NCBI GenBank assembly: GCA_021740905.1
Contig: JAIOYV010000067.1
Span: 1 to 36,975, forward strand
Direction: 5' to 3'
Source: Bacteroidales bacterium
Lineage (GTDB): Bacteria; Bacteroidota; Bacteroidia; Bacteroidales; M50B96
DNA length: 36,975 nt
Below are positions 1-36,975 of the stretch, piece after piece. The position numbers and the translations under genes were made by a program. Each line of letters begins with the position of its first letter. Position 1 is the first letter of the stretch. The notes beneath the pieces are model-generated. The model did no database searches. It saw only the letters and a program-made list of their open reading frames with translations, and had not been told where the DNA came from.

Positions 1-46
1 TTGTTTCAACAAGGGGAAAGTCGAATTTTTTATACTTTTATGCAGT

Positions 47-113
47 GGAATAAAGCCCATAATTTTTTTTAAAAGTTTGCGCTTCAAAAATTGGAATTTT
101 CGGGCTTTATTCC
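47..113. repeat. Inverted repeat, 12-bp perfect arms
   Basis: GGAATAAAGCCC at 47-58 is the exact reverse complement of 102-113, with a 43-nt AT-rich loop. It lies just downstream of the minus-strand gene ending at 175, so it could act as a 3'-end hairpin for that transcript. On the minus strand there is no clean T-run directly after the stem, so a terminator role is only inferred. Confidence 0.5.
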
Positions 114-174
114 TATATTAATCTTTCGGACAGCTATGCTTTGAAAATAATAAATTCTTAATCTTTTTAAAATA

Positions 175-594
175 TTAATTAGATGACGAATAAATTGAGT
201 AGTAATTACCTGAAATCCAATTCCAAAAAGTGTACTTCTGAGGTGTACCTTGATCATGCTTATAAGAATGATAATTTGGATCCTGTATCGGTAAATTAGA
301 TTCCTCCCAATCTCCAACAGTTGTTTCAGCTGAAATGTTTGTAACAATAACTATATCATTTCTGCCATGAGGTACTGACCAAGACCATACTTGACCAGGG
401 GCAATTGTTTGTGTAAGCGTAAATGGTGTACTAGTTGGTGGGAAAGTAGTGGTTTGAACAGCGCCTGTAACAGTCACCGAATATGAACTTTCAGAGCCCG
501 AAAGAACACTAATGTAGCCATCTTGTGCGATCGCCGATGAAGCGAAAATTAGTAATATGATACTAAAAAAGATATTTTTTTTCATTTTTTTCAT
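175..594 (-). CDS. Small secreted protein of unknown function
   Basis: A 139-residue protein with an N-terminal signal peptide: lysines, then a hydrophobic stretch (FFSIILLIFASSAIAQ), with likely cleavage after AIA near residue 23. A second ATG three codons in (585) is an equally plausible start. The mature part is about 115 residues, rich in Ser, Thr, aromatic residues and beta-prone segments, with no cysteines. It has no T9SS sorting domain and no lipobox, so it is probably periplasmic or released. I do not recognise the family. It is a single gene, divergent from the decayed T9SS gene on its right. Coding status is supported by the good signal peptide and by typical Bacteroidota composition. 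Confidence 0.6.
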   Translation of the reverse strand: MKKMKKNIFFSIILLIFASSAIAQDGYISVLSGSESSYSVTVTGAVQTTTFPPTSTPFTLTQTIAPGQVWSWSVPHGRNDIVIVTNISAETTVGDWEESNLPIQDPNYHSYKHDQGTPQKYTFWNWISGNYYSIYSSSN

Positions 595-861
595 TTATTA
601 AATTAGTCTTATTATTTAATTTCTACTAACAAAATATTTTCAAAATAATTTATCGCATAAATATATAGATAAAGATCATATATAAAACATGAAATTTGTC
701 ATATTATCTTTATCAAGATTTATATACATCAATTTGGAGTTTCATGGTTTACATAATTATGGTTGGAACCAGAGGGCCGCGTGCAAGTTACATGAAAATT
801 GGATCAAGTTTATAGATTTTTCGGGTAACTCAACACTGGTAGTAAATAAGGGTTTTTATGA

Positions 862-1476
862 TCGAATGCTTCTATTGGCAATAGTGTTGACGATGCTGAA
901 ATTGTTGAGTATATGAAAGTCCGCAATTCAGGTAGCTCTAACTTAAGTGTTGTTTTCAAGAAAAAAAATCTTACGAGTGTGGCTTGCGCAACCAATGACT
1001 TCTGTGTTGGTTTCAATTGCTATCCTGCAACCAGTATGTTTTCAAATCCATTTGTTGTGATGGCAGGAATGTTGCAAACAGAAGAAACTTCGTGTCATTA
1101 CAGGCCACATGGCTATGCTGGTAGTTCAACTATCAGGTACACATTCTACGATCAGAACAATCCGAACGATTCGGCTTCTGTTATAGTTGAATTTGTAGTT
1201 ACCAGCCAAATCAATGAGGCCAATGTTTCTGCTCTTGAAGTGTATCCGAACCCAGCTGTCAATATGGTGAATTTCGATTACCGCATTAATAGCACAAACG
1301 ACAGTTGGTTCACCCTTTATAATATGCTTGGCAATGCTGTAAAATCGGTATGTTTAGAAGAAAGCTCTGCTACTATCAGTGTGCCTGTCGATGACCTTGA
1401 GGCAGGAATCTATTTTTACTCGGTATCGGTAAACGGTAAGGCCATAAAAACAAGTCGGCTTATCATTAACAGATAA
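862..1476 (+). pseudogene. Decayed T9SS-sorted secreted protein (5' end lost)
   Basis: The 3' part is a recognisable Bacteroidota secreted protein. From 862 it reads SNASIGNSVDDAEIVEY, then an Ig-like domain with NDFCVGFNCYP and GSSTIRYTFYDQNNPNDSA, then a T9SS type A sorting domain (LEVYPNPAVNMVNFDY ... DLEAGIYFYSV). Members of this family, as I recall them, have a signal peptide and a short strand before the DDAEIV region. Here the same frame has stops at 847 and 859, and the first ATG (913) lies inside the conserved domain with no signal peptide. The neighbouring frame upstream (about 818-862) reads STLVVNKGFYD, which a frameshift near 862 would join to the homologous part. No hydrophobic leader is found upstream in any frame. 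I read this as a frameshifted, 5'-degraded gene. If translated from 913 it would be a 187-residue cytoplasmic fragment. Confidence 0.65.
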
Positions 1477-1502
1477 AAAAATCGAAAGATTATAAAATAT
1501 TG

Positions 1503-1530
1503 AAGGGAGGCAGATTGTTTCCCTTTTTTT
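1503..1530 (+). terminator. Possible intrinsic terminator
   Basis: AAGGGA at 1503-1508 pairs with TCCCTT at 1520-1525, followed by a T-run to 1530. The six-bp stem is short. It lies 27 nt after the decayed T9SS gene. The rest of the gap to 1732 holds only low-complexity sequence, including repeated CTCCATCA-type motifs near 1690-1730. Confidence 0.45.
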
Positions 1531-1732
1531 TGATTTCAGAACAAGGATCAATCCTGCATAAATGACGGGACAGGCTGATTTTGGATTTGTGGGTTTTCCA
1601 ACCGACTTACTTAGTATCTCTAAGATTAGTAAGTTAGCGAGGCAATGCCTTCAACCATTATGGGAAAGTTGTTTTGATACAGAGTAGAGGACTCCATCAT
1701 TCCAATCCACCACCACTCCATCACTCCATTTT

Positions 1733-2425
1733 TTATAAGTATTTCGCAACCAGCATCTCTTTTAGCTTCTTCACCCCCGTTCCGGCTTTTTCCTTAATAA
1801 ATACTGTGTTTTGTCTGGGTGTCATCATGGTATCGTTTGGGTCGACCAAATAGATTTCGGCCATTTTTGGGAGATAGCGCAACAATCCGGCAGCAGGATA
1901 CACATTCAATGATGTTCCTATTACTGCGCATACATCGGCACTTTTAAACAGAGGGGCAGCATTGGCAATGGCAGGCACAGGTTCGCCAAACCAAACAATA
2001 TGTGGCCTCAATTGAAATCCCTTTTCGCAGGTATCGCCAATTTTCAGTTCCCAACCATCCAGTTCGTAAATTAGATCTGGATCGCCTGTACTTCTTACCT
2101 TGTTCAATTCGCCATGAAGGTGGAGAATGGAAGAACTACCCGCTCTCTCGTGCAAGTTGTCAACATTTTGAGTAACAATTTGAACATCGAAATATTTTTC
2201 CAACTCAACCAATCCTTTGTGTCCATTGTTGGGTTCTACCTCGTACAATTGTTTGCGGCGTGCATTGTAGAAATCGTTTACCAGTTGCGGATTGTTGTCC
2301 CATGCCTGGGGGCTTGCTACTTCGATCACATCATATTCTTCCCACAAACCACCCATTTCGCGAAAAGTCCGGATGCCACTTTCGGCACTGATCCCGGCAC
2401 CTGTTAAGACTACTAATTTTTTCAT
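1733..2425 (-). CDS. cobB: Sir2-family NAD-dependent protein deacylase
   Basis: A 230-residue sirtuin that removes acyl groups from protein lysines using NAD+, acting in the cytoplasm. Visible motifs: GAGISAESGI (9-18) with FRE for NAD binding, QNVDNLHERAG (86-96), catalytic His104 in LHLHGEL, FGEPVP (146-151) and GTSLNVYPAAGL. Tyr53 and Arg56 (YNAR) match the Y-x-x-R signature of class III sirtuins (SIRT5/CobB), which prefer succinyl- and malonyl-lysine. The usual four zinc-binding cysteines are absent: between the HGEL and FGEP motifs there is only Cys133. The ATG at 2425 was chosen because the Rossmann motif follows at once and a TAnnTTTG promoter element overlaps the 17-codon upstream extension. 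It is monocistronic. Confidence 0.9.
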   Translation of the reverse strand: MKKLVVLTGAGISAESGIRTFREMGGLWEEYDVIEVASPQAWDNNPQLVNDFYNARRKQLYEVEPNNGHKGLVELEKYFDVQIVTQNVDNLHERAGSSSILHLHGELNKVRSTGDPDLIYELDGWELKIGDTCEKGFQLRPHIVWFGEPVPAIANAAPLFKSADVCAVIGTSLNVYPAAGLLRYLPKMAEIYLVDPNDTMMTPRQNTVFIKEKAGTGVKKLKEMLVAKYL

Positions 2426-2439
2426 ATCAGCATTTTTTA

Positions 2440-2447
2440 CAAATGTA
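2440..2447 (-). promoter_or_regulatory. Bacteroidota -7 element (TACATTTG) for the sirtuin gene
   Basis: Reading the minus strand, 2447-2440 is TACATTTG, an exact match to TAnnTTTG. It lies 15-22 nt before the ATG at 2425, giving a very short leader. No clear -33 TTTG was found, so this is a half-match. Confidence 0.4.
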
Positions 2448-2761
2448 GGGAAAATGCGGTTCTGGGAAAAGTACACGGTTTTAATTTATTGACCTCCAAA
2501 TTGTCGGATACGACCAACAATAAATCAAGCTTTTTACCTAATCAATAAATATCATTATGCCCTCTCCGAGGGCGGAACATCTTGCCAATCTCTTTTCTAT
2601 GGTTATTTCACCCTTCGTAGCTTTAGCGTAGTAGTGTTGAGCTTTTCATTTCCGAACCATTGGGGGATGGAAATTGAGACACATGCCATGCGTCTCTACC
2701 ACACTAACATCTGCGAACTACCTCCGAACTTCTCAACTTTGAACTCCGAACCACGAAACAC
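2448..2761. other. Gene-free stretch with a palindromic repeat
   Basis: I see no convincing gene here. It holds GAGACACATGCCATGCGTCTC (2676-2696), a palindrome with 10-bp arms (9 of 10 paired) of the GAGACGC...GCGTCTC type common between genes in Bacteroidota. It is followed by CGAACTACCTCCGAAC-like low-complexity sequence up to the ccsBA stop codon. Confidence 0.5.
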
Positions 2762-5700
2762 TTATTCCAGGTTGTTCTCAAAATTCCTTTCCTTGTACCC
2801 GGCAATAAGGCTAAGGATAAAGAAAGCTGCGATTGCAACATAATAGCCCATCGGAATACTCATCTCATCGCCCTTTGCATACGAGTGCATCCCGCCCAGA
2901 AAAAAGTTCACCCCAAAGTATGTCATAATAATAGCACTGTATGACCAGAAGGCGGCAAAATTAAAGGCAAAGTTGGTTTGTAGCCCCGGAATAAATTTGA
3001 GGTGGGCCGTAAATGAATACACCAAAATCGACACAAGGCACCAGGTTTCTTTGGGGTCCCAACTCCAATAGGTTCCCCAGCTTTCGTTGGCCCAGATACC
3101 ACCAAGGAAACAACCAATGGTGAGCAGGTAAAGACCGAGGATGGTAGATAGTTGGTTGAGCGTTGTCAACTCATTTATCATCCTGTCGATCTTCTCCTTG
3201 TTCTTTGGGGTTTTTATGACCATCAAAATCAAACTCAAAAGAGAACCAAAAAACACGCTGCCAAGCACACCGTAGCTGGAAGTTATCGTAGCCACGTGTA
3301 TGCTCAACCAGTAGGATTTCAATACGGGTACCAGGTTGGTTATGTCGGGGTTCATCAAAGTTAAATAGGCCACAAGCAAAGGAGCAGCAGCAAAAAGGGT
3401 AACCACAGGGATCAGCAACAATGATTTTCGCGATAACAACAATCCCGCAAACAGCCCCGACCAGGAAATAAAAATCATGGCCTCGTACCCGTTGCTAAAG
3501 GGGGCATAACCCGAGATATACCAACGGATGCCAATGCCGGCAGCATGAATAATAACGGCCAGCCAAAGAGCGATCTTTAATGCCTTGATCCCAAAGCCAG
3601 GTTTCCCTTTGCCCCTGAAAATATGACCAAACACAAGGAATATGGCCAAGATGCCCAACAGCAGGTAAACAATAGCTAGCTTCGAAAAAATATTGTAGCG
3701 GTCGTACAAAACCTCCATGTTCTTTTGGGTATCGGAAGGAAGTACGGAAGAGGCATTTTTTGCCTGGTAATTCGATAAGCCGTCTATCATAAATTCAGCA
3801 TTTTCTGAATCTCCACTTTGCAGATACCCAAGGTACATCGACAAGGCAGTTTTGATAAACAGCGAATCCATTTCTGGGATATTGTTCAACTTTGAATTAG
3901 ACGAATACCAAGGTTTGTGCGTATCATCTGGATCGGGGAAAATGGTGAACAGCATCTGGTACTGGAGCATCGAATAGATGTTCACCCGTTCGTCGATGGC
4001 AATCACATCACGGTCGAACTTACTGCGCTCGGCAGGGAATTTTTGGTTGCTTTGATCCAACAAGTTTTGCAGTTTGTACTGCGACCCTGTTTCCATATCG
4101 AAAAAATTGCGGAACGAAGCATATTTACCCTCCAGGCCAAGACGTTCGTTTAGGTTTTTATTGGCCACTTTGATTATTTTCTCGTCGTACCATTTGCCTG
4201 GGTTCATCATCATCCCCAATATAACCTGATCGGCCGAATAGCCCTCATAAGTGGCTTTACCATAAATCTTGCGCAATAAATCGAGGTTGTAGCTATGCAA
4301 TGGTTTTATCCGGCCTTCTTTTTCCTGAATCCATAATTCGCCAAACTTTTTTGCTTGGTCCTTGTCCGGAACCAATGCTGCTTCGCTTTGCGCAAAAGAA
4401 CTTGCAGCCATTCCAAATAGTATGACAAATACCAAGGCGGCTTTTTGCTGGTAGCTGCTCAATTTGCGCAACAATCCTCTAAACTGGGAGCCTTTCCAAA
4501 CCAAGGCCAATAGCATCCCAAGTATCATCAGGAAATAGCCAAGGTAGGTTGTCCTCATCCCCATCTTATCATAGTTTACCGATAGGATAGTACCCTTTTC
4601 ATCGGTATCGTAAGAAGATTGAAAGAAACGGTAGCCATCATAATTCATGATATGGTTCATATAAATGCTGTAGTCCATTATTTTGTTACCCTTTGAGTCA
4701 ATAACCTGCACATCGCTAAGGAATGAAGAGGGACTTCGAGAACCGGGGTAGCGTTCGATGATAAAATCGTTTAAGGCTACCGCGAAAGGCAGTTGATAAT
4801 AGCGTGGCCCATAAGATACTTCAATCGTATAGCCATTGTCGCTGATAAGATAGGGCACAGCGCGAAAACCACTTCCACCTCTCAGAAAGAATCTTTTCTC
4901 AACCCCCTGGTATTCATATTTCATCTCAACCACATCGGGTTTGTTGGTTTGCTCGCTTTGATCGGTAAAAAACATGATCTCGCCTTTGGGGAGATAATCC
5001 ATTAGAACGATCATGGCCTTATCGAACGAATACAACAATTGTTTATTGAAGGGATAATAGATGCCCGGCACAAGTGTACTATCAATTCCCTGGGTCATAC
5101 TTTTCATGCTACCCGAATAAATAGATTTAATGTAAAGTTGTCCGTCTTCAACTTTCAATGATATATCGCTTTTTGGATATTCTTTAAAGGCAATAATCAT
5201 GTCGCCCATCTTATTCACATCGTCGAGGCCAATTAATAGCTCTTGTCGTTGGTCATTGCTCGAAATCATAAATTGGGCAACCGGCCTACCTGTTTCAAAA
5301 GGGGCTAGGCGGCCGGAGGCAGAAGGGATATAATTCTGGCTTTCGAACTTGAATTTCTGCCCATCGAATTTTATGGTTTCATCAATATCTTCTGGTGAAA
5401 GCATGGATAAAAAGCTTTTCTTAAATTGATATTCGCTTGTTGTTCCATTGCTGATTTTAGTTTGCAAGAATGAAGCGGATGAACCAAAATAATCGGAACT
5501 TGACCCCTCGCGGATGTGCATCATGCCATCTATACTATTGTATCGCGTAAATGCTGCGCCAAGTACAATGACTATAAATGCAAGGTGAAAGAGCAAAACA
5601 GGCAATTTGCTCATCCGGTACATCTTAAACCTGAATACATTTACAACCAGGCTAATGGCCAAAACAACCATGATGGCCTCGAACCATTTGGCATTGTATA

Positions 5701-5830
5701 TTACAGCTTTTGAGGCGGTTGTGCCATACATATCTTCGATAAAGGTGGCATAGCCAATGGAGATTGCAAACACAATGAGCAACACAGCCATGAACGGCAT
5801 CCCAAAAATGGAATAGAATATTTTTTTCAT
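2762..5830 (-). CDS. ccsBA: Fused ResB-CcsA cytochrome c biogenesis protein (System II)
   Basis: A 1022-residue membrane protein that exports haem and attaches it to apocytochrome c CXXCH sites outside the inner membrane. The N-terminal part (about 1-450) is ResB/CcsB-like: transmembrane segments near residues 8-30, 45-65 and 78-98, then a long periplasmic region ending in a membrane segment near 425-445. A linker domain starts near 475. The CcsA/ResC part occupies roughly 720-1015 and has many membrane segments and the tryptophan-rich haem-handling motif WGTYWSWDPKETW (about residues 917-930). Conserved histidines flank it in SIHVATITSSYG and SFTAHLKF. Fusion of CcsB to CcsA is known in Bacteroidota and epsilonproteobacteria. 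It stands alone here, with no ccdA or resA neighbour. Confidence 0.93.
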   Translation of the reverse strand: MKKIFYSIFGMPFMAVLLIVFAISIGYATFIEDMYGTTASKAVIYNAKWFEAIMVVLAISLVVNVFRFKMYRMSKLPVLLFHLAFIVIVLGAAFTRYNSIDGMMHIREGSSSDYFGSSASFLQTKISNGTTSEYQFKKSFLSMLSPEDIDETIKFDGQKFKFESQNYIPSASGRLAPFETGRPVAQFMISSNDQRQELLIGLDDVNKMGDMIIAFKEYPKSDISLKVEDGQLYIKSIYSGSMKSMTQGIDSTLVPGIYYPFNKQLLYSFDKAMIVLMDYLPKGEIMFFTDQSEQTNKPDVVEMKYEYQGVEKRFFLRGGSGFRAVPYLISDNGYTIEVSYGPRYYQLPFAVALNDFIIERYPGSRSPSSFLSDVQVIDSKGNKIMDYSIYMNHIMNYDGYRFFQSSYDTDEKGTILSVNYDKMGMRTTYLGYFLMILGMLLALVWKGSQFRGLLRKLSSYQQKAALVFVILFGMAASSFAQSEAALVPDKDQAKKFGELWIQEKEGRIKPLHSYNLDLLRKIYGKATYEGYSADQVILGMMMNPGKWYDEKIIKVANKNLNERLGLEGKYASFRNFFDMETGSQYKLQNLLDQSNQKFPAERSKFDRDVIAIDERVNIYSMLQYQMLFTIFPDPDDTHKPWYSSNSKLNNIPEMDSLFIKTALSMYLGYLQSGDSENAEFMIDGLSNYQAKNASSVLPSDTQKNMEVLYDRYNIFSKLAIVYLLLGILAIFLVFGHIFRGKGKPGFGIKALKIALWLAVIIHAAGIGIRWYISGYAPFSNGYEAMIFISWSGLFAGLLLSRKSLLLIPVVTLFAAAPLLVAYLTLMNPDITNLVPVLKSYWLSIHVATITSSYGVLGSVFFGSLLSLILMVIKTPKNKEKIDRMINELTTLNQLSTILGLYLLTIGCFLGGIWANESWGTYWSWDPKETWCLVSILVYSFTAHLKFIPGLQTNFAFNFAAFWSYSAIIMTYFGVNFFLGGMHSYAKGDEMSIPMGYYVAIAAFFILSLIAGYKERNFENNLE

Positions 5831-6179
5831 ATTTACAGTAATTTCAATAAAAAATTAAAGGCAGCAAGATTACTAAAAAATGGCGAATCATATCAGGTAA
5901 TTGAATACCTAAATTGAAGATAAAGTGGATTTAGTCACTTTTTAACAATTTTTTTCAAATCAGCGAGATTGCAGAAACAAGTTCGCTGAATTAAAAAGAA
6001 AAAATGCCACAGGTTCACAGATTGTTTCAATTCTCCCATATCGAATCATGAATAATTAAGGATGATGAACCAAATCCACTTTGGAGATTCTTTTTGCAAG
6101 TTTAACATCAGGAAATTGATCATCCATGTTTCTCATATCTTTTTTTTTAAGATTAGTAAGATTTTCAACAAAAAGGGTT
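5831..6179. other. Gene-free stretch upstream of ccsBA and the tRNA
   Basis: AT-rich, with no plausible coding sequence. The ccsBA promoter should lie near 5835-5900; the best candidate (TAATCTTG on the minus strand near 5870) has one mismatch to the consensus. Nothing else is recognisable. Confidence 0.4.
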
Positions 6180-6187
6180 TATCTTTG
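6180..6187 (+). promoter_or_regulatory. Promoter -7 element (TATCTTTG) of tRNA-Arg
   Basis: An exact TAnnTTTG match ending 12 nt before the first base of the tRNA, which is the expected spacing for a stable-RNA promoter with a start site near 6194. The -33 region (about 6160) is only weakly TTG-like. Confidence 0.6.
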
Positions 6188-6199
6188 CAGCCCGAAAAA

Positions 6200-6272
6200 G
6201 GACTCGTAGCATAATGGATAGTGCACCTGGTTACGGCCCAGGAGGTTGGGGGTTCGAGTCCCTCCGAGTTCA
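6200..6272 (+). tRNA. trnR-ACG: tRNA-Arg, anticodon ACG
   Basis: A full 73-nt cloverleaf. The acceptor stem GGACTCG/CGAGTTC has one G-U pair. The D stem is GCAT/GTGC with loop AATGGATA. The anticodon stem CCTGG/CCAGG is perfect and its loop TTACGGC places ACG at positions 34-36. The variable loop is AGGTT and the T arm is GGGGG-TTCGAGT-CCCTC. The discriminator is A, and CCA is not encoded. A34 is expected to be edited to inosine to read CGU, CGC and CGA. The gene stands alone, with its own promoter and terminator. Confidence 0.95.
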
Positions 6273-6284
6273 CAAAAGGTAGAG

Positions 6285-6317
6285 ACACCATGTCAATTAC
6301 GATGTGGTGTTTTTTTA
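6285..6317 (+). terminator. Intrinsic terminator after tRNA-Arg
   Basis: ACACCA (6285-6290) pairs with TGGTGT (6305-6310), followed directly by a T-run (6310-6316). It lies 12 nt past the mature tRNA 3' end. Confidence 0.6.
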
Positions 6318-6347
6318 TACCCAAAGGGACGAGAAGTTTACCAAGTC

Positions 6348-6371
6348 GAGGCGCGACTTTTAGTCGCACTC
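6348..6371. repeat. Short palindromic repeat (GCGACT-TTT-AGTCGC)
   Basis: GAGGCGCGACT TTT AGTCGCACTC forms a hairpin with a six-bp core (6353-6358 with 6362-6367) and outer GAG/CTC pairs. It resembles the mobile-looking short palindromes scattered between Bacteroidota genes, such as 2676-2696 and 33636-33664 in this window. Confidence 0.5.
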
Positions 6372-6493
6372 CGGCATTGCAAAGTCAATCACAACCCAAC
6401 TTTAATATTTCGCAGGATGATTTCGAAAATCAAAATTTCTGAATTTTCAAGAGATAATTGCGGCATACCGAATTATTTGGGATATATTTGTAT

Positions 6494-7507
6494 ATGATAA
6501 TAAATCGATTGTCATCAAAATGCAAGTTATGGGCGATTAGGTTATTGTCTCTTATCATTGTTCTGTTTGTTTGCAATTCGTGCAATATGGAGAAAAATGA
6601 GGGGATTAACTTCGAGGTAAACGAATGTAAAAGCCTGCCTTCATTACCACCAAATGTTGCATGGTGGAATGCTGTAAGTCCTGAGTTTTATTATAATTTC
6701 TGTTGTATTAGCCCTATGAATGAACGGTTAATAGCTTATTGCAGAGAAACAGTTGAAAATAATAGACAAGATTTAGTTGTTAGAAATCTTGATACTGATT
6801 TTCAATACACCATTGATATTGGGCATAGTATTATCGTATCAGAAATTGATTGGAGTACGAAGGATTATTTGGTTTTTATAAACTTGGACTGTCAAATTGT
6901 TACAGTAAAAAGCAATGGTGAGGATTTAAATACTTTACCCATCGAAGGAATATTTTACTCCGCCCATTGGAACAATGCCGGAAATAAAATAATTGCTGTT
7001 TTGTTTTATTCCACTGAATATCCTGGTAACCGTGTAGTGATAATGGATAAGGATGGAACGAATATGGAAATTTTTAAATTTGAGGAAAGTATGTATGATG
7101 GGCGCTTTGCATCAGACGATAGTGGTTTCATTTTCAAGGATTCGCCAAATGGTTGGGGTCTGACTCATTATGACCTTAAAACAAACACAATAGATTTCAA
7201 TCCATTATATGGTGAGAGTTTAGGTAGTTTTTCCTATGCCGTAAACCCAAAAGGTTCATCTGTTGTGATCTGTGAAAATTATGGATATATGTATCTTATG
7301 GACTTAATAACAAATGAATATACTTTACTTCGTGAAAGCTGTCGAACAAAAACATATTTCTCCCCTTCCTTCTCAAGTGATGGGAAAAGCCTGTTGGTTA
7401 GACGAAGACATACACAGGCTCTTAATAGCACTACCTTAGCAGGTGAGAGCCATCTATACATGATTGATTTGGAAACAGATTATGAAGAGCGGTTAAAGTT
7501 GGATTAA
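6494..7507 (+). CDS. Lipoprotein with TolB-like beta-propeller
   Basis: A 337-residue predicted lipoprotein. After a basic stretch (NRLSSKCKLW) comes a hydrophobic segment ending in a lipobox-like LFVCNSC followed by NMEKN, so the mature protein probably starts at that cysteine. The rest looks like a WD40/TolB-type propeller: repeated blades with motifs such as VIMDKDGTNMEIFKFEE, GRFASDDSGFIFKD and SPSFSSDGKSLLVRRRH, where the S(S)DG turn is typical of PD40 repeats. Such proteins usually bind partners rather than catalyse. The ATG at 6494 was chosen over 6458 because it gives a compact signal sequence. The gene stands alone; its codon use is more AT-rich than the mevalonate operon beyond it. 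Confidence 0.75.
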   Translation: MIINRLSSKCKLWAIRLLSLIIVLFVCNSCNMEKNEGINFEVNECKSLPSLPPNVAWWNAVSPEFYYNFCCISPMNERLIAYCRETVENNRQDLVVRNLDTDFQYTIDIGHSIIVSEIDWSTKDYLVFINLDCQIVTVKSNGEDLNTLPIEGIFYSAHWNNAGNKIIAVLFYSTEYPGNRVVIMDKDGTNMEIFKFEESMYDGRFASDDSGFIFKDSPNGWGLTHYDLKTNTIDFNPLYGESLGSFSYAVNPKGSSVVICENYGYMYLMDLITNEYTLLRESCRTKTYFSPSFSSDGKSLLVRRRHTQALNSTTLAGESHLYMIDLETDYEERLKLD

Positions 7508-7518
7508 TTAGGTTAAAC

Positions 7519-7558
7519 CTGACAGCGTACGAAGGACCTGTCAGCGTTTCCGTTTTTT
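7519..7558 (+). terminator. Hairpin with T-run after the propeller lipoprotein
   Basis: CTGACAG (7519-7525) pairs exactly with CTGTCAG (7538-7544), and a TTTTTT run follows at 7553-7558 after eight nt. It sits 12 nt past the stop codon. The distance between stem and T-run makes it a weak terminator. Further copies of the same core (GACGCTGTCA near 7573) suggest it is also part of a local repeat. Confidence 0.4.
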
Positions 7559-7616
7559 GGAAGGACTTATTTCGACGCTGTCATAGCCAGTCCCGATCAT
7601 CTCGGGATCCTTCGGA

Positions 7617-7646
7617 CGATGACAGGTCGGCGGCGATGACAGGTCG
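7617..7646. repeat. 13-bp direct repeat CGATGACAGGTCG
   Basis: Two exact copies at 7617-7629 and 7634-7646, in a GC-richer patch that also contains the palindrome TCCCGATCATCTCGGGA near 7591-7607. It lies between convergent genes. Function unknown. Confidence 0.5.
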
Positions 7647-7658
7647 CGGACAGTTCTA

Positions 7659-8633
7659 TCAACTCCGATACGATTGAAACACCGGGATCACCTCGTAGTT
7701 TTGAGCTTCCAGGTCTTTTTTGGCTTGCTCGAAATTGGCACTGAAACCGAGGATGAAGCCACCCCCGCCTGAGCCACAGAGTTTCAGGTAGTAGCTGGCA
7801 GTTTCAATGCCTTTTTGCCAAAGGCCCTTGAAAGGCTCGGGGATCATGCGCTCCATATATTTTAATTGAAAACGGGACAGCTCTTTCAGATGAGCAAAAA
7901 ACTCGTCGATGTCGCCCTGCACCAGCGAGTTGATGCAATTGTCGGTGAGGGGGATCATCGTGTTTTTTACTTCCCGGGCAAAGGCAATTTCGTTCTTCAC
8001 CTTGTCGATGAAATAGTTCACCAATGGGCCTGTTTTCCGGGGTTTTCCGGTGTTGATCAAAAAAATGGCACCATCGCCAAATTTCTTCTTGCGAGGCAGG
8101 CCCACTATTTTTATATCCGATTTTGCATTGATAAGCAAGGGCATTTTAATGTAGCTGTTCAAGGGGTCGATGCCCGAACTGGTGCCATGAAAAAAGGATT
8201 CGAGCTGCGAAAAAATATTTTTCAGCTTTAGGATTTGCTTCTTGCCAATTCTCCGAAGGTTTGTGATTTTTTCTGAAGCGTACCGGTCGTAAACGGCTGC
8301 CACAAGTGCCCCCGAGCTTCCCAGCCCAAAACCTTGCGGTATGGACGATTCGAAAAACAGTCCCCTTTCAATATCTTTTTTGAATTCATCAATATTGAAA
8401 TCGCAAAGCAATTTACCGTCCTCAATCAATTTGTCAATGTAAGTGGCAAATTCCACCAACATACGGTTCGATTCGTTAGCAAAGGTAAGGTCGGTGTATC
8501 TATTTTTGTTTATAAAATCTAGCTCCCCTTTAAAATGGCTGTAGGGCACACTTAATCCCTTCGAGTCGTAGATCACACTGTACTCCCCGAAAAGGAGGAT
8601 TTTGGCATAATATAGTTCGTTCTTGTTTATCAT
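7659..8633 (-). CDS. mvk: Mevalonate kinase (GHMP family)
   Basis: A 324-residue cytoplasmic kinase predicted to phosphorylate mevalonate with ATP to 5-phosphomevalonate. GHMP features are in order: AKILLFGEYSVIYD near the N-terminus (substrate-binding start motif), the ATP-binding motif PQGFGLGSSGALVAA near residue 100, HGTSSGIDPLNSY near 155-170 with the Asp expected to be the catalytic base of mevalonate kinases, and C-terminal KLCGSGGGGFILGF (GHMP motif 3). It is the last gene of the minus-strand mevalonate operon, starting 13 nt after the mvaD stop. Assignment as mevalonate kinase rather than phosphomevalonate kinase rests on the S-G-I-D motif and on the companion GHMP genes. Some substrate uncertainty remains. 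Confidence 0.85.
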   Translation of the reverse strand: MINKNELYYAKILLFGEYSVIYDSKGLSVPYSHFKGELDFINKNRYTDLTFANESNRMLVEFATYIDKLIEDGKLLCDFNIDEFKKDIERGLFFESSIPQGFGLGSSGALVAAVYDRYASEKITNLRRIGKKQILKLKNIFSQLESFFHGTSSGIDPLNSYIKMPLLINAKSDIKIVGLPRKKKFGDGAIFLINTGKPRKTGPLVNYFIDKVKNEIAFAREVKNTMIPLTDNCINSLVQGDIDEFFAHLKELSRFQLKYMERMIPEPFKGLWQKGIETASYYLKLCGSGGGGFILGFSANFEQAKKDLEAQNYEVIPVFQSYRS

Positions 8634-8646
8634 CGTTAATCTATAA

Positions 8647-9750
8647 TCATTTTAATATTTCCTTTGGCCCGTTTCCCACTTCATCATTCAACAAAAGAAG
8701 ATTTTTATTTTTACATATGATTTCGTTTTTAAGAAAATCAGTTACTTCTTTTTTCGCACTGGCGGGGTATAGTACATGGATGTTTGGTCCCGCGTCGAGG
8801 GTAAAGCAAACCGGGATATTTGTATCTAATCTGAAATCCTTTATTTTTTGAATAGGCTTCAAGGTTTCGGGCTTCATCAAAAAATAGCCGGGTTTCGAAC
8901 TCATCATCAGGGCATGCAAACTCAGGGCTTCGTGTTCAACTACTTCGGCAAACTGCATCAGGTTGCCAGTTTCAAGGGCCTTGGTCAACATTAAATAGTT
9001 GGACCGTGCCTGGGCATAGCGCGCCTGGGCATAAGGATGGTCGATCATGGCGATATGGCCCATGGTGCTCGAAACTTCCTTTTTCTCTTGGCTTACCAGG
9101 ATAATAGTGTCCTGAAAATCGTTGTACACCTCATGTACCGGCAGCGAAAAGGGATCGGCAAAATGATCGGAAGAGCCACCTTCCCATTCCACCCTGCCCC
9201 AGTTTACGAACCCACCAAAAACCGAACGGGCCGCGCTTCCCGAACCCAGCCTGGCCACATACGATGCTTTTCTGAAAAAATCATCGGGGTGCTTTAAATG
9301 GCCAAATTCGTTGCGCTCAATGGAGCAAAGGCATAAGGCCAGTGCGCTTAAACCCGATGCCGACGATGCAATGCCAGAGGAATGGGGGAAGGTATTGGTA
9401 CTGTTGATCTTCAATTCCAATTGGTCGAGAAAAGGAAAAATAGGCCTTATGTTTTCGAAGAAGGTTTCAAGCTTGAATCGAAAGGCCGTTTCTTTCACAC
9501 CATCGAAAAAGAATTCAAATACAAGGCCCTTCTCTTGTGAAGTTTTATATTCAACAGTCGTTCGGCTGAAGGCATTTTTCAGGCTAAAACTCAGCGAAGG
9601 GTTCATGGGCATCTGCTTGCCATGCTTGCCCCAGTATTTTATCAGGGCAATGTTCGATGGACTTTCCCAAGCAACTGATTTTTCAATATTGGCCGAATCG
9701 GGCAGCCGAAGGTTTGGGTTGTCATAGCTTTGGTCTGTGTATATTATCAT
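8647..9750 (-). CDS. mvaD: Diphosphomevalonate decarboxylase
   Basis: A 367-residue GHMP enzyme that converts 5-diphosphomevalonate, ATP-dependently, to isopentenyl diphosphate, CO2, ADP and phosphate. Key motifs are canonical: ESPSNIALIKYWGKHG (about 29-44) with the conserved Lys-Tyr-Trp, the P-loop HSSGIASSASGLSALAL, GSGSAARSVFGGFVNW, and FTLDAGPNIHVLYP near the C-terminus containing the catalytic Asp. This argues for a true diphosphate decarboxylase rather than the archaeal-type phosphomevalonate decarboxylases. Its ATG overlaps the stop of the upstream GHMP kinase (ATGA at 9750-9747), indicating translational coupling. The length is slightly above bacterial MvaD (about 325-340), with an N-terminal extension of about 25 residues. 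Confidence 0.93.
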   Translation of the reverse strand: MIIYTDQSYDNPNLRLPDSANIEKSVAWESPSNIALIKYWGKHGKQMPMNPSLSFSLKNAFSRTTVEYKTSQEKGLVFEFFFDGVKETAFRFKLETFFENIRPIFPFLDQLELKINSTNTFPHSSGIASSASGLSALALCLCSIERNEFGHLKHPDDFFRKASYVARLGSGSAARSVFGGFVNWGRVEWEGGSSDHFADPFSLPVHEVYNDFQDTIILVSQEKKEVSSTMGHIAMIDHPYAQARYAQARSNYLMLTKALETGNLMQFAEVVEHEALSLHALMMSSKPGYFLMKPETLKPIQKIKDFRLDTNIPVCFTLDAGPNIHVLYPASAKKEVTDFLKNEIICKNKNLLLLNDEVGNGPKEILK

Positions 9751-10691
9751 ACTTTGGCCTCCTTCAAAATATTTATTTCGTTAAAATTGATGAGCGTCTT
9801 CAACCCTTTCTTTCCAAAATATTGCAGAATCCGTTCTCTGTCAAGATGGCTGGATACAAGGGCAAAGTCGCCGCCCCAGGCTCCCAGCGATTTTATCTCG
9901 CCGTCGAAAGAAGAGAAAAATTCATCTTTTATAGTTCTCTTGTTTAAAACCGACGAAAGGATCGACTCATGTTCCTGTACAAGATAGTTAAAACCTTTCA
10001 GATTTCCGGCATTTAAAATCTCTTTGCTGATTTCCGATACTGCACTTATTTCGCTTGCGAAATCTTCCTTTTTTTGAAGAAAATCACGAACAGATTTTGA
10101 CGACTCCTGTTTTTTTCCAAGGTATAAGAAATAGATGGAATCTTGATATTCGGGGTCAAAATCTACTTCTTCTACCAATGGTTTAGAATCTTCAAGTTTA
10201 AATAATATCGGTGATTGACTCCGGGCACACGCTACATCGTAACCCGAACCATTTGATATTGCAAAGTGATGTTCGAAGGGGTCGATGTCGGCGAGCCAGG
10301 CGATATTTGATAAAAGGCTACTGCTGCTACCAAGACCCCAGTTAATATCGAAATCTATTTTTGTGGTGATTTTCTTCCCGGTCAGTTTTTCTTTGAAAGA
10401 GGGATTGATTTGTTGTGCCGCTTTCAGGATTTTAATCAGCGAGACCGCAATGTCCTCCTTGTTTGTTTCCAATACTGTCCAATCCGATAAATTAATTTTT
10501 GCATCAAACCAATTGTTATCAAGCATCTGGGTTTCCCACAACAAGACATGGCCGTCGTTGTGTTCGAGCATCTCCATCGATTGCCCATATCTCACAGGCA
10601 TCGCCAGCGACAAAGCACCCTTCAGAATAAGGTACTCTCCGGTAATTAGCAATTTGCCGTTGGAGTAATGATATGTGGGTTTGTGGATCAC
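9747..10691 (-). CDS. GYDIA-family GHMP kinase, candidate phosphomevalonate kinase
   Basis: A 314-residue GHMP kinase of the Bacteroidota GYDIA family. It has YSNGKLLITGEYLILKGA at residues 9-26, which resembles the phosphomevalonate kinase start motif (PGKLLxxGEY). It also has the ATP loop NWGLGSSSSLLSNIAWLA (about 136-153) and ISNGSGYDVACARSQSP (about 165-181), the family-naming motif. In ERG8-type phosphomevalonate kinases the corresponding motif is, from memory, G-S-G-F-D-V. The gene sits between mvaA (42 nt upstream) and mvaD (ATGA overlap), in a pathway operon with no other gene for the phosphomevalonate to diphosphomevalonate step. The kinase role is seen in sequence; the exact substrate is inferred. 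Confidence 0.85.
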   Translation of the reverse strand: MIHKPTYHYSNGKLLITGEYLILKGALSLAMPVRYGQSMEMLEHNDGHVLLWETQMLDNNWFDAKINLSDWTVLETNKEDIAVSLIKILKAAQQINPSFKEKLTGKKITTKIDFDINWGLGSSSSLLSNIAWLADIDPFEHHFAISNGSGYDVACARSQSPILFKLEDSKPLVEEVDFDPEYQDSIYFLYLGKKQESSKSVRDFLQKKEDFASEISAVSEISKEILNAGNLKGFNYLVQEHESILSSVLNKRTIKDEFFSSFDGEIKSLGAWGGDFALVSSHLDRERILQYFGKKGLKTLINFNEINILKEAKV

Positions 10692-10733
10692 AATGGGTTT
10701 TGGTATAACTGTGTATTAATTTCCAACTCGTCT

Positions 10734-12074
10734 TTATTTCAGCACTTCGACTCTTACAGAGTTCAAGTATTCCTGCACTGCCCTAAAACTCACTTTGTGT
10801 TCAGTGAAATGTTCGATGGCATGCTTTTTCTCCTTATCGGTGGCCTCCATTTGGTTAAGGATATTCATCAGGTGCATTTTCATGTGCCCTTTCTGGATGC
10901 CTTTGGTGACAAGTGATTTCAATGCCCCAAAATTATTGGCAAGCCCAACTGTTGCCGTAATCCGCATTAGGTTGTGCGCCGTGGGATTGTTCAACATTTC
11001 GAGCGATCGTTTGGCCATGGGGTGGAGCGATGTGAGCCCGCCAACGGTGCCCATTGCCAACGGTACGGTGAGAGTATATTTGAATTTTCCGTCTTTTAGT
11101 TCCAATTCGGTGAGGCTGCTGTACTTCCCACTCCGCGAGGCATACGTATGCCCACAGGCTTCGATGGCTCGAAAATCGTTTCCGGTTGCCAGGGCCACTG
11201 CATCGATACCATTAAAAATCCCTTTGTTGTGGGTGGTGGCACGGTGTGGGTCTATCTGGGCGATTTTAACAGCATGGTCAAATTTCCAAACAAACTCTTC
11301 TGCGCTCATGTCGTCATCAATGGTTCCCAGTTCCTCAATGTCGCATTCTACCCACGATTTAACCACACAATCGGGAGTGTAGTTCGACAAGATCGACATG
11401 ATAATCCGGCAATCTTTTTCTCCGTTCACGAAACCTGGTTCCTGCAAAAAGAAAGTGCGGGTAATCTGTGCAAATTCTTCGAGGCATGAATTGATGAAAT
11501 TGGCCCCCATCGAATCGACCGTTTCAAATTCGGCCTTCAATTGGTAGTAATCTGCAATTTCGTGGCGCATGTCAACCAGTTCGATGTCGAGGATGCCCCC
11601 GCCACGGTTTTCCATGTTGGATGTAATTTCTGCAGTGCCTTCAAAAAGCCTGGTCTTCAATAGTGGAAACAGGGCCTTCAATTTAGAATTATCGCCGTGC
11701 CAGATAAAATGCACCTGGCCAATTTTTTTGGTTGAAACAATCTCGGTGTGAAAGCCTCCCCGCGAAGCCCACCATTTAGCGGCATTCGAGGCGGCGGCAA
11801 TCACCGAGCTTTCCTCAATTACCATGGGGATGATATAATTTTTGTTATCGATCACAAAATTTGGGGCAACACCATAAGGGATGAAATAGTTCGAGATGGT
11901 GTTTTCGCTAAATTCGTCGAACTTAAGCTGGGTCTGATCGTCGCTATGCCAATAGCTTTTCATCTCGGCCACAAACGCTTGGGGCGATTTTTGCACCGCA
12001 CTGATAAGTTCTAATTTTTCGTCTTTCGACAATCTTGAAAAACCTGTTACAATTTTTTTCTTTTCCATTTTCAC
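10734..12074 (-). CDS. mvaA: Hydroxymethylglutaryl-CoA reductase, class II
   Basis: A 446-residue soluble enzyme that reduces HMG-CoA to mevalonate, without the membrane anchor of eukaryotic class I enzymes. Recognisable parts: the substrate-binding MVIEESSVIAAASNAAKWW (Glu is the expected catalytic acid), the nucleotide-binding VDSMGANFINSCLE, THNKGIFNGIDAVALATGNDFRA supplying catalytic Lys and Asp, AMGTVGGLTSLHPMAKR, and the mobile flap GIQKGHMKMH with the catalytic His near residue 400. NADH versus NADPH preference cannot be read with confidence. It starts six nt after the fni stop, so the two are co-transcribed. A second ATG two codons in is possible. Confidence 0.95.
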   Translation of the reverse strand: MKMEKKKIVTGFSRLSKDEKLELISAVQKSPQAFVAEMKSYWHSDDQTQLKFDEFSENTISNYFIPYGVAPNFVIDNKNYIIPMVIEESSVIAAASNAAKWWASRGGFHTEIVSTKKIGQVHFIWHGDNSKLKALFPLLKTRLFEGTAEITSNMENRGGGILDIELVDMRHEIADYYQLKAEFETVDSMGANFINSCLEEFAQITRTFFLQEPGFVNGEKDCRIIMSILSNYTPDCVVKSWVECDIEELGTIDDDMSAEEFVWKFDHAVKIAQIDPHRATTHNKGIFNGIDAVALATGNDFRAIEACGHTYASRSGKYSSLTELELKDGKFKYTLTVPLAMGTVGGLTSLHPMAKRSLEMLNNPTAHNLMRITATVGLANNFGALKSLVTKGIQKGHMKMHLMNILNQMEATDKEKKHAIEHFTEHKVSFRAVQEYLNSVRVEVLK

Positions 12075-12080
12075 TTTTTT

Positions 12081-13073
12081 CTATCGGATGCTCAAATAGC
12101 TTTGGGCCAATTGAAGCCCTTCAATCTGGTTCTTTATATAACTTTGAAGGCTTACGTAATCTTCGCGGGCATGTTTTAAAAATGCCGATGCCTGCCCGTA
12201 AACAGCCGGGAGTTTTACTTTATTTATCAGGTGAAAACCATCGAGGTAATCCTGTACACCTCCCGATACAATAATGTTTTTACACTTTGGTTCAGGGCTT
12301 TGTTCAATGGCCTGGTTCACAAATTCCACCATATCTGCAGCTGTGTGGCCAATTTTTGCAAAGGGGGCAAACAATTCAGCTTGCTCCTCGTTGCCACGCA
12401 TCAACTCTAGTTTGGCAAAATTGGTCCCGCCAAATGCCCCAAATTCGATGGCTGCCAAGGGAAGCTGCAAAAGTTCTTTGATCGATTCCGGACCAAAGCC
12501 CTGACCTACTTCTTTCACTATAACCGGAAAGTTGAAATCTTCTAAAAACCGATTAATGGTTTCAAGAGGTGGATATTTCAATCGGTCGCCTTCGGGTTGA
12601 AACCACTCCTGCAAAGGGTTTACATGGACGATGAGGCCATCGGCACGTAAAAGTTCGACAAGCTCACTTGCCGAGCGGGCTTTGCTGTTTTCGAGGGATA
12701 GCTCAATCTGGGCAATTCCGAGATTGGCATAAAAGGGTAGGTCATCGCCAATGATATCCCGCATGTCGAAATCGGGCAGATACTTTTTGTCTTCCAGTAA
12801 AATACGACAAGAACCCAGGCCCATGCCAAAACCAAATTCGTGGCAAGCTTTGGCAAGATTGGTATTGATTGTCCGGGCCAGTTTGGTCCCACCCGTCATG
12901 CTCGACACCCACAAAGGATGGCGGATATTTTTCCCAAGAAACGAAAAGGGCTTGTTTTCACCGGAAGGATGGCTTGCCAGGAAAGGTTCGTAATAAAAAC
13001 GTCCGTCCTGTTCCGCTGCCTCAACCCGCGATTGAAACGCCATTTCGATATGGTCTTTTTTCCTGTCGTCCAT
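12081..13073 (-). CDS. fni: Type 2 isopentenyl-diphosphate delta-isomerase
   Basis: A 330-residue FMN-dependent TIM-barrel enzyme that interconverts IPP and DMAPP and needs reduced flavin and Mg2+. Type 2 hallmarks: N-terminal RKKDHIEMA, PLWVSSMTGGTKLARTIN (phosphate/FMN site), GMGLGSCRILLED, HVNPLQEWFQPEGDR (Gln and Glu of the active site), PVIVKEVGQGFGPESIKELL, and IIVSGGVQDYLDGF. The last is where family members usually have a Gly-rich FMN-phosphate loop of the SGGIRxGxD type, so the pattern is slightly divergent here. It is the first gene of the mevalonate operon, and a promoter lies 54-83 nt upstream. It is unrelated to the Nudix type 1 enzyme. Confidence 0.94.
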   Translation of the reverse strand: MDDRKKDHIEMAFQSRVEAAEQDGRFYYEPFLASHPSGENKPFSFLGKNIRHPLWVSSMTGGTKLARTINTNLAKACHEFGFGMGLGSCRILLEDKKYLPDFDMRDIIGDDLPFYANLGIAQIELSLENSKARSASELVELLRADGLIVHVNPLQEWFQPEGDRLKYPPLETINRFLEDFNFPVIVKEVGQGFGPESIKELLQLPLAAIEFGAFGGTNFAKLELMRGNEEQAELFAPFAKIGHTAADMVEFVNQAIEQSPEPKCKNIIVSGGVQDYLDGFHLINKVKLPAVYGQASAFLKHAREDYVSLQSYIKNQIEGLQLAQSYLSIR

Positions 13074-13126
13074 TTTCTGGATGCTAAATCATTTTCAATT
13101 TGTTACACTTCCTTTTTTCGACCCGG

Positions 13127-13156
13127 CAAAAATACAATTAAACTCAATGTGAGCAA
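13127..13156 (-). promoter_or_regulatory. Promoter of the mevalonate operon
   Basis: Reading the minus strand, TTG at 13156-13154, a 19-nt spacer, then TATTTTTG at 13134-13127. This fits the Bacteroidota -33/-7 pattern. Predicted start near 13122, giving a leader of about 50 nt before fni. Confidence 0.6.
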
Positions 13157-13669
13157 TCTTGCATTTTTACTCTATTGCCAAAGTTTGATCTATTAACAAA
13201 CGTGTTTTATTTTTGTTTTATGAAATGTAAAAAAAATTAAACAATCGATCGTTTTCTTTTGATATGGGTTTTGCAGCTTCTCGGTCCTGTATTCGAACTG
13301 GCCCAATTGCAGAGCAATAAATTGTATTTGTTGTGGAGTAAATGCTATCGCTGCTTTTTTTGGTCGAAGGATTGATTAAAAAATGCCAGTAAAAGTCGGG
13401 GCCGCGTCAAATAGGAGCAGGCAGCGTCTCAAAGGCGCCCTCTAACTTCTCTAAGTTGGAAGCGCGGGTTTTGCTCAAAGCGAAGCTCTCGCAGGAGTAG
13501 CCCCCAATTTAAAAATCCTTAATTCTTTTTCTTCATCAAAATAATTCTTTCATCTTTTAGTTTATGGCAGAAGATATTAGGTCTTGAATTTAGTTTGTTT
13601 TTCAGAGATTGATCGAAAATAACTATTTTCACGCCCAGAAAACGAATTGGCAAACTAAATTGTATAAGC
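13157..13669. other. Gene-free stretch between divergent genes
   Basis: No plausible protein gene on either strand. A GC-richer patch at about 13395-13500 contains a small AACTT-CTCT-AAGTT hairpin and GCG-rich words. It looks like decayed repeat DNA. The promoter of the gene at 13670 should be here but no exact TAnnTTTG match was found near its start. Confidence 0.4.
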
Positions 13670-14554
13670 ATGAAAAATAGTGTATTTACCCAAAAAATGG
13701 TATTCGCAATCGGGATCCTTTTTATACTGGTTGCCCCTGTTATGGCACAACAGGATGTTGCGGCGGCAAAACAGGATATAAACATGTACCTCACCAATAA
13801 CCAGGGCGAGAAAGTGTTTTCGTACAACAACAAGGAATCGCTGTTTGTAAAGCTGGTGGCTGTTTCGCTAAATGTGGACCCTACGGCCAAAGAAATTATT
13901 GCTGCGACGGTGACCAGTGATATGGAACCCGAAGGGGAACCCATTATGCTGCAGGAAACCGACAAGAACTCGGGTATTTTTATGGGGGAGTTGAAATTCA
14001 AGAAAAGCCCCATGCCTTTTAAAAACAGCAAATTCCTCGAAGTGGCCGACGGCGATAAGATCACAGCTACTTACCTTATTTCGAAAGATGTACAGGGTGT
14101 GGAAGACAGGGCTTACGACAATGCCTATTACAATGGTCCCAACTGGGTTTTTCAGAATACCGGTGAGAGCCACATTATTTTATTGCACCCCGACATGAAA
14201 ATTACCATTGCTGGCAAACCTGCCGAACCGGGTATTTTTATAAGCGTATTTTATGATAAAAAAGTGGGCGACAAGACAGTACTCGAAAATGCGGGTGGAA
14301 CCGGTCGTGGCATTGCACCAGGAGGTGTTCGCTGGATAGGAAAAGTAAATACCATTGCAGCCTGGGGTGCACAGGATGGCAAGAACAATGGGCTTGCCGA
14401 AGGCGAAAAATTCAAATGGAAAATATGGAATCCAAAAGATGGCAAAGAATACGATGCCACAGCTACCTACATGACAGAGGATCCACATATCACCCATACT
14501 GATGGCTATACCAACAACGGCATTAGCGGGGTGTTGAAGCTGGAAGCGAAGTAA
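13670..14554 (+). CDS. Secreted two-domain protein with the shared surface domain
   Basis: A 294-residue exported protein with a signal peptide ending near PVMAQ (residue 26). The first domain (about 28-155) has the pattern LNVDPTAKEIIAATVTS, GEPIMLQETDKNSGIFMGEL and LEVADGDKITATYL. This matches the repeated Ig-like module of large bacterial surface proteins in which ETxxxTGxFxG and GDxIxAxY recur. The second (about 160-292) has NTGESHIILLHPDM, IGKVNTIAAWGAQDG, GEKFKWKIWNPKDGKEYDA and YTNNGISGVLKLEA, and is shared with the genes at 14927 and 32743. There is no T9SS C-terminal domain and no lipobox: the protein ends at the shared domain. No enzyme motif is visible. Confidence 0.8.
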   Translation: MKNSVFTQKMVFAIGILFILVAPVMAQQDVAAAKQDINMYLTNNQGEKVFSYNNKESLFVKLVAVSLNVDPTAKEIIAATVTSDMEPEGEPIMLQETDKNSGIFMGELKFKKSPMPFKNSKFLEVADGDKITATYLISKDVQGVEDRAYDNAYYNGPNWVFQNTGESHIILLHPDMKITIAGKPAEPGIFISVFYDKKVGDKTVLENAGGTGRGIAPGGVRWIGKVNTIAAWGAQDGKNNGLAEGEKFKWKIWNPKDGKEYDATATYMTEDPHITHTDGYTNNGISGVLKLEAK

Positions 14555-14563
14555 ATGATTATT

Positions 14564-14704
14564 GAGCCACTCCGAAAAGTCCAATTTGGCCAAACTCTGC
14601 GTTACTTTAAAATTTTAACACCCTCATTTACAGGAGTAAACTCTGGTGCTAAAATTTCAAAAAGCCTTGATTTTGACCAAATTCTTACTTTTCGGAGTAC
14701 ACTC
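14564..14704. repeat. 141-bp imperfect palindrome (MITE-like or structured RNA)
   Basis: Nested complementary arms: GAG/CTC at the ends, then ACTCCGAAAAGT (14569-14580) with ACTTTTCGGAGT (14687-14698), 12 of 12. AATTTGGCCAAA (14583-14594) pairs with TTTGACCAAATT (14672-14683), 11 of 12. ATTTTAACACC (near 14613) pairs with GGTGCTAAAAT (near 14645), 10 of 11. Mispairing is concentrated between the arms. It starts 10 nt past the upstream gene's stop codon and contains no gene of its own. It could be a small non-autonomous element or a folded 3' UTR. Confidence 0.7.
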
Positions 14705-14787
14705 ATTATTGATTAATTTGATCCTCGTTTTTGTCCGGGATCACTTCAGGAAAATCGACAATATTCGGGCGACTATCATGGCCCATA

Positions 14788-14818
14788 AAAAAGGCTGGAA
14801 CAGTTCCGGCCTTTTTTT
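14788..14818 (+). terminator. Strong intrinsic terminator
   Basis: AAAAAGGCTGGAA (14788-14800) pairs with TTCCGGCCTTTTT (14804-14816) through 13 bp with one G-U pair and a three-nt loop, followed by T residues. It ends transcription from the gene at 13670, 234 nt past its stop codon, so the palindrome at 14564-14704 lies within that transcript. It is nearly symmetrical and could also work on the other strand. Confidence 0.8.
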
Positions 14819-14926
14819 GTTTAGAGGGATGATAGTCAGAATTGTTAAAATAAAACCAAAATTGTAAAACAAAAAATTTCATTTTAAAATTTCTCTTAAT
14901 TTTACCGTTGGTTTAATCAGAATTTA

Positions 14927-16819
14927 ATGAAAAAAATATATTTACTCCTTTTCCTTTCCTGTGGCATTTCTGGCGCAGGTTTTTCTCAAACACCCCCTTG
15001 GTATTTTATCAACACAGGGGTCGAAAATACTCATGTTATTTTGGTACAGGAAACAATACCCATGCTCCTCGACGGTCAACCTTTGCAGGTGGGCGATTAC
15101 ATTGGTGCATTTTATCAAATACTCGATACCCTAATTTGTGGAACGGGAACCGGAAATACAGGCGATGTGGGAGGATTGATGGTTATCAACTCCGTTTCGG
15201 CAGCTACAATATGGGGCGCTGAACCCAATGTGTCGAATGGGTTTCAGGTGGGCGAAGCATTTCAGTGGAAAATCTGGAGAGCCTCCGATGGTAGCGTGTT
15301 CAATGCCACTGTAGAATACGATCTTAATACTCCTAATATTACCGATTCGGGTTATTATGTTACCAATGGCATTAGTAAAATGGCCTCGCTCACTGCTTAT
15401 AGTATTCCCGGTATCGACCTTAGCGTGAACCAGCAATTATCGCCCATTTCGGGTTGTGGATCGCTTCAAGACCAAGCGGTTGTTGTATTGTTGGAAAACC
15501 ACGACACCCTAGATGTTATTGGGTTTAGTGTAAATTTTACACTGAATAATGGGGATACGATTACCGAATTTGTGAACGATACCATTTTTGCCGGGGCAAC
15601 CTACGAGTACACTTTCAACCAGCTTGTAAGCCTGTTAAACCTTGGGGATTATTTCTTCCACGTTTGGATCAATTTTCCGGGCGATGTGAATTATACCAAC
15701 GATTTCAACAAGCAAAAAGTGACCATTTCTAATTTTCCGGTAGTCGACCTGGGAGATGATGTGTCGATTTGCGAGGGCGAAACTGCACTATTGCAGACCG
15801 ACACTTTTTTTGCCGGGTATTCGTGGAACACAGGTTCGAATATGCAGTTTCTATATGCAAGCGCTGAGGGCTATTATTATTGTACCATTACCGACCACCT
15901 GGGCTGTCAGGGATTCGATTCGGTGCATGTAACCGTATTGGCCCTTCCTCAATTCGACTTGCCCGATACCGTGAGATTTTGTGAGGGCTTACATAAAACG
16001 GTGACCATTGAGGGCACTTTTGAATCGTACCACTGGAGCAATGGCATTACCACCCCCAGCCTGTATATTTCAATCCCCAATATGTATAGCGTTACGGTGA
16101 CCGATTCTGTCGGATGCTCATCGGTTGATTCGTTGATTGCTATTGCAACCACTCTACCTCAGATTGATTTGCCCGATGTTGTAAAAATTTGTGAGGGCTT
16201 ATCCACAAATGTGACCATTGAGGGAAGTTTTGAATCGTACGTTTGGAGCAATGGTGATACAAGCCCCGAATTGAATATTACGATCCCTGATTTATATAGT
16301 GTTACGGTGACAGATATTGCCGGATGTACATCGGTTGGCACATTGGTTGCCGAATTAATTGTTATCCCGCCCATCGATTTGGGAGATACCATTTATTCTG
16401 ATAAGCTGGATACCATTTCCTTAGATGCAGGCGTAGCCTTCTATTCTTATTTATGGAACACGGGTGGGATAAACCGCGTTTTAACCCCAACTGAATATGG
16501 GGAATATTCTGTTACGGTAAGCGATGGCGATTGCGAAGGGGTAGGATCGGTTTGGGTGAAACAGGACACTGTAAAATATTTTAGGCAATTGATTGTTTGG
16601 CCCAACCCAAGCAATGGTTTGTTGACATTTTACCTGCCCAAAACCGAAACTATTTCGATTGAAGTGTACAATGTCCTAGGCCAGCAACTTATTTCGGATG
16701 AGATAGAAGCAGATAACATAATAGAATACGATGTCCGCCATCTTCGGTCGGGGCCTTACATTTTAGTAGTGAAAACAGACGATCGGAAATTTACAAAGCG
16801 ATTGATCATTACAAAGTAA
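14927..16819 (+). CDS. T9SS-sorted protein: shared domain plus four Ig/PKD-like repeats
   Basis: A 630-residue secreted protein. Signal peptide 1-21 (ends GAGFSQ). The shared domain follows at about 22-165: FINTGVENTHVILVQ, GDYIGAFYQ, GEAFQWKIWRASDGSVFNA, YYVTNGISKMASL. Next comes a CARDB-like segment, about 165-280, with a QDQAVVVLLENHDT core. Then there are four repeats of about 75 residues (about 280-550) with the pattern ICEG...W(N/S)(T/N)G...YSVTVTD..GC. Residues 555-630 are a T9SS type A sorting domain (VWPNPSNGLLTFYLP, VYNVLGQQLISDE, LRSGPYILVV). Repeats 2 and 3 are the most alike, also at DNA level, indicating recent duplication. Likely a surface structural or adhesive protein; no catalytic motif is seen. 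Confidence 0.85.
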   Translation: MKKIYLLLFLSCGISGAGFSQTPPWYFINTGVENTHVILVQETIPMLLDGQPLQVGDYIGAFYQILDTLICGTGTGNTGDVGGLMVINSVSAATIWGAEPNVSNGFQVGEAFQWKIWRASDGSVFNATVEYDLNTPNITDSGYYVTNGISKMASLTAYSIPGIDLSVNQQLSPISGCGSLQDQAVVVLLENHDTLDVIGFSVNFTLNNGDTITEFVNDTIFAGATYEYTFNQLVSLLNLGDYFFHVWINFPGDVNYTNDFNKQKVTISNFPVVDLGDDVSICEGETALLQTDTFFAGYSWNTGSNMQFLYASAEGYYYCTITDHLGCQGFDSVHVTVLALPQFDLPDTVRFCEGLHKTVTIEGTFESYHWSNGITTPSLYISIPNMYSVTVTDSVGCSSVDSLIAIATTLPQIDLPDVVKICEGLSTNVTIEGSFESYVWSNGDTSPELNITIPDLYSVTVTDIAGCTSVGTLVAELIVIPPIDLGDTIYSDKLDTISLDAGVAFYSYLWNTGGINRVLTPTEYGEYSVTVSDGDCEGVGSVWVKQDTVKYFRQLIVWPNPSNGLLTFYLPKTETISIEVYNVLGQQLISDEIEADNIIEYDVRHLRSGPYILVVKTDDRKFTKRLIITK

Positions 16820-16867
16820 GAGTTTTCCCGCAAGGGCTAAATAAGAAATTTCTTCTCAATCGTATTA

Positions 16868-16875
16868 TAAATTTG
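16868..16875 (+). promoter_or_regulatory. -7 element (TAAATTTG) of the sensor-kinase gene
   Basis: Exact TAnnTTTG match 41 nt upstream of the ATG at 16917. No clear -33 TTTG was found at the right distance, so confidence is moderate. Confidence 0.45.
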
Positions 16876-16916
16876 CCCACTTTTGTCGTTTCAGTGGAAT
16901 TTGTTGAACACACATC

Positions 16917-19853
16917 ATGGGCAAAAAACTATTCATTCTTCAATTGTTCATTTTGGTAGCCCTTTCCGTTGTGGGGCAGGATTACTTTTACAAAAACTTT
17001 ACGAAGGAAGACGGGCTACCTGGTTCCGAAGTGTACGACCTGATCCAGGATTTGGATGGGTACATCTGGATGGCCACCAGTTATGGGGTGTGCCGATACG
17101 ACGGCTATGAGTTCAGGACATTTACGACCGACGACGGATTAGCTGATAATTCAACAATCACTTTAAGTTTGGATAAGAAAGGAAGGATTTGGGCCTCCTC
17201 CTATTCGGGCGATATTTCCTGGTATGAAAACGGAAAGTTCCATGCCCATCCACTCAATGATGAATTGCAGAAATACACCCAGGGTTTTGTCGAGCTCTTT
17301 TTCGATAGCGCTGGCAACATTTATTTTACTTCTTTGGCAAATCGGACTATTGGCGTTAAAGTAACACCCGACAATAAGATCGTTTTAGATAAATCCATAA
17401 AAAGTGATAGTGTAAACCATGATTATAACTTACGGTTTACACCTACCTCTTTTGGTATACTGATTTCGGGATGGGAAACCACAGATGATGATCGTTTCAA
17501 CCAAACTGTCTTGAACAAAAAAGAGGACACCTTTCATCTGAAATACCCTGAAAATTATAAAGGTTTCTTTTTTAAATATTGTAAAATATGTGATGGGGAA
17601 TTCCTGCTATCATCAAACAATTGGCTATTTCACATCAAAGACGACAAAATAGTAGCCAAAAAAAAGTATAATTCCAGGGTCAATGATATTTTTGTAGATG
17701 ACCGAATGGATTTCTGGATCAGCATTGAAAATGAAGGCCTATTTTTATACAAGGAAAGAGATATTGCCTGCGAATCTCATGTATTCTTTCCTGGAATGGG
17801 TATATCCAATATAATTCAGGATAAGGAAAAAAATTATTGGGTATCGACCAATGGGCAAGGGGTGTTTGTTATTCCCTCGATGCAGATTCAATATATGAAC
17901 AATCCGGCCATAAAAAATTCAAAGATCGTGGCCCTTCGGGTATTCCAAGATTCAATCTACTTTAGCACATGGGATAAAAAAATGTACAGGTTCCATCCCT
18001 CATCTTCCAACATTGAGCGAATCGATCAATCTATTTTCAAAGACCATCCCGAAGTATGCAACGACCTGTTGATTGATTCACTAGGAAGCTTATGGGCTTT
18101 GGGTTCGCAAGGCTTATGTGTTTCAAAAAATTTGAGTACTGGTATTCTTAGCTTTAAAGAATCTGGCTATTTCCTTGCTGAACTGGAAGATAAAAGAATC
18201 GCTGTGGCCTCCTATTTTGGTTTGATTATTTTTGACGATTATAACCAGATTCAATATTCGCAAAAAGAAGGCAATACAATTCGTTCGAGAACATTATACA
18301 ATGATAGCAAAGGTGCCCTTTGGATTGGTTCGCTCGATGGCCTGTACAAATATGACAATGGTGCCTATACCTACTTGGGAAACAATTACCCAGCCTTATC
18401 CGAACGTATAACTGCTATTTGTGGAAACGATAGTTTGTTATTTGTAGGTACACGGGGTAGTGGAATAGTCATTGCTCGCGATGCTACTTACTATGCCATC
18501 GGGGAAGCGGATGGCGTACGGGCAAACAATGTTCAGTCCTTGTTCCTCGAAAATGACTCCTGCCTTTGGATTGGTACAAATTCAGGCTTGTCGAGGCTCC
18601 GCTTTCATTTCTCAGATTCATTCCAGTTTTCGGCCATTAATTTTACTATATGGGATGGTTTGCCTTCCAATAACATTACCCGGATTATTAAGGTGAAGGA
18701 AAATATCTACCTCGGGACAGAAAAGGGGATCGCTTTTTTCAATCCCGATTCAATTTCCGTTAACCATACCCATCCATCAATTAAAATTGAAAATGTCAGG
18801 ATAAATGAAAGAGATACACTGGTATGCGATTCATACACCCTGAAACACTTTCAACGAAACCTGAAAATCAGCTTTAAAGGCTTGCATTTCAAAAGTATCG
18901 GAAACATTAACTACAAATACAAACTTTTTGGGTTGAGCGACAAATGGACCTACACCAACAATACAGAGGTTGAATATGCCATGGTCCCTCAGGGCGAGTA
19001 CCGTTTTGTGGTTTATGCTCAAAACCTAAACGGATATTGGTCGGAAGCACCAGCTACTGTATCTTTTGTTATTGAAAAACCATTCTGGAAACATATTTGG
19101 TTTTTAATTTTGACAGGGCTTTTTGTGCTGGTATTGGCCCTACTGATTGTGGTAGCGGTTATCCGAAATATCAATAAAAAAAATCAAAGGGAACAAGATT
19201 TAATACAATATCATCAGCAAGCGCTAAGCAAACAGCTAAACCCGCATTTTCTGTACAATTCCTTAAATTCAATTCAGCGATTTATCCTTGAGAACGATAA
19301 GATTTCCTCATCCGAATATTTATCCAAATTTTCGAAGTTGATGCGGATTATTTTGGAAATGTCGAATAAACCATTGGTCACCCTTCAGGACGAGATAGAT
19401 TCCTTGCATCTTTATCTTGAATTAGAATCCTTGCGACTGAAGGACTCATTCCATTACCGGATAGATGTTGACGAGGACATTAAAAAGGACGAAACAAAAC
19501 TGCCATCTTTTATGATCCAACCTTTTGTTGAGAATTCTATTTGGCACGGGCTTATGACCATAGAGGCGGAAAAGAAGTTGGAAATATCTTTCAGTAAGAG
19601 AAATAGCGGCCTAATTTGCCAGGTCCGGGATAATGGTATTGGGAGGAAGAAATCGAATGAGATAAAAGAAAGGCAAGGTTCTAAAAATAAAAGGTCGCCT
19701 TATGGCATAAAAACTACTCAGACAAGGCTCGATTTGTATAACAAACAATACAATACCTCGTCGTCGATAAAAATTATTGACCTCACAAATGAGGAAGAGG
19801 AACCGGAAGGCACTTTGGTGGAAATATATTTTTTGGAGTACTCCCAGGCTTGA
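16917..19853 (+). CDS. Propeller-type sensor histidine kinase (LytS/His_kinase family)
   Basis: A 978-residue membrane sensor. Signal peptide 1-21, then a long periplasmic sensor of Reg_prop beta-propeller blades (about 22-640; motifs such as QDLDGYIWMATSYGVCRYDG, DSKGALWIGSLDGLYKYDNG and NDSCLWIGTNSGLSRL). A Y_Y_Y domain follows (about 650-720; YKLFGLSDKWTYT, PQGEYRFVVYAQN), then one membrane helix (about 725-748). The cytoplasmic kinase starts at QQALSKQLNPHFLYNSLNSI with His777 in the NPHF motif typical of LytS-family kinases, followed by an ATPase domain (FMIQPFVENSIWHG, VRDNGIGRKKS). This architecture normally signals to a LytTR response regulator encoded next door, but none is present here. 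The C-terminus runs to a few codons past the expected end, right at the junction with the truncated cyclase-HD gene. Confidence 0.9.
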   Translation: MGKKLFILQLFILVALSVVGQDYFYKNFTKEDGLPGSEVYDLIQDLDGYIWMATSYGVCRYDGYEFRTFTTDDGLADNSTITLSLDKKGRIWASSYSGDISWYENGKFHAHPLNDELQKYTQGFVELFFDSAGNIYFTSLANRTIGVKVTPDNKIVLDKSIKSDSVNHDYNLRFTPTSFGILISGWETTDDDRFNQTVLNKKEDTFHLKYPENYKGFFFKYCKICDGEFLLSSNNWLFHIKDDKIVAKKKYNSRVNDIFVDDRMDFWISIENEGLFLYKERDIACESHVFFPGMGISNIIQDKEKNYWVSTNGQGVFVIPSMQIQYMNNPAIKNSKIVALRVFQDSIYFSTWDKKMYRFHPSSSNIERIDQSIFKDHPEVCNDLLIDSLGSLWALGSQGLCVSKNLSTGILSFKESGYFLAELEDKRIAVASYFGLIIFDDYNQIQYSQKEGNTIRSRTLYNDSKGALWIGSLDGLYKYDNGAYTYLGNNYPALSERITAICGNDSLLFVGTRGSGIVIARDATYYAIGEADGVRANNVQSLFLENDSCLWIGTNSGLSRLRFHFSDSFQFSAINFTIWDGLPSNNITRIIKVKENIYLGTEKGIAFFNPDSISVNHTHPSIKIENVRINERDTLVCDSYTLKHFQRNLKISFKGLHFKSIGNINYKYKLFGLSDKWTYTNNTEVEYAMVPQGEYRFVVYAQNLNGYWSEAPATVSFVIEKPFWKHIWFLILTGLFVLVLALLIVVAVIRNINKKNQREQDLIQYHQQALSKQLNPHFLYNSLNSIQRFILENDKISSSEYLSKFSKLMRIILEMSNKPLVTLQDEIDSLHLYLELESLRLKDSFHYRIDVDEDIKKDETKLPSFMIQPFVENSIWHGLMTIEAEKKLEISFSKRNSGLICQVRDNGIGRKKSNEIKERQGSKNKRSPYGIKTTQTRLDLYNKQYNTSSSIKIIDLTNEEEEPEGTLVEIYFLEYSQA

Positions 19854-19902
19854 GCAGCTAAACAAAAAATATAATTCAAGTGTTTTGATTTCTGAAGAAG
19901 TA

Positions 19903-20604
19903 ATGCAGCACGTTGATAATAATAATGACTATGTAGCATTGGGAGCTGTTCTGAAAAGAGGAAAGGCTGAACCCATAAATATCATGAAGCTAGTTTTAAC
20001 TGAGAACAAAAAAGCACCAATGATAGATTTACTAGAAGAAACAGAAGGCTATGTTAAAAACCTATTTGAGAATATACCTGATAATCTTATTTATCACCAA
20101 CTCAGTCATACCATTGAAGTAGTAGAAGCGGCCAGGACAATTGGACAGGCAATACATTTATCGCCTGAAGAAATGCAAATCCTGTTACTTTCAGCCTGGT
20201 TTCACGATACCGGTTACCTTAAAACCTACCTTCATCACGAGGAAGAAAGCATACATATTGCAAGACAGTTTTTTAATTCGATAAATGCCAACTCAAAGCT
20301 GATTGAGCAGATTGCAGGATGTATAAATGCCACCAAAGTTCCTCAAAAGCCAAAAACAAAAATTGAAGAAGCCGTGTGTGATGCAGATATGTTTCACCTG
20401 GCACAGGATAACTTTTGTGATAAATCGAAGTTGCTTTTCGAGGAGATGAACGCAACTTCAAAATTTAAAATGGATATGATCGCTTTTCGAAAAGGCTCAG
20501 TCGAATTTTTCGATTCCCATCATTATCATTCGAAATATGGAAAAGAAGTTTTGTCGATTGGCAAAAAGAGGAATAGGAAGCATTTGATAGAGTTGATTGG
20601 ATGA
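19903..20604 (+). CDS. HD-domain phosphohydrolase, 5'-truncated cyclase-HD fusion
   Basis: The open frame contains the tail of a class III nucleotide cyclase domain: from 19846 RLEQLNKKYNSSVLISEEV and LKRGKAEPINIMKL, which match the last strands of adenylate/guanylate cyclases. An HD domain follows: YHQLSHTIEVVEAA, AWFHDTGYL (His-Asp at about 20203-20208), an H-H-E-E segment and CDADMFHL. HD domains are metal-dependent phosphohydrolases, often acting on nucleotides. The first two-thirds of the cyclase, including the metal-binding aspartates, is missing: the homology starts only 8 nt before the kinase stop codon, in another frame. The start is uncertain (19903 or 20020; an ATG at 19777 lies inside the kinase gene). 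Probably a deletion remnant that may still yield an HD protein. Confidence 0.7.
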   Translation: MQHVDNNNDYVALGAVLKRGKAEPINIMKLVLTENKKAPMIDLLEETEGYVKNLFENIPDNLIYHQLSHTIEVVEAARTIGQAIHLSPEEMQILLLSAWFHDTGYLKTYLHHEEESIHIARQFFNSINANSKLIEQIAGCINATKVPQKPKTKIEEAVCDADMFHLAQDNFCDKSKLLFEEMNATSKFKMDMIAFRKGSVEFFDSHHYHSKYGKEVLSIGKKRNRKHLIELIG

Positions 20605-20677
20605 ATTGAGAAAAATCGGGTCTTTGCCAAGCTTGGAAAATAAAAATTTGAATAATCGCACAAATCAAAATAAAAGT

Positions 20678-22249
20678 ATGAAAAGTATAAGCATTATTAT
20701 CACAGTTTTAGCATTTTCCCTTACCGGGAATTCTGTCTTGGCCCAAGGCCTTAGCTCAACGCAAATTGATTCCCTTGTTCAAAGGACATTCGAATTGTCT
20801 CCTGCGGTTGGGATGGCCATTGCAGTAGTAAAAGACGGAAAAGTAATTCACTCCAAAGGCTATGGAGTTTCATCTTCGGAAACCGGAAAAAAAGCCGACG
20901 AAAACACCTTGTTTGCCATCGCATCCAATTCAAAAGCCTTTACGACTGCTGCATTGTCCATACTGGTCGACGAAGGAAAAATTTCCTGGCAAGACAAGGT
21001 GGTGGATTATATCCCCGAGTTCAGGATGTACGACGACTATGTGACGGCCAATTTCAACATCGAAGACCTGTTGACCCATCGCAGTGGTTTGGGGCTGGGT
21101 GCCGGCGATTTAATGTTTTTTCCTGATGGGGGAGATTTCACCATTGAGGATGTCCTCACCAGTTTTCAGTATCAAACCCCAACCTCTGCCTTCCGTACCA
21201 AGTACGATTACGACAACCTGCTTTACATTGTCGCAGGGGAGGTGATCAAAAGGGTGTCCGGCATGAGTTGGGCCGATTTTGTACAGACAAAAATATTTAG
21301 CCCCCTAGGTATGAGTCGGACCGTGCCTGTATATTCCCGATTGGGCAGTGATGAGAATGTGGCCTTCCCCCACCGTTCCTATAATAACGAAATTGTGCAA
21401 TTAGAAACCTACAATGGAGGTGACCTATTGGGTGCTGCAGGTGGCATTTATTCGTGCGCCAACGATTTGAGCAAGTGGTTGCTGTTGCAGTTAAACGGGG
21501 GCAGATATGGAAACGATTTATCGAAAGAAATTTTCTCAATGCAGAGGCAGCATGAAATGTGGTATCCCCATACGGTAATGGGTTTTAACTCAAGTCCAAA
21601 TCCACGAACCAACACACATCTTTCTGCGTACGGCTTAGGGTGGGATATTTTAGATAAAAAGGGAAGTTTCATTTATCAACATACGGGAGGGTTGCCCGGG
21701 ATGCTTTCGAGAACGATTTTGGTGCCCGAACTTAATCTTGGAATCGTAGTGTTGACCAATTCCGATCCGGGAGGGTATGGCTTTTACTCTATTCCGGAAG
21801 CCATCCTGGACTCCTATTTGAAAATCGAGAAAAGAGATTGGGTGAAAGCTTTGGCCGAAAGGGCAGAGGCCAGGAATAGCGAATCGGATTCGGTAACAAC
21901 CGCTGTTTGGGAGACAGTGAAAAAAAACAAAAAGCAAAAAATTGACCCCGCCAATTTTATTGGGAAGTATCGGGATCCCTGGTTCGGCGACGTGGAGGTT
22001 TCCTTGAAGAATGACAAGCTCTGGTTTACATCGAAAAGATCGCCCAAACTGAATGGCCAGATGTTTTTCTACAAAGCAACAACGTTTGCTGTAAAGTGGG
22101 AATATACCGATATGCCTTGCGATGCCTTTGCCACTTTCAATTTTAACGAAGAAGCCAAAGCCATTTCCATAAGAATGAAAGGCATCTCTCCAAACATAGA
22201 CTTTAGCTTCGATTTTCATGATTTGAAATTGGAAAAGGTAGTAGACTGA
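20678..22249 (+). CDS. Secreted serine hydrolase (class C beta-lactamase / PBP4* fold)
   Basis: A 523-residue exported hydrolase. The ATG at 20678 was chosen over 20597 because a signal peptide (MKSISIIITVLAFSLTGNSV, ending VLAQ) follows directly. The fold's three active-site motifs are present: Ser83-x-x-Lys86 (SNSK, nucleophile and base), Tyr178-x-Asn180 (YDN), and His335-Thr-Gly337 (HTG in place of KTG, usual for esterase and peptidase members). The C-terminal 110 residues (from about 410) form a DUF3471-like beta-rich domain (KYRDPWFGDVEVSLKNDKLWF). Such proteins act on D-amino peptides or esters; a true beta-lactamase role is unlikely. The first part of the upstream gap (20605-20677) holds no other gene. 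Confidence 0.9.
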   Translation: MKSISIIITVLAFSLTGNSVLAQGLSSTQIDSLVQRTFELSPAVGMAIAVVKDGKVIHSKGYGVSSSETGKKADENTLFAIASNSKAFTTAALSILVDEGKISWQDKVVDYIPEFRMYDDYVTANFNIEDLLTHRSGLGLGAGDLMFFPDGGDFTIEDVLTSFQYQTPTSAFRTKYDYDNLLYIVAGEVIKRVSGMSWADFVQTKIFSPLGMSRTVPVYSRLGSDENVAFPHRSYNNEIVQLETYNGGDLLGAAGGIYSCANDLSKWLLLQLNGGRYGNDLSKEIFSMQRQHEMWYPHTVMGFNSSPNPRTNTHLSAYGLGWDILDKKGSFIYQHTGGLPGMLSRTILVPELNLGIVVLTNSDPGGYGFYSIPEAILDSYLKIEKRDWVKALAERAEARNSESDSVTTAVWETVKKNKKQKIDPANFIGKYRDPWFGDVEVSLKNDKLWFTSKRSPKLNGQMFFYKATTFAVKWEYTDMPCDAFATFNFNEEAKAISIRMKGISPNIDFSFDFHDLKLEKVVD

Positions 22250-22375
22250 TTTGATCTGGCAAGAAATTGCTATGGGTATATGTTTCTTGCTGTGCGACAA
22301 AATTTCCATTTCAAACATCTGATGATACTTTCTTCATCGAACTTAGCGAAGCGATCTCACCGAAGGTAATTGATC

Positions 22376-22407
22376 GAATTTCACCTGACTTTGGCAGGTG
22401 ATAATTC
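22376..22407. repeat. Hairpin between genes
   Basis: CACCTG (22382-22387) pairs with CAGGTG (22395-22400), extended by GAATT/AATTC outside. It lies 127 nt after the serine hydrolase and has no T-run, so it is probably a repeat or a 3' UTR structure. Confidence 0.4.
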
Positions 22408-22464
22408 GTGTAATTCGATGATAAAAATTTTGTTGACAGAAATTTGTCATACACCCTACTAGTC

Positions 22465-22494
22465 TTGTACCCACAATTCTTATTGCTATTTTTG
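22465..22494 (+). promoter_or_regulatory. Promoter of the C-GCAxxG-C-C gene
   Basis: TTG at 22465-22467, 19-nt spacer, TATTTTTG at 22487-22494: both Bacteroidota promoter elements at the right spacing. Predicted start near 22500 and leader of about 22 nt. Confidence 0.6.
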
Positions 22495-22522
22495 TTTCAG
22501 AATAAATCAAAATCAAAATAAA

Positions 22523-22966
22523 ATGACCACAATTAAATCATCTGCTAGTATGTTCGAGGAAGGGCAAGCTTGTTCGCAATCGATCCTAGTCCGGTATTCC
22601 GATAAATACGGACTCGACGCCAAAATTGCCATGAAACTTGCAGCTGGCTTTGCCGGAGGGATGCAAATGTCGGAAACTTGTGGCGCTGTTACAGGCTCGT
22701 ATATGGTGCTGGGCCTTCATGCCTCCGGTAAGGATTGCCACCTTGCCGAAGGGCGGGAAAAGACGTATTCCATGATAAAAGATTTTACCGCACGTTTTAA
22801 AGCAAAGAACGGATCTGTAAGCTGCAAGGAATTGCTGGGTTGCGATATAAGTACCGAAAACGGCTTGGCAGAAGCTAAACACAATGACTTGTTTAATACA
22901 AAATGTGTTGAATTGGTTAGAAGCGCATCGGAAATTTTGGAGATCCTAATCGAGGAAGACAAATAA
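22523..22966 (+). CDS. C-GCAxxG-C-C family protein (probable redox protein)
   Basis: A 147-residue soluble protein with the spaced cysteines that name the family: GQACSQSILVRY near residue 17, the central SETCGAVTGSYMVLGL (C-G-A-x-x-G) near 50-65, GKDCHLAE, SCKELLGCD and a final TKCVEL. The family is often seen beside electron-transfer or selenium- and metal-related genes and is thought to bind metal or carry out thiol redox chemistry; its reaction is unknown. Family members usually read CGCAxxG; here the position before Gly is Thr (ETCGAVTG), so only one cysteine is present at that point. The next gene, 65 nt downstream, is an EFR1 flavodoxin-ferredoxin protein, which supports a redox role, though each gene appears to have its own promoter. 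Confidence 0.85.
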   Translation: MTTIKSSASMFEEGQACSQSILVRYSDKYGLDAKIAMKLAAGFAGGMQMSETCGAVTGSYMVLGLHASGKDCHLAEGREKTYSMIKDFTARFKAKNGSVSCKELLGCDISTENGLAEAKHNDLFNTKCVELVRSASEILEILIEEDK

Positions 22967-22991
22967 GAAAGTTTCTCTTTAATTTTTTTAG

Positions 22992-22999
22992 TAATTTTG
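22992..22999 (+). promoter_or_regulatory. -7 element (TAATTTTG) of the EFR1 gene
   Basis: Exact TAnnTTTG match 32 nt before the ATG at 23032. The -33 region is T-rich but lacks a clear TTG. Confidence 0.45.
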
Positions 23000-23031
23000 A
23001 AAACACTTTCAACATAGAAGCCTATTGGATA

Positions 23032-24108
23032 ATGGAAAGGGATTCAAAAGTGCAATACGATCAACTGATTATTTATTATTTCTCAGGAACCGGCAATGCC
23101 CGGAACGCAGCCCGATGGATCCAAAACACCGGCCAACAGAAAGGTGTTTCAACCCAACTGATAAACATCGACCGATTCGATAAAATAGAAGTTCCAGGGC
23201 ATTTTGGGAAAATACTTATTGGTTTTTGTTGTCCAACCCATGGATTTAACTTGCCGCCATTAATGCTTAAGTTTATCTTTAAATTTCCAAAGAGAAAAAA
23301 CTGCGATGTCTTTCTCCTGAACACCCGGGGCGGCTTGAAATTGTACAATTGGCACGTTCCGGGTTTAAGTGGAGTTGCCCAGATTCTACCTGCAATCATT
23401 CTTTGGATAAAAGGATTCAAGGTTGTTGGGATGCGCCCTTTAGACCTTCCTTCGAATTGGTTGATCCTACACCCCGGACTAACCCAAAAGGCAGTTACAT
23501 CAATTTACCAACACTGTCAACCTAAAGTGCAGCAATTCACCCTGAAAATAGTAAGGGGGAAGAAAGACCGCCGTGCACTTTGGACTTTGCCCATCGATAT
23601 TCTGTTGATCCCGATAGCCATTGGCTACTATTTCATTGGTCGTTTCTTTCTCGCCAAAACCCTTATTGCCACCGATACCTGCAACAATTGTGATGTATGT
23701 ATTTCGAAATGCCCGGTCGAGGCTATCGTAAAAGTTAATGAGCGACCCTTCTGGACCTATCGTTGCGAAAGTTGCATGAGGTGTGTCAATATCTGTCCGC
23801 AACGGGCCATCGAAACAACGCATGGATATTCTACCTTGGTAGTCTTTGTTTCCTCTTTAGTGATATCGCCATTCTTAATGGCCGGGATTAAAAAACTTGG
23901 GGCGATGGATTTTTTTCTACAATCGGTTCTGACCGAAAAAATATTGACCTTAATCAATGCTTTTTTCTTTCTTGTGTTTGTTATTTTAAGTTATGGCGTG
24001 TTGCATTTTTTCATGCGATTCAAATTCGTTAGCCGGATAATTGCTTTCACATCTTTAAGCAAATACAGGTTTTGGAGAAGGTACAAGGCACCTAAGCAGG
24101 TTGTGTGA
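23032..24108 (+). CDS. EFR1-type flavodoxin/ferredoxin membrane protein
   Basis: A 358-residue electron-transfer protein. The N-terminal flavodoxin-like domain (about 12-150) carries the FMN-phosphate loop YYFSGTGNARNAARW. A membrane segment follows near 185-205 (LPIDILLIPIAIGYYFI). Then come two [4Fe-4S] clusters of bacterial ferredoxin type: Cys217/220/223/227 (CNNCDVCISKCP) and Cys245/248/251/255 (CESCMRCVNICP). Two further hydrophobic segments close the protein (about 265-285 and 305-330). It probably passes electrons between flavin and iron-sulphur centres at the membrane face; partners are unknown. It follows the C-GCAxxG-C-C gene by 65 nt. The membrane helices make it longer than soluble EFR1 proteins of about 260 residues. 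Confidence 0.88.
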   Translation: MERDSKVQYDQLIIYYFSGTGNARNAARWIQNTGQQKGVSTQLINIDRFDKIEVPGHFGKILIGFCCPTHGFNLPPLMLKFIFKFPKRKNCDVFLLNTRGGLKLYNWHVPGLSGVAQILPAIILWIKGFKVVGMRPLDLPSNWLILHPGLTQKAVTSIYQHCQPKVQQFTLKIVRGKKDRRALWTLPIDILLIPIAIGYYFIGRFFLAKTLIATDTCNNCDVCISKCPVEAIVKVNERPFWTYRCESCMRCVNICPQRAIETTHGYSTLVVFVSSLVISPFLMAGIKKLGAMDFFLQSVLTEKILTLINAFFFLVFVILSYGVLHFFMRFKFVSRIIAFTSLSKYRFWRRYKAPKQVV

Positions 24109-24185
24109 CAAATTCCACAAAGTATGATTGATATGTAGTTATAGAATGGAGCGATGGAGTGTTGCAGCGATGGAGTGTTTAAGAT

Positions 24186-24271
24186 TTCTAAGTGTTACTT
24201 AGTGTCCTTAGTGCCTCAGTGGTTAGTTTTTTTACCACTAAGACACTTAGATCACTAAGTTTCACTAAGGT
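24186..24271. repeat. Long hairpin repeat of the CACTAAG type
   Basis: An imperfect inverted repeat. CTTAGTGCCTCAGTGGT (24207-24223) pairs with ACCACTAAGACACTTAG (24234-24250), 14 of 17, and the arms extend outward to about 37 nt each (about 29 paired). The motif (TTAGTG)n is internally repetitive. This repeat class is frequent between Bacteroidota genes. The T-run TAGTTTTTTT lies in the loop, not after the stem, so it is not a normal terminator. Just upstream (24146-24180) ATGGAGCGATGGAGTG forms a short minisatellite. Confidence 0.65.
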
Positions 24272-24328
24272 GAATTTTGTCGTACACCCGCTAAAAATAA
24301 GTTCAAATAATTAAGGTATTTTCAAATT

Positions 24329-25042
24329 ATGCTCAAGGACGAAACTTTAAAATCAATATTAAAAACAAACCCTAATCAGAATATTTCAATTCTCGGCTTT
24401 TTCTTCAATTATCCGGTCGAAGACTATATGGTTGAAAATAATTCGGCCTTGGTTCTCGGTAAAAGCGAGCATTTGTGGGTGCATATTGCCAGCTCCTCGG
24501 CCAACGAATTGTCTTCGCTTTTGGCCAGGCACAACAACAAGGTAAAATATTATTTTTCGGTCGAAGATTGGATGATCCCTTTGATATTGGATCATGGCAC
24601 CGAAGAATGGAGGATGCTTACCTATCGCTATATTCTTGATCCAAAAATCCATACAGATTCTCCACATGCCGAAGTAATTGAACTGGATAGATCGTATGCA
24701 AATTACATCTACGAAAAATCAAATTATAAAGAATTTATTTCGGTAGCATATATCGAAGACCGGTTGAATAGGGGTATTTCTGCGGCGATAATGGAAAATA
24801 ATAAACTGGTGGCCTGGGGCTTCACACACGACGATAATGCTTTGGGGTTTCTGCATGTTCTTGAAGATTATAGAAGAAAAGGGTATGGACGAGATATTTT
24901 ATTGAGTTTGATCAAGAAAAAAAGAAATGAAAACATGCCGGTAATTGGAAATGTCATACCCGGTAATACCTCATCTGTCGCCCTTCTTGACAAACTTGGT
25001 TTCAAGTTCGACAGAAATATTAGTTGGATCAAATTGAAATGA
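24329..25042 (+). CDS. GNAT-family N-acetyltransferase
   Basis: A 237-residue protein. The C-terminal half (about 115-237) is a GNAT fold: IMENNKLVAWGFTHDDNALGFLHVLEDYRRKGYGRDILLSL contains strand 4 and the acetyl-CoA pyrophosphate loop (R-R-K-G-Y-G, the Q/RxxGxG/A motif), followed by NVIPGNTSSVALLDKLGF, the usual helix after strand 5. The N-terminal half (1-110) looks like a degenerate GNAT or substrate-recognition domain, giving a two-domain layout as in FR47-like acyltransferases. The acceptor substrate cannot be read from the sequence. The 63-residue membrane protein starts 18 nt downstream, so the two are probably co-transcribed. Confidence 0.85.
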   Translation: MLKDETLKSILKTNPNQNISILGFFFNYPVEDYMVENNSALVLGKSEHLWVHIASSSANELSSLLARHNNKVKYYFSVEDWMIPLILDHGTEEWRMLTYRYILDPKIHTDSPHAEVIELDRSYANYIYEKSNYKEFISVAYIEDRLNRGISAAIMENNKLVAWGFTHDDNALGFLHVLEDYRRKGYGRDILLSLIKKKRNENMPVIGNVIPGNTSSVALLDKLGFKFDRNISWIKLK

Positions 25043-25060
25043 ACTTAAAAGAATGCGATA

Positions 25061-25252
25061 ATGGAAAGAGAACCGAAAACAAACAGAATTGTACTCATCG
25101 TACTTATCATCTTAAATGGGATTGTTTTATTGGGGCAGGTATGGCCGGAAGGTGCACCTCCTTTTGCAAGGATCGTGAATATTATATTTCTGATATTTAG
25201 TATGGTATTCTTTCTGTCGTTTTTTAGGAAGAAAAATAAATCTGAGGACTAA
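25061..25252 (+). CDS. Small two-helix membrane protein
   Basis: A 63-residue protein with a charged N-terminus (MEREPKTNR) and two hydrophobic helices, about 10-27 (IVLIVLIILNGIVLLGQV) and 37-55 (IVNIIFLIFSMVFFLSFF). A short W-P-E-G-A-P-P loop joins them and a basic tail (RKKNKSED) follows. It belongs to no family I know. It follows the GNAT gene by 18 nt. A decayed second copy lies at 27425-27571, so the sequence was a real gene under selection at the time of duplication. Confidence 0.65.
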   Translation: MEREPKTNRIVLIVLIILNGIVLLGQVWPEGAPPFARIVNIIFLIFSMVFFLSFFRKKNKSED

Positions 25253-25430
25253 TATGAGAGAGTTAGGGAAATGTTTTATTTTTACAGAAAAACTAAAAGT
25301 GATTTTTTTGTAAGCGTCTCATTGAAACTTACTTTTTGCAGGCAAAATACATGAAACAATTATTCATTTTCAATAAATAGGCGAAGCTGAAAAGCCGCAC
25401 AAAAAAGGAAAATAACTTAAACCGACAAAA

Positions 25431-25766
25431 ATGGACTCACAAAAAGTAGACATGTTTATTATGACAAATGGCAAATTCTTTGAAAGCCATCAGGTTGCTC
25501 AGATTAGAGACCGGTTAATAAGCATAGATGATTCAAAATGGAGCGTACTTCAAACACTCCAGTTCAAAGATCCCACTGTAAGCATAATTGTGTCGTTATT
25601 AGGTGGAAGCCTGGGCATCGACAGATTCATAATTGGTGACACCGGTATGGGAATCGGTAAATTATTAACCTGTGGAGGTTTAGGTATTTGGACAATCATT
25701 GATTGGTTTCTGATCATGGGAGCCACCCGTGAAAAAAACTATGAGAAATTGCAACGAGTCCTATAG
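25431..25766 (+). CDS. TM2-domain membrane protein
   Basis: A 111-residue protein. The N-terminal 45 residues are soluble (KVDMFIMTNGKFFESHQ, then DRLISIDDSKW). A TM2 domain follows: two helices joined by a short turn, with the family pattern VSIIVSLLGGSLGIDRFIIGDTG and GIGKLLTCGGLGIWTIIDWF, where G-x-x-G-x-D-R-F is diagnostic. The C-terminus is basic and short. TM2 proteins are common but lack a defined reaction. It is the first gene of a tight four-gene operon (2-nt gap to the next). Upstream, 25260-25430 has an AT-rich stretch with TATTTTTA one base off the -7 consensus. Confidence 0.88.
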   Translation: MDSQKVDMFIMTNGKFFESHQVAQIRDRLISIDDSKWSVLQTLQFKDPTVSIIVSLLGGSLGIDRFIIGDTGMGIGKLLTCGGLGIWTIIDWFLIMGATREKNYEKLQRVL

Positions 25767-25768
25767 AA

Positions 25769-26188
25769 ATGTCATCCAATAGAAACAAGCTATACTTTTT
25801 TATACTTATTTCTTGTTTTATCGGATATATCTGGATTTTCTATTGTTACACAAGAGGATCGAATGGAGCAAGCAATGATATTACTTATTGCTTTATAAAA
25901 CAGGCTACAAATATACCCTGCCCATCGTGTGGTAGCACCCGTTCAGTGCTTTCGCTGATGAGTGGGGATATCCTTGAAGCAATCAATTATAACCCACTTG
26001 GCATCTTGAGCAGCCTAGTGCTTGTTGTTGCTCCTTTTTGGATTTTTCGGGATTTGATATGTAGAAAAGATTCATTTCATACGGCATATCAAAAAACTGA
26101 ATTTTATTTTAAAAAGAAAGTAGTGGCGATTCCTGCAATAGCATTAATATTGGCGAATTGGATTTGGAATATTTATAAAGAACTATGA
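25769..26188 (+). CDS. DUF2752 membrane protein
   Basis: A 139-residue membrane protein with the DUF2752 signature NIPCPSCGSTRSVLSLMSGDILEAINYNPLG (residues about 50-80): C-P-x-C-G-x-T-R, a short Ser/Gly stretch and an N-P-L-G turn. Hydrophobic segments lie near 8-28, 85-103 and 115-135. The paired cysteines suggest metal binding or a thiol pair, but no reaction has been assigned to the family. It lies 2 nt after the TM2 gene and overlaps the next gene by 4 nt (ATGA). The TM2-DUF2752 pairing is, as I recall, recurrent in Bacteroidota. Confidence 0.87.
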   Translation: MSSNRNKLYFFILISCFIGYIWIFYCYTRGSNGASNDITYCFIKQATNIPCPSCGSTRSVLSLMSGDILEAINYNPLGILSSLVLVVAPFWIFRDLICRKDSFHTAYQKTEFYFKKKVVAIPAIALILANWIWNIYKEL

Positions 26189-26616
26189 TAAACATTAAAG
26201 AATTTGCATATACCCCAGGGGAACACGAGGCAGAGAAAGCTGCAAATAGCTATATTATGTCGGTGGTGGCCTTAGTGGGTGGCTTACCACTTCCCATAAT
26301 CAATTTGATTGCCACCCTTGCTTTTTATGCCGGGAACAGAAAAGGGACCTATTATGTACGTTGGCATTGTACACAAGCCTTGCTTTCGCAGTTTTCGTTA
26401 TTGCTGATGAATAGTTGTGGGTTTTGGTGGACCATAGCAATACTATTTGGTCCCGAAACGATCACGAATAAATACATTGCGTATATTTTTACCATCATAA
26501 TTTATAATCTGATAGAATTTGTTGCAACAATATATACAGCAATGAAAACCGGGAAAGGAAAACATGTTGAATGGTGGCTCTATGGAAATTTAACGAATCT
26601 AATCTGCAAGCCTTAA
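26185..26616 (+). CDS. DUF4870/Tic20-like membrane protein
   Basis: A 143-residue protein with four hydrophobic stretches, near 28-50, 65-80, 80-98 and 100-120. The conserved-looking motif YVRWHCTQALLSQFSLLLMN falls where DUF4870 proteins have an H(A/C)xQA(L/I) helix. Helical-bundle proteins of this kind are small and their function is unknown. The start codon overlaps the DUF2752 stop (ATGA), and the M48 protease starts 1 nt after its stop, so all four are translated together. Family assignment is by motif and topology and is less sure than for its neighbours. Confidence 0.75.
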   Translation: MINIKEFAYTPGEHEAEKAANSYIMSVVALVGGLPLPIINLIATLAFYAGNRKGTYYVRWHCTQALLSQFSLLLMNSCGFWWTIAILFGPETITNKYIAYIFTIIIYNLIEFVATIYTAMKTGKGKHVEWWLYGNLTNLICKP

Positions 26617-26617
26617 A

Positions 26618-27418
26618 ATGAATCGAATATCATCTCAATTAGTAATAACATTAGTCTTATTTTTTGCGGTATGGTTCGCATTAAGTAGGGTCGATTGGAT
26701 CGATGTACTGAATATTGAACATATAAATAAGACAACCGAAGAAAAGTTGGGTGAATTTTTCTGGGACATTATCAAGCAGACCGAAAAAGAAATTCAGGAT
26801 CACGATATCGAGTTATCCATCGATAGCATCCTTTCGCGCATTTGCGATTCGAATCACATCGAAAAAGACAATATTACTTTACATCTTGTTGAAAAGGATG
26901 AGGTCAATGCCTTTGCCCTTCCCGGCAATCATTTAGTATTGTATCGCGGATTGATTTTGGCAACCGATGATGAAGCTGCGCTATGTGGTGTGATTTGCCA
27001 TGAAATTGCCCACATGGAAAAAAATCATGTCATGAAGAAACTAGTCAAAGAAATTGGTCTGTCGGTAATTATCTCTATGGCTGGAGGGAATACTGGCTCG
27101 GAGACAATGAAGGAAGCATTAAAGCTACTTTCGTCTACCGCTTATGATCGAAACCTGGAAAAGGAGGCCGATCTTTTAGCCGTAGAATATCTGATCAATT
27201 CAAAGGTTGATCCAGAACCTCTTGCCGAATTCTTATACGATATTTCAGGTGATGAATCTTCGATGGAAAAGCGGTTGTCATGGATTAGCACACATCCTGC
27301 ATCAAAAGAAAGAGCCGAATATATAATTGATTGTTGCAAAGGCAAGCCTACCGAGTATGTGCCAATATTATCAAAAGAAACCTGGGAGGGGCTTAGGGAA
27401 AACCTATCTACGTACTAA
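26618..27418 (+). CDS. Membrane-anchored M48-family zinc metalloprotease
   Basis: A 266-residue protease. One N-terminal membrane helix (about 8-24) is followed by a charged segment. The catalytic domain has His128-Glu129-Ile-Ala-His132 (HEIAH), the zinc-binding motif, and EKEADLLAVEYL, supplying the third ligand Glu as in the E-A-D motif of M48. The short NAFALPGNHLVLYRGLI segment is the substrate-cleft edge usual in M48 (Oma1/YfgC/BepA type). The C-terminal part, WISTHPASKERAEYI, matches the conserved S-T-H-P-x-x-x-x-R helix. Related proteins degrade or check misfolded envelope proteins. It is the last gene of the TM2 operon. Its likely partners are the three small membrane proteins. Confidence 0.92.
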   Translation: MNRISSQLVITLVLFFAVWFALSRVDWIDVLNIEHINKTTEEKLGEFFWDIIKQTEKEIQDHDIELSIDSILSRICDSNHIEKDNITLHLVEKDEVNAFALPGNHLVLYRGLILATDDEAALCGVICHEIAHMEKNHVMKKLVKEIGLSVIISMAGGNTGSETMKEALKLLSSTAYDRNLEKEADLLAVEYLINSKVDPEPLAEFLYDISGDESSMEKRLSWISTHPASKERAEYIIDCCKGKPTEYVPILSKETWEGLRENLSTY

Positions 27419-27424
27419 GAAATC

Positions 27425-27571
27425 CTTTGCTCCTTTATAATTGAAGCCATGCTTGTTTTACTGGGGCAAGTATGACCGGAAGGTGCACCCTCTTTTGCCA
27501 GGATCGTGAATATTGTGTTTCTGGTTTTGAGTTTGCTATTCTTCTTTTGCTTAAGTTTACATCAAAAATGA
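27425..27571 (+). pseudogene. Decayed second copy of the 63-residue membrane protein gene
   Basis: The DNA from about 27453 is about 80% identical over roughly 95 nt to 25123-25217. The frame reads FIIEAMLVLLGQV, then a stop (TGA at 27473-27475, where the intact copy has TGG for Trp), then PEGAPSFARIVNIVFLVLSLLFFF, ending with TGA at 27569-27571. The N-terminal codons and start are not recognisable. The copy directly precedes the DUF5995 gene at 27578. It shows a duplication that flanks the TM2-M48 block. Confidence 0.8.
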
Positions 27572-27577
27572 AAAAGA

Positions 27578-28348
27578 ATGATTGCAAAAACAATTGATGA
27601 GGTAATCGAGAACCTGGAGCAAATAATTCAAGCCTCGATAAATGAGGAAAGCCCTTTGGGATATTTTGCGGCCTTATATCAAAAGGTAACTATTGAAGTT
27701 AAAGCGAAATTAGGCAAGGATTATTTCGATGATGACAAAAGAATGGAGCAATTGGATGTAGTATTTGCGAACAGGTATTTGTTGGCTTGGGCAGATTACA
27801 AACAGGGAGATGGAACCACAAAGTCTTGGGAGCTGGCTTTCAGTTCATCAAAAAATAAAAATCTAATCGTACTTCAGCAATTGTTGTTTGGAATGAATGC
27901 CCATATTAATTTGGATTTAGGGATAGCCGCTTCTGAAGTAACCTGTAAATCAACAATTCAATCTTTACATTCCGATTTCAATAAGATCAATAAAATACTT
28001 GCGTCATTGGTCGATGAAGTGCAAAAAGATTTATCGAAGATATGGCCTACCTTGCATGTAATATTAAAGCTTGTTAAAAAGGCTGATGATTTGCTGGTAG
28101 ACTTTGCCATGACTATTGCCAGGGATGGTGCCTGGAAGTTTGCCAATGAGTTGATTGTGGAAGAAAAGGAGGGTCGTGAAAGCTTGATTTTCAATAGGGA
28201 TAAAAAAATAGCAAAGCTTTCGAAATTGATAACCGGCCATGGGATTTTAGTTCGGATCCTTTTGAAAATAATCCGATGGGGAGAACGAGGAAAAACATCC
28301 GATAAAATAAGGGCACTTGAGAAAGTAATTGATAATGTGAAAAGTTAA
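27578..28348 (+). CDS. DUF5995 family protein
   Basis: A 256-residue soluble protein. Its first 130 residues fit the DUF5995 pattern as I recall it: TIDEVIENLEQII, GYFAALYQKVTIEVKAKL, RMEQLDVVFANRYLLAW, then SWELAFSSSKNKNLIVLQQLL and GMNAHINLDLGIA. The second half is helical and charged, with no catalytic motif. The H-I-N-L-D segment is the most conserved-looking part. Function is unknown. It lies 6 nt after the decayed membrane gene. There is no clear promoter, so it may be read from the M48 operon. Confidence 0.85.
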   Translation: MIAKTIDEVIENLEQIIQASINEESPLGYFAALYQKVTIEVKAKLGKDYFDDDKRMEQLDVVFANRYLLAWADYKQGDGTTKSWELAFSSSKNKNLIVLQQLLFGMNAHINLDLGIAASEVTCKSTIQSLHSDFNKINKILASLVDEVQKDLSKIWPTLHVILKLVKKADDLLVDFAMTIARDGAWKFANELIVEEKEGRESLIFNRDKKIAKLSKLITGHGILVRILLKIIRWGERGKTSDKIRALEKVIDNVKS

Positions 28349-28584
28349 GGCCAATATAAAAGATACCTTTGGTTTCATTGATCTCGATTACGATTTGAAA
28401 TGCACCTTTCGTTCGTTTCGCCTCGCTGGCGCAGATTCCAAGCTCTTTTAATTGGGATAATTCAATACCTAACTGTATTCAGTTAGATAGGATTTGCAAT
28501 CTCTGCCATTTTTGATCAGCACAGATTACAAATCCACGCTAGAATTAGGAGTTTATATTCATGAGGATTAGAAAGAACCTCAAT

Positions 28585-29796
28585 CTATTTCTTGACAAAT
28601 TTCAAAGTTATTTGCTCGCTTTCCATGTTCAACATTAAAAAATAAACCCCGCTATTCAATTCGTGTATGTCAATTTCATTGGAGGCTCTTCCTTCTTTTA
28701 TCGTTTGTCCAAATATATTTAGAATGGAATAATTTCCCTGGCTGTTTGATGGCAGGTTTGTAATGCTGATTTTATCAGATGCCGGATTTGGATATAGGCC
28801 TATTTCACGCTGTGGGGCAATATGTATCGTGCTTGTTAAAATCGTGTTATCTAAAATGGCCAGGCCATTGTCGGTGCCCAACCAAACCTTGTTGTCTTTT
28901 GCAATCTCAACGGTATTAACCTTATTCGAAGGGATGCCGGAATTTGAAGTATTAAATAGGGTCCAATCTGTACCATCAAATTTTATCAAACCGCTATCCG
29001 AAGCAATCCATTTTGTCCCATTGTCATCAATGGCTATCGAAGGGAAAGCATCCAAATCATTGCTGATCAACATACCTGAATTCGAGGTATCGTACAAAGT
29101 CCATGCTTGATTATCATATTTTATTAAACCCAGGGAAGATGCAATCCATACGATTGAATCGTTTTCCACAGCAATACTCCTTTTGAAAGCATAAGGAACT
29201 GTACTTAAATAGGGGTAAACCATCCAGGCAGTATCTATCATAAGGCCAATTTCATGGGTTCCAATCACCCATCTTTTTTCTTGGCTTATTATTCCAATCC
29301 CGTATACATAGTCATTTGGGTTCCCGGAATTTGTTTGGTTATACGATGTAAAAACACCATTCTCATATTTAAAAAGACCACCATTTCCAAAATTGCCAAT
29401 CCAAACCACACCCGATTGGTCAATCTCCACACAGCTTAATTCGTAGTTGAACAAAAAGCCGTGTTGGTGCCAATTTGTATTGTCGTATTGAATCACACCA
29501 CTGACAGTCTGTGTTGTTATCCACACATCGTTGTTGGGCGCCACACTTATGTCGCTCACCACACTATTAGCGGCAACCTGGCTTGTTGGGACCTGTTCCC
29601 AGACTTCATTTTTAAGTTTCATGATCCCGCCGTTGTCAATTCCAATCCATGCAGTAGAATCTTGCTGGAATGCGATAGCCTTTACATTGTTATAGGGCAT
29701 TGCTGAATTGCTTGAGTTATAAACCACCCAAGATTGTGAAAATGATAATTGAGTTAGGCTTAACAGCACTGTAAGGGTAAATATTTTTAATTTCAT
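28585..29796 (-). CDS. T9SS-sorted propeller protein
   Basis: A 403-residue secreted protein. The ATG at 29796 was chosen over an upstream one (29838) because a signal peptide (MKLKIFTLTVLLSLTQLSFS, ending SFSQ) follows directly. Residues about 25-320 are Reg_prop-type propeller blades with W-I-G and DN-G-T-K-W-I-A-S-D-S-G-L motifs repeated about every 45 residues, each with an N/D-S-x-x-P segment (SNSGIPSN, SNSAMPYN). The last 75 residues are a T9SS type A sorting domain (LYPNPASDKISITNLP, LNIFGQTIKEG, ELNSGVYFLML). The propeller resembles the sensor of the kinase at 16917, but here it is released to the surface and not tied to a kinase. Confidence 0.88.
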   Translation of the reverse strand: MKLKIFTLTVLLSLTQLSFSQSWVVYNSSNSAMPYNNVKAIAFQQDSTAWIGIDNGGIMKLKNEVWEQVPTSQVAANSVVSDISVAPNNDVWITTQTVSGVIQYDNTNWHQHGFLFNYELSCVEIDQSGVVWIGNFGNGGLFKYENGVFTSYNQTNSGNPNDYVYGIGIISQEKRWVIGTHEIGLMIDTAWMVYPYLSTVPYAFKRSIAVENDSIVWIASSLGLIKYDNQAWTLYDTSNSGMLISNDLDAFPSIAIDDNGTKWIASDSGLIKFDGTDWTLFNTSNSGIPSNKVNTVEIAKDNKVWLGTDNGLAILDNTILTSTIHIAPQREIGLYPNPASDKISITNLPSNSQGNYSILNIFGQTIKEGRASNEIDIHELNSGVYFLMLNMESEQITLKFVKK

Positions 29797-29838
29797 GACA
29801 TTCTCCGAATTAGTGGATTGAAGAAATCCGCTGCCCAA

Positions 29839-30103
29839 ACTTGGGTATAATTTACTTCAATTAACATCTAAGGTTTGAACAACCGTATAGTTCAAAAGCT
29901 GCCTGTTAATAAAAGGTTAAAAGCACGAAGAGCTTATATGCACCGACTTCTTACACCGAATAATTGAATATGGCAACGTGGACTCCTTATCTATACTTCA
30001 ACTTTCTAAAGGAATCTTATATTTTGGAATAAGTATCACTGGCGAAGGCTCAGAAAGGGATTCTTGAGTGATTTTGAAACCCGATCATGTTGCAAAACAT
30101 AAA
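29839..30103. other. Gene-free stretch
   Basis: No convincing gene on either strand. The promoter of the propeller gene should lie at 29800-29880 but no exact consensus was found. The remainder, up to the maeB terminator at 30104, is featureless. Confidence 0.4.
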
Positions 30104-30135
30104 GCAAAAAAAGCCGACTCGCAAAAGTCGGCTTT
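30104..30135 (-). terminator. Intrinsic terminator of maeB
   Basis: AAAGCCGACT (30110-30119) pairs with AGTCGGCTTT (30126-30135) through a 10-bp stem. Reading the minus strand, a T-run follows (30109-30104). It lies 113 nt past the maeB stop. A shorter T-rich tail on the plus side makes it possibly bidirectional. Confidence 0.75.
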
Positions 30136-30247
30136 CTTTATCATAAGCATTGGGCGAACCAGAACGAACACAAAGTCAGTGATGTTTGAGAACTGATAGC
30201 TTGCCAGTTCTACCTCTCAGGCTTATTTTAAAAAAGTCATTTTTCTA

Positions 30248-32527
30248 TTACTGATTAAGCCTTTCAACACTTTGTGCATCGATTACGGCTACCGTGACCA
30301 TGTTTACAATTTCTGCCACACTGGCGCCTATTTGCAATACATGGACCGATTTGCTCATCCCATTTAGAATGGGCCCAATGGCTTCAAACTTGCCCATCTC
30401 CTGGATCAGTTTGTAGGCAATGTTCCCAGCGGTGAGGTAAGGGAAAATAAGCACATTGGCAGCCCCACCTGCTAATTTTGAAAAGGGAAATGAGTTTTTC
30501 AATAAATCTGGGTTTAGGGCAAAGTTGGCTTGAATATCACCATCAACGATCAGATCAGGATAGTTTTTGTGCATAATGCTAACAGCCTGGCCAACTTTGT
30601 CGGGTATCGAAGCCCTGGTAGATCCGAAATTTGAGTAAGAAAGCAAGGCAACCCTTGGTTCGATGTTAAATTCACGGACTGCCCTGACAGTTTGCATGGT
30701 AATTTCTACAAGCTGTTCTACCGAAGGATTGAGGTTTACCGTGGTATCTGCAAAAAATATAGGCCCTTCCTTGGTGTTGATTATGTACATCCCGGAAACA
30801 AGGGCATCTCCTTTTCGTTTCCCAATAATTTCCAGCGCGGGTTTTACATAATTTGGGTAACTTTTTGTGATCCCCGAAACCATTGCGTCGGCCATTCCAG
30901 TATTTACCATCATCGGGGCAAAATATGTCCGTGCATTCATGCGTCCACGTGCTCCCTGAAGGGTAATTCCTTTTCTTTTGCGGTGTTCGTATAACAGATT
31001 CGCGAACTTCTCATGGGTTTCTTTCATTGCTTCCGATTCAGGATCAATAATTTCTACTCCATTCAAGTCAAGTTCATTATCGAGTATCATCTTCCTCAAC
31101 AGATCCTCTTTGCCGAGTAAAATAGGGATCGCCACTCCATCGTTTTTAACAATTTCGGCAGCTTTCAGCATGTTGTAATGATCGGCTTCGGCAAAAACAA
31201 CACGTTTGGGATCGAGACGGGCACGTGCCTTCATATTTCTAACAAGGGCACAACCAAGTCCCATGCGTTTGGTCAATTCGTCTTTATATGCTTCCCAATC
31301 TTCGATAGGTTTTTGGGCAACACCCGATTCCATCGCGGCCTTGGCCACGGCAGGTGCTACGGTTGTAATTAACCGTGGGTCCATTGGTTTTGGGATGATG
31401 TAAGTTGGTCCAAAAACTAGATTATGCGCGTGATATGCAATATTTACTTCTTCCGGCACAGGTTCTTTGGCCAGGCTAGCCAGGGCATATACGGCGGCCA
31501 GTTTCATTTCTTCGTTTATTTTTGTGGCTCGTACATCCAAAGCGCCCCTGAAAATAAATGGGAAGCCCAGCACATTGTTTATTTGATTGGGATGATCGGA
31601 GCGACCGGTAGCAAAGATAATGTCATTGCGGGTTGCCATTGCAAGGTCGTAACTGATTTCCGGGTCGGGATTGGCCATAGCAAAAACAATGGGGTTTTTG
31701 GCCATTGAAAGTAACATTTCGGGACTCATCACATCGGCCACCGACAGGCCAAGAAAAACATCAGCGTCTTTTAGAGCTTCAGCTAATGTGTAAACATCAC
31801 GGTCGGTCACAAATTGTTGTTTTATTTTGTTGAGGTCGGTGCGTTTCTTGTTCAAAACCCCCTTACTATCGACCATTACAATATTCTTGCGGTCCACTCC
31901 GAGAGCCATATAGAGTTTGATACACGAAACGGCAGAAGCTCCAGCACCATTCACCACAACCTTAACATCAGTAACTTTTTTGTTAAGTACTTCGAGGGCA
32001 TTCAACAAACCGGCAGCCGAAATAATGGCAGTACCGTGTTGGTCGTCGTGCATGAGAGGGATCGATAGTTCGTTTTTCAACCGTTCTTCGATGTGGAAAC
32101 ATTCTGGGGCTTTAATGTCTTCGAGGTTAATTCCACCAAAAGTGGGTGAAATCGCTTTAACAATTTCCACCAGCTTGTCGGGGTCTTTTTCATCCACTTC
32201 GATATCGAACACATCGATATCAGCAAAAATTTTGAACAATAAACCCTTTCCTTCCATTACAGGTTTGCCAGCCAAGGTGCCTATATCGCCCAGGCCAAGC
32301 ACTGCGGTGCCATTTGAAATAACAGCAACCAGATTTCCTTTTGCTGTATATTTGTAGGCATCATCGGGGTTGTTCTGAATTTCCCTGCAAGGTTCGGCAA
32401 CACCTGGGCTATATGCCAGCGATAGATCGTGTTGAGATTGATACCGTTTGGTTGGGACTACTTCGATTTTTCCAGGTCTTCCGCTCGAATGATAATCAAG
32501 CGCTTCTTTTTTGGTGATTTTAGCCAT
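30248..32527 (-). CDS. maeB: NADP-dependent malic enzyme fused to phosphotransacetylase domain
   Basis: A 759-residue cytoplasmic enzyme that decarboxylates malate to pyruvate and CO2, producing NADPH. The malic part (1 to about 430) carries SPGVAEPCREI, GLGDIGTLAGKPVMEGK, GGINLEDIKAPECF (metal site), HDDQHGTAIISAAGLLNAL and the nucleotide fold VVNGAGASAVSC. The C-terminal part (about 440-759) is phosphotransacetylase-like, with GARGRMNARTYFAPMMVNTG, DGDIQANFALNP and GNIAYKLIQEMG. In the MaeB family it is thought to be a regulatory acetyl-CoA-sensing domain without transferase activity. The ATG at 32527 was chosen over the TTG at 32536. It is a single gene with its own promoter and terminator. 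Confidence 0.95.
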   Translation of the reverse strand: MAKITKKEALDYHSSGRPGKIEVVPTKRYQSQHDLSLAYSPGVAEPCREIQNNPDDAYKYTAKGNLVAVISNGTAVLGLGDIGTLAGKPVMEGKGLLFKIFADIDVFDIEVDEKDPDKLVEIVKAISPTFGGINLEDIKAPECFHIEERLKNELSIPLMHDDQHGTAIISAAGLLNALEVLNKKVTDVKVVVNGAGASAVSCIKLYMALGVDRKNIVMVDSKGVLNKKRTDLNKIKQQFVTDRDVYTLAEALKDADVFLGLSVADVMSPEMLLSMAKNPIVFAMANPDPEISYDLAMATRNDIIFATGRSDHPNQINNVLGFPFIFRGALDVRATKINEEMKLAAVYALASLAKEPVPEEVNIAYHAHNLVFGPTYIIPKPMDPRLITTVAPAVAKAAMESGVAQKPIEDWEAYKDELTKRMGLGCALVRNMKARARLDPKRVVFAEADHYNMLKAAEIVKNDGVAIPILLGKEDLLRKMILDNELDLNGVEIIDPESEAMKETHEKFANLLYEHRKRKGITLQGARGRMNARTYFAPMMVNTGMADAMVSGITKSYPNYVKPALEIIGKRKGDALVSGMYIINTKEGPIFFADTTVNLNPSVEQLVEITMQTVRAVREFNIEPRVALLSYSNFGSTRASIPDKVGQAVSIMHKNYPDLIVDGDIQANFALNPDLLKNSFPFSKLAGGAANVLIFPYLTAGNIAYKLIQEMGKFEAIGPILNGMSKSVHVLQIGASVAEIVNMVTVAVIDAQSVERLNQ

Positions 32528-32557
32528 GACAGTCAATTTTTTTTATGTTTTATCATA

Positions 32558-32591
32558 CAAAGGTAATCTTATTGTGTATGGGATAGGCAAA
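32558..32591 (-). promoter_or_regulatory. Promoter of maeB
   Basis: Reading the minus strand, TTTG at 32591-32588, a 22-nt spacer and TACCTTTG at 32565-32558, an exact -7 match. The spacer is a little longer than usual. Predicted leader is about 24 nt. Confidence 0.5.
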
Positions 32592-32679
32592 TTTAGTTCA
32601 AAGATTTTTTATGTTCTTGAACACAAAAAATAAAATTTTTGCGAACAATTTCCCATCTTCATACGTAGTTGTTTTAGTT

Positions 32680-32711
32680 TTTGTATATAATCAAACTTTT
32701 GTGTAATTTTG
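32680..32711 (+). promoter_or_regulatory. Promoter of the T9SS shared-domain gene at 32743
   Basis: TTTG at 32680-32683, a 20-nt spacer, and TAATTTTG at 32704-32711: the best full Bacteroidota promoter in the window. Predicted start near 32717, leader of about 25 nt. It is divergent from the maeB promoter within the same 215-nt gap. Confidence 0.7.
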
Positions 32712-32742
32712 AAAATAATTCTTAACCTTAATACAGTTTATC

Positions 32743-33471
32743 ATGAAAACAAAAAATTTACTTACGGGAATGTTGTTTTTGAGCTTTGTTTTTTGCCTTG
32801 GTCTTGGCAACATCAATGCACAAAACAAAAATAAATCCCCTCAGCATTTTTCAGGTGTAATCAATACGGGCGATAATATGACTATCGGCATCCCCGAATA
32901 CGCATGGAATGTAAAGCCACAAATGGGGGACGAGGTTGGAGCTTTCAACAGCGATGGAAAAATGGTTGGCAGCACGGTCTATAACGGAGGAAACCTTGCT
33001 ATTACCGTATGGGGCGACGACGAAACCACCAAATTGAAAGAGGGTGTTTCTTCGGGCAAACGATTTACCCTACGTTTATGGCATAAGGCCAGCGGTGCCG
33101 AAAGTGTAATTGAAGTGGCGAATTGGCTCGAAGGAGATGATATTTATAAGTCGAATGGCATAAGTGTAGTCGAGAAACTACAGCTGGCCAGCTTTACTGA
33201 ATCAAATGGCGAGTACACGCTCGGACAAAATATACCGAACCCTGCAAAGGATTTTACCAAGATTGATTATTCAATCCCAGTAAATGGACATGTAAAAATT
33301 GTGCTTTTCACCACCGATGGAAAATTGGTCCGCGATTTATTGTCGGAAGAAATGCCAGCCGGCACACATACCCTTGAAGTAAATGTAAGCGACCTGGCTG
33401 CCGGGACTTACTACTACAAAATGATGACTGCCGATTTTTCGGGCAGCAAGTATTTGAATATAGTTAGATAG
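32743..33471 (+). CDS. T9SS-sorted protein with the shared surface domain
   Basis: A 242-residue secreted protein. Signal peptide 1-26 (hydrophobic TGMLFLSFVFCLGLGN, ending INAQ). Residues about 34-150 form the domain shared with the genes at 13670 and 14927: FSGVINTGDNMTIGIPEYAW, GDEVGAFNSDGKMVG, NLAITVWGDDETTKLKEGV, GKRFTLRLWHKASGAES, YKSNGISVVEKLQ. Residues 165-242 are a T9SS sorting domain (IPNPAKDFTKIDYSIP, VRDLLSEEMPAGTHTL, LAAGTYYYKM). The shared domain is thus the whole functional part, which gives the cleanest view of its borders. Expression is its own transcription unit, with a strong promoter and terminator. Confidence 0.88.
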   Translation: MKTKNLLTGMLFLSFVFCLGLGNINAQNKNKSPQHFSGVINTGDNMTIGIPEYAWNVKPQMGDEVGAFNSDGKMVGSTVYNGGNLAITVWGDDETTKLKEGVSSGKRFTLRLWHKASGAESVIEVANWLEGDDIYKSNGISVVEKLQLASFTESNGEYTLGQNIPNPAKDFTKIDYSIPVNGHVKIVLFTTDGKLVRDLLSEEMPAGTHTLEVNVSDLAAGTYYYKMMTADFSGSKYLNIVR

Positions 33472-33495
33472 AGATAGTTCTCATAGTTTGAATGA

Positions 33496-33530
33496 AAAGA
33501 GGGATGTGGTTTAGTCGCATCCCTCTTTTT
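33496..33530 (+). terminator. Strong intrinsic terminator
   Basis: AAAGAGGGATG (33496-33506) pairs exactly with CATCCCTCTTT (33518-33528) through an 11-bp stem, 11-nt loop and T-run. It lies 25 nt past the stop codon at 33471. Confidence 0.85.
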
Positions 33531-33635
33531 TTGTTTTGTTCTGTTATGTTATCTCGGTTCCTCTAGAACTGAAGTATAAAAAGCTTCGCCTGTCATCCAA
33601 GCTTTAGCGTAGGATGGGGCTTTGGGTTGAGATTC

Positions 33636-33664
33636 TTGTAGCGCGATTAATCGCATCTCTACAA
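33636..33664. repeat. Short palindromic repeat
   Basis: TTGTAG (33636-33641) pairs with CTACAA (33659-33664) around the 12-bp perfect palindrome GCGATTAATCGC (33643-33654). It lies between convergent genes. The same style of palindrome occurs at 2676-2696 and 6348-6371. Confidence 0.55.
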
Positions 33665-33718
33665 GTCAGGTGTCAAATGCACCTTAATTCTACTCACCCA
33701 AATTCCCTAATCAACAAC

Positions 33719-35293
33719 TTACCTTAAAAATCCAAATTCAATTCCCTGGGCCAACGGCAACTCAGTTCCATAATTGATGGTGTTGGTCTGGCGGCGCATA
33801 TACACTTTCCAGGAATCGGAACCCGATTCGCGACCACCGCCAGTGTCTTTTTCGCCACCGAACGCCCCACCAATCTCGGCCCCTGAGGTTCCAATATTGA
33901 TATTGGCGATACCACAGTCGGATCCTACTTCGGATAAAAACTTCTCCGATTCGCGCACATTCAATGTGAATATGGATGATGATAAACCTTGTGGCACTCC
34001 ATTGTTTAGGGCAATTGCCTCGTCAATGTCGCTGTATTTTATCATGTAAAGAATAGGAGCAAAGGTTTCTTCCTGTACTATTTCGTAATGGTTCTCCGCT
34101 TCCACAATGGCCGGGACAACATAATTCCCTGATTCGTAGCCTTCGCCCGACAAAACTTGTCCGCCATAGATTATCCGGCCCCCCTCTTTCTTCGCTTTTT
34201 CGAGCGCACCGGTAAAGGCATCAACCGAAAAAGAATCAATCAAAGGTCCTACTACCGTATCCTTATCGAGCGGGTTGCCTATTTTCGTATTAATTTGCGA
34301 ATACGCATCAAGCAAGGATGATTTTACCTGGTCATACACTTTTTCGTGAACGATTATCCGGCGGGTCGAAGTGCAACGCTGACCGGTTGTGCCAATAGCC
34401 CCAAATACAATGGCAGGGATGGCCATGTCGAGATCGCCGTGTTCAGATACAATAATGGCGTTGTTGCCACCCAGTTCGAGGATGGTTTTCCCGAGGCGTT
34501 TTCCCACAATTCCCCCAACCCGTTTTCCAACGGCAGTCGATCCTGTTACAGAGAAAAGAGGAATCCGGCGGTCTTCCAAAAACTTATCGCCCAATACCGA
34601 CGATTTGGCGATTATCATATTGAATACGCCCTCCGGTACTTCGTTTTTCTTCAATACTTTTCGAATTATATTCTGAACCGCTATAGCCGAAATAGGTGTT
34701 TTTGAACTAGGCTTCCAAACTACAACATCACCAGCAATGGCTGCCAACATAGAGTTCCATGCCCAAACGGCCACCGGAAAATTAAAGCTGGTAATCAAAC
34801 CTACAATTCCTAATGGATGGTACTGGTCGTACATCCTGTGCTCGGGGCGTTCGCTGTGCATCGTAAAGCCATTCAGCAAACGCGACTGCCCAACTGCAAA
34901 ATCACAGATGTCGATCATCTCCTGGATTTCACCCAAACCTTCCTGGTAAATTTTACCCATTTCGAGACTCACCAACAGACCCAGGTCTTCTTTGGCATCG
35001 CGGATGGCGCAACCGATCTGGCGAACAATTTCGCCCCGTTGAGGTGCTGGGAATTTTCGCCAGGTCAAATAGGTTTCCTGGGCTGTTGCCATTATTTTTT
35101 CATAATCGTCCCAGCTGGCATTTTTAACCCGGGCAATGGGCTGCCCGTCGATAGGCGAAACCGAAACCGATTCATCACCGGCAGTATCAAACCATTCAGT
35201 ACCGGTGGTTGCCCCCGAGTTTAATTCCTTAATGCCCAATCGTTCGAGCATTTCATCTACATTATATTCTCTTGCTATTTTTTCGTGCGACAT
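33719..35293 (-). CDS. ALDH7-type aldehyde dehydrogenase (antiquitin-like)
   Basis: A 524-residue NAD(P)-dependent aldehyde dehydrogenase. It has FNFPVAVWAWNSMLAAIAGD and VWKPSSKTP (coenzyme binding), FSVTGSTAVGKRVG (Rossmann turn), the general base Glu in ILELGGNNAII, and the nucleophilic Cys in TTGQRCTSTRRI. The ending YMRRQTNTINYGTELPLAQG and GTSGAEIGGAFGGEKDTGGG are typical of ALDH7/aminoadipate-semialdehyde dehydrogenases of lysine breakdown; the substrate is inferred from family only. The ATG at 35293 was chosen over 35326 because homology begins at MSHEKIAREYN. It stands alone, and no other lysine-catabolism gene is in the window. Confidence 0.92.
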   Translation of the reverse strand: MSHEKIAREYNVDEMLERLGIKELNSGATTGTEWFDTAGDESVSVSPIDGQPIARVKNASWDDYEKIMATAQETYLTWRKFPAPQRGEIVRQIGCAIRDAKEDLGLLVSLEMGKIYQEGLGEIQEMIDICDFAVGQSRLLNGFTMHSERPEHRMYDQYHPLGIVGLITSFNFPVAVWAWNSMLAAIAGDVVVWKPSSKTPISAIAVQNIIRKVLKKNEVPEGVFNMIIAKSSVLGDKFLEDRRIPLFSVTGSTAVGKRVGGIVGKRLGKTILELGGNNAIIVSEHGDLDMAIPAIVFGAIGTTGQRCTSTRRIIVHEKVYDQVKSSLLDAYSQINTKIGNPLDKDTVVGPLIDSFSVDAFTGALEKAKKEGGRIIYGGQVLSGEGYESGNYVVPAIVEAENHYEIVQEETFAPILYMIKYSDIDEAIALNNGVPQGLSSSIFTLNVRESEKFLSEVGSDCGIANINIGTSGAEIGGAFGGEKDTGGGRESGSDSWKVYMRRQTNTINYGTELPLAQGIEFGFLR

Positions 35294-35409
35294 GATGTCC
35301 TTTTTTTGATTAGGTATGAGTAACAAGGAAGAAGGTGAAATGTTTTGGTTGCTTAGTTGGAAAAAGTTTTACCATTCACCCTGTATTTAAAAAATTGAAA
35401 ACTTATGCC

Positions 35410-35417
35410 TACCTTTG
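35410..35417 (+). promoter_or_regulatory. -7 element (TACCTTTG)
   Basis: Exact TAnnTTTG match. The predicted start near 35423 would give a leader of about 90 nt to the ATG at 35512, or about 10 nt to the alternative ATG at 35434. A -33 element at the right spacing is unclear. Confidence 0.45.
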
Positions 35418-35511
35418 CTTATGAGATAATAAAATGAACAGCCGGGGTGGCTATATAGGTGCCAAAGCGGTAAGCCAACCGGCAAAATATGAATCCAAAA
35501 AATATGAAACC

Positions 35512-36189
35512 ATGAAAAGAAACTTATTGTTATTCGGAAGTTTATTGGTATTACTTTCTTCCTGCGCCAAAGAAGATTCGGAAAATGTTAACCAAGACTC
35601 CATCTATTCTATTTATGAATTGTTCTATGATGTAAGCACCGACAAAACAATTGCCAGGGCAACATTTAGGTTTGGTGGCCCAACCGGTACTTTGTTGGAA
35701 TTGAACACACCTGCCATTTCAACTTTCAATGGCGATGAACTTCTTTATAATGCAGTTACAGGGGTACATAAAAAGGAGTATGCAGGGTTTACAACTTCCG
35801 GCACTTTTGTTTACACCGACCACGACAACAATACCTTCACCAATACCACCCCAACAATAAATTCCATAGCCTTTCCTGTGCTCGATACAATCAGTTCGGC
35901 AGGGGCATTTACCTTTGCCTGGGTGGGTGACCCAATTGCCGCAAACGAAACGGTTACCTTGACCATTGATGGGATCCAGCAAGGAAATTTTGAAATTTTT
36001 GCAAGTTCTGTTCAAGGGGTTAGCGAACTTGTACTGGCGGCAAACAGAATTCAAAACCTGGGGATCGGCAATGCGACCTGCACCCTTATGAGGGCATATA
36101 ACAAAACCACCATCGACCAGGGAACCTCCGAAGGTGGAAGGATGGCGGTGTGGTACTCCACCACAAATACCATATACATCGGTAATTAG
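35512..36189 (+). CDS. Lipoprotein of unknown function
   Basis: A 225-residue predicted lipoprotein. MKRNLLLFGSLLVLLSSC gives a short signal sequence ending in the lipobox LLSSC, so Cys18 is the lipid-bearing residue. An ATG at 35434 in the same frame would add 26 residues, spoiling the signal, so 35512 is preferred. The mature part is beta-rich: YELFYDVSTDKTIARATFRF, GPTGTLLELNTP, FAWVGDPIAANETVTLTI and TLMRAYNKTTIDQGTSEGG. I know no family with a function for it. The start of the mature protein (KEDSENVNQD) is acidic. It stands alone, divergent from the aldehyde dehydrogenase. Confidence 0.75.
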   Translation: MKRNLLLFGSLLVLLSSCAKEDSENVNQDSIYSIYELFYDVSTDKTIARATFRFGGPTGTLLELNTPAISTFNGDELLYNAVTGVHKKEYAGFTTSGTFVYTDHDNNTFTNTTPTINSIAFPVLDTISSAGAFTFAWVGDPIAANETVTLTIDGIQQGNFEIFASSVQGVSELVLAANRIQNLGIGNATCTLMRAYNKTTIDQGTSEGGRMAVWYSTTNTIYIGN

Positions 36190-36275
36190 TGACTTTAAAA
36201 AGCCTTCTAGGGTCAGCCTTTTCTGGTGCGGACTTGTAGTGCCTGCCAACCAATCTTGCCGATACATGCAGGATT

Positions 36276-36914
36276 CTAATGATCCAAATCAATTGTTTTA
36301 TCCTGCCTGAACAATAGATGCTCCCCATTCCCGACATACCCCAATTGATTGGTTCGCATTTGGGTTTCTCCGATGCTGAAATCGGGCGTATTGCTGTGGT
36401 GATGGCCATAAATCCAAAAATCGGGCCCGGTGGATTCGATCATATCAAATAGTTCAACGGCAAATGCCTCGTTCAAAACGTCGCCCTTGTATTGTTCGGG
36501 ATAGTGCATAAAGGTCGGGACATGATGCGTTGCTACTACCATTCTTCCGGGATAATCTTTTCTCAATTCTTCCTGGACGAATTGCAGGCAATGCAAATGC
36601 AATTCGGTAAAACGTGTGGATGAAAAGCGAAAGCCATCATAGCGGATCAGGTGAAAATCGTTCATTGCCCGTTCGATGTGCCATTGATAGGCCGGGTTTA
36701 TCTTCGACCACAAAATTGAGAAAATAAACTTTGTGCCTTCTTGCTCCACTGTCACATTGTTCACAAGAAAGACATTGGACCGGATTTTTTCGTTCAAAGG
36801 ATCGGGCTTGTCGGATATATCGGAACGATAGTATTCATTGAGTATTCCGGACAAAATGTACAATGATTCCGGGGCAAAATGTACAACGACACCACTGGTT
36901 AATTTCACTAACAA
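36276..36914 (-). pseudogene. Metallophosphoesterase, N-terminus lost
   Basis: The open frame (212 codons from a TTG at 36914) is a Bacteroidota metallophosphoesterase from EYYRSDISDK onward: FIFSILWSKINPAYQWHIER, VVATHHVPTF (metal-binding His pair), LNEAFAVELFDMIEST and YGHHHSNTPDF (metal-binding His). The first third, with D-x-H, G-D and G-N-H-E metal ligands, is missing: the 30 residues before EYY do not resemble the family. The place where GNHEYY is expected reads GILNEYY, a change equal to three extra nucleotides. A 22-bp tandem duplication (36844-36888) sits exactly there. The gene is at the window edge, but upstream in-frame stops in the last 60 bases argue that no intact start lies beyond. 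Confidence 0.6.
36844..36888. repeat. Tandem duplication of 22/23 bp
   Basis: ATTCCGGACAAAATGTACAATG (36844-36865) is followed at once by a near copy (36866-36888, about three differences). It falls in the 5' part of the damaged metallophosphoesterase at the expected GNHE position, and probably records the event that broke it. Confidence 0.7.
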
Positions 36915-36975
36915 TTATACTAAAAAAAATTATCTATTTGAAGGGCCTTCAAGGTTAAATTGATGTGCACTGGCT

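Follow-up and report, generated by a model that had tools for sequence, protein, structure and literature searches.

A GYDIA-family GHMP kinase as the probable phosphomevalonate kinase of mevalonate operons in Bacteroidota

Two non-orthologous forms of phosphomevalonate kinase (PMK), the ERG8-like and the animal one, are distinguished in the available part of PMC13412983. In the Flavobacteriaceae a PMK is seemingly missing and a nonorthologous GHMP kinase could perform this step, as stated in the accessible portion of PMC4026382, which names homoserine kinase and galactokinase genes in that context. One of the known enzymes near the protein considered here is the bacterial PMK (TIGR01220; PDB entries 3gon and 1k47, with 3k17 as a Listeria relative), with which it has the GHMP fold in common. 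The animal-type PMK belongs to another fold. For Flavobacterium johnsoniae, Hayakawa et al. (BBRC, 2017) reportedly described a general mevalonate (MVA) pathway with kinases distantly related to known enzymes. The NCBIfam family NF040656, a hypothetical equivalog, is described in its entry only as 'GYDIA family GHMP kinase', with no reaction named.

A member of this family is encoded in the window, i.e. the whole stretch of 36,975 nucleotides that was analysed. Its gene is the third of a five-gene run on the minus strand, fni-HMGR-GYDIA-mvaD-mvk, in which the genes are separated by 6, 42, -4 and 13 nt. The features of this run are:

12081..13073, minus strand: type 2 isopentenyl-diphosphate isomerase (fni), which opens the run, 6 nt to HMGR (TIGR02151, 198.5 bits, below cut-off)
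10734..12074, minus strand: HMG-CoA reductase (HMGR) (TIGR00532, 264 bits)
9747..10691, minus strand: GYDIA-family GHMP kinase, proposed PMK (open reading frame; NF040656, 331.4 bits; AlphaFold2 model with the GHMP fold, mean pLDDT 94.9)
9747..9750, minus strand: ATGA overlap of 4 nt between the GYDIA stop and the mvaD start
8647..9750, minus strand: mvaD, diphosphomevalonate decarboxylase with MDD-type substrate residues (TIGR01240, 178.9 bits; equivalents of Y18, K21, S139, S141 and S192)
7659..8633, minus strand: divergent mevalonate kinase (MVK), called MVKb, 324 aa (TIGR00549, 72.8 bits, below cut-off; hhalign score of 144.7 with the MVK set and 71.0 with the PMK set)

The GYDIA open reading frame (314 aa, GTG start, TGA stop) is a member of NF040656 (GHMP_GYDIA) well over the cut-off of 225, and its overlap with mvaD is real; the preliminary description of a GYDIA GHMP kinase coupled to mvaD within a mevalonate operon is thus confirmed. 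The same description counted four clear mevalonate genes beside it, which holds for HMGR and mvaD, both over their curated cut-offs (259.95 and 171.35 bits, respectively), but not for Fni and MVKb, both of which fall short of theirs (281.3 and 163.05 bits, respectively). On these scores, the mvk of the operon is a divergent family member. Searches with the GYDIA protein gave no Pfam match (E ≤ 0.001), and phmmer against the PDB sequences returned only four unrelated chains (E 0.53-1.4). Between window positions 7000 and 13700, a terminator scan yielded 6 candidates (7.7 expected) and a promoter scan 18 (11.7 expected, sd 3.8); no element from either scan entered the interpretation.

The distribution of the family was analysed in 198 Bacteroidota genomes, spread evenly over the phylum and with a completeness of ≥ 90%. 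GYDIA proteins over the cut-off were found in 26 of these (weak matches besides: 34.2 bits in genome G159 and 23.1 bits in G035), while mvaD (E ≤ 1e-20) was found in 28, namely exactly these 26 and, in addition, G066 and G159. The bacterial-type PMK model TIGR01220 (E ≤ 1e-6) found proteins in two of the 198 genomes, and these are again G066 and G159; both proteins are below its cut-off of 165.7 bits and score higher with this model than with TIGR00549 (147.6 vs 108.1 bits in G159 and 148.4 vs 96.9 bits in G066). GYDIA and a bacterial-type PMK occur together in none of the 28 mvaD genomes, i.e. the exclusion is complete in this sample. A Fisher test on the GYDIA and mvaD genome counts gave p = 1.6e-30, a value that serves only as a guide, because related genomes are not independent. 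Moreover, 25 of the 26 GYDIA genomes have no dxr, a gene of the MEP pathway, the sole exception being the genome of the window itself, and these 25 should therefore depend on mevalonate for isopentenyl diphosphate (IPP).

The two genomes with a bacterial-type PMK also resemble the window in the place of the kinase gene, since in both of them it sits between mvaD and HMGR. The order is HMGR-GYDIA-mvaD in the window and mvaD-PMK-HMGR in G159, where the reading order is reversed and the two neighbours are the same. G159 additionally has a clear MVK (247.3 bits, cut-off 163.05) fused to HMGR. This HMGR-mvk fusion is a single open frame (contig L067, 1039-3189, minus strand) adjoining the PMK-mvaD pair, and a 755-aa open frame of G066 with like matches may be of the same kind. 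The co-occurrence of GYDIA with mvaD, its exclusion with the bacterial-type PMK and the elimination of other kinases described below make it very probable that the GYDIA protein is the missing PMK, as the preliminary description had proposed; it is on this basis, and not on overall similarity, that we infer the reaction.

On a wider scale, a profile scan of genome contigs with a 21-sequence alignment revealed at least 587 confirmed GYDIA relatives, of which 80 were kept. The stretches from these 80 named contigs, many of which end early, contained HMGR in 70 cases, mvaD and MVKb in 29 each and fni in 19. Across the 26 GYDIA loci of the genome sample (of about 3.9 kb, own locus included) HMGR was present in 19, and in the same genomes MVKb was found in the neighbourhood of mvaD in 19 cases. 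Of the 26 GYDIA genomes, no more than 10 had a recognizable HMG-CoA synthase (PF01154), and 15 of the 16 genomes without PF01154, to which that of the window belongs, also lack dxr; this synthase may be too divergent for PF01154, or another enzyme may make HMG-CoA. Three MAGs named Bacteriovoracaceae (L117, L119 and L135, the last cut at the edge) have a fni-HMGR-GYDIA-mvaD-mvk run, which would reflect either bins under a wrong name or a transfer from Bacteroidota to another group, and GYDIA was also found in a record named Limnohabitans (L145). Annotated GYDIA kinases occur in four records of Riemerella anatipestifer, each of about 100 kb and listed as a plasmid (H21-H24), and in the one of these that was looked at in detail (L156) the gene lies among housekeeping genes.

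The other GHMP kinases were surveyed with PF00288 (E ≤ 1). In the genome of the window seven places were matched. Five of them are galactokinase, IspE, MVKb, MvaD and GYDIA, and the other two are poor matches, to a 69-aa frame and to a large open frame that resembles a molybdenum hydroxylase. The preliminary description had suggested a search of the genome for another PMK, and none was found among GHMP-type PMKs. The simplest case is G029, a genome in one contig and without dxr, in which only three places were matched (MVKb, MvaD and GYDIA), leaving GYDIA as the only PF00288-detected GHMP kinase for the PMK step in a mevalonate-dependent genome. In G103 the same three proteins were accompanied by galactokinase and homoserine kinase. 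The search of Flavobacterium sp. SLB02, which has a single GYDIA and a single MVKb, gave these two additions as well and, besides them, an unassigned GHMP kinase. The latter (L168, 901-1839, minus strand) reaches no NCBIfam cut-off among the listed matches. The PF00288 matches of GYDIA itself were weak in these genomes (E 0.06-0.35; 0.03 in G103), and an equally divergent GHMP kinase could therefore be missed by such a survey.

It might also be argued that GYDIA is a side-path kinase or has a regulatory role linked to the MVA operon, with the PMK step performed by an unrecognised non-GHMP enzyme elsewhere. The animal-type PMK, with its different fold, provides a precedent, and its model PF04275 had no match in the 28 mvaD genomes; this silence is uninformative, because 14 control genomes were equally silent. 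The complete exclusion between GYDIA and the bacterial-type PMK in the sample, together with their common place between HMGR and mvaD, makes this the least probable of the explanations considered here, and a PMK role of GYDIA is preferred.

A second possibility is that no PMK is needed, IPP being formed through a phosphomevalonate decarboxylase and isopentenyl phosphate kinase (IPK), with GYDIA doing something else. According to the available text of PMC3857490, the substrate residues of diphosphomevalonate decarboxylases are Tyr18, Lys21, Ser139, Ser141 and Ser192 in S. epidermidis numbering, and in the mevalonate-phosphate decarboxylases tabulated there the Lys is replaced by Leu, Met or Tyr. 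MvaD of the window and its relatives have the diphosphate-type residue at all five sites (29/29; a sixth site is gapped). In line with this, TIGR01240 outscores the phosphomevalonate decarboxylase model NF040704 on the window protein (178.9 vs 97.1 bits). On the other side, the best PDB match of this protein is 6n0x, deposited under the name diphosphomevalonate decarboxylase and presumably the phosphomevalonate (mevalonate-phosphate) decarboxylase of Anaerolinea, and the two have a His in common at a site occupied by Met in 6n0z and in the enzyme of S. aureus. At the Lys position, however, 6n0x has Asn. As for the IPK, sub-threshold matches were found in 27 of the 28 mvaD genomes, but equally in 14/14 controls (three of which were over the cut-off), and none of the 28 mvaD genomes had an IPK over the cut-off, although one scoring below it may be present. 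Such a route would, in addition, leave GYDIA without a task in 26/26 genomes, and we regard it as very unlikely. On balance, the decarboxylase evidence favours the classical diphosphate route, and hence the need for a PMK, which GYDIA would provide.

Overall sequence similarity was evaluated against annotated reference PMK, MVK and MVD proteins, taken from 7 plasmid records out of the 20 in which a PMK had been matched. The PMK set (n = 8) consisted of the plasmid-record PMKs and that of G159, the MVK set of 7 sequences and the MVKb set of 29 (30 were found and one, of 199 aa, was dropped by the length filter). In profile-profile comparisons with hhalign, GYDIA scored 72.2 with PMK, 57.2 with MVK and 101.0 with MVKb. 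The medians of single-sequence comparisons were level (37.4 with PMK, n = 8; 41.1 with MVK, n = 7; 40.6 with 12 of the 29 MVKb sequences), so that the ranking of the family profiles partly reflects profile depth, and the profile score was rejected as a means of telling PMK from MVK. Since galactokinase, homoserine kinase, IspE, the additional SLB02 kinase and decarboxylases scored lower (13.8-27.0, single-sequence hhalign), GYDIA is placed by these scores with the mevalonate/phosphomevalonate kinases, a grouping from which its substrate is not readable. MVKb scored 144.7 with the MVK profile and 71.0 with PMK (99.2 vs 35.3 as single-sequence medians) and, being clearly nearer MVK than PMK, is by this measure the MVK of the operon. 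With curated models, the only weak mevalonate-kinase match of the four GYDIA members scanned was TIGR00549 (20.6 bits for the window protein, far under the cut-off of 163.05); no PMK model matched any of the four at E ≤ 10, a limit at which HMMER filters drop most matches above ~0.1, and for the window protein neither TIGR01220 (cut-off 165.7) nor the ERG8 PMK model TIGR01219 (cut-off 376.95) was listed. A GYDIA profile run against the PDB sequences found the archaeal MVK 1kkh (4.3e-9) and no PMK.

GYDIA proteins have motif 1, a GLGSS-type motif 2, a Gly-rich motif 3 and the GHMP fold, and the two motifs on which an ERG8-type likeness had been claimed, SNGKLLITGEY and NGSGYDVA, are both present in the window protein. 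The GSxxD-x-A and K..G..GGD motifs of the bacterial PMK align with those of GYDIA (the middle-motif pattern of GYDIA matched only 49 of 81 sequences and was left out of the counts). The likeness stands for short motifs, but not for the whole sequence, which is equally far from PMK and MVK, nor for the GEY of motif 1. GEY is found in 8/8 PMKs, and GEH in 7/7 MVKs; as a PMK marker GEY was rejected, because 28 of the 29 MVKb proteins also have it. In motif 3, the residue following Gly-Gly is Asp in PMK (8/8) and GYDIA (81/81) and Gly in MVKb (29/29); the pattern fitted only one of the seven classical MVKs, in which this motif takes a different form. The C-terminal Gly-Gly-Asp thus leans GYDIA towards PMK. 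The resemblance to MVK (TIGR00549; archaeal 1kkh) consists of the fold, motif 1 and the weak profile match, and GYDIA differs in having no GGGG form of motif 3 and in being accompanied by a better MVK in its operon. GYDIA also differs from the bacterial PMK, being 44-56 aa shorter than the eight compared PMKs (314 vs 358-370 aa), having mostly AWGGD in place of AGGGD, and possessing invariant residues of its own (Trp52, Lys194 and Trp272 in 52 sequences). Asp152 is invariant in GYDIA and aligned with the catalytic Asp of GHMP mevalonate kinases; the roles of Lys13, Asp152, Lys194 and Asp275 are putative.

Comparison of folds had been proposed as one of the checks, and it did not decide the matter. 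The AlphaFold2 model of GYDIA (52 sequences) was aligned by VIA-align 2 best with 3k17 (Z 25.6, rmsd 3.7, 289 aligned residues) and 3gon, a phosphomevalonate-bound PMK of S. pneumoniae (Z 25.1, rmsd 3.4, 280 aligned), tied with the MVK 8tfo (Z 24.9, rmsd 3.4, 294 aligned) and followed by 1kkh (Z 23.7, rmsd 4.4, 292 aligned). Foldseek, ordered by E-value, placed MVKs first (that of L. major at the top), while 3k17 came sixth and 3gon fifteenth. The model of MVKb (mean pLDDT 87.1) likewise had 3k17 and 3gon on top (Z 20.2 and 19.9). The modelled fold of GYDIA is of the GHMP type, but PMK and MVK are not separated by the structure ranking, because MVKb too is headed by PMK structures; with rows within 1 Z tied and Foldseek MVK-first, the fold was rejected as a discriminator. 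The same applies to phylogeny. GYDIA forms one clade (support 99) on a long branch, a GYDIA+MVKb grouping appears with support of 76, and neither GYDIA+PMK (p-AU 0.391) nor GYDIA+MVK (p-AU 0.308) is rejected. GYDIA, PMK and MVKb are each starred clades in both trees, MVK in the second only (tree 1 sampled 20 of 81 GYDIA and 15 of 29 MVKb sequences, tree 2 sampled 12 and 10, respectively). The order of the four clades, with their long branches, is not resolved, and the tree was also set aside as a discriminator.

These results bear on a further explanation, in which the roles are swapped, GYDIA being the MVK and the 324-aa protein at 7659-8633 the PMK. Both are divergent GHMP kinases of one operon, the only weak mevalonate-kinase matches of GYDIA are to MVK, and MVKb has the PMK-like GEY and a structure list headed by PMKs. 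Nevertheless, MVKb is far nearer MVK than PMK in both hhalign comparisons and has the MVK-like SSGID and GGGG motif 3, as opposed to the PMK-like GGD of GYDIA, and in G159 the protein between mvaD and HMGR is a PMK while the clear MVK is fused to HMGR. We therefore consider an exchange of roles improbable, and retain GYDIA as the PMK.

In the proposed pathway, GYDIA would use ATP to convert (R)-5-phosphomevalonate, supplied by MVKb from the last gene of the operon, into 5-diphosphomevalonate, which MvaD, encoded by the overlapping gene, would decarboxylate to isopentenyl diphosphate for isomerisation by Fni. GYDIA would accordingly be a highly diverged line of PMKs within the GHMP superfamily, replacing the bacterial/ERG8-type PMK in most sampled MVA-bearing Bacteroidota. 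The genome of the window has both dxr (G000:C109:27619-28755) and ispE (L030) besides the mevalonate operon (window 7659-13073), and the operon may therefore not be essential there; the view that a PMK is required holds for the working of the operon, but not necessarily for the cell. Among 31 relatives (own genome included; 26 with completeness of ≥ 90%), GYDIA was found in 7, while dxr was matched in all 31 and was over the cut-off in 30. Judged from these gene contents, the mevalonate operon is a patchy second isoprenoid route within this order, which sets it apart from the 25 genomes that lack dxr. A more far-reaching and rather doubtful idea is that GYDIA is a third kind of PMK, which arose within Bacteroidota from an MVK-like ancestor, separately from the bacterial/ERG8 and animal types, has phosphate-binding residues of its own (a KKQ-S loop and AWGGD) and serves a patchy second pathway beside the native MEP pathway in the lineage of the window.

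The biochemistry of a GYDIA orthologue is probably already in print, given the 2017 work on F. johnsoniae kinases; Flavobacterium sp. SLB02 has one GYDIA and one MVKb in the GHMP search. If the F. johnsoniae PMK is a GYDIA protein, only the link to NF040656 and to the lineage of the window is new. In our literature search, GYDIA was not found named as a PMK, and the word itself led only to unrelated work on animal behaviour. Should the assignment be correct, an NCBIfam family whose only label is a sequence motif could be given the name PMK at no fewer than 587 places, 25 of the 26 sampled GYDIA genomes, those without dxr, gain a complete route to IPP, and the gap in Flavobacteriaceae, described as open in the available part of PMC4026382, is closed. 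A short PMK would also be on offer for pathway engineering, while ideas on the pathway itself would be unchanged.

Two repeats were observed elsewhere in the window. Positions 15917-16336 consist of two tandem units of 210 nt, 72% alike, inside a protein of 630 aa that carries a T9SS sorting domain, and a 91-nt direct repeat is present at 25122-25212 and 27453-27543 (86% identical, 2.3 kb apart).
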